From contig NZ_AZDU01000018.1 of the NCBI RefSeq assembly GCF_001434815.1, positions 1 through 38,580 of the forward strand: a stretch of DNA of 38,580 nucleotides, read 5' to 3'. The notes under the pieces were generated by a model. That model had not been told where the DNA came from. It ran no database searches and saw only the letters and a list, made by a program, of their open reading frames with translations. The translations under genes were made by a program, and so were the position numbers. The stretch is from Lactobacillus equicursoris DSM 19284 = JCM 14600 = CIP 110162 (lineage in GTDB: Bacteria > Bacillota > Bacilli > Lactobacillales > Lactobacillaceae). Position 1 is the stretch's first letter. Each line of letters opens with the position of its first letter. Shown piece by piece: positions 1 through 38,580 of this stretch.

Positions 1-51
1 TTTTCGGGACATTATCCCAAGTTATTGACACTTAATTTGTAAATGTTTTCA

Positions 52-252
52 TCAATACGGCCGCTTATTATCGATCGAGGTGTAGACGACAACCCCGCCT
101 CGATCGGCTCTGCCAGTGATTTTCTTGCTCTTGCCGTAATTTCTCAAGGCCTGCTGGAAGCCAAAGGCAGCGTCGCGGTCGGCTTGGGGGTCAACCCGAT
201 ATTCAGCCAGCTCTCCAGAAACCAACTGATCTAAAATCTTGATGTAGTCCAT
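52..252 (-). CDS. Small hypothetical protein, 66 aa
   Basis: I do not recognise this protein. It begins MDYIKILDQL and ends SIDNKRPY. The ATG at 252 was chosen over an upstream in-frame ATG because an AGGAGG Shine-Dalgarno sits six bases before it. The N-terminal half looks helical and acidic; the C-terminal half is Lys/Arg/Gly rich (KSKKITGRADRGG). There is no membrane segment or signal peptide. The gene is divergent from clpE and ends close to the window edge, so operon partners cannot be seen. Its 3' part carries a 9-bp perfect inverted repeat (72-80 / 98-106). The good ribosome site supports a real gene; function is unknown. Confidence 0.6.
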   Translation of the reverse strand: MDYIKILDQLVSGELAEYRVDPQADRDAAFGFQQALRNYGKSKKITGRADRGGVVVYTSIDNKRPY

Positions 253-350
253 AAAGTCCCTCCTGCCCAATATTTTAGCGCAATTTTTTCTTTTTTAGTA
301 AGGAAAAAGTCTCACTTACTTTTTAAAAGAAAAAACGCTTTTTCCGAGAC

Positions 351-377
351 TTAGCACTTGATTTATTCGAGTGCTAA
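351..377. promoter_or_regulatory. CIRCE operator (HrcA binding site) of clpE
   Basis: The site reads TTAGCACTT, nine bases, GAGTGCTAA. This matches the CIRCE consensus TTAGCACTC-N9-GAGTGCTAA except for the last base of the left arm. It overlaps the -35 box and spacer of the clpE promoter, so a bound HrcA repressor would block transcription. No CtsR-type heptad repeat is seen near the gene. HrcA control is therefore inferred in place of CtsR, which is the more common regulator of clpE in other Firmicutes. Confidence 0.93.
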
Positions 378-386
378 TCCTATAAT
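358..386 (+). promoter_or_regulatory. clpE promoter
   Basis: A TTGATT -35 box (358-363) and a perfect TATAAT -10 box (381-386) are separated by 17 bases and lie just upstream of clpE. The -35 box lies inside the CIRCE element. Confidence 0.8.
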
Positions 387-419
387 CTAACCATAGATAA
401 GATGAAAGGCGGTATAAAA

Positions 420-2645
420 ATGTTGTGTCAAAACTGCCATGAGCGGCCAGCTTCGATCCACCTCTACACCAAAGTCAATGGCGAAAACCGAGAAATCGAT
501 CTGTGCCAGCAATGCTATCAAGAACTAAGGAATCAGCAAGGTAATCAAATGAATAACGATAACTTTTTTGGCGACTTCGACGATTTATTCAATGCCTTAA
601 ATCGCGGAGGCGCCGGCAACAATAACGGCAATAATCCTAACAATCCAAACAATCCTAATAACCCTAACTACTTTGGCGGCGGGCAAGGCGGCCAAGGTGG
701 CCAGGGCGGGCAATCCCTCTTAGCCCAATACGGCACCGACTTAACCGCCCTCGCTAAAAAGGGCAAGATTGACCCCGTTATTGGCCGGGACAAGGAAATC
801 GCTCGCGTCATCGAAATCTTGAACCGGCGGACTAAGAACAACCCAGTCTTGATTGGGGAAGCCGGGGTTGGTAAGACTGCGGTCGTTGAAGGCTTGGCCC
901 AAGACATCGTTGATGGCTCTGTTCCAGCCAAGCTGCAAAACAAACGCATTATCTCCTTAAATATGGTTTCCATGGTCCAAGGGACCGGGATCAGAGGACA
1001 ATTTGAGCAAAGAATGCAGCAGCTGATCAAAGAACTGCAGACCCAGCCCGACATCATCCTCTTCATTGACGAAATCCACGAAATCGTAGGCGCCGGCAAT
1101 TCTGAAGGCGGGATGGACGCAGGGAATATCATCAAGCCAGCCTTGGCCCGGGGCGAGCTGCAATTAGTCGGCGCGACGACCATCAAGGAATTCCGCGAAA
1201 TCGAAAAGGACTCTGCCTTGGCTCGCCGCTTCCAACCAGTTGAAGTTAAAGAACCAAGCATTGACGAAACGATCAAGATCTTGAAGGGGATCCAAAAGCG
1301 CTACGAAGACTACCACCACGTTCACTACACCGATGATGCCATCGAAGCCGCCGTTAAGCTTTCAGCCCGCTACATCCAGGACCGCTTTTTGCCAGACAAG
1401 GCCATCGACCTGCTAGACGAAGCTGGCTCCAGAATGAACCTGACCATTCCATATATCGACAAGGCCAAGGTGCAAGAGAGAATCGATGCTGCTGAAAAGC
1501 TGAAGCAGGATGCCTTAAAGAACGAAGACTACGAAAAGGCAGCCTACTATCGCGACCAAATCGAAAAATACGAAAAGCTGAAGGACCAAAACGTTGATCC
1601 GGACAAGACCCCAACCATCACGGCCAAGGTCATGGACAAGATCGTCGAAGAAAAGACCAACATCCCAGTTGGCGACATCCAGGCTCAAGAAGAAAACCAA
1701 TTGATCAACCTGGCTGACGACCTGAAAGCCAAGGTTATTGGTCAAGACGAAGCAGTTGAAAAAGTTGCCCGGGCTATTCGCAGAAACCGGATCGGCTTTA
1801 ACAAGTCTGGCCGGCCAATCGGCTCCTTCCTCTTCGTTGGCCCAACCGGGGTCGGCAAGACCGAATTGGCTAAGCAGTTGGCCCTCAAGATGTTTGGCTC
1901 AGAAGACGCCATGATCCGCTTTGACATGTCAGAATTCATGGAACAATACTCAGTATCAAAATTGATTGGGTCTGCTCCTGGCTATGTCGGCTACGAAGAA
2001 GCTGGTCAATTAACTGAGCGCGTTCGCCACAACCCATACAGCCTGATCCTCTTGGACGAAGTGGAAAAGGCCCACCCAGACGTTTTGAACCTCTTCCTCC
2101 AAATCATGGATGATGGCCGCTTGACTGACTCGCAAGGCCGGACCGTTTCCTTCAAGGACACAATCATCATCATGACCTCAAACGCCGGTCAAGGGATCAA
2201 GACGGCGAGCGTCGGCTTTGCTGCTGAAAATAGCCACAACGAAGCTGAAGAAACCCGCAAGGTAATGAGCCAATACTTCAAGCCAGAATTTTTGAACCGG
2301 TTTGACGACATCATCCAGTTCCACCCACTCACCAAGGAAAATCTCTTGCAGATCGTTTCCTTGATGCTGGCTAAGACCAACTCTATGGTCGCTGACCAAG
2401 GCCTCCACATTGAAGTTTCAGACGCTGCTAAGGAAAAATTGGTTGATGAAGGCTACGACCCAGAAATGGGCGCTCGGCCACTTCGCCGGATCATCCAAGA
2501 AGAAATCGAAGACAAGGTGGCTGACTACAAGCTGGACCACACCGAGGCCAAGAACTTAGTAGCTGACGTCAAGGACCAAGAAATCGTGATTTCTGAAGCT
2601 GCTCCTGCCCTGCCAGTGGAACAAACCAGCACTAGTGAAAATTAG
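420..2645 (+). CDS. clpE: ATP-dependent Clp protease ATP-binding subunit ClpE
   Basis: ClpE is a cytosolic HSP100 unfoldase that feeds damaged proteins to ClpP. The start at 420 is preferred to the ATG at 402 because the AAAGGCGG ribosome site lies between them and because ClpE proteins start with a zinc finger: Cys3, Cys6, Cys29 and Cys32 form the CxxC pair here. An Asn/Gly-rich linker with NNP repeats and GGQ repeats follows (about residues 40-100). The first AAA+ domain has Walker A GEAGVGKT near 146 and Walker B LFIDE. A UVR-like coiled segment ([18 protein letters not shown]) lies near 365-395. The second AAA+ domain has Walker A GPTGVGKT near 474 and LLDEVEKAH. The length of 741 aa is normal. 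It is transcribed alone from a CIRCE-controlled promoter and closed by a strong terminator. Confidence 0.97.
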
Positions 2646-2691
2646 TTTTTTAGCTAAAATTTAATTTCTATCTAAATTTTAAAGAAAATAG

Positions 2692-2730
2692 AAAAAACAA
2701 GACTTCTTGCAAAAAGAAGCCTTGTTTTTT
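2692..2730 (+). terminator. Rho-independent terminator of clpE
   Basis: An AAAACAAG..TTCTT stem with an A-rich loop pairs with AAGAA..CTTGTTTT and runs into a tract of T residues. Confidence 0.85.
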
Positions 2731-2748
2731 TACTCAATGCGTTATAAT
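2722..2748 (+). promoter_or_regulatory. Probable promoter of the DUF1827 gene
   Basis: A perfect TATAAT lies at 2743-2748. The best -35 candidate is TTGTTT at 2722-2727 with a short 15-base spacer, and it lies in the T-tract of the clpE terminator. The -10 box is convincing; the -35 box is weak. Confidence 0.5.
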
Positions 2749-2794
2749 GAAATTGAGAGGAATATTAGAGACAAATAGAAAAGGGTGAAGTTTT

Positions 2795-3073
2795 ATGCAC
2801 TTAATTGATGTTACCAATAGTTACGCTGATTTGGTTCACAGCCAGTTGAACACGACCGCCGTCAACTACGTTAAAGTCTACTCTTTAGGAAATACCACTG
2901 TCGTTTACACCGAAAGTCCGATTGCCATCGGTATCGTTTTAGAAAATCACCACCGCAAGGTCCGTGAAGAAGAACTTGAATTTGTGATTAAACGCCTGAT
3001 TCCTGACCGGGGCAGCTACCAATTGACGGTCGACCAGACCCGTCACGTTGTCGAAATCCACGTTGACAAGTAA
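2795..3073 (+). CDS. DUF1827 family protein, 92 aa
   Basis: The protein starts MHLIDVTNSYADLV and carries the family-typical VKVYSLGNTTVVYTE segment. DUF1827 proteins are small, cytosolic and of unknown function, and they commonly lie next to clpE in lactobacilli and streptococci. The same arrangement here supports the call. It has its own -10 box and its own terminator, so it can be expressed separately from clpE. The link with ClpE is a context inference only. There is no membrane segment or catalytic motif to see. Confidence 0.85.
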   Translation: MHLIDVTNSYADLVHSQLNTTAVNYVKVYSLGNTTVVYTESPIAIGIVLENHHRKVREEELEFVIKRLIPDRGSYQLTVDQTRHVVEIHVDK

Positions 3074-3104
3074 GAAAACAAGTAACAACTTTATCAAGTA
3101 ACGT

Positions 3105-3130
3105 AAAGAGCCTCATGGCTCTTTTTATTT
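3105..3130 (+). terminator. Terminator of the DUF1827 gene
   Basis: AAAGAGCC-TCAT-GGCTCTTT forms a perfect 8-bp stem followed by further T residues. Confidence 0.85.
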
Positions 3131-3197
3131 TTGCCAAATTTTACCGGATTTTTTGGTAAATTTGCATTTCACCTATTTTTTTATAGAAAAAATCCCA

Positions 3198-3243
3198 AAA
3201 ATTGATCTATGTCAATTTTCTGATTAGTTGGGAATTCTATAAT
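3198..3243 (+). promoter_or_regulatory. Multicopper oxidase promoter with a dyad operator candidate
   Basis: A perfect TATAAT lies at 3238-3243. Upstream is a perfect 8-bp inverted repeat, AAAATTGA (3198-3205), six bases, TCAATTTT (3212-3219). Its right arm overlaps where the -35 box should be. This looks like a repressor or activator site for the oxidase operon. The binding protein is unknown. The sequence does not resemble a CopY box (TACANNTGTA). Confidence 0.5.
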
Positions 3244-3309
3244 AACTGCAAGCACTGGAAAGCGCTTAACAAGTAACGCAAACTGTCGGTTAAAAAAGGA
3301 GGAATAACG

Positions 3310-4971
3310 ATGACAGTTTATGAAAACTACTTTTATTCTGAACACGATTTTGATAAGGAACACATGGGCTACAAGCCCCTCAGCATCCCGGAAGGCGTAG
3401 AAGCTGCTCCATTACCGGTTCCGCCAGTTTTAAAGCCAGACAAGCTTGAAGGCAACGATATCTACTACACCATTGAGGCTCAAGTCGGCGAAAGCCAAAT
3501 CTTGCCAGGCAAAAAGACCACGACTTGGGGCTACAATGCACCGCTGCTCGGCCAAACCATGGTGGTCAAGACTGGCCAGCGCGTCCACGTCCATTTGAAA
3601 AACAGCCTGCCAGTTTTGACTTCCTTCCACTGGCACGGCATGGAAGTGCCAGGCCCGATCACTGACGGCGGCTGCCACGCCCCTGTTTACCCAGGCGAAG
3701 AAAAGGATATTGAGTTTACGGTCAAGCAGCCAGCTGCCTTAACCTGGCTTCACGCCCACCCATGCCCATCAACGGCCATGCAGGTCTGGATGGGCCTAGC
3801 TATGGGGGTTGTGGTTACTGACGACAACGAAGCTAGACTTCCAATTCCTAAGAACTACGGCGTTGATGAATTTCCAATCATCCTCCAGGACCGGACCTTC
3901 CACGACAACCAACTGGACTACCGGCAAGACTACGACCCAATGGGCGTCTTTGGCGAAGTGCCGCTGATCAACGGGGCTGTGAAGCCTTTTGTCGACGTCA
4001 CAACTAGAAAAGTCCGCCTGCTATTTTTAGGCGGGTCTGACCGCCGGGAATGGCGCCTGCACTTTGAGCATGACCTCACCATGACCCAAATCGGCGGCGA
4101 TGATTCCTTCTTGAGACACCCGATCGATGTTAAAAAGCTGCTCATCGGGCCAGGCGAAAGACAGCAAGTCATCGTTGACTTCAAGGACTTTAAGCCAGGC
4201 GACACTGTTGCCCTTTACACCGACGACTTCAAGCTGGTGGAATTCCGCATCCATGAATTTGCTCACACTGATGCAGACGATAAGGAACTGCCTTTTAACA
4301 TCTTTACGCCAGAGGATCCAGACGTAAACCCAGATATGCCGGTTCGCCACGTCACCATGGACGACCACGACAAGATCAATGGCCTGCGCTTCTCCATGGA
4401 AAGAATCGACATGGAGCAAGAACTGAACTCAGTTGAATACTGGGACATCACCAACACCAACTCTTCAGCTGCCGGGATGCTTCACCCCTTCCACATCCAC
4501 GGCGCCCACTTCTTGGTAGTGTCAAGAAATGGCCAAAAGCCAAACCCTAACGAAATCAACGTCTACAAGGACACGGTGGAAGTTGGGCCTGGTGAAACCG
4601 TCCGCCTCAAGGTCTACTTCCAAAACCCTGGCGTCTTCATGTACCACTGCCACATCATCGAACACGAAGATGCCGGGATGATGGCCCAAATCAAGATCGT
4701 TGATCCAAAAGACCCAGACAAGGAATACAAGCTGATGGACATGGAAACCATCACCAACGCCTTTGCTAGCGAAATGGGCGTTGAACCAGGCGAAGTCTTC
4801 ATGCCAGGGATGGACGTAGAAGAAATGGACATGGGCTGCGCCTTCCATAAGGCAGAAGCAGAACAAAGCCGCCGCTTGGTTGAAGCCGTTAGCGCTGCTT
4901 CACATGGTCACCGCGGCCATGAAAGTGCTGAACACGGCCATGTTGACAGCAGTTCTGGCGCTAGCCACTAG
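3310..4971 (+). CDS. Multicopper oxidase (laccase-like), cytosolic
   Basis: This 553-aa three-cupredoxin protein should oxidise Cu(I), Mn(II) or phenolic substrates with four-electron reduction of O2. All four copper-binding segments are visible: HWHG at 107-110, HAH at 148-150, HPFHIHGAHF at 392-401, and HCHIIEHEDAGMM from His446. Cys447 is the type 1 ligand and Met457 a likely axial ligand. No signal peptide or Tat motif is present, unlike CueO or CotA-type exported enzymes, so a cytosolic location is inferred. The C-terminal tail (about 525-553) is rich in histidines (GHRGHESAEHGH) and may bind metal. An AAGGAGGAATAACG ribosome site precedes the ATG. A small membrane protein gene follows after 12 bases. 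The natural substrate cannot be read from sequence. Confidence 0.92.
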   Translation: MTVYENYFYSEHDFDKEHMGYKPLSIPEGVEAAPLPVPPVLKPDKLEGNDIYYTIEAQVGESQILPGKKTTTWGYNAPLLGQTMVVKTGQRVHVHLKNSLPVLTSFHWHGMEVPGPITDGGCHAPVYPGEEKDIEFTVKQPAALTWLHAHPCPSTAMQVWMGLAMGVVVTDDNEARLPIPKNYGVDEFPIILQDRTFHDNQLDYRQDYDPMGVFGEVPLINGAVKPFVDVTTRKVRLLFLGGSDRREWRLHFEHDLTMTQIGGDDSFLRHPIDVKKLLIGPGERQQVIVDFKDFKPGDTVALYTDDFKLVEFRIHEFAHTDADDKELPFNIFTPEDPDVNPDMPVRHVTMDDHDKINGLRFSMERIDMEQELNSVEYWDITNTNSSAAGMLHPFHIHGAHFLVVSRNGQKPNPNEINVYKDTVEVGPGETVRLKVYFQNPGVFMYHCHIIEHEDAGMMAQIKIVDPKDPDKEYKLMDMETITNAFASEMGVEPGEVFMPGMDVEEMDMGCAFHKAEAEQSRRLVEAVSAASHGHRGHESAEHGHVDSSSGASH

Positions 4972-4983
4972 GAGGTACCCATC

Positions 4984-5181
4984 ATGATGAACAACAACCT
5001 CTTCTTGAAAGTTTTGTGGGTCATCCTCTATGCCCTGACTTTCTACTACACCTTTACCAACCAAATGATGATAGCCATGTACTTTATGGCCGGGACCATG
5101 TTTGCCCAGTCAATCGTTGACCTGGTCTACTACTTCATCCAAAAGAAGAATCCTAAGTCAGCTTCAGAAATGAACTGCTAG
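4984..5181 (+). CDS. Small membrane protein downstream of multicopper oxidase, 65 aa
   Basis: The protein has two predicted membrane helices (about residues 7-24 and 28-51) and a short charged tail ending in Cys (SASEMNC). An AGGAGG site lies upstream of the ATG pair. It begins 12 bases after the oxidase stop and shares its terminator, so the two form an operon. I do not recognise the family. The Met-rich second helix start (NQMMIAMYFMAG) could bind copper, but that is speculation from context. Confidence 0.7.
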   Translation: MMNNNLFLKVLWVILYALTFYYTFTNQMMIAMYFMAGTMFAQSIVDLVYYFIQKKNPKSASEMNC

Positions 5182-5259
5182 ACTTGCAACTTAAAATCAA
5201 ACTCTACCAATGTTTAAACATTAAGACATAAATTATCATCACAATATGTGATCGATATC

Positions 5260-5294
5260 AAAAAAGATCTCAGCTAAGTAGCTGAGATCTTTTT
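5260..5294. terminator. Bidirectional terminator between the oxidase operon and prfC
   Basis: AAAAAGATCTCAGCT, a four-base loop, and AGCTGAGATCTTTTT form a perfect long stem with A and T tracts on both sides. It serves the convergent oxidase operon (+) and prfC (-). Confidence 0.92.
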
Positions 5295-5330
5295 CTTGCT
5301 TGTATTTTTTGAATTATTCCATATTCGCTT

Positions 5331-6902
5331 TTACAGCTTTTCCGTCAAAGTCACGTCTGGGTACTTGTCATGGAACCAGCGTTCAGCAAAGGCATTTTCA
5401 AAGAGGAAGAGTGGGTTGCCAAACCGGTCCTTAACCAAGAGGTTCCGGCTGGAAGACATCTTCGGATCTAGATCCTCTGGCTTGATCCAGCGGGCTACCC
5501 GGTGACCGATCGAGGTCATTTCAACTTCAGAATTGTATTCGTTCTTCATCCGGTACTGGAAGACTTCAAACTGCAATTGCCCAACCGCACCCAAGATGTA
5601 GTCGTCGGTTTGGTAGTTGCGGTAAAGCTGCACGGCACCTTCTTGCACCAGCTGGTTCATCCCCTTATGGAAGGACTTTTGCTTCATGACGTTCTTTGGA
5701 GAAACCCGCATGAAGAGTTCTGGGGTAAATTCTGGCAGGGCTGGGAATTCCAGCTTGCGCTTGCCGGCGTAGATGCTGTCGCCAATTTGGAAGTTGCCCG
5801 TGTCGTAGAGCCCGACGATGTCGCCGGCAACGGCTTCAGAAACTTGGACTCTAGAACTGGATTCAAATTCAACGGCATTGTTCAAACGGACTGGCTTACC
5901 AGTTCTGGCCAAGGTAACGTCAAGCCCTCTGCTAAATTCCCCGCTGCAGACCCGGACAAAGGCAATCCGGTCCCGGTGCTGGGGGTTCATGTTAGCCTGG
6001 ATCTTGAAGACAAAGCCAGAGAATTCGTCATCATCTGGTGCCAGGTCTTCATCCCCGTTAACGGTGTGATCGCTTGGTGCCGGCGCTAAGTCAACGAAGC
6101 TCTTCAAGAAGGTTTCGACCCCAAAGTTGGTCAAGGCTGAGCCAAAGAAGACTGGGGTTTGTTCACCGGCTAAAACGGCTTCCTTGTCAAATTCCGCCCC
6201 GGCCCCTTCTAGCAGCTCGATTTCGCCCAAGGTGTCTTGGTATTGCGGGTCTTGGGCCATTGGGTTGTCTTCTGGCACCTTACCATCTACCAGGGGAATA
6301 AACTTGTCCTCCCCTTCTTCTGGGTGGTAGAGCTCGATTCGCTGGTTGGCAATGTCGTAAAGGCCTCTCATGGTTTGCCCCATGCCGATTGGCCAGTTCA
6401 TGGCCACGCCTTCGATGCCCAAGACATCTTCCAGTTCCGCAACTAAGTCAAGGGGTTCCCGGCCATCCCGGTCCAGCTTGTTCATGAAGGTGAAGACTGG
6501 AATCCCTCTTTGGCGGACAACCTTGAAGAGCTTCTTGGTCTGCGGTTCGATACCGCGGGCCGAGTCGATGACCATGACGGCGGCGTCAACGGCCATCAAG
6601 GTCCGGTAGGTGTCTTCTGAGAAGTCCTGGTGACCTGGGGTGTCCAAGATGTTGATCCGCTTGCCTTCATATTCAAATTGCATCACGGATGAAGTAACTG
6701 AGATACCACGCTTTTTTTCGATTTCCATCCAGTCACTAGTGGCGTAGTTGCCAGTCTTCCGGGCCTTAACCGTCCCGGCGCTCCGGATAACCCCACCGAG
6801 GAGCAAAAGTTGTTCCGTAATCGTCGTCTTACCGGCGTCGGGGTGGGAAATAATCGCAAAAGTTCTTCTCGTCTTTACCTTATCAGCTAATTCTTTGTTC
6901 AT
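5331..6902 (-). CDS. prfC: Peptide chain release factor 3 (RF3)
   Basis: RF3 is a translational GTPase that recycles RF1/RF2 from the ribosome after peptide release. The GTPase motifs are clear: G1 HPDAGKTT (20-27), G3 DTPGH (87-91) and G4 NKLD (141-144). The N-terminus ([18 protein letters not shown]) is characteristic of RF3 rather than EF-G. The length of 523 aa is normal. The ATG overlaps the stop of the upstream CorC/CBS gene by one base (TAATG), which implies translational coupling. Confidence 0.97.
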
Positions 6903-7765
6903 TATTCTTCCGTTTCTTCCTCGCTTGTTTCTTCAGGCAATGTCAAGAGGATCGTTAACAGTCTTGACCCCCGCATCCTTCTAGTTGACAAAACCATGCC
7001 GTTGTCTAGCGGCACCTCTAAGTGCTCGCCCCGGCTCGGGATCACGCCTAACTTGGTGATCATGTAGCCCGCCACCGTGTCGACGTCTTCCATTTCGATG
7101 TCCGTGCCAAAGCGCTCATTAAAGTCATCTAGCGGCATCTTGCCGTAGATCACGAATTCCCGGTCAGTTAACTGCCGCACCAAAACCTCGGCCTTGTCGA
7201 CCTCATCATCGATGTCGCCGACGATTTCTTCGATCAGGTCTTCGATGGTGGCTAGCCCCGTCACCCCGCCGTATTCGTCGGTCAAGATGGCGATCTGCTG
7301 CTGGCTGGTCTGCATCTGCACCAGCAAGTCGTCCAGCTCAATGGTTTCTGGGGCAAACAGTGGCGCAGAAATCAGGCGATCATAGGTCAGGTGATCAAAG
7401 CCCACCCGTCTAGCCTCTCTCAAGATAGTCCGAATGTGGATGACGCCAACGATCTTGTCCTTGTCTTGCTTATAAACCGGAATCCGGGAATAAGGCTGGC
7501 GCAGGATGTCGTCCAGGTTTTCGCTCAGATCGTCTTCAATGTCGATCATGAAGGCGTCGGTTCTAGGCACCATGACTTCCCGGGCCACCTTGTCGTGAAA
7601 GGCCATGCTGCCCTCAATCATGGAGTATTCCGTATCCGTTAAATATTTGTCCGCATGGAGACGGTCAATTTCGGCTTGGAGTTCTTCCTTGCCGCCTTCA
7701 GTGTTATTAGCAAAATGGCTCCGCAATTTGTCAAATAAGTTGCCTGTCGCAGGGTCGCTGGTCAT
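6902..7765 (-). CDS. CBS-pair / CorC_HlyC domain protein (hemolysin-like, no DUF21 domain)
   Basis: The 287-aa soluble protein has a helical N-terminus, two CBS repeats ([15 protein letters not shown]... and ...[20 protein letters not shown]) and a C-terminal CorC_HlyC domain ([18 protein letters not shown]). It resembles CorC/YbeX-type proteins and the cytosolic half of CNNM proteins; it lacks the DUF21 membrane domain that its paralogue at 34.0-35.4 kb has. The start at 7765 (MTSDPATGN) was chosen because GAAAGAGAG lies nine bases before it; the longer in-frame start has no clear site. It is coupled to prfC by a TAATG overlap. Roles suggested for the family include Mg/Co efflux and ribosome-linked functions. 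Confidence 0.85.
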
Positions 7766-7862
7766 TGTCGTTAACTCTCTTTCGTGAAATCTAAATAAAT
7801 TTATTATAGCATAAGGCCGCCCCATTTATGATAAAATACCCCATAGAAAGAGGTGTTTTCCC

Positions 7863-8336
7863 ATGAAAATGAGACGGATCATGCTAGTCTTCGTCTTCCT
7901 GCTCTTAATTCCCTACATCTGCAGCCTGGCTATTATCGGGATTGGCTATAACGCCTTAGTCCTGCACTCCAGCGATCCCTTCAGAACGCTCGTCGGGGCT
8001 TTGACCGGCGCCATCATCATGCTGGCCATCAAGGCCACGGTCCAGCGGCCCCTTAATTTGTTAGCCGGCGACATTTATGACAGCTTTTTGCAGCAGCTTT
8101 TGCGCTTTTTCAGCATCAGAAGACGGCCAGTCTTAGAAATCGCCAACTTCTTCTTGGACCTGGTGCTCTGCACCCTGGCGACGATCTTCATCCGCTGGCT
8201 CTTGCCTCTTGACTGGATCGTCGGCACGTCAACAGGCTTTGTGCTCCTCATCATGTTCATCTCGACTTGCCTTGGAGCCTACATCGAATACGACAATTTG
8301 TCTATTGATGCCGAACTGAAGAAAGAGCAGCAATAG
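7863..8336 (+). CDS. Integral membrane protein of unknown function, 157 aa
   Basis: Three to four hydrophobic segments are visible: about residues 6-30, 40-58, 93-115 and 120-142. A basic cytoplasmic loop (RFFSIRRRP) lies between the second and third. It is preceded by AAAGAGGTG and a putative -10 region (GATAAAAT), and it is divergent from the CBS gene. No family is recognised. The product looks complete, and a short acidic-basic tail (AELKKEQQ) ends it. Confidence 0.7.
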   Translation: MKMRRIMLVFVFLLLIPYICSLAIIGIGYNALVLHSSDPFRTLVGALTGAIIMLAIKATVQRPLNLLAGDIYDSFLQQLLRFFSIRRRPVLEIANFFLDLVLCTLATIFIRWLLPLDWIVGTSTGFVLLIMFISTCLGAYIEYDNLSIDAELKKEQQ

Positions 8337-8385
8337 CTTTTTCGATTAAGATTGAAAAAATTATCAATACAATCTACCAACTGAC

Positions 8386-8850
8386 CTAGAGGTAAAGACT
8401 CTTGGTCAGTTTTTTGCTGCCTAAGTCAAGCTGGCGCAGGATGTAAGGATTAGGACTGTCAGCTAAGCCTGCTTGGAACTTGGCGCCTAAGTCTCCGGCT
8501 TCATCCAAAAACTTCGGCAATTCAAAATTGAGGGGCAGGTCAAAGTAAGCCGCATTAGTTTGTTCTTCTGCTTCAAACACGCGGGCGCTTGGCAGGCGGA
8601 ACTTAAGCAGGCCGCTTGGCTGGTCGACGTCTTGGTCAGTCACCACTCCGTACCAGTACATGAAGTCTTCTGGCCCAAAGACGATCAAGGAGGCTCTTTG
8701 GTCAGTTAACCCCTGCTCTGCCAAAAAGTCCTGGAAGACTTGGTCGTTTTCCAGTTCCTGGTTGGACCCAGCAAAGCTGGCGTTAGCGTCCATCAGGCTG
8801 TCTGGGTAAGCCTTGCCAATAAAGGTTAATTCTGCGATTTCTTTTTCCAT
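8386..8850 (-). CDS. Hypothetical protein in the recX operon, 154 aa
   Basis: The protein begins MEKEIAELTFIGKAYPDS. It is acidic and soluble, with no membrane segment and no recognised motif. The ATG at 8850 was chosen because AGAAAGAAGA precedes it; longer in-frame starts overlap the recX end without a ribosome site. It starts 37 bases after recX and is probably co-transcribed with it. The mixed hydrophobic and aromatic content (FGPEDFMYWYGVV) suggests a compact globular fold. Function unknown. Confidence 0.7.
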   Translation of the reverse strand: MEKEIAELTFIGKAYPDSLMDANASFAGSNQELENDQVFQDFLAEQGLTDQRASLIVFGPEDFMYWYGVVTDQDVDQPSGLLKFRLPSARVFEAEEQTNAAYFDLPLNFELPKFLDEAGDLGAKFQAGLADSPNPYILRQLDLGSKKLTKSLYL

Positions 8851-8887
8851 CGTGATCTTCTTTCTGTTTTTTCTAGTTATTATCAAA

Positions 8888-9700
8888 TCAATATTCTTCC
8901 AGCTCTTCTAACGGCACGATTTCGCCATTTAAAAAAGCCGTGATTTCATCGCCGCTAAAGCCGTGGCTATAGAGATACTGCCGCATCTTCTGCCGGCGGG
9001 TGGCCTCGTCATAGCGTCTAAAGCGTTTATAAGCCTTGATCCCTTGCTTGGCCAGGGCCTCTTGCTGGGCATCTTGGCTAGCCAGGTCAAAGTCTTGGAC
9101 AATGGCTTCTGCCAGGTCGCTAGTAAAGCCGTGGCTGACCAGCTTGACCTTCATCTTGGTGACGACTTCCCGGTTAGCGATCTTGCCCTGCTGGTTCATG
9201 AGGGACTTGACCAGTCTTTTGCCCACTTCCAGCCAGGCCTCTTGGTCGACTTCGCTAATGGCTTCATCGATAATGACGGGGTCAACGCCCTTTTTCGCCA
9301 GGTCCCGGCTGACGCCCTTAGGGCCAGAATTGCCCACTTGCAGGTTATTTTTGACAAAAAGCTGCGCGTAAACCCGGTCGTCCAGGTAGCCCAGGTCCTT
9401 TAATTCCTTGGTCGCTTTTTGAGCGGCAGCCGGCGCAACCTCGCGCTTGATTAGGTAATCTGTAATTTCTTTTTCCGTCCGGGGCTGGTAGGACAGATAC
9501 TTGGCTGCCAGGTCCCGGGCCTGGGCGCTGGCTTCAAAGGCCTCAATTTCTGCTCTTAAGGCGTCATCCACTTCTTTACCCTTAAAGAGGGCAAATTCAG
9601 CCAGGGTTCTTTCACCAACTGAAAAGGCATATGCCTGGTCCAAAAAAATATTGTACCGCCCTGGCCGCTTTTGTGCACTAACTTTAGTGATAATTGGCAT
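8888..9700 (-). CDS. recX: Regulatory protein RecX
   Basis: RecX binds RecA filaments and modulates homologous recombination and the SOS response. At 270 aa this is the long, lactic-acid-bacterial type. It shows the typical tandem three-helix repeats: LAAKYLSYQPRTEKEITDYL near 64, LGYLDDRVYAQLFVKN near 103, and a third near the C-terminus (YLYSHGFSGDEITAFL). The N-terminus (ITKVSAQKRPGRYNIFLD) is also typical. AAGGAGAAAAGG precedes the ATG. An unknown gene follows in the same operon. Confidence 0.92.
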   Translation of the reverse strand: MPIITKVSAQKRPGRYNIFLDQAYAFSVGERTLAEFALFKGKEVDDALRAEIEAFEASAQARDLAAKYLSYQPRTEKEITDYLIKREVAPAAAQKATKELKDLGYLDDRVYAQLFVKNNLQVGNSGPKGVSRDLAKKGVDPVIIDEAISEVDQEAWLEVGKRLVKSLMNQQGKIANREVVTKMKVKLVSHGFTSDLAEAIVQDFDLASQDAQQEALAKQGIKAYKRFRRYDEATRRQKMRQYLYSHGFSGDEITAFLNGEIVPLEELEEY

Positions 9701-9811
9701 CCTTTTCTCCTTACTTTCGTTTTTCTTTTGATCATCAATCGTATTTCGATTTCTTTTTATCTATCCAGTCCCCCTTTATCTTAGCAAATTGCCAACTTCC
9801 TTGCGAAAATC

Positions 9812-9841
9812 TTGCTATTTTTCCCAAAAGGTCGGTATAAT
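9812..9841 (+). promoter_or_regulatory. Promoter of the 23S rRNA methyltransferase gene
   Basis: TTGCTA (9812-9817) and TATAAT (9836-9841) are separated by 18 bases. The start codon is 60 bases further on. Confidence 0.65.
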
Positions 9842-9900
9842 ATGATGTCAACATTATTAGCTAGCATTTTTGGCTAGAGTTTATTGTAGAAAGAATTATC

Positions 9901-11349
9901 ATGCAAAAAAAGACCAACTTTAGAAAGCCTCAGGGCTCTAAAAACTTTAAGCGGCCTAATCGGGGCAAGCAACAAAGACCTAACAAGCGCTTTGACGACG
10001 GCGACAAGCACGTCATCATCACCATCAAGCGCTTGGGCATCAACGGTGAAGGGATCGGCTACTACAAGCGCAAGATCATCTTCATCCCAGGCGCCTTGCC
10101 AGGCGAAGTGGTTGTGGCCAAGATCGTGACCGACCACCCGCAATACTTAGAAGGTGAACTGGTCCGGGTGAAAGAAGCTAGCCTTCAAAGAGTACCTTTC
10201 CCTAAAGGCGTTGACCCCAGAATTGGCGGGCTGGAACTGGCTCACCTGAGTTATGAAGGCCAGCTGGAATTTAAGCGCGACAATGTTTTGTCAGCCTTAG
10301 AAAAGTACCACCCACGGGGCTACAAGAACTACAAGGTGAAAAAGACTATCCCAGCGCCAAGTGAATGGCACTACCGCAACAAGGCTTCTTACCAGATCGA
10401 AAAGGAAAACCACAAGGTTTCCTTGGGCCTTTACGCCCCAAATTCTCACGAATTGATCGACCTGCCAGAGATGCCAACCCAAAATGAGGACACCCAAAAG
10501 GTCGAACGGGCCATCCGCGACCTGATCATCCGCCTGCACGTGCCCGTTGCTAACCGCCGGCGCAAGTTCGACGGGGTCAAGACCGTGGTTGTCCGCCAGT
10601 CTGAAGCCACTAAGGAAATCCAGGTAACCCTGATCACGGTTGGCCACAAGCTGGAAAACCTGCTCAAGCTGGCGGATGCCATTTTTGAACTGGACCATGT
10701 CGTTTCCGTCTTCCAAAACGAAACTGACTGGCAGAACCCACAAGTCTGGGGCAACAAGACCACTAAGCTTTTGGGCAAAAAGCAGATCACCGAAGAAATC
10801 ATGGGCAAGAAGTTTGGCTTGAGTCCTCGTGCCTTCTTCCAGCTGAATCCAGTCCAAACGGCGACCCTGTATTCAGAAGCCTTGAAGCTTTTGACCTTAA
10901 CGCCAGACATGACCCTGATCGATGCCTATGCCGGCGTCGGCACCTTGGGGATCTTGGCCGCCGACCAAGTCAAGCAGGTCATCGGGATCGAAAGCATCCC
11001 AGAAGCCGTGGTTGATGCCCAAAACAACGTCTCCCTCAACCACCTGAATAACGCCAGCTACCTGCAAGGCAGCGTTGAACGCGTCTTGCCGCAGCTGAAA
11101 AATGACGGCGTTAAGATCGATGCCCTGATCGTAGACCCGCCAAGAACCGGTTTGGCCAAGTCCTTGATCAAGACCCTGTTAGACGTAAAGCCAGAAAGCT
11201 TCGTCTACATCTCCTGCAATCCATCCACTTTGGCTCAGGACTTAGTGCTCTTAACTGAAGCCTACGACGTCCGCGTCATCGAAAACGTCGACATGCTGCC
11301 GCAAACGCCGCGTTGCGAGTGCATTGCCAAGTTGACTTTACGCAAGTAG
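9901..11349 (+). CDS. 23S rRNA (uracil-5)-methyltransferase, RlmD/RlmCD (RumA) family, without Fe-S cysteines
   Basis: This SAM-dependent enzyme should make m5U in 23S rRNA (U1939 and/or U747 by family). A basic N-terminal extension (RPNRGKQQRPNKR) precedes a TRAM RNA-binding domain (about 36-95). The methyltransferase core has DAYAGVGTLGILAA near 341, DPPRTGL near 417 and the catalytic SCNPSTLAQDL near 438. The family normally carries a [4Fe-4S] cluster held by a CxnCGGC motif after the TRAM domain plus one later Cys. Here the matching segment reads PFPKGVDPRIGGLELAHLS, and the later position reads LPEMPTQ. All four ligands are absent. The catalytic Cys is kept, so activity is plausible. The gene is monocistronic. 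Confidence 0.93.
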   Translation: MQKKTNFRKPQGSKNFKRPNRGKQQRPNKRFDDGDKHVIITIKRLGINGEGIGYYKRKIIFIPGALPGEVVVAKIVTDHPQYLEGELVRVKEASLQRVPFPKGVDPRIGGLELAHLSYEGQLEFKRDNVLSALEKYHPRGYKNYKVKKTIPAPSEWHYRNKASYQIEKENHKVSLGLYAPNSHELIDLPEMPTQNEDTQKVERAIRDLIIRLHVPVANRRRKFDGVKTVVVRQSEATKEIQVTLITVGHKLENLLKLADAIFELDHVVSVFQNETDWQNPQVWGNKTTKLLGKKQITEEIMGKKFGLSPRAFFQLNPVQTATLYSEALKLLTLTPDMTLIDAYAGVGTLGILAADQVKQVIGIESIPEAVVDAQNNVSLNHLNNASYLQGSVERVLPQLKNDGVKIDALIVDPPRTGLAKSLIKTLLDVKPESFVYISCNPSTLAQDLVLLTEAYDVRVIENVDMLPQTPRCECIAKLTLRK

Positions 11350-11374
11350 CTTTTTGTGAAAATTCTAATCCATT

Positions 11375-11408
11375 AGAAAAGGCGAGAAGATCAAATCTTC
11401 TCGCCTTT
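11375..11408. terminator. Bidirectional terminator between the methyltransferase and the minus-strand transcript
   Basis: AAAGGCGAGAAGAT, a three-base loop, and ATCTTCTCGCCTTT form a perfect 14-bp stem. T residues follow on both strands; the minus strand has TTTT. It ends the methyltransferase gene on + and the candidate ncRNA on -. Confidence 0.88.
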
Positions 11409-11686
11409 AAGCTGCGCCTTTGGCAGCCTTCCAAGTGGATGAGGTAGCTCATCAAATTAATAGTCACGATATTCAATTTTAAGAATAGCCAAGGACTAGG
11501 CCCGATAGATGTTTATTAACAAAAGCCTGTTTGAGTTTTACGTGCTAGCGTATGAACTACTTAAAACGGCCCGCCGCTTGGCTCAGAACCTCAAGCCTTT
11601 TACGGTCTCAGTAAGAGAGACAGCGAATAATAATTACAATCTGGAGATAAAAACTTCTGTTCAGTTGTTTTCTACCTCTTCCACAA
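11375..11686 (-). ncRNA. Candidate non-coding RNA, about 310 nt, with its own promoter and terminator
   Basis: A 375-base interval between the methyltransferase and the hydrolase contains no convincing protein gene. On the minus strand it has a promoter (11692-11720) and a strong terminator (11375-11408). The transcript between them would be about 300 nt. It contains local hairpins such as GGCTTGAGGTTCTGAGCC. Comparison from memory with tmRNA, RNase P RNA and SRP RNA finds none of their conserved sequences; a 6S RNA cannot be excluded. A 78-aa plus-strand reading frame at 11509-11745 lacks a ribosome site and runs into the hydrolase gene, so it is not preferred. The ncRNA call rests on signal layout only. 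Confidence 0.4.
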
Positions 11687-11691
11687 TTTCT

Positions 11692-11720
11692 AGTATAGCA
11701 CCACCTGGAAACGCTTGCAA
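11692..11720 (-). promoter_or_regulatory. Minus-strand promoter with an overlapping cre (CcpA) site
   Basis: On the minus strand TTGCAA (11720-11715) and TATACT (11697-11692) are 17 bases apart. The sequence TGCAAGCGTTTCCA (11719-11706) overlaps the -35 box and fits the cre consensus TGNAANCGNWNNCA fully. It lies just after the hydrolase stop codon. CcpA repression of the downstream transcript is inferred. Confidence 0.55.
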
Positions 11721-11724
11721 GCGC

Positions 11725-12702
11725 TTATTTGACGTATTTGGCTAAAAATTTACGGACGGTTTTGCTATAAAGCTGATGATTCTTCTCGATCGACTTGGCG
11801 TGGACGGCGCCTTTGACGATCAAGAGCTGCTTAGGCCCATTCGTAGCTCGGTAATTTTTATACACCATGGAGGTTGGGACAAAGGTATCCTTGCTGCCGT
11901 GGATGAAGAGCATGGGCTTGGTGTTTTTCTTTAATTGGCTCCTACTAGAGGCCTCGCCTAAAAAGTAGCCAGCTTTTAACTTGGTGATCCCGCTCAAGAT
12001 TTCCACCAGCGGAAAACGCGGGAAGGCCGGCATATTGTAGAGGACCTTGGCTTCATGCTCAATTTCGTTTTTGGCACTGGTATAGCCGCAGTCCTCGATA
12101 AAGGCCTTGACCTGGCTCGGCAGTTTCAGCCCCGCCGTCATCATGGTCGTGGCCCCGCCCATGGACACGCCGAAGATCACGATCTGGCTGCTCTTGCCAT
12201 TTTTCCTTACAACCTGCTGGGCACACTTTTTCACGTCAGCCTTTTCCAGCCAGCCATAGCCCACGTACTTGCCCTGGCTTTGTCCGTGCCCTTCGGCATC
12301 AGGCAAAAGGACATTGTAGCCTAAAGAGTGAAACAGCTGGGCGTAGGCCCCCATGTTTTCCTTGTTGGACATGTAGCCGTGCAGGATAATGACGGTCTTT
12401 TTGGTCTTTTTGGCTGGAAGATAATTGGCAACCAGGCGATAATTATTCTTAGCAGAGGTCTCAGTCCAGGTCTGCTTCTTAACCCTCTTGTACCACATCT
12501 TTTCCTTGTAGAGAGGATCGGACTTCTTGATGGCAACGGTCCCGTTTGACACGAAGGACTTTTGCCCCGGCACGATGGCCATGTTGAAAAAGTAGCAGCC
12601 CGCCCCTATAAAGACGAGAACTAAGAAGACCGCGATTCCCGTGACCCACTTGATGACCCGCTTTTTATTGAACTTTTTTCCTGAATTATTTCCTTTAGCC
12701 AA
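11725..12702 (-). CDS. Membrane-anchored alpha/beta hydrolase
   Basis: The 325-aa protein has a basic N-terminus, one membrane anchor (about residues 16-37) and an extracytoplasmic alpha/beta-hydrolase domain. The oxyanion-type motif HGYMSNKEN is followed by the nucleophile elbow GVSMGG with Ser180. Asp272 (HGSKDTF) and His301 (GAVHAKS) complete the triad. The layout resembles the YqkD-like S9-related hydrolases of Firmicutes. The start is TTG, seven bases after an AGGAG site. The substrate, an ester or peptide, is not predictable. It has no operon partner. Confidence 0.88.
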   Translation of the reverse strand: MAKGNNSGKKFNKKRVIKWVTGIAVFLVLVFIGAGCYFFNMAIVPGQKSFVSNGTVAIKKSDPLYKEKMWYKRVKKQTWTETSAKNNYRLVANYLPAKKTKKTVIILHGYMSNKENMGAYAQLFHSLGYNVLLPDAEGHGQSQGKYVGYGWLEKADVKKCAQQVVRKNGKSSQIVIFGVSMGGATTMMTAGLKLPSQVKAFIEDCGYTSAKNEIEHEAKVLYNMPAFPRFPLVEILSGITKLKAGYFLGEASSRSQLKKNTKPMLFIHGSKDTFVPTSMVYKNYRATNGPKQLLIVKGAVHAKSIEKNHQLYSKTVRKFLAKYVK

Positions 12703-12763
12703 GAGCTTTCTCCTTTACGAAATTTAACTTGCATAGTTTAGCACAGGAAAAAGCTATTGAATT

Positions 12764-12777
12764 CTATACGCGTATAG
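12764..12777. promoter_or_regulatory. 14-bp perfect palindrome, operator candidate
   Basis: CTATACGCGTATAG lies in the 144-base gap between the divergent hydrolase and the 93-aa gene. Its minus strand contains a possible -10 box (TATAGAAT). It could be an operator. No regulator is identified. Confidence 0.35.
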
Positions 12778-12846
12778 GAAATAAAAGAATCTTTAGAAAA
12801 TCTTAACTTTTTAAATATAAAAACTCAAAAAAGAAAGGAGACCACC

Positions 12847-13128
12847 ATGCAGCTGACTGACTTCATGCAGCTTTTAACCAACCTGGACGACAGAAACGCC
12901 CTCTTTTTAGCCGCTGGCGACCAAGAAATTCCCCTCAGCAAGGTGACCCTAGCGCGGGAATCCTGCCAACTGACAACCGGCCACAAGCCCCTCACCCTGG
13001 GCCATTTAAAAAGGCTCCTAGGAAGGGGCAGCCAGGACATCCCTCTCCGCTTTTTAGCAGACGGCCAAGAAGTCCCGATCTACGGGGTCCAGATCCAGGC
13101 GGCCAAGGGGCGGCTTTTGTGTAAATAG
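12847..13128 (+). CDS. Hypothetical protein, 93 aa
   Basis: The protein starts MQLTDFMQLLTNLDDRN. It is soluble, with LFLAAGDQEIPLSKV and, later, IPLRFLADGQEVPIYGV, which look like two copies of a short beta motif (DGQEVPI / GDQEIPL). A strong GAAAGGAGA site precedes the ATG, and a perfect terminator follows the stop directly, so it is a real single-gene unit. I do not recognise the family. The internal duplication suggests a small beta-rich fold. Confidence 0.65.
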   Translation: MQLTDFMQLLTNLDDRNALFLAAGDQEIPLSKVTLARESCQLTTGHKPLTLGHLKRLLGRGSQDIPLRFLADGQEVPIYGVQIQAAKGRLLCK

Positions 13129-13160
13129 AAAAACTCCGAATCAGTGATTCGGAGTTTTTT
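13129..13160. terminator. Bidirectional terminator between the 93-aa gene and galU
   Basis: AAAAACTCCGAATC, a short loop, and GATTCGGAGTTTTTT form a perfect stem with T residues on both strands. Confidence 0.9.
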
Positions 13161-13172
13161 AATTAGCTAGAA

Positions 13173-14087
13173 TTACTTCTTAGGAGCAGCCTTCTTGCCT
13201 TCAGCTTCCAGCTTCTTGCCAAGTTCAATGATGTACTTGCGCAGTTCATCCTTGGTTTCTGGGTGTTCCAAGCCGTATTGGATGGACGTTTCCATGTAGC
13301 CTTCCTTGTTGCCGACGTCAAAGCGCTCACCCTTGAATTCATGGGCGAAGACGCGCTGAGTCTTGTTCAAGGCGTCGATGGCGTCAGTCAGTTGGATTTC
13401 GCCGCCAGCACCTGGCTTTTGCTTGTCCAGCATGTCAAAAATTTCTGGCGTCAACAGGTAGCGGCCGATGATGGCCAGGTCTGATGGAGCCTTGTCAATG
13501 TCTGGCTTTTCTACGAAGGTGTTAACGTTGTACAGGTCTGGTGCAGTTTCCCCAGCTGGGTCAATGACACCATACTTGTTAACTTCTTCGTGAGGCACCT
13601 TCATAACTGCGATGGTTGAAGCGTGGGTTTCATCGTAGCAGTCGATCAATTGCTTGGTCAAAGGCACCTTGTCCTTCATCAAGTCATCGCCCAGCATAAC
13701 TACGAATGGCTCGCCGGCGATAAAGCTCTTAGCCCGGTTAACGGCATCCCCAAGACCTGCTGGGTGTGGTTGACGGGTGAAGTACAGGTTAACCTTCATG
13801 TTGGAAACCGTGGTTTCGCGAACTAACTTGAGAAGCGCATCCTTGTGCTTTTCGGTCAAGTTGTCTTCCAATTCTGGGTTTGAGTCGAAGTGGTCTTCGA
13901 TTGACCGCTTGCTCCGGCCAGTGATGATCAAAATGTCTTCAATGCCGGAAGCCATGGCTTCTTCAACGATGAATTGAATGGTTGGCTTGTCGACGATTGG
14001 CAGCATTTCCTTAGGCATAGCCTTGGTTGCTGGCAAAAATCTCGTCCCCAAGCCAGCAGCTGGGATAATCGCTTTTCTTACTTTCAT
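13173..14087 (-). CDS. galU: UTP-glucose-1-phosphate uridylyltransferase
   Basis: GalU makes UDP-glucose from UTP and glucose-1-phosphate for exopolysaccharide, teichoic acid glycosylation and the Leloir pathway. The nucleotide-binding signature [13 protein letters not shown] starts at residue 10, and [12 protein letters not shown] follows. The ATG at 14087 ([12 protein letters not shown]) was chosen because family members start there and an AGAGGA site lies nine bases upstream; the longer in-frame version adds 17 unlikely residues. The length of 304 aa is normal. The Lys/Ala-rich tail ([11 protein letters not shown]) is common in lactobacilli. The gene stands alone between a terminator and its own upstream region. 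Confidence 0.96.
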
Positions 14088-14130
14088 TGATTTACATCCT
14101 CTTTTCTTAATTTCGGCAAAAATGAAAGCC

Positions 14131-14151
14131 TTATACAATGCATTTGTATAA
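14131..14151. promoter_or_regulatory. Inverted repeat upstream of galU
   Basis: TTATACAA (14131-14138), five bases, and TTGTATAA (14144-14151) form a perfect 8-bp dyad 44 bases before the galU start. Each arm contains a -10-like TATA sequence, so it may be part of the promoter or an operator. No -35 box is clear. Confidence 0.35.
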
Positions 14152-14187
14152 TAACATATTCTAAGTCCCTATTCTAGACTTTTTTCT

Positions 14188-15114
14188 TTATGGCAAAAAT
14201 TTGCCATTGCGCTTTTTAGCCAGATATTCGGCCAAAGGCCCGCTAGAATAGGTTGTCTTGCCATACCTGAGCTGGTCGATCGTGACGTTGACAGCGGTTC
14301 CTACCAAGAGCAAAATCGCCAAGAGGTTTAACCAAAGCATAAAAATGATAAAAGTCCCAACGATTCCATAATTTTCCCAAGTGACCGGGAAATTTTTTAA
14401 ATAGAAGGAAAACAGGTAGGATAAGGCTTCCCAGCCGGCCACCGTCGTAATCGTCCCCGGCAAGATTGCCTTTTTAAAGCGGACATTGGGCACGATCCAG
14501 TTAAGATACATCACGCTGATCAACATTAAGACCAATAAAACCAGCCAGCGGTAGCTGAAGAGCTGGTCGATCCAGGCCGTTGAAAATTTCAAAAAGGGTC
14601 TGACCATGTTCAAGAGATCCTGCCCAAACATCAAGACCAGGGCCAAGGCGATAAACATGGTCACCATCAAGGCGCTGAAGACCACGGTCAGGGTCCGGTT
14701 CCAGATAAAGTGCCAAAAGCCCAGTTTTAGCTCCGTATTGTGCACCCCGTAAAGGCGGTTCATGGCGACGCGGATGGCATTGACCATGCTGGACATGGAC
14801 CAAACCGCCACGATCACACCGAAGGAAATGTAGCCAGTCGATTGGGACTTAAGCAGGGTTTCGACGATAGGGATCACGTAGTGGGTCACGTCGCTTGGCA
14901 GCATCAAGGTCAGGTACTCGGCAATCGGGGCCGTGTCAATCTTAAACAGCGGCAAGACATTCCCGATAATAATGATGATTGGAAAAATTGAAAACAGGAT
15001 GTAGTAGGCAATGACGATGGAGCTTTGAAAAATTTCCCCCTGTGAAATGACGGCTGACAGGGTTTTAAAGAACTCGGCTACGTGCCTTTGTCCTTTTTCA
15101 ATTTTTCCCCTCAT
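14188..15114 (-). CDS. YihY/virulence factor BrkB family membrane protein
   Basis: The 308-aa polytopic protein shows about six membrane helices. The first is preceded by the family-typical SSIVIAYYILFSIFPIIIII. Others include GYISFGVIVAVWSMSSMVNA, LTVVFSALMVTMFIALALV and NYGIVGTFIIFMLWLNL. The family was once labelled ribonuclease BN, but that was an error; its role is unsettled. The gene starts four bases after the map stop and is in the same transcript. Confidence 0.92.
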   Translation of the reverse strand: MRGKIEKGQRHVAEFFKTLSAVISQGEIFQSSIVIAYYILFSIFPIIIIIGNVLPLFKIDTAPIAEYLTLMLPSDVTHYVIPIVETLLKSQSTGYISFGVIVAVWSMSSMVNAIRVAMNRLYGVHNTELKLGFWHFIWNRTLTVVFSALMVTMFIALALVLMFGQDLLNMVRPFLKFSTAWIDQLFSYRWLVLLVLMLISVMYLNWIVPNVRFKKAILPGTITTVAGWEALSYLFSFYLKNFPVTWENYGIVGTFIIFMLWLNLLAILLLVGTAVNVTIDQLRYGKTTYSSGPLAEYLAKKRNGKFLP

Positions 15115-15118
15115 TTAC

Positions 15119-15946
15119 TTAGTCATCCATTTCGTCAAAGTGTGGGATGTACTTCTCTAGACCATCGTATGGTTCTTGCAAGGTGAAGATTTTTGGACCG
15201 TCCTTGGTGATGGCAAAGGTGTGTTCAAATTGGGCGGACTTAGAGCCATCTGGCGTTGCGTAGAAGACCCAGTCGTCGTTTGGATCGTCAACGGTCTTTT
15301 GCAAAATGTGCCAATCGCCCCCTGCTTCGACCATTGGTTCAACCGTGATGGTCATGCCTTCTCTTAAGCGCAGGCCGTGTCCCGCCTTGCCCCAGTGAGG
15401 CACTTCTGGGTCTTCGTGGATGGATGGCTGGATGCCGTGGCCGATCAGTTCCCGAACGTCGCCGTAGCCTTCTTCATCTTCAACATAGTGCTGAATAGCA
15501 GCGCCGATGTCGCCGATCCGGTTGCCCAAAACGGCTTGGTCGATCCCCAGGTACATGGCCTTCTTGGTTACGTCCATCAAGTGCTGGTCTTCTTCAGAAA
15601 TCTTGCCAACGCCATAAGTGGTGCAGGAGTCTGATTCATAGCCGTTCAAGTTGCAGGTCACGTCAACCTTAACCAGGTCGCCTTCTTTTAAGAAGACGTT
15701 CTTGCGAGGGATGTTGTGGGCAATTTCATCGTTAACGGAAATGCAGGTGCCGTACTTGTAGCCTTCAAAGCCTTGTTCTGACAGACGACCGCCCCGGCTA
15801 GAAACAAATTCTTGGCAAAATTCTTCAATGTCCCAGGTGGAGATGCCTGGCTTAATCACGTCGCGCAAGCCTTCAAACATGGTGGCCAATAAGTGACCTG
15901 AAGCTTGCATACCTTTTAATTCACGAACTGATTTAATGGTAATCAA
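15119..15946 (-). CDS. map: Type I methionine aminopeptidase
   Basis: MAP removes the initiator methionine from nascent proteins. The five metal ligands of the pita-bread fold are in place: Asp in VKVDVT, Asp in YESDSC, His in IGHGIQ, Glu in TVEPMV and Glu in QFEHTF. The length of 275 aa is slightly above the usual 250 and ends in an acidic tail (YIPHFDEMDD). The start codon is TTG, about ten bases after AAAGGA. It is the first gene of a map-yihY operon. Confidence 0.95.
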   Translation of the reverse strand: MITIKSVRELKGMQASGHLLATMFEGLRDVIKPGISTWDIEEFCQEFVSSRGGRLSEQGFEGYKYGTCISVNDEIAHNIPRKNVFLKEGDLVKVDVTCNLNGYESDSCTTYGVGKISEEDQHLMDVTKKAMYLGIDQAVLGNRIGDIGAAIQHYVEDEEGYGDVRELIGHGIQPSIHEDPEVPHWGKAGHGLRLREGMTITVEPMVEAGGDWHILQKTVDDPNDDWVFYATPDGSKSAQFEHTFAITKDGPKIFTLQEPYDGLEKYIPHFDEMDD

Positions 15947-15987
15947 TTTAATTTTTTCCTTTCGTAATGAATTTTACTTACTTACCA

Positions 15988-16016
15988 ATTATAACCGTTT
16001 TTCCCTAAATCCTAAA
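15988..16016 (-). promoter_or_regulatory. Promoter of map
   Basis: On the minus strand TTTAGG (16016-16011) and TATAAT (15993-15988) are 17 bases apart. The divergent flavodoxin gene has its own TATAAT at 16058-16063 on +, with a poor -35 (TTCGCC at 16035-16040). Confidence 0.55.
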
Positions 16017-16095
16017 GACGCGAGCGCAATTGATTCGCCAAGTTTCGGGAAATCGTGTATAATGTTCTAGTAAATTTTTTTAGGGGAGAACATTC

Positions 16096-16542
16096 ATGAG
16101 AGCGAAAATCGTTTTTGCCAGCATGACCGGCAATGATGAAGATATGGCTGAAATCCTGGAAGAGGACTTGCTAGATGCCGGCTTGGACGTTGATACGTCT
16201 GACGTCAGCTTTACCGACGCTAGCGACTACTTAGACAGCGACCTCTGCGTTTTGGTAACCTACACCTACGGGGAAGGCGCCATGACCGATGAGCTGGTCG
16301 ACTTTTATGAGCAGCTCAAGCAGCTGGACTTAAGCGGCAAGTACTTTGCCGTGATGGGGTCTGGGGACAAGACTTACAAGGAACACTACTGCGAAAACGT
16401 CTTCGACTTTGAGAAGGCCTTCCTGGCTTGCGGAGCCAAGGAACTAATCGCTCCTTTGACGGTTGAAAATGCCCCAACTGATGAAGATATCGATCGCATT
16501 GACCAAGCTGCTGAGGAACTAGCAAACAAATTAAATGGATAA
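16096..16542 (+). CDS. Flavodoxin
   Basis: The 148-aa protein is a short-chain FMN flavodoxin. The phosphate-binding loop is ASMTGNDEDMAE (8-19). The aromatic FMN-stacking loops lie in TYTYGEGAM and GSGDKTYKEHYC. It is acidic throughout, as expected for an electron-transfer partner. In lactobacilli its partner is unclear; it may serve nucleotide or isoprenoid enzymes. The C-terminal codons overlap the start of gtrA by eight bases. Confidence 0.94.
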   Translation: MRAKIVFASMTGNDEDMAEILEEDLLDAGLDVDTSDVSFTDASDYLDSDLCVLVTYTYGEGAMTDELVDFYEQLKQLDLSGKYFAVMGSGDKTYKEHYCENVFDFEKAFLACGAKELIAPLTVENAPTDEDIDRIDQAAEELANKLNG

Positions 16543-17026
16543 TTCTACGAAAAGAAGACGAGCGCTGGGCCGGAAGATTTTTAAAAGACACAGAAACCTC
16601 TGGGTCTACATGTTCTTCGGCTTCGTTGCCGCTTTAATCAATACCGTGGTCTTCATGTTCATGCATGACGTCTTGCACACGGTTTTGGTCATCGATAACA
16701 CGGTGGCCTTTATCATCTCGAACCTGGCCTCCTTCTGGTTCAACCACAAGGCCGTGTTCACCAGCAATGTCGACCATGACCACAATATCTGGCAAAAGCT
16801 AGCCAGCTTTTTTACCTACCGGATCATCAGCTTGATCCCCGACACCCTGATCATGTGGGTCGGGCTGTCGCTACTGCACTGGGATGCCTTGATTGTCAAG
16901 ATTATCGACCAGGTGCTGGTTGGGATCTTTAACTATCTGACGACCAAGTCAGTCTTTGAAAAACAGGAGCGCAGCATAATGAAGCGCGTACATGACCGGC
17001 TAAAGAAAAACACCGAATCGAAATGA
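16535..17026 (+). CDS. GtrA family membrane protein
   Basis: The 163-aa protein has four membrane helices: about 22-42, 52-72, 87-110 and 115-135. It carries the GtrA family signature FVAALINTVVFMF and NLASFWFNHKAVF. GtrA proteins are thought to move undecaprenyl-linked sugars across the membrane for cell-wall glycosylation. A basic tail (KRVHDRLKKNTESK) ends the protein. The ATG lies inside the last codons of the flavodoxin gene, so translation is coupled. The stop codon is in the loop of the following terminator. Confidence 0.9.
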   Translation: MDNSTKRRRALGRKIFKRHRNLWVYMFFGFVAALINTVVFMFMHDVLHTVLVIDNTVAFIISNLASFWFNHKAVFTSNVDHDHNIWQKLASFFTYRIISLIPDTLIMWVGLSLLHWDALIVKIIDQVLVGIFNYLTTKSVFEKQERSIMKRVHDRLKKNTESK

Positions 17027-17039
17027 TTCGGTGTTTTTT
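17006..17039 (+). terminator. Terminator of the flavodoxin-gtrA operon
   Basis: AAACACCGAATC, a loop holding the gtrA stop codon, and GATTCGGTGTTTTTT form a strong hairpin. A weaker GGGT/ACCC hairpin with six T residues follows at 17059-17076. Confidence 0.88.
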
Positions 17040-17373
17040 AGTTGGGTGCGGCAGCGCGGGTATGCAACCCTTTTTTGCACAAAAATGAGTCAACTGATGT
17101 TGTAGCTGCTCATAAACTTACTCAACCGGTACCAGTCCGCGCACAAAAACTATGTCAACTAACGAAATGGCTGCTCACAAAGTTACTCAAGTAAGAAAAA
17201 AGCCGCACACGATCTTACTCAACTCGCCCCGACCTGCTGCCAGTTGAGTAAATTTTGGGCCACAGTTTTGCTTACTTGAGTATGATTGTGTGCGCACTTT
17301 TTCCAAAAAGGCGTGTAGTTGAGTAAATTTTGTGTCATATCCTTGTTTACTTGAGTCAATCTGTGTGCATCCC

Positions 17374-17694
17374 GCCCCCAAGTTGACTCAACCGGACTCG
17401 TTTTTGACGTTTTTCGCCCCCAAGTTGACTCAACCGGACTCGTTTTTGACGTTTTTCGCCCCCAAGTTGACTCAACCAGACCCATTTTTCCAATTTTTCG
17501 CCCCCAACTTGACTCAACCGGGCTCGTTTTTATCGTTTTTTGCCCCCAAGTTGACTCAACCGAGCTCGCTTTTACCGTTTTTCGCCCCCAACTTGACTCA
17601 ACCGGACTCACTTTTACCGTTTTTTGCCCCCGATTTGACTCAACCGGGCTCGGTTTTGTCGTTTTTCGCCCCCAAGTTGACTCAACCAGACTTG
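17374..17694 (+). repeat. 42-bp tandem array, eight units (island 1)
   Basis: Units start at 17374, 17416, 17458, 17500, 17542, 17584, 17626 and 17668, an exact 42-bp period; the eighth is cut after 27 bases. Each unit starts GCCCCCAA(G/C)TTGACTCAACC or a close variant, followed by a more variable T-rich half (GGACTCGTTTTTGACGTTTTTC type). GTTGACTCAAC is a perfect 11-bp palindrome. Changes between units are point substitutions with no length change. Confidence 0.93.
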
Positions 17695-17760
17695 GTTGAC
17701 ATACTTTGGGGGCAATTTTTGACAAAAATCCAATCGGTTGACATACTTTGGGGGCAGATA
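17695..17760 (-). repeat. Reverse-oriented 42-bp units closing island 1
   Basis: GTTGACATACTTTGGGGGCA occurs at 17695 and at 17737, again 42 bases apart. It is the reverse complement of a diverged array unit. With the last forward unit it forms a hairpin: GCCCCCAAGT, TCAACCA, a four-base loop, TGGTTGA, and ACTTTGGGGGC. Confidence 0.88.
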
Positions 17761-17868
17761 TCACTGACCAGTCGTGTAGACAAGTGCTTGGACACGAATT
17801 TATCTCGTATGAACCAGGTTTCGGCCCAAAATAGTGTCAACTGGGCAACGCGCCACCGCCCCACACCC

Positions 17869-17902
17869 AAAAAGGATCCCCCGACACAATGTCGGGGGAT
17901 CC
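17869..17902 (-). terminator. Terminator of wecB
   Basis: On the minus strand GGATCCCCCGACA, three bases, and TGTCGGGGGATCC form a perfect 13-bp stem followed by five T residues. Confidence 0.9.
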
Positions 17903-17913
17903 CACTACCTAAC

Positions 17914-19056
17914 TTACTTAAAATCTGCCGGCTTCTCGCCCTGCTTGCCGCTAAAATACCAGGCGATGTCGTCTAAAATCCGCTGGCTGGCATGCCCGTC
18001 GCCGTATGGGTTCTTGGCCTCGGCCATCCGGTCATAGGCGGCCTGGTCAGTCAAAAGTTCCAGCATGCTGGAGCGAACGGACTCTTCCTCCGTCCCCACC
18101 AGCTTCAAGGTGCCGGCCGCCACCCCTTCTGGCCGCTCGGTCGTATCGCGCAAGACCAAAACCGGCTTGCCTAGAGACGGCGCCTCTTCCTGCACGCCGC
18201 CAGAGTCAGTCATGATGAAGTAGCTTCTTTTGGCCAAATTGTGGAAATCCACCACGTCCAGCGGCTGAATCAGGTGAATCCGCGGATCGCCGCCCAGGAC
18301 CTCCTTGGCCACTGCCTGCACGCGCGGGGACAAGTGAACCGGATAGATGATTTCCACGTTATCTTGCTGGTCGACGACGTCCTTCATCACCTTAAAGACG
18401 CGCCGCATCGGCTCGCCTTGGTTCTCCCGCCGGTGCATGGTGACCAAGATGATCCGCTTGCCGGCGCCGATCTTGTCCAAAACCTCGTGGTGGTAGTCCT
18501 CTTGCACCGTTTGGCTCAAAGCATCAATGGCGGTATTGCCGGTGACAAAAATATTCTCGCCATCATGGTTTTCCTTGAGCAAGTTTTCCCGGCTCACCGC
18601 CGTTGGCGCAAAGTAAAGATCAGTCAAGACGTCGGTCAACTGCCGGTTCATCTCTTCAGGGAAGGGCGAATACTTATTCCAAGTCCGCAGGCCAGCTTCC
18701 ACGTGGCCCAGCGGCGTTTGCTCATAAAAACTGGCTAGGCTAGCTGCAAATGAAGTAGTCGTGTCGCCGTGCACCAGGACCAGGTCCGGCTTTTCCTCAT
18801 GGATGATCTTGGTCAAGTCAGTCAACACCCGGGTCGTGATGTCGGCCAGGGTCTGGTTTTGGTGCATGATGTTTAAGTCGTAGTCCGGCTGAATGTTAAA
18901 AATCTCCAGCACCTGGTCCAGCATCTCCCGGTGCTGGGCGGTAACGACAGTGACCGGCTCGAAGCGGTCGTCTTTTTCCAGCTTCAAAACCAGGGGCGCC
19001 ATCTTGATGGCTTCTGGTCTCGTGCCAAAAACGGTCATAACTTTAATCTTGTTCAT
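17914..19056 (-). CDS. wecB: UDP-N-acetylglucosamine 2-epimerase (non-hydrolysing)
   Basis: This cytosolic enzyme (also called MnaA) interconverts UDP-GlcNAc and UDP-ManNAc for teichoic acid linkage units or capsule. The N-terminal signature is VFGTRPEAIKMAPL (9-22), followed by TAQHREMLDQVL, VHGDTTTSF, GHVEAGLRTW and the C-terminal SGGVQEEAPSLGKPVLVLRD. The length of 380 aa is normal. An AAGGAG site precedes the ATG. It is a single-gene unit, next to repeat island 1 on its 3' side. Confidence 0.96.
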   Translation of the reverse strand: MNKIKVMTVFGTRPEAIKMAPLVLKLEKDDRFEPVTVVTAQHREMLDQVLEIFNIQPDYDLNIMHQNQTLADITTRVLTDLTKIIHEEKPDLVLVHGDTTTSFAASLASFYEQTPLGHVEAGLRTWNKYSPFPEEMNRQLTDVLTDLYFAPTAVSRENLLKENHDGENIFVTGNTAIDALSQTVQEDYHHEVLDKIGAGKRIILVTMHRRENQGEPMRRVFKVMKDVVDQQDNVEIIYPVHLSPRVQAVAKEVLGGDPRIHLIQPLDVVDFHNLAKRSYFIMTDSGGVQEEAPSLGKPVLVLRDTTERPEGVAAGTLKLVGTEEESVRSSMLELLTDQAAYDRMAEAKNPYGDGHASQRILDDIAWYFSGKQGEKPADFK

Positions 19057-19162
19057 TTGTAGGTCTCCTTAGCAAGTTGCGAAAATTGCTAACTTTACTT
19101 TATCAAAAATCTGCAGATTAGCCTAATTTTTATTAAAATATAGGTCAGAATCGAGGTAAACA

Positions 19163-19360
19163 ATGTCAATCAACATCATCCCCCTAATGGTGGACAGCCT
19201 GCTGATGATCATCGCTGGCTTCTCCCTGGTTTACGCCTTTGACAAGGCCTTAAGCAAAAAAGTCCACATAATCTTACTAGTCACCGCCATCACCCTAATT
19301 CTAGTCATCCTCTACTTGACCGGCTTCTTCCTGGCGGACCCAGCACGATTGCTCCATTAA
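19163..19360 (+). CDS. Small membrane protein, 65 aa
   Basis: Two hydrophobic helices (about 5-25 and 34-56) are separated by a short basic loop (DKALSKKVH). GAGGT lies upstream of the ATG, and a perfect terminator overlaps the stop. No family is recognised. It is divergent from wecB and converges on the APC permease. Confidence 0.55.
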   Translation: MSINIIPLMVDSLLMIIAGFSLVYAFDKALSKKVHIILLVTAITLILVILYLTGFFLADPARLLH

Positions 19361-19383
19361 AAAAGCGCCTCTCGGCGCTTTTT
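19359..19383. terminator. Bidirectional terminator
   Basis: AAAAAGCGCC-TCTC-GGCGCTTTTT forms a perfect 10-bp stem between the 65-aa gene (+) and the permease gene (-). Confidence 0.9.
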
Positions 19384-19395
19384 CTTTTGCTAAAA

Positions 19396-20841
19396 TTAAG
19401 CCTTTTGTCTCTTGAGTTCCAGTTTCCGCAGCCAAGGCAGTAAGAAACCAGTCCCGAAGAGGACAATAACCGTAATGATGTTCATCCATAGCTGCTTGTC
19501 CCATTGCGGCGTGTTGAAAGCCACGTCTTGCGGCAAGAAGCCCATGGTCGCGCAGATAAAGGTGAAGATGAAACACCACCAACCAACGGCCAAGGCACCC
19601 TTTTGGTTTCTGATAAAGACGAAGTCGTCCTTGCCAAAAGTACTGTGCTTGTAGCGGAAGGCCAAGAAGGCTAAGAAGACAACGGAAGTCTTGTATGGTG
19701 ACACGATCCCGTTCAAGTTCAAGAGCCAGTTGAAGATGTCATTAATTTCCGGCAAGGTCCCTGACAAAAGCAGCAAGAACAAGGTGATGGAGCAAGTCAA
19801 AATGTAGCTGTTGACTGGCAGGCCATCCTTATTCTTCTTTCTGAGCCAGCTTGGCATGTACTTTTCAGAGGTATCTGAGGCAAAGACCCGGCTGGCCGCG
19901 TCAATCAAGGCCGCCAAGTCAGCCATGAAGTTCAAAAGGCAGACAATTGCGTACATGTACATGAGGCTCTTGCCCATGTTAGCTTCTTCCCCCAAAAGCT
20001 GGAAGGCGTAGAAAGCCCCATTCATCTTAAAGTCGTGCGGGATGTGCTTAGCATCAAAGAGGACTGCCAGACCCAGAGTTTCAGTCAAGGTCATAAAGAC
20101 CGTCATGGCGAATAGCATCCACATGGACTTGGGGAATTCCTTGCGGGGGTTCTTCAGCCGGGTAACATAAGGTGCGGCCAATTCCGCCCCGGACATGGCA
20201 AAGATTAAAAGGCCAGTCGTGGAGAAGTAGTGGACACTGAAGTTTGGCTTAAAGCTGGACCATTCCATCTTGGTGGCGATGTGCCCGCCATGCATAAGGG
20301 CCCAGATGATCAGGATCACGAAGATTACAGACATGGCGAACATGGCAATCCCCCCGATCAAGGACAGAAGGTCCAGGGAGTTTTTATATGCACTTTCGCA
20401 TAAGATAAAGATCAAAATAATTACAAAGGTCAAAAGGCCGAACATGAAGGGAGACATGTGCTTACCTAAAGTGTTGTTGCCCAGGATCATCCAGGAAATG
20501 GAGACGATGATTGAGTTGGACACGTCAACCAGGTAGGGCACGGTCTGGGCCCAGTACATCCAGCTGGTTGCGTAACCTAAGACGTCGCTGCCGGTCCCGC
20601 GGCGAATCCAGGAAGCCAGGCCCCCTTCTTCAGTGTCCTTGTAGGCCAGGCCCAGCTGGGTAGTGATCATGGTATATGGCAGTTGGTAGCAGATCAAAAG
20701 GAAGATCCAGGAAAAAATAACGGATAATCCCTGATTCTGGTATGGGTAGAACACATCCTCAAAACGGATGATGGTCACAAAGTCGAGCATGGCCAGGGTC
20801 ATCCAGGCCATGTAGTGTTTTTTGCTAGTATCTTCGATCAT
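19396..20841 (-). CDS. APC-superfamily amino acid permease/antiporter (GadC-like)
   Basis: The 481-aa protein has about 12 membrane helices and the general features of the glutamate/GABA-antiporter branch (AYKDTEEGGLASWIRRGTG, IFAMSGAELAAPYVTRLKNP). It lies back-to-back with ornithine decarboxylase. An ornithine/putrescine exchanger that would pair with the decarboxylase for acid resistance is therefore a reasonable inference, but the sequence differs from PotE and the substrate is unproven. AAGGAG precedes the ATG. Its 5' leader is long (over 150 bases) and may encode a small peptide. Confidence 0.82.
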   Translation of the reverse strand: MIEDTSKKHYMAWMTLAMLDFVTIIRFEDVFYPYQNQGLSVIFSWIFLLICYQLPYTMITTQLGLAYKDTEEGGLASWIRRGTGSDVLGYATSWMYWAQTVPYLVDVSNSIIVSISWMILGNNTLGKHMSPFMFGLLTFVIILIFILCESAYKNSLDLLSLIGGIAMFAMSVIFVILIIWALMHGGHIATKMEWSSFKPNFSVHYFSTTGLLIFAMSGAELAAPYVTRLKNPRKEFPKSMWMLFAMTVFMTLTETLGLAVLFDAKHIPHDFKMNGAFYAFQLLGEEANMGKSLMYMYAIVCLLNFMADLAALIDAASRVFASDTSEKYMPSWLRKKNKDGLPVNSYILTCSITLFLLLLSGTLPEINDIFNWLLNLNGIVSPYKTSVVFLAFLAFRYKHSTFGKDDFVFIRNQKGALAVGWWCFIFTFICATMGFLPQDVAFNTPQWDKQLWMNIITVIVLFGTGFLLPWLRKLELKRQKA

Positions 20842-20862
20842 TAAAAAATTTACTCCTTATGC

Positions 20863-20940
20863 TTAACTGACAAATTTGGTCAGCCACAGGCACGGGGGCT
20901 TATTTTTCCGCTTCAAGAACCAGTAAGTGCTTAAATTCAC
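20863..20940 (-). CDS. Possible leader peptide (25 aa) upstream of the permease
   Basis: A GTG codon at 20940 sits seven bases after GGAAG and opens a 25-codon frame. The peptide begins MNLSTYWFLKRK and ends LWLTKFVS; it is rich in aromatic and basic residues. The last codons lie in a small hairpin (CTGAC / GTCAG, 20867-20883), and the permease ribosome site follows 6 bases after the stop. This layout suits translational or transcriptional attenuation. An open frame this short can arise by chance. Confidence 0.3.
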   Translation of the reverse strand: MNLSTYWFLKRKNKPPCLWLTKFVS

Positions 20941-21053
20941 GCTTTCACTTCCTTCTTTGCCAAAAATTAAGAAAACTATAAATTTAATTTTATTACCCTG
21001 CGTGAAAAAATGCTAGAACTTTTTCAAGCAATTTTAGTAACCGCTTCCGCTAG

Positions 21054-21081
21054 TTGTGTTAATTATCAAAACTTGTATAAT
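21054..21081 (+). promoter_or_regulatory. Promoter of ornithine decarboxylase
   Basis: TTGTGT (21054-21059) and a perfect TATAAT (21076-21081) are 16 bases apart. The start codon is 33 bases on. Confidence 0.65.
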
Positions 21082-21113
21082 AAGAATCATCAAGCCTGAG
21101 AAAGGAAACCAAT

Positions 21114-23195
21114 ATGCATTACTTATCAATTGCTGCTAAAAAGGAACTTTTTCCTTACCTGCCGGCTGCTTGGCCTAAGGTCGAATTATCAGAGAAAATT
21201 GACCCAGCTGACCTAGCTGCTGTCATCGTTGACCCCAACGACTCCCGGTCAAAAGGCCTCTACCAAACCTTTAAAGACGCCCTCCAGCTCGATTTGCCCT
21301 TAGTTGAATACAGGGGGCAAAGTCAAAAAGAAATCGCAGATGCTGCTAGCCGCTATGAAACAGCAATCGTTCCCCCATTCCTCCTTGGCCTGGTCAACTA
21401 TGCTGACCAAGACGACCTAGTCTTTGATACGCCTGGCCACCACAACGGCCGCTTTTACGACCGCCACCCGGCCGGCAAGGTTCTGCGGAACTTTTTCGGC
21501 GACAACTACTTTAGAGCCGACACCTCTGACTGCGTAACTGAACTCGGCGACATGATGAACCATACGGGATCACCACTTGACGCTGAGCAACAGGCTGCTA
21601 AAGCCTTCAACGCCGACAAGGTCTACTTCTGCACCAACGGGACAACCAGCGCCAACACCATCTGTACCACTGCCCTTTTGGACGAAGGCGATCTGGTCCT
21701 TTTTGACCGCAACAACCACAAGTCCATCTACAACTCCGCCCTGGTCATGACCGGTGCCAAACCCGTTTACCTGCCAACTGACCGCAACGCCGACGGCTTA
21801 ATCGGACCCTTAACGGCAAAGGCCTTAGATGAAAACTACATCAGAGCTGAAATCGCCAAGGTCGATCCCGAAAAAGCCAAGCTCGACCGGCCCTTCCGCT
21901 TGGCCGTCTTGCAGCTGGAAACCTTCGACGGGATTTTTTATGACGCCAAGCTTCTTTTAGAAAAATTGGGCAAGCTCTGCGACTACATCCTCTTTGACTG
22001 CGCCTGGGGCGGCTACGAGCAGTTTGTCGACGTCCTGCGGCCCCTGTCCCCCCTCCAGCAGACCTACAGGCCAGATGATCCTGGCATCTTGATCACCCAG
22101 TCCGTCCACAAGCAGCAAGCCGGTGTAGGCCAGGCTTCCCAAATTTTGAAAAAGGACAGCCACCTCAAGGGGCAAAAGCGCTACGTTGACCACAAGCACT
22201 TTAACCACGCCTACATGAAGTACGTAACGACGTCATATTCTTACCCGGTTTACGCTTCGATGGTGGCTAACGCCGCCATGGCGGCTTCTCCTGCCGTGAA
22301 CACTTGGTGGGACGAAACGGTCAAGCTGGGCATCGAGTTTAGAAAAAAGCTTATTAAAAACAGCAAGCTCTTTAAGCCGCTGGTTCCGCCAACTGTTCAC
22401 GGACAAAAGTGGGCTGACATCCCAACTGAGGAATTAGCCCACGACCCAGCTGCCTGGATGCTGGACCCAAGTGATGCCTGGCACGGCTTTAACCAGATCG
22501 CCAAAGGTGAGATCATGCTCAGCCCCGTCAAGGTAACCTTGATGACGCCGGGGATCGACCTGGCAAGCAGCACTTTCAACGAAGAAGGCTTGCCAGGCAC
22601 GGTGGTTGAACGGTATCTCCACGAAAAGCACATCATCCCTGAAAAGTCAGACAGCTACTCCACCCTGTATCTGCTCACGCCAGGTGAAAGCGAAGTCGAC
22701 ATGAACGGGCTCTTTAACGCCTTGATGGACTTTGAAGAAGCTTACCTGGCTAAAAAGCCGCTTAAGGATATCATGCCAGAACTAGTTCAGGAATTCCCAG
22801 ACCGGTATGAGGGCTACACCCTCTACCAGCTCTGCCAGGAAATCCACCAGTTCTACCGAGACGGAAAGATTTTTGACCTGCAAAAGGCCCTCTTCTTGAA
22901 GCCGACTTTCCAAAATTACCAGATGACGCCAAAAGAAGCCGACCGCCGCTTCGTCAAGGGCGATTCCGAATTGGTAGAGCTCAAAGACCTGGTTGGCCGC
23001 ACTGCCTTAGAAGGGGCCCTGCCTTACCCACCAGGCGTCTTCATCGTGGCTCCTGGAGAAAAGTGGCAGCAGCTCGACGCTGACTACTTTGACCTGCTCT
23101 TGACCTGTGCCCAGAAATTTCCAGGCTTTGACCCGGAAATCCAGGGCGTCTACCAAAAAGACGGCGTCGTTTATGCCGAAGTGATTCCGGAATAA
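21114..23195 (+). CDS. Ornithine decarboxylase (PLP, fold type I)
   Basis: This cytosolic enzyme converts ornithine to putrescine and CO2, consuming a proton. The 693-aa protein belongs to the bacterial Orn/Lys/Arg decarboxylase group. Its short N-terminal wing domain is followed by FDTPGHHNGRFYDRHPAG, NGTTSANT, FDRNNHKS and the PLP lysine in TQSVHKQQAG (Lys333). It is a little shorter than the well-known inducible enzyme of Lactobacillus 30a (about 730 aa). Ornithine as substrate, rather than lysine, follows from overall resemblance to that enzyme. AAAGGAAAC precedes the ATG. The divergent permease is its likely transport partner. Confidence 0.92.
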   Translation: MHYLSIAAKKELFPYLPAAWPKVELSEKIDPADLAAVIVDPNDSRSKGLYQTFKDALQLDLPLVEYRGQSQKEIADAASRYETAIVPPFLLGLVNYADQDDLVFDTPGHHNGRFYDRHPAGKVLRNFFGDNYFRADTSDCVTELGDMMNHTGSPLDAEQQAAKAFNADKVYFCTNGTTSANTICTTALLDEGDLVLFDRNNHKSIYNSALVMTGAKPVYLPTDRNADGLIGPLTAKALDENYIRAEIAKVDPEKAKLDRPFRLAVLQLETFDGIFYDAKLLLEKLGKLCDYILFDCAWGGYEQFVDVLRPLSPLQQTYRPDDPGILITQSVHKQQAGVGQASQILKKDSHLKGQKRYVDHKHFNHAYMKYVTTSYSYPVYASMVANAAMAASPAVNTWWDETVKLGIEFRKKLIKNSKLFKPLVPPTVHGQKWADIPTEELAHDPAAWMLDPSDAWHGFNQIAKGEIMLSPVKVTLMTPGIDLASSTFNEEGLPGTVVERYLHEKHIIPEKSDSYSTLYLLTPGESEVDMNGLFNALMDFEEAYLAKKPLKDIMPELVQEFPDRYEGYTLYQLCQEIHQFYRDGKIFDLQKALFLKPTFQNYQMTPKEADRRFVKGDSELVELKDLVGRTALEGALPYPPGVFIVAPGEKWQQLDADYFDLLLTCAQKFPGFDPEIQGVYQKDGVVYAEVIPE

Positions 23196-23218
23196 GCTGA
23201 CAGCAGAACAAAAAATAT

Positions 23219-23258
23219 AAAAGACCAAGTATCTCAGTTAAGAGTTACTTGGTCTTTT
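23219..23258. terminator. Terminator after ornithine decarboxylase; copy 1 of a 40-bp direct repeat
   Basis: AAAAGACCAAGTA, a 14-base loop, and TACTTGGTCTTTT form a 13-bp stem. The same 40 bases occur without change at 23957-23996. The toxin stop codon (23245-23247) lies inside this copy. Confidence 0.9.
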
Positions 23259-23607
23259 GCTTCTTTCGGTACTTTCTTGAGTTGTTGCTGCCTGAAAAAA
23301 GCTCAGAATGAGCACCAGCCCTTACAGCAATTAAAGTTAAATTTTGATTGTCTACAGTATAGATAACTACAACGTCATTGAGTTCACTAGGCTGCTTACC
23401 TTTAGGCGTATCCCGTAAATGAAATTCACGATACCCTTCGTACTTTCGGGTCAAAGCATGGTCATTAAATTCCTTGGGAAGTTCCTGGCCATCGAGCAAG
23501 ATTTCAATTGCTTCACGAATTTCAGAGACTATCGTCCGATCGATCCTCGCTAAGCGCCTTAGGTCGTAGTCAAAAGTTTGACGAGGTTTAAAAAACAAGC
23601 ACGCCAT
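23245..23607 (-). CDS. Type II toxin, YafQ family (RelE superfamily)
   Basis: The 120-aa protein should be a ribosome-dependent mRNA interferase. Family hallmarks are visible: FDYDLRRLARI near the start, LLDGQELPKEFNDHAL, YEGYREFHLRD and the C-terminal IAVRAGAHSELF. The catalytic-type His in DHAL and the His in GAHSELF are kept. A tail of about 15 residues (GSNNSRKYRKKQKTK) follows the usual end of the fold; its last codons are read from the terminator repeat. The gene starts three bases after the antitoxin stop. It is visibly more AT-rich than its neighbours, which suggests transfer. Confidence 0.9.
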   Translation of the reverse strand: MACLFFKPRQTFDYDLRRLARIDRTIVSEIREAIEILLDGQELPKEFNDHALTRKYEGYREFHLRDTPKGKQPSELNDVVVIYTVDNQNLTLIAVRAGAHSELFSGSNNSRKYRKKQKTK

Positions 23608-23610
23608 TAG

Positions 23611-23886
23611 TTAAAACTGCCCCCAATAGTCATCGTTTGATTCGACGATTTTGTCATCTGGCAACAAACCGCTTCGAACCATTTTATCATTTGCGATTGC
23701 GTAATCTAGGGACTCTTTTCTGGCCTTGATTGCTTTCTCCATCCAATACAGCTGCTCTTGATCCACAACAGCTACAGATCTGCGGTTAGAACGAGCGATA
23801 TAGACAATTTCGTTATCTTCATTAACTTGATCAAGGTAATCCTTTAAATGTTCTCTAAAGTCGCTTTGAGTAGCGGCATGTGTCAT
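23611..23886 (-). CDS. Type II antitoxin, Phd/YefM-like
   Basis: The 91-aa protein begins MTHAATQSDFREHLKDYLDQV and has the Phd/YefM-like pattern IVYIARSNRRSVAVVDQEQLYWME. The C-terminal part (DDKIVESNDDYWGQF) is acidic and likely disordered until it binds the toxin. The ATG at 23886 is favoured; TTG and GTG codons just upstream are possible starts but too close to the AAAGGA site. It is the first gene of the pair, as usual, and should autoregulate the operon. Confidence 0.88.
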   Translation of the reverse strand: MTHAATQSDFREHLKDYLDQVNEDNEIVYIARSNRRSVAVVDQEQLYWMEKAIKARKESLDYAIANDKMVRSGLLPDDKIVESNDDYWGQF

Positions 23887-23906
23887 GAAAATCACCAATC
23901 CTTTCT

Positions 23907-23944
23907 GTACTTAATATTGTACAACATTTCGTACCAGATTAACA
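23907..23944 (-). promoter_or_regulatory. Toxin-antitoxin promoter with three evenly spaced GTAC boxes
   Basis: On the minus strand TGTTAA (23944-23939) and TACAAT (23921-23916) are 17 bases apart. GTAC occurs at 23907, 23919 and 23931, exactly 12 bases apart, straddling the -10 box. This is a plausible antitoxin operator. Confidence 0.5.
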
Positions 23945-23956
23945 CTATTCAAAAGC

Positions 23957-23996
23957 AAAAGACCAAGTATCTCAGTTAAGAGTTACTTGGTCTTTT
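23957..23996. terminator. Terminator; copy 2 of the 40-bp direct repeat
   Basis: It is identical over 40 bases to 23219-23258 and is followed by extra T residues. It lies upstream of the toxin-antitoxin promoter and just after the YnbB-type gene (convergent sense), so it can end transcription of that gene on the minus strand. Confidence 0.9.
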
Positions 23997-24009
23997 TTAA
24001 TTAAAAGTT

Positions 24010-25260
24010 TTACTTGTCAAACAAGGTTGCCTTAACTGCGTTAGTTACCGCAATCTTGTCGTGGGCGTAAGTCAAGCCCCCCTGCATGTAAACAGCGTAT
24101 GGCGGACGAATTGGGCCATCGGCTGAGAATTCTACCGTGGAACCAGACACAAAGGTCCCGCCGGCCATGATGACTTCGTCTTCATAGCCCCGCATGTGGC
24201 TTGGAATTGGCGTTACGAAGGAGTCAACTGGAGAGTTCTTTTGCACTTCTTGGCAGAACTTGATCATCTTTTCCTTGTCGTTAAAAGTGATCAATTCAAT
24301 TAAGTCAGTCCGCGGTGCATCCCATCTTGGAGACACGTCAAAGCCCAATTTTTCCATCAAGGCTGCAGAATAGATCATCCCCTTGATGGCTTCCCCAGTC
24401 ACGTTTGGCGCCAGGAAAAAGCCTTCAAAGAACTCGTGCAGACTGTTCAAGGTTGGACCTTCCGAATCGCTGATCCCCGGGGCAAAAAGGCGGCTGGCAG
24501 CCCGGTGAACCAAATCTTTTCGGCCGACGATGTAGCCACCAGTCTGGGCGATCCCGCCACCGGCGTTCTTGATCAAGGAGCCCGCCATAAAGTCAGCACC
24601 GTATTCAGTTGGCTCGTGCTTTTCTGAGAATTCCCCGTAGCAGTTGTCGATGAAGATCAAGGACTTTGGACTCACTTCCTTGATAAAATCGATCATCTTG
24701 CGAATCTTGGCAACTGGGAAGCTTTCCCGGGTATCATAGCCGCGAGAGTGCTGAATGGCCACGATCTTTGGCTGGTCTCTTTCCAAGATTTCCTTGCCCT
24801 TGACAAAGTCGACGCTGCCGTCTTCTTTTAATGGTACGTATGAAAAATGAACGCCCTTTTCCACCAAGGTGCCGGCCTTGTCGTCGGTCAAGCCGATGGC
24901 GTGCTGCAGGGTGTCATAAGGCATCCCGGTTAAGTAAGTCAAAGTATCGCCAGGAATCAGGTTCCCGTCTAAAGCCGTCATCAGGGTGTGGGTGCCGGAA
25001 ACGAATTGTGGCCGCACCAAGGCGTCTTCGGTGTGGAAGACTTGGGCGTAGACAGCTTCTAGTTTGTCTCGCCCTTCATCGTCGTCACCGTAGCCGTTGG
25101 TCCCCTTTAAGTCAGCTTCAGCAACGGCGTTGTCGACGAAGGCTTCCAGGACCTTGGCTTGGTTGTAAACGACTTGGTCATCGATTTCGCGCAGACGGTC
25201 GGCGATTTGTTCGTCGACTTCCTTCACGACCTTGGCCAGTTCTTCAGGTAAATTGTTCAT
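24010..25260 (-). CDS. Methionine gamma-lyase-like PLP enzyme (YnbB / 'aluminium resistance' family)
   Basis: The 416-aa fold-type I PLP enzyme carries the internal lysine in SLIKNAGGG (Lys231), together with RPQFVSGTHTL and FIDNCYGEF. Family members are usually annotated as aluminium resistance or methionine gamma-lyase family proteins; the true substrate is not settled. In many Firmicutes the gene lies near glnR/glnA, but not here. An AGAGG site lies about ten bases before the ATG. It stands alone, with terminator-like hairpins on either side. Confidence 0.88.
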   Translation of the reverse strand: MNNLPEELAKVVKEVDEQIADRLREIDDQVVYNQAKVLEAFVDNAVAEADLKGTNGYGDDDEGRDKLEAVYAQVFHTEDALVRPQFVSGTHTLMTALDGNLIPGDTLTYLTGMPYDTLQHAIGLTDDKAGTLVEKGVHFSYVPLKEDGSVDFVKGKEILERDQPKIVAIQHSRGYDTRESFPVAKIRKMIDFIKEVSPKSLIFIDNCYGEFSEKHEPTEYGADFMAGSLIKNAGGGIAQTGGYIVGRKDLVHRAASRLFAPGISDSEGPTLNSLHEFFEGFFLAPNVTGEAIKGMIYSAALMEKLGFDVSPRWDAPRTDLIELITFNDKEKMIKFCQEVQKNSPVDSFVTPIPSHMRGYEDEVIMAGGTFVSGSTVEFSADGPIRPPYAVYMQGGLTYAHDKIAVTNAVKATLFDK

Positions 25261-25360
25261 GATGAAAAAACCTCTGTAAATAACTTTTCAATAATTCAGC
25301 AGATTGCTGTGCTCTTTCTATCATAACAGTTTTTCTCTTTCCTGGCTTAATTCCCAAAGA

Positions 25361-25405
25361 AAAAAGATAGCCGCTGCCTTCAATAAAAAGCAGTGACTAT
25401 CTTTT
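25361..25405. terminator. Terminator of uracil permease gene
   Basis: AAAAAGATAG and CTATCTTTT form the outer stem, with GCTGC/GCAG pairing inside. It lies just after uraA on the minus strand. Confidence 0.75.
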
Positions 25406-25419
25406 ATTATCTTATTAAG

Positions 25420-26703
25420 TTACGCTTCACTAGCTGCCTTTTCTGGCAAGACCAGGTTCAAGACAATCCCAAACAGGGTTGACAGAGCAATGCTGGTCAA
25501 CTGGAAGTCCCCCATCTTCAGGTAGGTGCCGCCGATGCCGACCACCAAGATGACAGAGGCAATCACCAGGTTGCGCTTCTTTTCAAAGTCGATCTTGTTG
25601 TCAACCAGGATCCGCAGACCGTTAGCCGCAATCATCCCGAAGAGCAGGAAGGAAATCCCGCCGATAACCGGGCTTGGGATAGATTCAATAACGGCTGACA
25701 CCTTGCCGATAAAGGAGAAGATAATGGCAAAAATCGCTGCCCCACCTAAAACGTAGATGCTGTGGACCTTGGTCATGGCCAAGACGCCGATGTTTTCACC
25801 ATATGAGGTCGTTGGCGGGCCACCCAAGAAGCCGGCGATGATGCTGGACAGGCCGTCACCAAGCAAGGTCTTGTGCAGACCTGGATCTTTAAAGAAGTTC
25901 CGCTTAGTCAACTTGTTTAAGACCATCACGTGGCCCATGTGCTCGGTCATGGTGACAAAGGCGATTGGGGCCATGGTGATGATGGCGGTCGGGTACCACT
26001 TAAAACGGTAGCTGACGCCTAACACGTCAAAGGCTGGCAAGGAGAACCATTTAGCTGCTTCAACGCCAGACAGGTCAACGATCCCGCAGGCTAAGGCCAT
26101 CAAGTAGCCGCAGACGATCCCCAGCAAGACTGGGATCATGCTTGGGAAGCCTTTTAAGAACATGTTGAAGATGATGGTGATGATCAAGGTAAAAATGGCC
26201 ACCCCGAAGTAAACCAGGCTGTACTTGCCCTTGCCATCAAACATGGCGTCGCTAGCGGCAGTCGTCGCTAAGGATAAGCCGATGACGATGATGATCGGCC
26301 CCACCACGATTGGCGGCAAGACCTTGTCCAGCCAGTCGGACCCAAAGCGGGAAATGAGCAAGGCGACAATGACGTAGACTAAACCAGCCGCAATGGCCCC
26401 CTGGCCCACAGCCGGGTAGCCGTAGGACTTCATCAGGGCCTGCATGGTGGCGATAAAGGCAAAAGATGAGCCTAAGTAAGCTGGAATTTTGGCCTTAGTG
26501 CAGAAGATGTAAACTAAAGTACCCACGCCTGAACAAAAGAGGGCGATGCTGGGCTTTAAGCCAACCAGGATTGGGACTAAGACGGTGGCCCCAAACATGG
26601 TAAACAGGTGCTGGATGGACAAGAGCAGCCAAGGGCCAAACTTTGGCTTGTCTTGGATGTCTAAGACAGCTTCCGGATTCCGGAATTCTTTGTTATCGGA
26701 CAC
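25420..26703 (-). CDS. uraA: Uracil permease (NCS2 family)
   Basis: The 427-aa protein is a 12-14-helix uracil:proton symporter. It has the NCS2 features LLLSIQHLFTMFGATVLVPILVGL at the start, the scaffold-domain segment GFLGGPPTTSYGENIGVLAMTKV and ITMAPIAFVTMTEHMGH, whose Glu is the family's substrate-binding glutamate. The start codon is GTG, after AAAGGGGAAG. A PyrR-type attenuator precedes it, which supports a pyrimidine substrate over xanthine. Confidence 0.95.
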   Translation of the reverse strand: MSDNKEFRNPEAVLDIQDKPKFGPWLLLSIQHLFTMFGATVLVPILVGLKPSIALFCSGVGTLVYIFCTKAKIPAYLGSSFAFIATMQALMKSYGYPAVGQGAIAAGLVYVIVALLISRFGSDWLDKVLPPIVVGPIIIVIGLSLATTAASDAMFDGKGKYSLVYFGVAIFTLIITIIFNMFLKGFPSMIPVLLGIVCGYLMALACGIVDLSGVEAAKWFSLPAFDVLGVSYRFKWYPTAIITMAPIAFVTMTEHMGHVMVLNKLTKRNFFKDPGLHKTLLGDGLSSIIAGFLGGPPTTSYGENIGVLAMTKVHSIYVLGGAAIFAIIFSFIGKVSAVIESIPSPVIGGISFLLFGMIAANGLRILVDNKIDFEKKRNLVIASVILVVGIGGTYLKMGDFQLTSIALSTLFGIVLNLVLPEKAASEA

Positions 26704-26734
26704 GATAACTTCCCCTTTCTATAACTGGAACCAT

Positions 26735-26769
26735 TAAAAAAGCGCCCTATCCTGCATGAGGAAGGCGCC
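26735..26769 (-). terminator. Attenuator hairpin of the uraA leader
   Basis: On the minus strand GGCGCC..TCCT, a loop, AGGA..GGGCGC is followed by six T residues, 31 bases before the uraA start. When PyrR-UMP binds the upstream RNA, this terminator should form. Confidence 0.85.
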
Positions 26770-26787
26770 AGAAGACGGGGCAAATGC

Positions 26788-26822
26788 CCAAGCGATCCTT
26801 TTCAGCCTCACAGGACTAAATT
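26788..26822 (-). promoter_or_regulatory. PyrR binding loop in the uraA leader
   Basis: The minus strand reads TTTAGTCCTGTGAGGCTGAA and then AAGGATCGC. This contains the PyrR-binding consensus ARUCCNGNGAGGYU in a stem that closes with GGAUCGC-type pairing. It lies just upstream of the attenuator hairpin, so uracil uptake should be shut off when UMP is plentiful. Confidence 0.9.
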
Positions 26823-26907
26823 TAAAGGTTCCTTAAATAATCTCTAGATTTTATCCTACCGACATTGTGTTTTTTTGTCAAGGAAAGGCCCTGTAAAATC
26901 CGAACCA

Positions 26908-26935
26908 AAGAAAAAGCCCGCAAAGGGCGGACTTT
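26908..26935 (-). terminator. Terminator of the PTS_EIIC_2 gene
   Basis: On the minus strand AAAGTCCGC, a five-base loop, and GCGGGCTTTTT form the stem with one G-U pair, followed by T residues. Confidence 0.8.
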
Positions 26936-26989
26936 AAGTGTGTAGTAAGTTAGTACAAAGATAAGTATAAAATTTAAGGAGCAATCATT

Positions 26990-28063
26990 TTAACGGGCTG
27001 GTGAGATGAAGTATTCAGGCTTGCAGACCTTGGTCCAGTCAACGAAGATCTTCTTCATTAAGTAGCCAACCGCAAATGGAACGACTACCCAGACAAGGAC
27101 TAAGACAAGAACATTGTGGAAGCCCGCGTTGTATGAAGCAAGTGGGGAAACGGCACCGATTAAGCCGAAACCACCAGATGCAGGGGTACCTTTAAGGCCC
27201 AGCATTGGAACACTCAAAGTTGAAACAGCGGCCGTCAAGGCAATTGGGATCCCGATGACTGGGTATCTTAAGAAGTTAGGCATCATCATCTTGATGGCAC
27301 CGAGGAAGATAGCAACTTGGACACCTGGCTTGTCAACCTTGAGGGTTGCCCAGATGAGGAAGGCTGCAGCACTAGCCAAGCCAAAGCCGGCAGCGGCTGA
27401 ACCCATGCCAGCCAGACCGATTGCAACAGAAATTGCGACCGTAGATAAAGGAGTGACAATGATGATCGCAAAGGACATCGCGATTAAAATACACATTGGG
27501 TATGGAGCCAGCTTGGTAAAGGTGTTGATGACGTCACCGATCCCAGTAGTTACCAGGGATACGTAAGGCTTAGTCAGGCTGCCCAGGAAACCAACGCCGG
27601 TACCAGCCAGGATTGGGAAGAAGACGATCCCAAGTGAACCAAAGCGATTGCCCACCCACTTGATAAAGAGAACGGCAACGGCTGCCGTCAGCATGGTGTT
27701 GATAACATCGCCCATGCCGGCCAGCTGGAAGGAAGTCGTGGTTACGCCCTTCACCGTGGTGGTAACCGCAGTGACACAGCCAGAGCCAAGGAAGGCTGCG
27801 CCGCCCACACAGGCAGCTTCGGTGTAGCCAAGGTCAAATTGCTTAGCGGTTGAGAAACCGCACATTACTGCGAAAAAGTATTGGAAGACGGTCACTGTGT
27901 GCAAAAGAGCGGCCACAATCGCATTACTTCCCGCAAAAGGAGTCAAGAAAGTTGACAAAATCGCACTCGGCAAAAGTGACACGATAATGGCTGTTGCTGA
28001 ACCATTAAGAACTTTCATAGTAAATGATCCAACTGTTTCTTTTGTTTGAGTTGTTTCAGACAT
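26990..28063 (-). CDS. PTS_EIIC_2 (PfoR-like) membrane permease
   Basis: The 357-aa protein is very hydrophobic, with about ten helices. Typical segments are FTMKVLNGSATAIIVSLLPSAI, GFSTAKQFDLGYTEAACVGGA and PTPASGGFGLIG-like glycine-rich turns. It matches the family annotated as PTS sugar transporter IIC or PfoR (a proposed regulator of perfringolysin in clostridia). No EIIA or EIIB partner is nearby. A strong AGGAGGCGGAG site precedes the ATG. Substrate unknown. Confidence 0.85.
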   Translation of the reverse strand: MSETTQTKETVGSFTMKVLNGSATAIIVSLLPSAILSTFLTPFAGSNAIVAALLHTVTVFQYFFAVMCGFSTAKQFDLGYTEAACVGGAAFLGSGCVTAVTTTVKGVTTTSFQLAGMGDVINTMLTAAVAVLFIKWVGNRFGSLGIVFFPILAGTGVGFLGSLTKPYVSLVTTGIGDVINTFTKLAPYPMCILIAMSFAIIIVTPLSTVAISVAIGLAGMGSAAAGFGLASAAAFLIWATLKVDKPGVQVAIFLGAIKMMMPNFLRYPVIGIPIALTAAVSTLSVPMLGLKGTPASGGFGLIGAVSPLASYNAGFHNVLVLVLVWVVVPFAVGYLMKKIFVDWTKVCKPEYFISPAR

Positions 28064-28354
28064 AAAGTCTCCGCCTCCTAACGGTATAAAAACTAATATA
28101 ATAACATTTCTCCAGGCTTTATGAAAAAATTAAAGCAGTTAAGCAATTTCTCATAAATCGGATGTTTAAAGTATAGAGAAAGTTTTCCCTATTTTCAACC
28201 ACTTTTTTCAAGACTTTGAATATTTTTCTTTAACTAATGTTGGACCCGCTTACACCAGACACTTAGGGTTAATTTATTAGTTTTTAGTTAAATATAGCGA
28301 GATTTTTAACAAAATTTAAAGAAGTTGGATTTGTTAAAAAGAGCGAAAACAAGC
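28064..28354. other. Intergenic region without a recognisable gene
   Basis: About 290 AT-rich bases lie upstream of the PTS_EIIC_2 gene. A TATTAT -10-like sequence stands near 28100 on the minus strand; no good -35 box goes with it. No riboswitch, T-box or repeat-island motif is seen. The length leaves room for promoter and regulatory sites. Confidence 0.6.
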
Positions 28355-28384
28355 AAAAAAAGACCCTCAAGCCAAGCTTGAGAG
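28355..28384 (-). terminator. Terminator of tRNA-Arg
   Basis: On the minus strand CTCAAGC-TTG-GCTTGAG is a perfect 7-bp stem followed by GGTC and seven T residues. Confidence 0.88.
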
Positions 28385-28400
28385 CCTTACAAATTGTCGA

Positions 28401-28475
28401 TGACCCGGGCGAGATTCGAACTCGCGACAACCTGGTTTAGGAAACCAGTGCTCTATCCAACTGAGCTACCGAGTC
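28401..28475 (-). tRNA. tRNA-Arg (anticodon CCU)
   Basis: The minus strand folds into a full cloverleaf of 75 bases. The acceptor stem is GACTCGG / CCGGGTC with one U-G pair. The D arm is GCTCAGTTGGATAGAGC. The anticodon stem is CTGGT/ACCAG around the loop TTCCTAA, so the anticodon is CCU and it reads AGG. The T arm contains GTTCGAATC. CCA is not encoded. It stands alone with its own terminator. Confidence 0.97.
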
Positions 28476-28547
28476 ATGGAACACAATTCATTTTACAAAA
28501 AATTAGCCTAAATTGCTAGTCTTTTAGCCTTGAAATACCTTATTTAA

Positions 28548-29867
28548 TTAATACTGAGGCATGTAGAAGCTGCTTCTTGGACGCTTTTCGCCCATCCGGT
28601 CGCTAGCCTTAACAAAGGGCAGCCAGATCAAGACGGCAATGACCAAGTTAACGATGGACAAAAGGAGCGCCCGCCAGTCGTAGTTGCAGGCTAGATATGG
28701 CCCAACAATCGGCGGCATGATGCCTGGCACTGAGGCCTGAACCCGGTTGACCCAGCCCAATTTGGTTACCAAGTAAGACAAGGATACATTAGCTAAAGGT
28801 GCCGTCACGAAAGGAATGAAGTAGACCGGGTTCAAGATGATGGGCAGACCATAGAGAACCGGTTCATTGATGTTGAAAACAGCTGGCGCTAGGGCCAATT
28901 TAGCTAAAGTCCGCCGGTCGCTTCTTTGGGACTTCAGCAGCGTCGCAATGACCAGCGGCAAGCAGGAACCCGTCACCCCGTAGATGATAAAGGAACTGCT
29001 GGTCCACAGATACGGAATCATTTTTCCATCAGCTGCCGCCAGCAGGTTGGCATTTTGCGCCGTTGCCCAGATCGACCCAATCACCGGCGCCAGGGCACTG
29101 GCCCCGTTGATGCCGAAGAACCAAAAAAGCTGGGTCAAAGCCGTAACCAATAAGACCATGATGAAGCCTTGGCCTAGGTCAAGCAGCGGCTTTTGGATAA
29201 TTTCCAAGAGCCAGTCGCCAAAGTAGCGCCCCGTGACCGTTTGAAAGAGGTAGTTGAGCCCGCCGATGACAAAAAGCGACAGCATGACCGGGATCGACGT
29301 TTCAAAGGCCACCACCTGCTCAGGCGGCATGCTGGCAGAAATATGCAGGCTGATCCGGGCCTTGATGAAGAGGACGTATAAGGAAACGCCCAGCCCCCCA
29401 AAGAGCAAGGCCGTGAACATCCCCGTCGTTGACAATTGCTTGATATTAAAAGCCTGGTCCAGCTTGATCTTTTGGTGGTCCTTAAAGAGGTAGGCATAGT
29501 TAGCAATGCTCATCAAAAAGGCACAGACCGAGGTCATCGCCCCGCCAAGAGGGTCAACTTCGCAGTTCTTTGCCAGCTGGTAGCCCCAGCTGAGGGCAAA
29601 GAAGAGCGCAAACATAGCCACGCTCCCCCGCCAGACGAAGTTGCAGATGTCGACGGCTGGCGACAGAAGCTGGTAAAAGAGTTTCCAGCCAAGATCGCGC
29701 TTAGCCGCAATGATCAAGGACTTGACCAAAACCGCCACTGACCCGGTCAAAGAGATGGGCAAGGTGGAGATGAAGGCATCCCTGAGAGCCACCAGCCAGC
29801 CGGTTGAAGCCAAGTTTTGCGCCAGGGGCAAGAGATGTTTTTCTAAAAAGTCAATCAGCTTATTCAC
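28548..29867 (-). CDS. PTS system cellobiose-type IIC component
   Basis: The 439-aa membrane protein belongs to the lactose/cellobiose (Lac) IIC family. It has the typical N-terminus (LEKHLLPLAQNLASTGWLVALRDAF), the segment FFGINGASALAPVIGSIW and the substrate-binding FNINEPVLYGLPIILNP. Translation starts at a GTG inside the last codons of the helicase gene (8-base overlap), so it is the third gene of a tight operon. No IIA or IIB gene is in the window, so it depends on unlinked components. The sugar is not predictable beyond a beta-glucoside type. Confidence 0.93.
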   Translation of the reverse strand: MNKLIDFLEKHLLPLAQNLASTGWLVALRDAFISTLPISLTGSVAVLVKSLIIAAKRDLGWKLFYQLLSPAVDICNFVWRGSVAMFALFFALSWGYQLAKNCEVDPLGGAMTSVCAFLMSIANYAYLFKDHQKIKLDQAFNIKQLSTTGMFTALLFGGLGVSLYVLFIKARISLHISASMPPEQVVAFETSIPVMLSLFVIGGLNYLFQTVTGRYFGDWLLEIIQKPLLDLGQGFIMVLLVTALTQLFWFFGINGASALAPVIGSIWATAQNANLLAAADGKMIPYLWTSSSFIIYGVTGSCLPLVIATLLKSQRSDRRTLAKLALAPAVFNINEPVLYGLPIILNPVYFIPFVTAPLANVSLSYLVTKLGWVNRVQASVPGIMPPIVGPYLACNYDWRALLLSIVNLVIAVLIWLPFVKASDRMGEKRPRSSFYMPQY

Positions 29868-31167
29868 TGGCCTTTTCCTTCTTTAAGTAGTGAGGGTGGT
29901 AGCCCTTGTTTTTGTTCTTGCGCTTTTTATGCTTGGCCTTCTTACCCTTTTGTTCTTGCTTTTTCCCCTTTTTAGCAGAGGATCGACCATTATCTGCTCG
30001 ATCGACTGCAGAATTAAGATCATTATTGTCTTTTTCTGCCTTCTCCTTCTTCTCCGGCTTATCGGTGCTCAGCTTGTAGCCGGCAAAGTAGACCCGGGAC
30101 ACTTCTATCTGCTCACCTAACTGCTTTTTGAGATTCCGCAAGTCGTGGTCATTGCCCAAGGTCACCACATAGCCCTTCTTAGACATCCGCCCGGTCCGGC
30201 CAGCCCGGTGGAGGTAGGTATTTTCATCGTTCGGCAGCTCATAGTTGACCACGTAGGTCAGTTTAGGAATGTCCAGTCCCCGGGCTGCCAAATCAGTTGC
30301 TAAAAGCAGCTTCACCTTCCCTTTAACCAGGTCCTGGATGGCCTTTTGCCGCTTGTCCTTAGAGAAATTAGTGGCTAAAAGCGCAAACTGGGTCTTGCTG
30401 TGGCCAAAAATCCGGGCAAAGTGCAGCATCGCTTCGTTAGAATCAAAGAAGAGGATCCCTCTAAAGCCGTCCACCTTAACCAGTCTTTGCAGGTATTCTA
30501 GCTTGTGGTCATTGTCTACCTGCAAGAAATAGTGGGCAGTTTGACTCCCTTGGTCAGGCCGCACGTCAACTAACAAGAAATTCCGGCCAAACAGGCTCTC
30601 GGCGTCTTTCGTGATCTTGGATTCAGTAGCCCCAAAGAGCAAGATTTGGCTAGTTGAAGGCAGATTTTGTCCTAATGAGCTGAGCAGTTCCAGCTTGGCA
30701 AATTCCAGGATGTCGTCAGCTTCATCGATGACCAGGGTCTGGATTTGCCCCAACTTTATTCTGCCTGATGAGAAAAAGTCAAAAAAGCGGCCTGGCGTGG
30801 CCACAATAATTTCGGCATGCCCCTTCTTCAGCTTTTCTTCTTGTCTTTGCCGGTTGCCGGCACCAACTAAGGCCAGGGCCTTTAAGTCTAGAGCCTTGGC
30901 AAAGGGCTGAACCACGTTACGGATTTGAACGGCCAATTCCGTCGTTGGCGCTAAGATCACCAAACCGTTCTTTTGCCCTGCTTCCAGCCGCTCAATGCTG
31001 GGCAAGGCATAGGCCAGGGTCTTGCCCGTCCCCGTCTTGGCTAAGCCCACCAGGCTAGCGCCGTTGAGGATGGCATCGTAGGTCCGCTCTTGAATGAGCG
31101 TTGGCTTGTCTTTCTTTTCCTTTTTTAAAATTGCTTGAATCTGCGCGTGTTTTCCTTCTAAGTTCAT
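29860..31167 (-). CDS. DEAD-box RNA helicase
   Basis: The 435-aa protein has the RecA-like domain motifs: Q motif PTLIQ (22-26), motif I AKTGTGKT (43-50), TPGR (124-127), DEAD (148-151), GAT in place of the usual SAT in motif III, DLAARGLDIP, and HRAGRTGRM in motif VI. The C-terminal 80 residues are a basic, low-complexity tail (KKGKKQEQKGKKAKHKKRK) that should bind RNA. It probably acts in ribosome assembly or mRNA turnover in the cold. Its ATG overlaps the upstream stop as ATGA, and its own 3' end overlaps the PTS gene, so the three are translated as one operon. Confidence 0.95.
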   Translation of the reverse strand: MNLEGKHAQIQAILKKEKKDKPTLIQERTYDAILNGASLVGLAKTGTGKTLAYALPSIERLEAGQKNGLVILAPTTELAVQIRNVVQPFAKALDLKALALVGAGNRQRQEEKLKKGHAEIIVATPGRFFDFFSSGRIKLGQIQTLVIDEADDILEFAKLELLSSLGQNLPSTSQILLFGATESKITKDAESLFGRNFLLVDVRPDQGSQTAHYFLQVDNDHKLEYLQRLVKVDGFRGILFFDSNEAMLHFARIFGHSKTQFALLATNFSKDKRQKAIQDLVKGKVKLLLATDLAARGLDIPKLTYVVNYELPNDENTYLHRAGRTGRMSKKGYVVTLGNDHDLRNLKKQLGEQIEVSRVYFAGYKLSTDKPEKKEKAEKDNNDLNSAVDRADNGRSSAKKGKKQEQKGKKAKHKKRKNKNKGYHPHYLKKEKASE

Positions 31168-31853
31168 TGTGTTAATTGTCCATATTTCTGTTTATATTGC
31201 TGATTGGTTCCCAAATAGGCGTACATGGTGTAATGGCTAAAGCCAGTCGCAGCGACATGCCCCTTGCTCGTATACTGCCAAAAACAGTACTTTAAGCGGC
31301 TAGGCGCCTTTTGACTGGTCGCTAAAAATTTAATGCCCTTTGGCATGAGCCCAGCATAAGACCTGCTGGCATTGACCATGACTTCTTGCTTAGGCATTTT
31401 GGCCTGGAGCAGCTTGGCCATTTCACTTAGGCGGGTCAGGCCAGACGCGTCTAAGTCGCTTTGGCCGGTGTCTAGCAGAATGGGCAGCCTGCCAAAGGAT
31501 TTGACCTGCTTTTCGACTTTGGCCACCTGCTGGCTGGCGCTTGTTTGAGAATCGACATTTACCATTATCCCATAAGCCAGCTTGGTTTGCTTGACCAGCT
31601 TGACCTCTGCTTCAGTATCGCCAGTTGCCTTTAGGTAAACAAAGGAGATGCCGCTTTTTTGCAGCTGCTTGAGCTTGCTGGCACTGGCCTCCTCCAGCAA
31701 GACGCCGATTGAGCTCTGGGCCGCCCCACTAGGCAAGGTGGTTTGGTCTGCATAATGATAGATTCCGTAAAAAAGCAGGCCAATCGTTGCCAGTAATAAA
31801 ATTAGTATTGCTGGCAAAGTTGCCTGATGATGAAAATGCCTTGTCTGGTCCAT
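31164..31853 (-). CDS. Membrane-anchored GH25 (lysozyme)-like protein, probably inactive
   Basis: The 229-aa protein has a short cytoplasmic start, one membrane helix (about 14-34) and an extracytoplasmic domain that looks like a GH25 barrel: GISFVYLKATGDTE, an ILLDTG strand, and a C-terminal FWQYTSKGHVAATGFSHYTMY. In active GH25 enzymes the first strand holds DVS and the fourth holds DxE. Here the first strand reads IGVLLEEAS and the other reads LLDTGQ, so catalytic acid residues are missing. Wall binding without hydrolysis is a reasonable inference. It is the first gene of the operon with the helicase and PTS IIC; GGGAGGCG precedes the ATG. Confidence 0.65.
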   Translation of the reverse strand: MDQTRHFHHQATLPAILILLLATIGLLFYGIYHYADQTTLPSGAAQSSIGVLLEEASASKLKQLQKSGISFVYLKATGDTEAEVKLVKQTKLAYGIMVNVDSQTSASQQVAKVEKQVKSFGRLPILLDTGQSDLDASGLTRLSEMAKLLQAKMPKQEVMVNASRSYAGLMPKGIKFLATSQKAPSRLKYCFWQYTSKGHVAATGFSHYTMYAYLGTNQQYKQKYGQLTQ

Positions 31854-31981
31854 GCCGCGCCTCCCAGTATCATTTTAACCAAGAAATCCAACTATACCAA
31901 GAGAAAAGATCCTTTAGCCAAAAAAGAATCTTTAGTATAATAGTAGTGTTTATGGAAAAATAACTTTTCGAGGTACTGTGA

Positions 31982-33271
31982 GTGAAAAAACAGATTTCTT
32001 TTGGCCAAGCCCTGGCGACCGTGATTGGATCGGTCATTGGGGCGGGCGTCTTCTTTAAAATCGGCACCATCACCAGTCAAGTTGGCTCTCCTTCTGCCAC
32101 CATCTTGGTCTGGATCATTGCCGGCATTATTTCGATTTGTTCCGGTTTGACCATCTCTGAACTATCCTCTTCTCTAACCGTGAACGGGGCGATTGAATAC
32201 CTAGACTACAGCTACGGCCACGTCTGGGGCTTCCTCTTTGGCTGGGCCCAGATGATCGTTTACTTCCCGGCACAGATTGCGGCCTTGACCTCCATTTTTG
32301 GCCAGCAGTTCATCGCTCTTTTTAACCTAGAAGGGGTTGCCAGCAAGACGATTGCCATCTTGTTAGTCTTCTTTTTAATGGGGATCAACCTGCTGGGGAC
32401 CAAGGTCGCAGCCCGGATGCAGACGGTGATCACGGTCTTAAAGCTGATTCCACTGGCCCTCATCGTTGGTGCGGTCTTTTTCACCAAGCATGATCCAGTA
32501 CCGCTTTGGCCCATTACCATTAAGGCGGCTAACCCAGTTACCGGAATGAGCCAGGGCCTTCTGTCCGCCCTCTTTGCCTTTGAAGGATGGATCACGGTAA
32601 CCAACCTAGCTAAAGAAATGAAAAATCCAACAAGGGACCTGACCCGGGCCATCATTCTCGGCCTCAGCCTGGTGACCGCAGTCTACGTTTTGGTCAACTA
32701 CGCCTTTATGGCCGTCTTGCCTTTTAAGTCGATCATGGGCAATGCCAATGCTGCTTACTACGCTTCGATGGGGATTTTTGGCAAGCTGGGCGGGAAGCTA
32801 GTCACCGCCGGGATCCTGATCTCTGTTTACGGAGCCGCCAACGGCTTTATGTTAACCGGGATTAGAACGCCTTACATCCTGGCCCAGGCTAACCGCCTGC
32901 CTTTTTCAGACAAGCTGGGCAAGACCTCGATTCGCACCGGGGTGCCGGTCTTTGCGGCCTTCCTGGTTAACGCGGTCGCGATCGTCATGATCCTGCTTGG
33001 CAACTTCACCGTCTTAACCGACATGCTGGTCTTCGTCATGTGGACCTTCACTACCCTCTTAGCTATCGCCGTGATCGTTTTGAGAAAAAGAGAACCCGAG
33101 TTATCCCGGCCCTTCAAGGTGCCGCTTTACCCTGTGATTCCCCTCATTGCCATCTTGGGCGGGGCCTTTGTCGTGGTCATGACTTTCTTTATCCAATTTA
33201 ACCTTTCCGTGATTGGACTGGGCATTACCCTGCTCGGTTTGCCAATCTACTACTGGAAGAAGATGCGCTAA
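31982..33271 (+). CDS. Amino acid permease, APC superfamily (SteT-like)
   Basis: The 429-aa protein has 12 predicted helices. It opens with the APC signature TVIGSVIGAGVFFKIG and has TISELSSSLTVNGAIEYLDYSYG after the second helix. The pattern resembles the LAT branch, including the serine/threonine exchanger SteT of Bacillus. The start codon is GTG, after GAGGT at eight bases. A TATAAT lies at 31936-31941. It is a single-gene unit. Substrate is not certain. Confidence 0.88.
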   Translation: MKKQISFGQALATVIGSVIGAGVFFKIGTITSQVGSPSATILVWIIAGIISICSGLTISELSSSLTVNGAIEYLDYSYGHVWGFLFGWAQMIVYFPAQIAALTSIFGQQFIALFNLEGVASKTIAILLVFFLMGINLLGTKVAARMQTVITVLKLIPLALIVGAVFFTKHDPVPLWPITIKAANPVTGMSQGLLSALFAFEGWITVTNLAKEMKNPTRDLTRAIILGLSLVTAVYVLVNYAFMAVLPFKSIMGNANAAYYASMGIFGKLGGKLVTAGILISVYGAANGFMLTGIRTPYILAQANRLPFSDKLGKTSIRTGVPVFAAFLVNAVAIVMILLGNFTVLTDMLVFVMWTFTTLLAIAVIVLRKREPELSRPFKVPLYPVIPLIAILGGAFVVVMTFFIQFNLSVIGLGITLLGLPIYYWKKMR

Positions 33272-33273
33272 AT

Positions 33274-33304
33274 AAAAAAGCTGAACCAAAGGTTCAGCTT
33301 TTTC
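33274..33304. terminator. Bidirectional terminator of the permease and hpt
   Basis: AAAAAGCTGAACC-AAA-GGTTCAGCTTTTT forms a perfect 13-bp stem with A and T tracts. Confidence 0.92.
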
Positions 33305-33337
33305 TTTGACTTAAATTTACATGACTAAATTATCGCT

Positions 33338-33910
33338 TTAGTCGTGTTCGTGCTTGCTGGAGAATTCTTCCACAACTTCAGGCTTGATGACGCCGATGTA
33401 TGGCAGGTTCCGGTACAAACCAGCGAAGTCCATGCCATAGCCGATAACGAATTCGTTGCCAACGTGCGTGCCGTAGTATTCAACTTCCACTTCGGTCGTC
33501 CGGCGAGCAGTCTTGTTCAACAGCACGCAACACTTAACTGACTTAGCACCGCGGCGAGCCAATTCGTCCTTCATGAACTTCAAAGTCAAGCCCGTGTCAA
33601 CGATGTCTTCCACGATCAACACGTCGCGGCCAGTAACGTCAGCTTCCAGGTCGTGGGTAACGGTGATCTTGCCGCTAGATTCAGTCCCATTGCCGTAGCT
33701 GGAAACATCGATGAAGTCGATGTCGCAAGCAACGTCCATTTGCCGCAAGAGGTCAGTCAAGAAGAAGATGGCACCCTTCAAAGCACCAACAACCAAGACG
33801 CGCTTGCCAGCGTAGTCCTTGGTCAATTGTTCGCCAAGGCGCTTGTTCATCTTAGCGATGTCTTCTTCGCTGTACAACTTGTGATCAACTGCATCATGAA
33901 TACTTTTCAT
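33338..33910 (-). CDS. hpt: Hypoxanthine phosphoribosyltransferase
   Basis: The 190-aa enzyme salvages hypoxanthine and guanine with PRPP. It has the PRPP loop VLIVEDIVDTGLT (97-109), the flexible-loop segment SSYGNGTESSGK (70-81) and the purine-binding EFVIGYGMDFAGLYRNLPYIGV. GAGGGACACTA precedes the ATG. In many lactobacilli hpt sits between tilS and ftsH; here it is separate from them. Confidence 0.96.
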   Translation of the reverse strand: MKSIHDAVDHKLYSEEDIAKMNKRLGEQLTKDYAGKRVLVVGALKGAIFFLTDLLRQMDVACDIDFIDVSSYGNGTESSGKITVTHDLEADVTGRDVLIVEDIVDTGLTLKFMKDELARRGAKSVKCCVLLNKTARRTTEVEVEYYGTHVGNEFVIGYGMDFAGLYRNLPYIGVIKPEVVEEFSSKHEHD

Positions 33911-33972
33911 TAGTGTCCCTCGATTTTGTCTCTGTATTTTTGATATATTCAGATTATAACATTAATTCAATC

Positions 33973-34009
33973 AAAAAGGAGGGCTTTTTACTTAAAGTCC
34001 TCCTTTTTT
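33973..34009. terminator. Terminator between hpt and the CNNM-type gene
   Basis: AAAAAGGAGG and CCTCCTTTTTT form the stem, with inner CTTT/AAAG pairing. It ends the CNNM-type gene on the minus strand. Confidence 0.82.
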
Positions 34010-34016
34010 CGGAATT

Positions 34017-35363
34017 TTATTCTTCTTTTTCAGTTTGATTGTCTGTATTTAGCTTTTCCACGATAAACCAGCGCATAAATCCTTGCTGCACATCGGCCAA
34101 AGTGAAGCGGAAACCTTCAAATTCGACCTGTCCGTCCTTCTTTAAGTCAGGGAATCTTTCCATCATGTAGCCGCCGATGGTGATGATGTCACTATTTTGG
34201 AAGGACTTGAGGTTCTGGTGGAAGTAGCGCTCAAAGTCATACAGAGTCGTCTTCCCAGAAACCCGAATGTTCCCTTTGGCATCCTTGATGATGTAGTCGT
34301 CAGACACGTCGTCGATTTCATCTTTAACTGACCCAAAGAGCTCTTCATAGATGTCCTTGTCAGTCACGATCCCGCTGGTGCCGCCGTATTCGTCAACCAC
34401 CAAAACGATTGGTGTGTGCTTAGAAATCATTAAGCGCAGGATATCCTGGATGGCCATGGATTCGGGCACGGTGATGATGGTCCGGTTGATCCGGGTGACT
34501 GGCACGCTGTCGTCGCTCCGGCTTTGCTGCACGATGTCGTAGGCATAAACGTAGCCGACCACGTCGTCTTTGTCATTGTCACGAACCACGGGAAAGCGGC
34601 TGTAGCCATCATCCAGGTACTTGACCAGGGCATCCTTGACCGTTTCAGTAGCATCTAAAACTGTCAGCCGGGTCCGGTCAGTCATGATGTCTTTGGCCGT
34701 CTTGTCGTTTAACTGGAAGGCCCGCTCCATGTAGGTCAGGTCTTCCTTGTCCAAGGCCCCGCCATGAACGGCATTTTTACTCAAGCGAATGATTTCGGAC
34801 TGAGAATACACCTGATTTTCTTCATCAGCTGGCTGGAAACCCATCATCTTTAAAATGCCTTCGGAGCTGACATTTAAGAGCCAGACAAAAGGATAAACCA
34901 GGGTGTGGAAGTAGTGCAAAGGATTGACGATCCACATCAGCATCTTGACGGGCGCGTCAATGGCGATGTTCTTCGGCACGACTTCAGTCAAGACAACTTC
35001 CAGGTAGGTCAAGAAGATTACCCCGATCAGGGCACCAACTGAATTAACCACTTTTTCACTCAAGGGAGTCAGCTTTAAGAGGTCTTCAAAAATCGTTGCC
35101 AAGGTGTCCGCACCAAACCAGCCCAGGACAACCCCAACTAAGGTGGTCCCCACCTGGGTGGTAGACAGATATTCATTCAGGTTGTGGCACATGTTCAAAG
35201 CGCGTTTCAGCTTTTTGACATTGCCTTCCCCATTAGCAATCTTATCCTCCAATTGGCTGGGCCGGACTTGCACCAGGGCAAACTCTGCCGCTACAAAGAA
35301 GGCGGCAAAGATAAAGATTACTAGTATTGCAAATAGATTGATCCAAATTTGTGTTGTCGTCAC
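34017..35363 (-). CDS. CNNM/CorC family transporter-like protein (DUF21-CBS-CorC_HlyC)
   Basis: The 448-aa protein has a DUF21 membrane domain with four hydrophobic segments (about 8-30, 65-90, 100-125, 135-165). A CBS pair (DIMTDRTRLTVLDATETV; PIVLVVDEYGGTSGIVTD) and a C-terminal CorC_HlyC domain follow. CNNM/CorC proteins export Mg2+ or modulate its transport. It is the full-length paralogue of the soluble CBS protein at 6.9-7.8 kb. The start is GTG after AGGTGA. It is closed by its own terminator. Confidence 0.92.
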   Translation of the reverse strand: MTTTQIWINLFAILVIFIFAAFFVAAEFALVQVRPSQLEDKIANGEGNVKKLKRALNMCHNLNEYLSTTQVGTTLVGVVLGWFGADTLATIFEDLLKLTPLSEKVVNSVGALIGVIFLTYLEVVLTEVVPKNIAIDAPVKMLMWIVNPLHYFHTLVYPFVWLLNVSSEGILKMMGFQPADEENQVYSQSEIIRLSKNAVHGGALDKEDLTYMERAFQLNDKTAKDIMTDRTRLTVLDATETVKDALVKYLDDGYSRFPVVRDNDKDDVVGYVYAYDIVQQSRSDDSVPVTRINRTIITVPESMAIQDILRLMISKHTPIVLVVDEYGGTSGIVTDKDIYEELFGSVKDEIDDVSDDYIIKDAKGNIRVSGKTTLYDFERYFHQNLKSFQNSDIITIGGYMMERFPDLKKDGQVEFEGFRFTLADVQQGFMRWFIVEKLNTDNQTEKEE

Positions 35364-35518
35364 TTTGATTCACCTGTTATTGTTTTCAAAAAGACTATTT
35401 ACCTTTATTTTAGCATTCTTTGCAGGATTTTTTCACAAGGGCGGCAATTTCTGCTAGTTCTCTTTATTTTCTTTTATCAGCTAGAGTAATCAATAAAATA
35501 ATAGCCACAGTTTAATCA

Positions 35519-35549
35519 CAAAAAAGACTGCCCATGCGGACAGTCTTTT
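35519..35549 (-). terminator. Terminator of xpkA
   Basis: On the minus strand AAAAGACTG, T, CCGCATGGG, CAGTCTTTTTT forms a 9-bp stem followed by T residues. Confidence 0.88.
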
Positions 35550-35577
35550 GGTTAAAAAGTTATTTACTTTTACTAAG

Positions 35578-37980
35578 TTACTTATCTAAGCCAGACCACT
35601 TCCAGCCAGTAACTTCTGGAATGTCTTCACCGTTGTCGCGGATGTAGTCATGGTGCTTGGCAAGGAGTGAGTCCATCTTGTCGATGAAGGCAGCGGACTT
35701 GTCTCTCAAAGCTGGGATTTGTTCAACCGCATCCTTAGCCAGGTCAAAGCGATCCAGGTGGTTCAAGACCCGCATGTCAAATGGCGTAGTAATGTCGCCA
35801 TTTTCTTCGTAGCAGTGGATTGACACATTGTAACGCTTGCGGGCGAACCAGATGGATTCCATCATGGTCTTGTAGCCGTGCCATGCAAAAATAGTTGGAA
35901 CGTCCTTTGGGAAGAGGCGATCGAATTCTTCTTGGGAGATGGCGTTTGGATTATCCTTTGGTGCCATCAACTTCATCACGTCAACCACGTTGATGTAGCG
36001 AATCTTCAGATCTGGGAAGTTCTGGTGCAGGATGTCAATCGCGGCTAAAGTTTCCATGGTTGGCTCGGTTTCAGTTGAGGCAAAGACAACGTCAGGCTTA
36101 GCACCTTTATCAGTTGAAGCCCAGTCAACGTATCCTAAGCCGTTGTTAACCAGCTTAGCAGCTTCTTCAGCCGTGAACCATTGTGGCCGCTCTTGCTTAG
36201 AGGTTACCAACAGGTTGATGCATTCCCGGTCCTTGAAGGCCTTGTCAACTACGGCCAGTAAGGTGTTGGTGTCACTTGGCAGGTATTCGTGGATCAGGTC
36301 TGGCCGGTTCTTTTCAAAGAGGTGGGTCAGGATGCCCGGATCTTGGTGGGTGTAGCCGTTGTGGTCTTGTTGGAAGACAGTGGACGTTGCCACAAAGTTC
36401 AGGGATGGGTAGTCGTGTCTCCAGTATTGTTCCTTAGCCTTTCTTAGCCACTTCATGTGCTGGGTCAGCATGGAGTCAACTACGCGCCCAAATGCTTCGT
36501 AAGTAGCAAAGAAGCCGTGGCGGCCAGTCAAGACGTAGCCTTCAAGGAAACCTTCATCTTGGTGTTCTGACAATTGGGAATCGATGATCCGGCCGTTTGG
36601 CGCCAAGTTTTCATCATTTGGCTCGTGGATTTCGCTTTCCCATTGCCGCTTGTCCTTGTCGAGCAGATCAAACAAACGGTTGGACTTAGATTCGTCAGGG
36701 CCAAAGCCGCGGAAGTTGTCAGGGTTCAGGTCAGCCACCTTGCTCAGGTACTTAGCCCATTCCACCATGTCTTGGGCTTTTTCTTGACCTGGCTTATCGA
36801 TCTTCAAGGCAAAGTCGCGCCAGTCTGGCAGGTTCAAGCGCTTTGGCTTGATCCCGCCGTTAGTAACTGGGTTCATGGCCATTCTTTGGTCGCCGTGAAC
36901 GGCGTTTGCCAAAACGAGTTCGGTTGGGTAGCCTTTTTCATCAAAAAGCTCTTCCGGCTTATAGCTTTCCATCCAGTTGACCAAAAGCTCCTTGTGGTCC
37001 ATGTGGTGGCGGTCTACTGGGATTGGAATTTGGTGAGCCCGGAAGGAGTTTTCAACCGGGTTGCCGTCGAGGTCTTCCTTTGGACCGGTCCAGCCCTTTG
37101 GGCATTGGAAGATCAAAAGTGGCCAGTGGGCAAAACTTTCGTCACCAGTTTCACGGGCGTGCTTTTGAATGGCCTTGATTTCTTCAATGATCTTGTCCAA
37201 GGTTTTAGCCATTTCTTGGTGGATTTGTTCGATTGGCTTCATGCCGTCAAAGCGGCCGCCCTTGAAGGTAGAAACGATGTAAGGCTTCCAGCCCATGCCT
37301 TCAAAGTACTTGGTCAATTCTTCGTCGCTCATGCGGGCGGTGATGGTTGGGTTGGAAATCTTAAAGCCGTTGACTTGCAAGATTGGCAAAACGGCACCAT
37401 CCTTAACCGGGTTGATGAAGCGGTTGGAGAACCAGCCAGCAGCCAATGGGCCAGTTTCAGCTTCCCCGTCACCGATTTCAGTAGCGGCGATTACGTCAGG
37501 GTTGTCCAAGATGGCACCAGTTGCGTGGGACAAAGAATAGCCCAGTTCCCCGCCTTCGTGAATGGAGCCTGGAGTTTCTGGAGCTGCGTGAGAAGCCACG
37601 CCGCCTGGAAAGCTGAAGCGCTTGAACAGCTTGGTCATCCCCGCTTCGTCTTGGGTGATTTCTGGGTAGATTTCGGTGTAAGAACCGTCCAGGTATGAGT
37701 TAGAAACCATGACTTGGCCGCCGTGACCGGAGCCTTCGATGTAGAACATGTTCAGGTTGTACTTTTTAATCACGCGGTTCAAGTGGGCGTAGATGAAATT
37801 CTGCGGTGCGATGGTGCCCCAGTGCCCAACTGGCTTAACCTTAACGTCACCAGCAGTCAGTTCCTTTTTCAAAAGTGGGTTCTTCAGCAGGTACAGCTGG
37901 CCAACTGACAAGTAGTTAGCTGCCCGCCACCAGGCGTCAACGCTCTTTAAGTAGTCTTGTGAATCATAATTTACAGCCAT
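35578..37980 (-). CDS. xpkA: Xylulose-5-phosphate / fructose-6-phosphate phosphoketolase
   Basis: This cytosolic, thiamine-diphosphate enzyme splits xylulose-5-phosphate into acetyl phosphate and glyceraldehyde-3-phosphate. The 800-aa length is normal. Family segments are [48 protein letters not shown] and the ThDP-binding [17 protein letters not shown] from residue 170. The C-terminal half has [22 protein letters not shown]. It has its own strong promoter and terminator. In a homofermenter it probably serves pentose or nucleoside catabolism. Confidence 0.97.
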
Positions 37981-38021
37981 TTTAGTTTTCTCCTTATAAG
38001 CACTTGCTCTATTCTGCTATT

Positions 38022-38050
38022 ATCATATCCAGTTTCTAGTGTGATGTCAA
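38022..38050 (-). promoter_or_regulatory. Strong promoter of xpkA
   Basis: On the minus strand a perfect TTGACA (38050-38045) and TATGAT (38027-38022) are 17 bases apart, with AAGGAG near the xpkA ATG downstream. No cre site matches well nearby. Confidence 0.85.
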
Positions 38051-38341
38051 CCATTTAGATAATTGGTAGGTTCCAATTTAACGGAATTTTTACTTAGTTT
38101 AGTAGGATGCGGGGGTTTTTAGGGAGCTGGTGCACAAGAGTTGACTCAACTAGAAGCTGTTTTAAAAAATCGTGCTCATGATCTTACTCAAGTAAAAAAA
38201 TGGCTGCACAATAATTGACTCAACTGGAAGCTTTTTTAAAAAATCATGCTCACAAACTTACTCAAGTAAAAATAGATGAGTAAGTTTCTGAGTTACATTT
38301 CTGCAATTTTGTAAATAGTTGAGTAAGTTTCCGTGCATCCC

Positions 38342-38536
38342 ACCCCCAATTTGACTCAACCGACTCGAATTTTCTCGGTTTTCGCCCCCCACTTGACTCA
38401 ACCGACTCAAATTTCCTCATTTTTCGCCCCCGACTTGACTCAACCGACTTCATTTTTCTCGGTTTTCGCCCCCCACTTGACTCAACCGACTTCATTTTTC
38501 TCGGTTTTCGCCCCCCACTTGACTCAACCAAGCCTG
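38342..38536 (+). repeat. 42-bp tandem array, five units (island 2)
   Basis: Units start at 38342, 38384, 38426, 38468 and 38510, an exact 42-bp period; the last is cut after 27 bases, as in island 1. Each has a run of five to six C, then (A/G)(A/C)(T/C)TTGACTCAACC, then a T-rich half. Confidence 0.93.
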
Positions 38537-38580
38537 GTTGACATACTTCGGGGGCAAATTCCGCCAAAAATCAGACCGGT
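38537..38580 (-). repeat. Reverse-oriented 42-bp unit closing island 2 (cut by window end)
   Basis: GTTGACATACTTCGGGGGCA begins at 38537. The last two bases of the window, GT at 38579, fall exactly 42 bases later and fit the start of a second such unit. Confidence 0.8.

Follow-up and report, generated by a model that had tools for sequence, protein, structure and literature searches.

A repeat island of Lactobacillus equicursoris as a candidate iteron-like site array of a chromosomal NERD-Rep3 protein

The repeat island between two convergent genes in the window (the whole stretch of 38,580 nucleotides that was analysed) belongs to a dispersed class of arrays built from one short asymmetric box. 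We interpret these islands, with a probability of roughly 0.6, as iteron-like site arrays of a chromosomal NERD-Rep3 protein that have spread in the fashion of REP/RAYT systems. NERD-Rep3 would be a plasmid-type Rep3 initiator fused to a PD-(D/E)xK-type nuclease domain; its initiator half would bind the boxes, all on one helix face, and the protein would coat the arrays. The gene-plus-array unit would seed many gene-less arrays at gene ends, as RAYT genes are thought to seed REP/BIME, with local over-replication, or cutting and subsequent repair of the arrays, as candidate copying routes. The box grammar, the domain make-up, the adjacency of gene and array and the co-distribution of gene and array families are established observations, from which we infer box binding by NERD-Rep3, an active nuclease and NERD-Rep3-driven array copying.

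The island occupies positions 17044-17868 between genes for a GtrA-family protein and a UDP-GlcNAc 2-epimerase (WecB-like), each closed by a terminator-like hairpin (Table 1). A first-pass annotation had described direct and inverted repeats here, which repeat finders bore out at the positions given, as well as eight direct and two reverse 42-bp units and two flanking terminators; the box scan recovers the units, and both hairpins are present. Its division into units of 64, 75 and 42 bp captured the regularity of the repeats, but the basic unit is instead a single asymmetric box of 21-23 bp in two orientations: the 64-bp unit comprises two boxes about 32 bp apart and the 75-bp reverse unit is 32 + 43. 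The reverse A-type arm starts 38 bp past the last direct A box, the D-box arm 24 bp past the last reverse A box, and the M-box arm 27 bp past the last D box. Our box model scores 19 boxes at 9 bits or more in the 825-bp island, whereas 200 dinucleotide shuffles average 0.025 and never exceed 1; as the model was trained on the same islands, this contrast measures excess over composition and is not an independent discovery. The same arrays were found by repeat finders without the box model. Long open reading frames cross the array (17219-17764 on the minus strand, 17332-17976 on the plus strand), but because a 42-bp period is divisible by three, a frame that is open in one unit carries over into the next, and they are probably not genes. 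The second island (38131-38580) follows the same plan, adjoins a phosphoketolase gene and reaches the window end; its site is common to this genome and the metagenome-assembled genome (MAG) E27__bin119 (L144). No NERD-Rep3 gene lies in the window.

Table 1 Features of the two repeat islands in the window.
Feature	Coordinates	Strand	Basis
Terminator-like hairpin, end of GtrA-family gene	17006..17038		inverted repeat
A-type arm, direct boxes 17075 (weak, 8.3 bits), 17107, 17140, 17172, 17204; spacing 32-33	17075..17224	+	box scan
A-type arm, reverse boxes 17242, 17274, 17317, 17349; spacings 32, 43, 32	17242..17369	-	box scan
C-type arm, eight direct D boxes (CGCCCCCAANTTGACTCAACC), 42-bp period	17373..17687	+	repeat finders and box scan
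C-type arm, two reverse M boxes (TGCCCCCAAAGTATGTCAACC), 42 bp apart	17694..17756	-	box scan
Lone divergent box	17822..17842	+	16.0 bits, box scan
Terminator-like hairpin, end of UDP-GlcNAc 2-epimerase (WecB-like) gene	17874..17902		inverted repeat
Second island, A part: direct boxes 38131, 38173, 38205, 38247; weak reverse box 38317	38131..38337		repeat finders and box scan
Second island, C part: five direct D boxes, 42-bp period, then one reverse M box 27 bp on	38341..38556		repeat finders and box scan

The box is C-rich at one end and carries CAACC(GG) at the other (GCCCCCAANNTTGACTCAACCGG and variants), an asymmetry that rules out a simple palindrome as the unit. The "one palindrome family" proposed earlier thus holds as a common unit and not as a palindrome, since a palindromic core is confined to the D subtype (TTGACTCAA); the subtype of the reverse arm has the sequence AGTATGTCAACC. 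Boxes are better conserved than the spacers between them, at 1.49 versus 0.87 bits per position in 192 D units and 1.68 versus 0.99 in 188 M units of this genome. A CRISPR array was ruled out, as the spacers resemble one another. Of 588 pairs of neighbouring same-strand boxes within 200 bp of each other, counted in this genome and four others, 575 are spaced by 31-33 or 41-43 bp, which corresponds to three or four helical turns. Rep monomers are described as binding iterons cooperatively, with cooperativity abolished by a half-turn shift (PMC4980987), and by that account island spacings that keep full turns fit the helical phasing needed for cooperative Rep binding. The 66 orientation changes in the same five genomes cluster at fixed distances (23 at 27 bp, 14 at 38 and 6 at 24), and a full island runs A forward, 38-bp junction, A reverse, 24 bp, D forward, 27-bp junction, M reverse. 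In 20 of the 23 junctions of 27 bp, an M arm faces a D (or unclassified) arm, one of the D arms containing a stray M box; M predominates on both sides of the remaining three. Arm lengths vary freely. Comparison of the box with 11 known plasmid iterons gave no likeness beyond chance (lowest shuffle fraction 0.12), and we dropped such likeness as evidence.

The genome (G000; 2.05 Mb, 182 contigs) contains 246 matches to the island. The 33 stretches of genome examined hold 37 array stretches of at least three boxes each, with 570 box hits; in 21 of the 37 the contig breaks off before a flanking gene on one side, and as two such stretches may be halves of one island, the number of physical islands lies between 27 and 37. 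Of the 53 gene sides that face islands, 3' ends account for 42 and 5' ends for 11 (binomial P 2e-5). Islands with both flanks known comprise 9 convergent, 7 tandem and 0 divergent pairs, compared with 14, 59 and 19 among 92 background gene pairs.

Arrays of the A/C type occur in five of 75 genus genomes: this one, G001, L. delbrueckii DSM 20074 (G011), G047 and MAG E27__bin119 (G061). The genus DNA searches scored 6-8 candidates per genome, and weak or short arrays may escape them. Because the same grammar recurs in the four other genomes, the island is not an artefact of one assembly, a concern raised in the first-pass annotation. Numbers differ strongly, from 37 stretches here to four islands in G001 and one each in L. 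delbrueckii and G047. That annotation had also assigned the DNA to L. delbrueckii, which proved wrong: the WecB encoded next to the island shares 88% identity with its counterpart in DSM 20074, 87% with that in E27__bin119 and 85% with that in L. nasalidis (G031), and the L. delbrueckii genome showed a single minimal island, a four-box vestige made up of two D and two M boxes, and no full-length NERD-Rep3. For nine of the 11 A/C islands of the four other genomes, a flank matches that of one of six islands here (three of the nine, all in G001, match one and the same island), which indicates that some sites are older than the species split and that box numbers have changed since. Three close relatives lack boxes at the GtrA-WecB site and have 52-84 bp between the protein matches, against 887 bp here. 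The island was not found in plasmid, phage and viral records; a single viral-contig pattern match (L055) covers one box only and was taken as chance. One record titled Faecalicatena absiana (L059; JAEDAG010000001.1) contains a Lactobacillus-like locus, and its label looks wrong.

Several comparisons suggest that arrays spread, namely the murC site, the edges of one array type, the strong number differences between related genomes and the box-free GtrA-WecB site of three relatives. At murC, E27__bin119 has an array-gene-array arrangement and this genome a single array, the start of which matches array 1 of E27__bin119 (94.4%) and the end array 2 (90.9%), with flanks at 86.2 and 93.4%; the difference may reflect either gain or loss. 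Five copies of the array type found beside the NERD-Rep3 gene on contig C143 share a sharp left edge and a similar start sequence within unrelated flanks. Unlike MITEs and insertion sequences, the arrays show no target-site duplication in 37 flank pairs (longest shared flank words 6.43, versus 6.51 for mismatched pairs), so simple transposition is not supported. The earlier suggestion of a non-autonomous mobile element is plausible, as arrays occupy many sites in gene-carrying genomes. Conservation of orthologous arrays does not consistently exceed that of the flanks. In G001 a near-identical IS4-type transposase (463 aa) lies by three of the four A/C islands (L136, L138, L139); with three of the four sharing flanks, IS-linked island duplication is likely there.

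The genes beside islands led to a 535-aa protein encoded next to an island on contig C150, a fusion of NERD and Rep3 parts; G001 encodes a counterpart at 97% and G061, between two islands, a relative at 51%, both likewise fusions. Full-length NERD-Rep3 is present in three of 75 genus genomes (four copies here, two in G001 and two in G061), and the eight copies represent about six lineages, two orthologue pairs being at least 97% identical. Thirteen other genus genomes match the NERD part only or the Rep3 part only. Samples of 397 family, 395 order and 398 phylum genomes yielded no full-length fusion outside this genome; G001 and G061 are absent from the family hit list and presumably lie outside the sampled genomes. 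No plasmid, phage or viral-contig record covers 80% of the fusion protein, and the Rep3 part alone is matched by 629 plasmid records. In other lactobacilli (loci L176, L177, L178, L180) we noticed NERD proteins of 545-609 aa with no recognised Rep3 domain and no adjoining array.

Pfam recognises NERD in all eight proteins, Rep3_N in seven and Rep3_C in four; the C130 protein ends about 40 residues shorter. Residues D130, E143 and K145 are invariant in all eight and form what we take to be the expected PD-(D/E)xK nuclease pattern, so that the predicted catalytic residues are intact. An AlphaFold2 model from eight sequences (pLDDT 84.6, pTM 0.66) was compared with the PDB by Foldseek, and all 40 hits at E<=0.001 are Rep initiators (RepE54, other Rep proteins, pi), many with iteron DNA and mostly with target TM-scores near 0.7; weaker hits to other nucleases begin at E 0.006. 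As modelled, the Rep half is a pair of winged helices with a RepE- or pi-like fold. A sequence-profile search with NERD-Rep3 returned no solved structure. The Rep halves separate from 15 plasmid-type Reps (100/100) in a tree that has long branches and lacks an outgroup.

All eight full-length genes have an array of period 31-32 or 42 bp nearby, within 700 bp in seven. For the eighth, G001:C12, a C-type array lies about 1.85 kb upstream with an IS4-type transposase ORF in between. The arrangements differ: at C150 a C-type array precedes the gene; G061:C14 is flanked by A arrays on both sides; C104 has 31-bp-spaced boxes in arms of 3 and 3 around an AT-rich centre; C130 has four boxes, the gene and four inverted boxes at 42 bp; C143 has 42-bp-spaced boxes on either side; and G061:C5 and G001:C15 have 42-bp-spaced boxes of two subtypes in opposed arms. 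Arrays thus lie on both sides in three of eight (C130, C143, G061:C14), as a simple inverted pair only in C130, and the position of the gene relative to its array is not constant. The eight copies represent five box families. The C143 protein is not nearest to the A/C proteins, yet its boxes have their ACTCAAC core. In a C104-type array (L169:4613-4905) the AT-rich centre of about 100 bp between the arms recalls the unwinding element of a plasmid origin.

We compared these genes with controls by a tandem-repeat test within 700 bp of the gene. Arrays spaced at 31-33 or 41-43 bp adjoin 7/8 NERD-Rep3 genes, 0/12 NERD-only genes, 3/31 plasmid-type Rep3 genes and 3/30 WecB genes, one of the last three being the window's own island; at a score of at least 100 the counts are 7, 0, 2 and 1. 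Arrays of 20-24 bp show the reverse, with 2/8, 3/12, 27/31 and 4/30, and at a score of at least 100 with 0/8, 0/12, 24/31 and 0/30. An adjoining site array is therefore normal for the initiator class, and the initiator half normally goes with 22-bp iterons, whereas the fused form goes with sites one or two turns wider. On a chromosomal-looking contig (L179; G034:C21) a Rep3 gene is accompanied by one iteron at 22 bp and at 41, 43, 63 and 81 bp, possibly an intermediate between plasmid and island layouts.

Gene and array are also co-distributed. The three genomes with a full-length gene are all among the five with A/C arrays, which has a chance of about 1.5e-4 in a hand calculation that assumes independence and ignores relatedness. 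The exceptions, with A/C arrays and no gene, are G011, whose only island has four boxes, and G047, which has one island in a genome that is 67% complete. For each of the other four box families, every genome in which it was found also carries the cognate gene. C15-type arrays occupy about ten sites in G001 and in G061 occur at the gene only; nine were read, with a junction of 38-39 bp in eight and 70 in one. Elsewhere in the genus this type gave only a weak cross-match in this genome (C109, E 3e-7, 67%), which sits inside an A/C array and was not counted. The C104-, C130- and C143-type arrays have further sites only in this genome, the sole carrier of those genes among the 75. As the families were defined by the array beside the gene, only additional sites and absences count as independent evidence, and as the genomes are related, the co-distribution is not a set of independent events. 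Of the functions offered in the first-pass annotation, a protein-binding array fits best, with the NERD-Rep3 family as the candidate protein.

The main rival, which we consider unlikely, is that NERD-Rep3 is an anti-plasmid, origin-directed nuclease that mimics the initiator and binds and cuts the iterons of incoming Rep3 plasmids, the chromosomal arrays being tolerated self-sites that titrate or store the enzyme. A precedent is Odn of phage ICP1, in which a RepA_N domain is joined to a GIY-YIG nuclease; cutting needs iterons, and a changed iteron spacing lets the target escape (PMC8263062). By analogy, this makes an anti-plasmid role credible. The invariant catalytic residues in all eight copies, the abundance of Rep3 plasmids in the family (the 629 matching records), several specificities per genome and a spacing of 31-32/42 bp versus 22 bp in plasmids are in line with such a role. 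However, the island and the four other array types have no match in 72,556 plasmids, a two-unit query giving one plasmid hit only, at chance level; PADLOC matches none of the eight genes; and among the ten neighbours examined the genes sit with metabolic and transport genes, with no evident defence island. Array multiplication, moreover, is not explained by this reading alone. A more specific form, which we regard as quite unlikely, is a chromosomal immune or incompatibility system assembled from plasmid parts, in which several NERD-Rep3 proteins, each with its own iteron specificity, would cut 22-bp-spaced iterons while hundreds of wider-spaced self boxes hold the enzyme uncut, spacing alone separating self from non-self.

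Alternatively, the arrays could be satellites that have nothing to do with NERD-Rep3, whether some other protein binds them or no protein does, and that grew by slippage and recombination. Their variable copy number within and between sites and their location at insertion-tolerant gene ends (the 42 of 53 flanking sides) are compatible with this, but five different box families each stand beside their own NERD-Rep3 gene, the spacing classes are the same across families, boxes are better conserved than spacers in both D units (1.49 versus 0.87) and M units (1.68 versus 0.99), and NERD-only controls have arrays in 0/12, all of which makes satellites very unlikely. Handcuffing is a known property of Rep proteins, and NERD-Rep3 might pair distant arrays in this way, bridging or condensing DNA. 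Many long arrays across the chromosome, with phased sites and a two-armed layout, would suit such an organising function; the array number, on the other hand, is so variable between genomes that it argues against a conserved chromosomal role, and a nuclease domain would be unexpected, so we judge this highly improbable. A structured RNA, also raised in the first-pass annotation, is scarcely tenable, since the better folding of the island than of shuffles (z -5.05, 20 shuffles) is what inverted repeats alone yield, the arms are unequal, no Rfam match was found, and the middles of the D and M boxes are unpaired in 20 of the 23 27-bp junctions.

The preferred reading, arrays of NERD-Rep3 sites that spread from gene-plus-array units, has its closest parallel in REP/BIME-RAYT systems. 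In those systems a RAYT gene has REPs of its own class on its flanks, and the number of REPs tracks the presence of RAYT (PMC2817692). Shared with these systems are intergenic, high-copy, regularly spaced sites in opposite orientations (PMC2817692; PMC3116915), the pairing of each repeat class with a cognate gene, repeat numbers that follow the gene (except in G011 and G047), and gene-less copies that are likely non-autonomous. In contrast, the gene here is NERD-Rep3, in which Pfam shows NERD and Rep3 as the only convincing domains and no tyrosine (Y1, HUH) transposase, and the boxes are asymmetric, phased and in long arrays, with no transposition signature found. Given the different protein class, the NERD-Rep3 system would work like REP/RAYT without being a member.

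Theta plasmids of the Rep3 type (PMC4980987) share the winged-helix initiator half and an adjoining array of 20-23-bp sites in helical phase. The present system differs in being chromosomal and nuclease-fused, in its spacing of 31-32/42 rather than 22 bp, in its two opposed arms of different box subtype and in the dozens of additional arrays elsewhere. Odn is alike in joining a nuclease to the iteron-recognising DNA-binding part of a replication initiator, but its domains belong to other families (RepA_N and GIY-YIG), it is a phage gene acting against a satellite, and the accessible part of its description mentions no dispersed iteron arrays in its own genome (PMC8263062).

The literature searched, with subscription papers largely outside it, holds no description of chromosomal iteron arrays with NERD-Rep3. 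The parts are known and the plan appears new, with a nuclease-fused plasmid initiator and dispersed, phased, two-armed chromosomal arrays of five specificities; the function is our proposal. If binding were confirmed, a gene-plus-dispersed-repeat system would be seen to arise from a plasmid initiator and a nuclease with no transposase, a long-unexplained kind of bacterial repeat would gain a named protein partner, and plasmid replication parts would be exemplified as domesticated on a chromosome. Several protein/site pairs of differing specificity would become available for studying how initiators read iterons and how spacing exerts control. The arrays would also account for assembly breaks, with 21 of the 37 stretches at contig ends.
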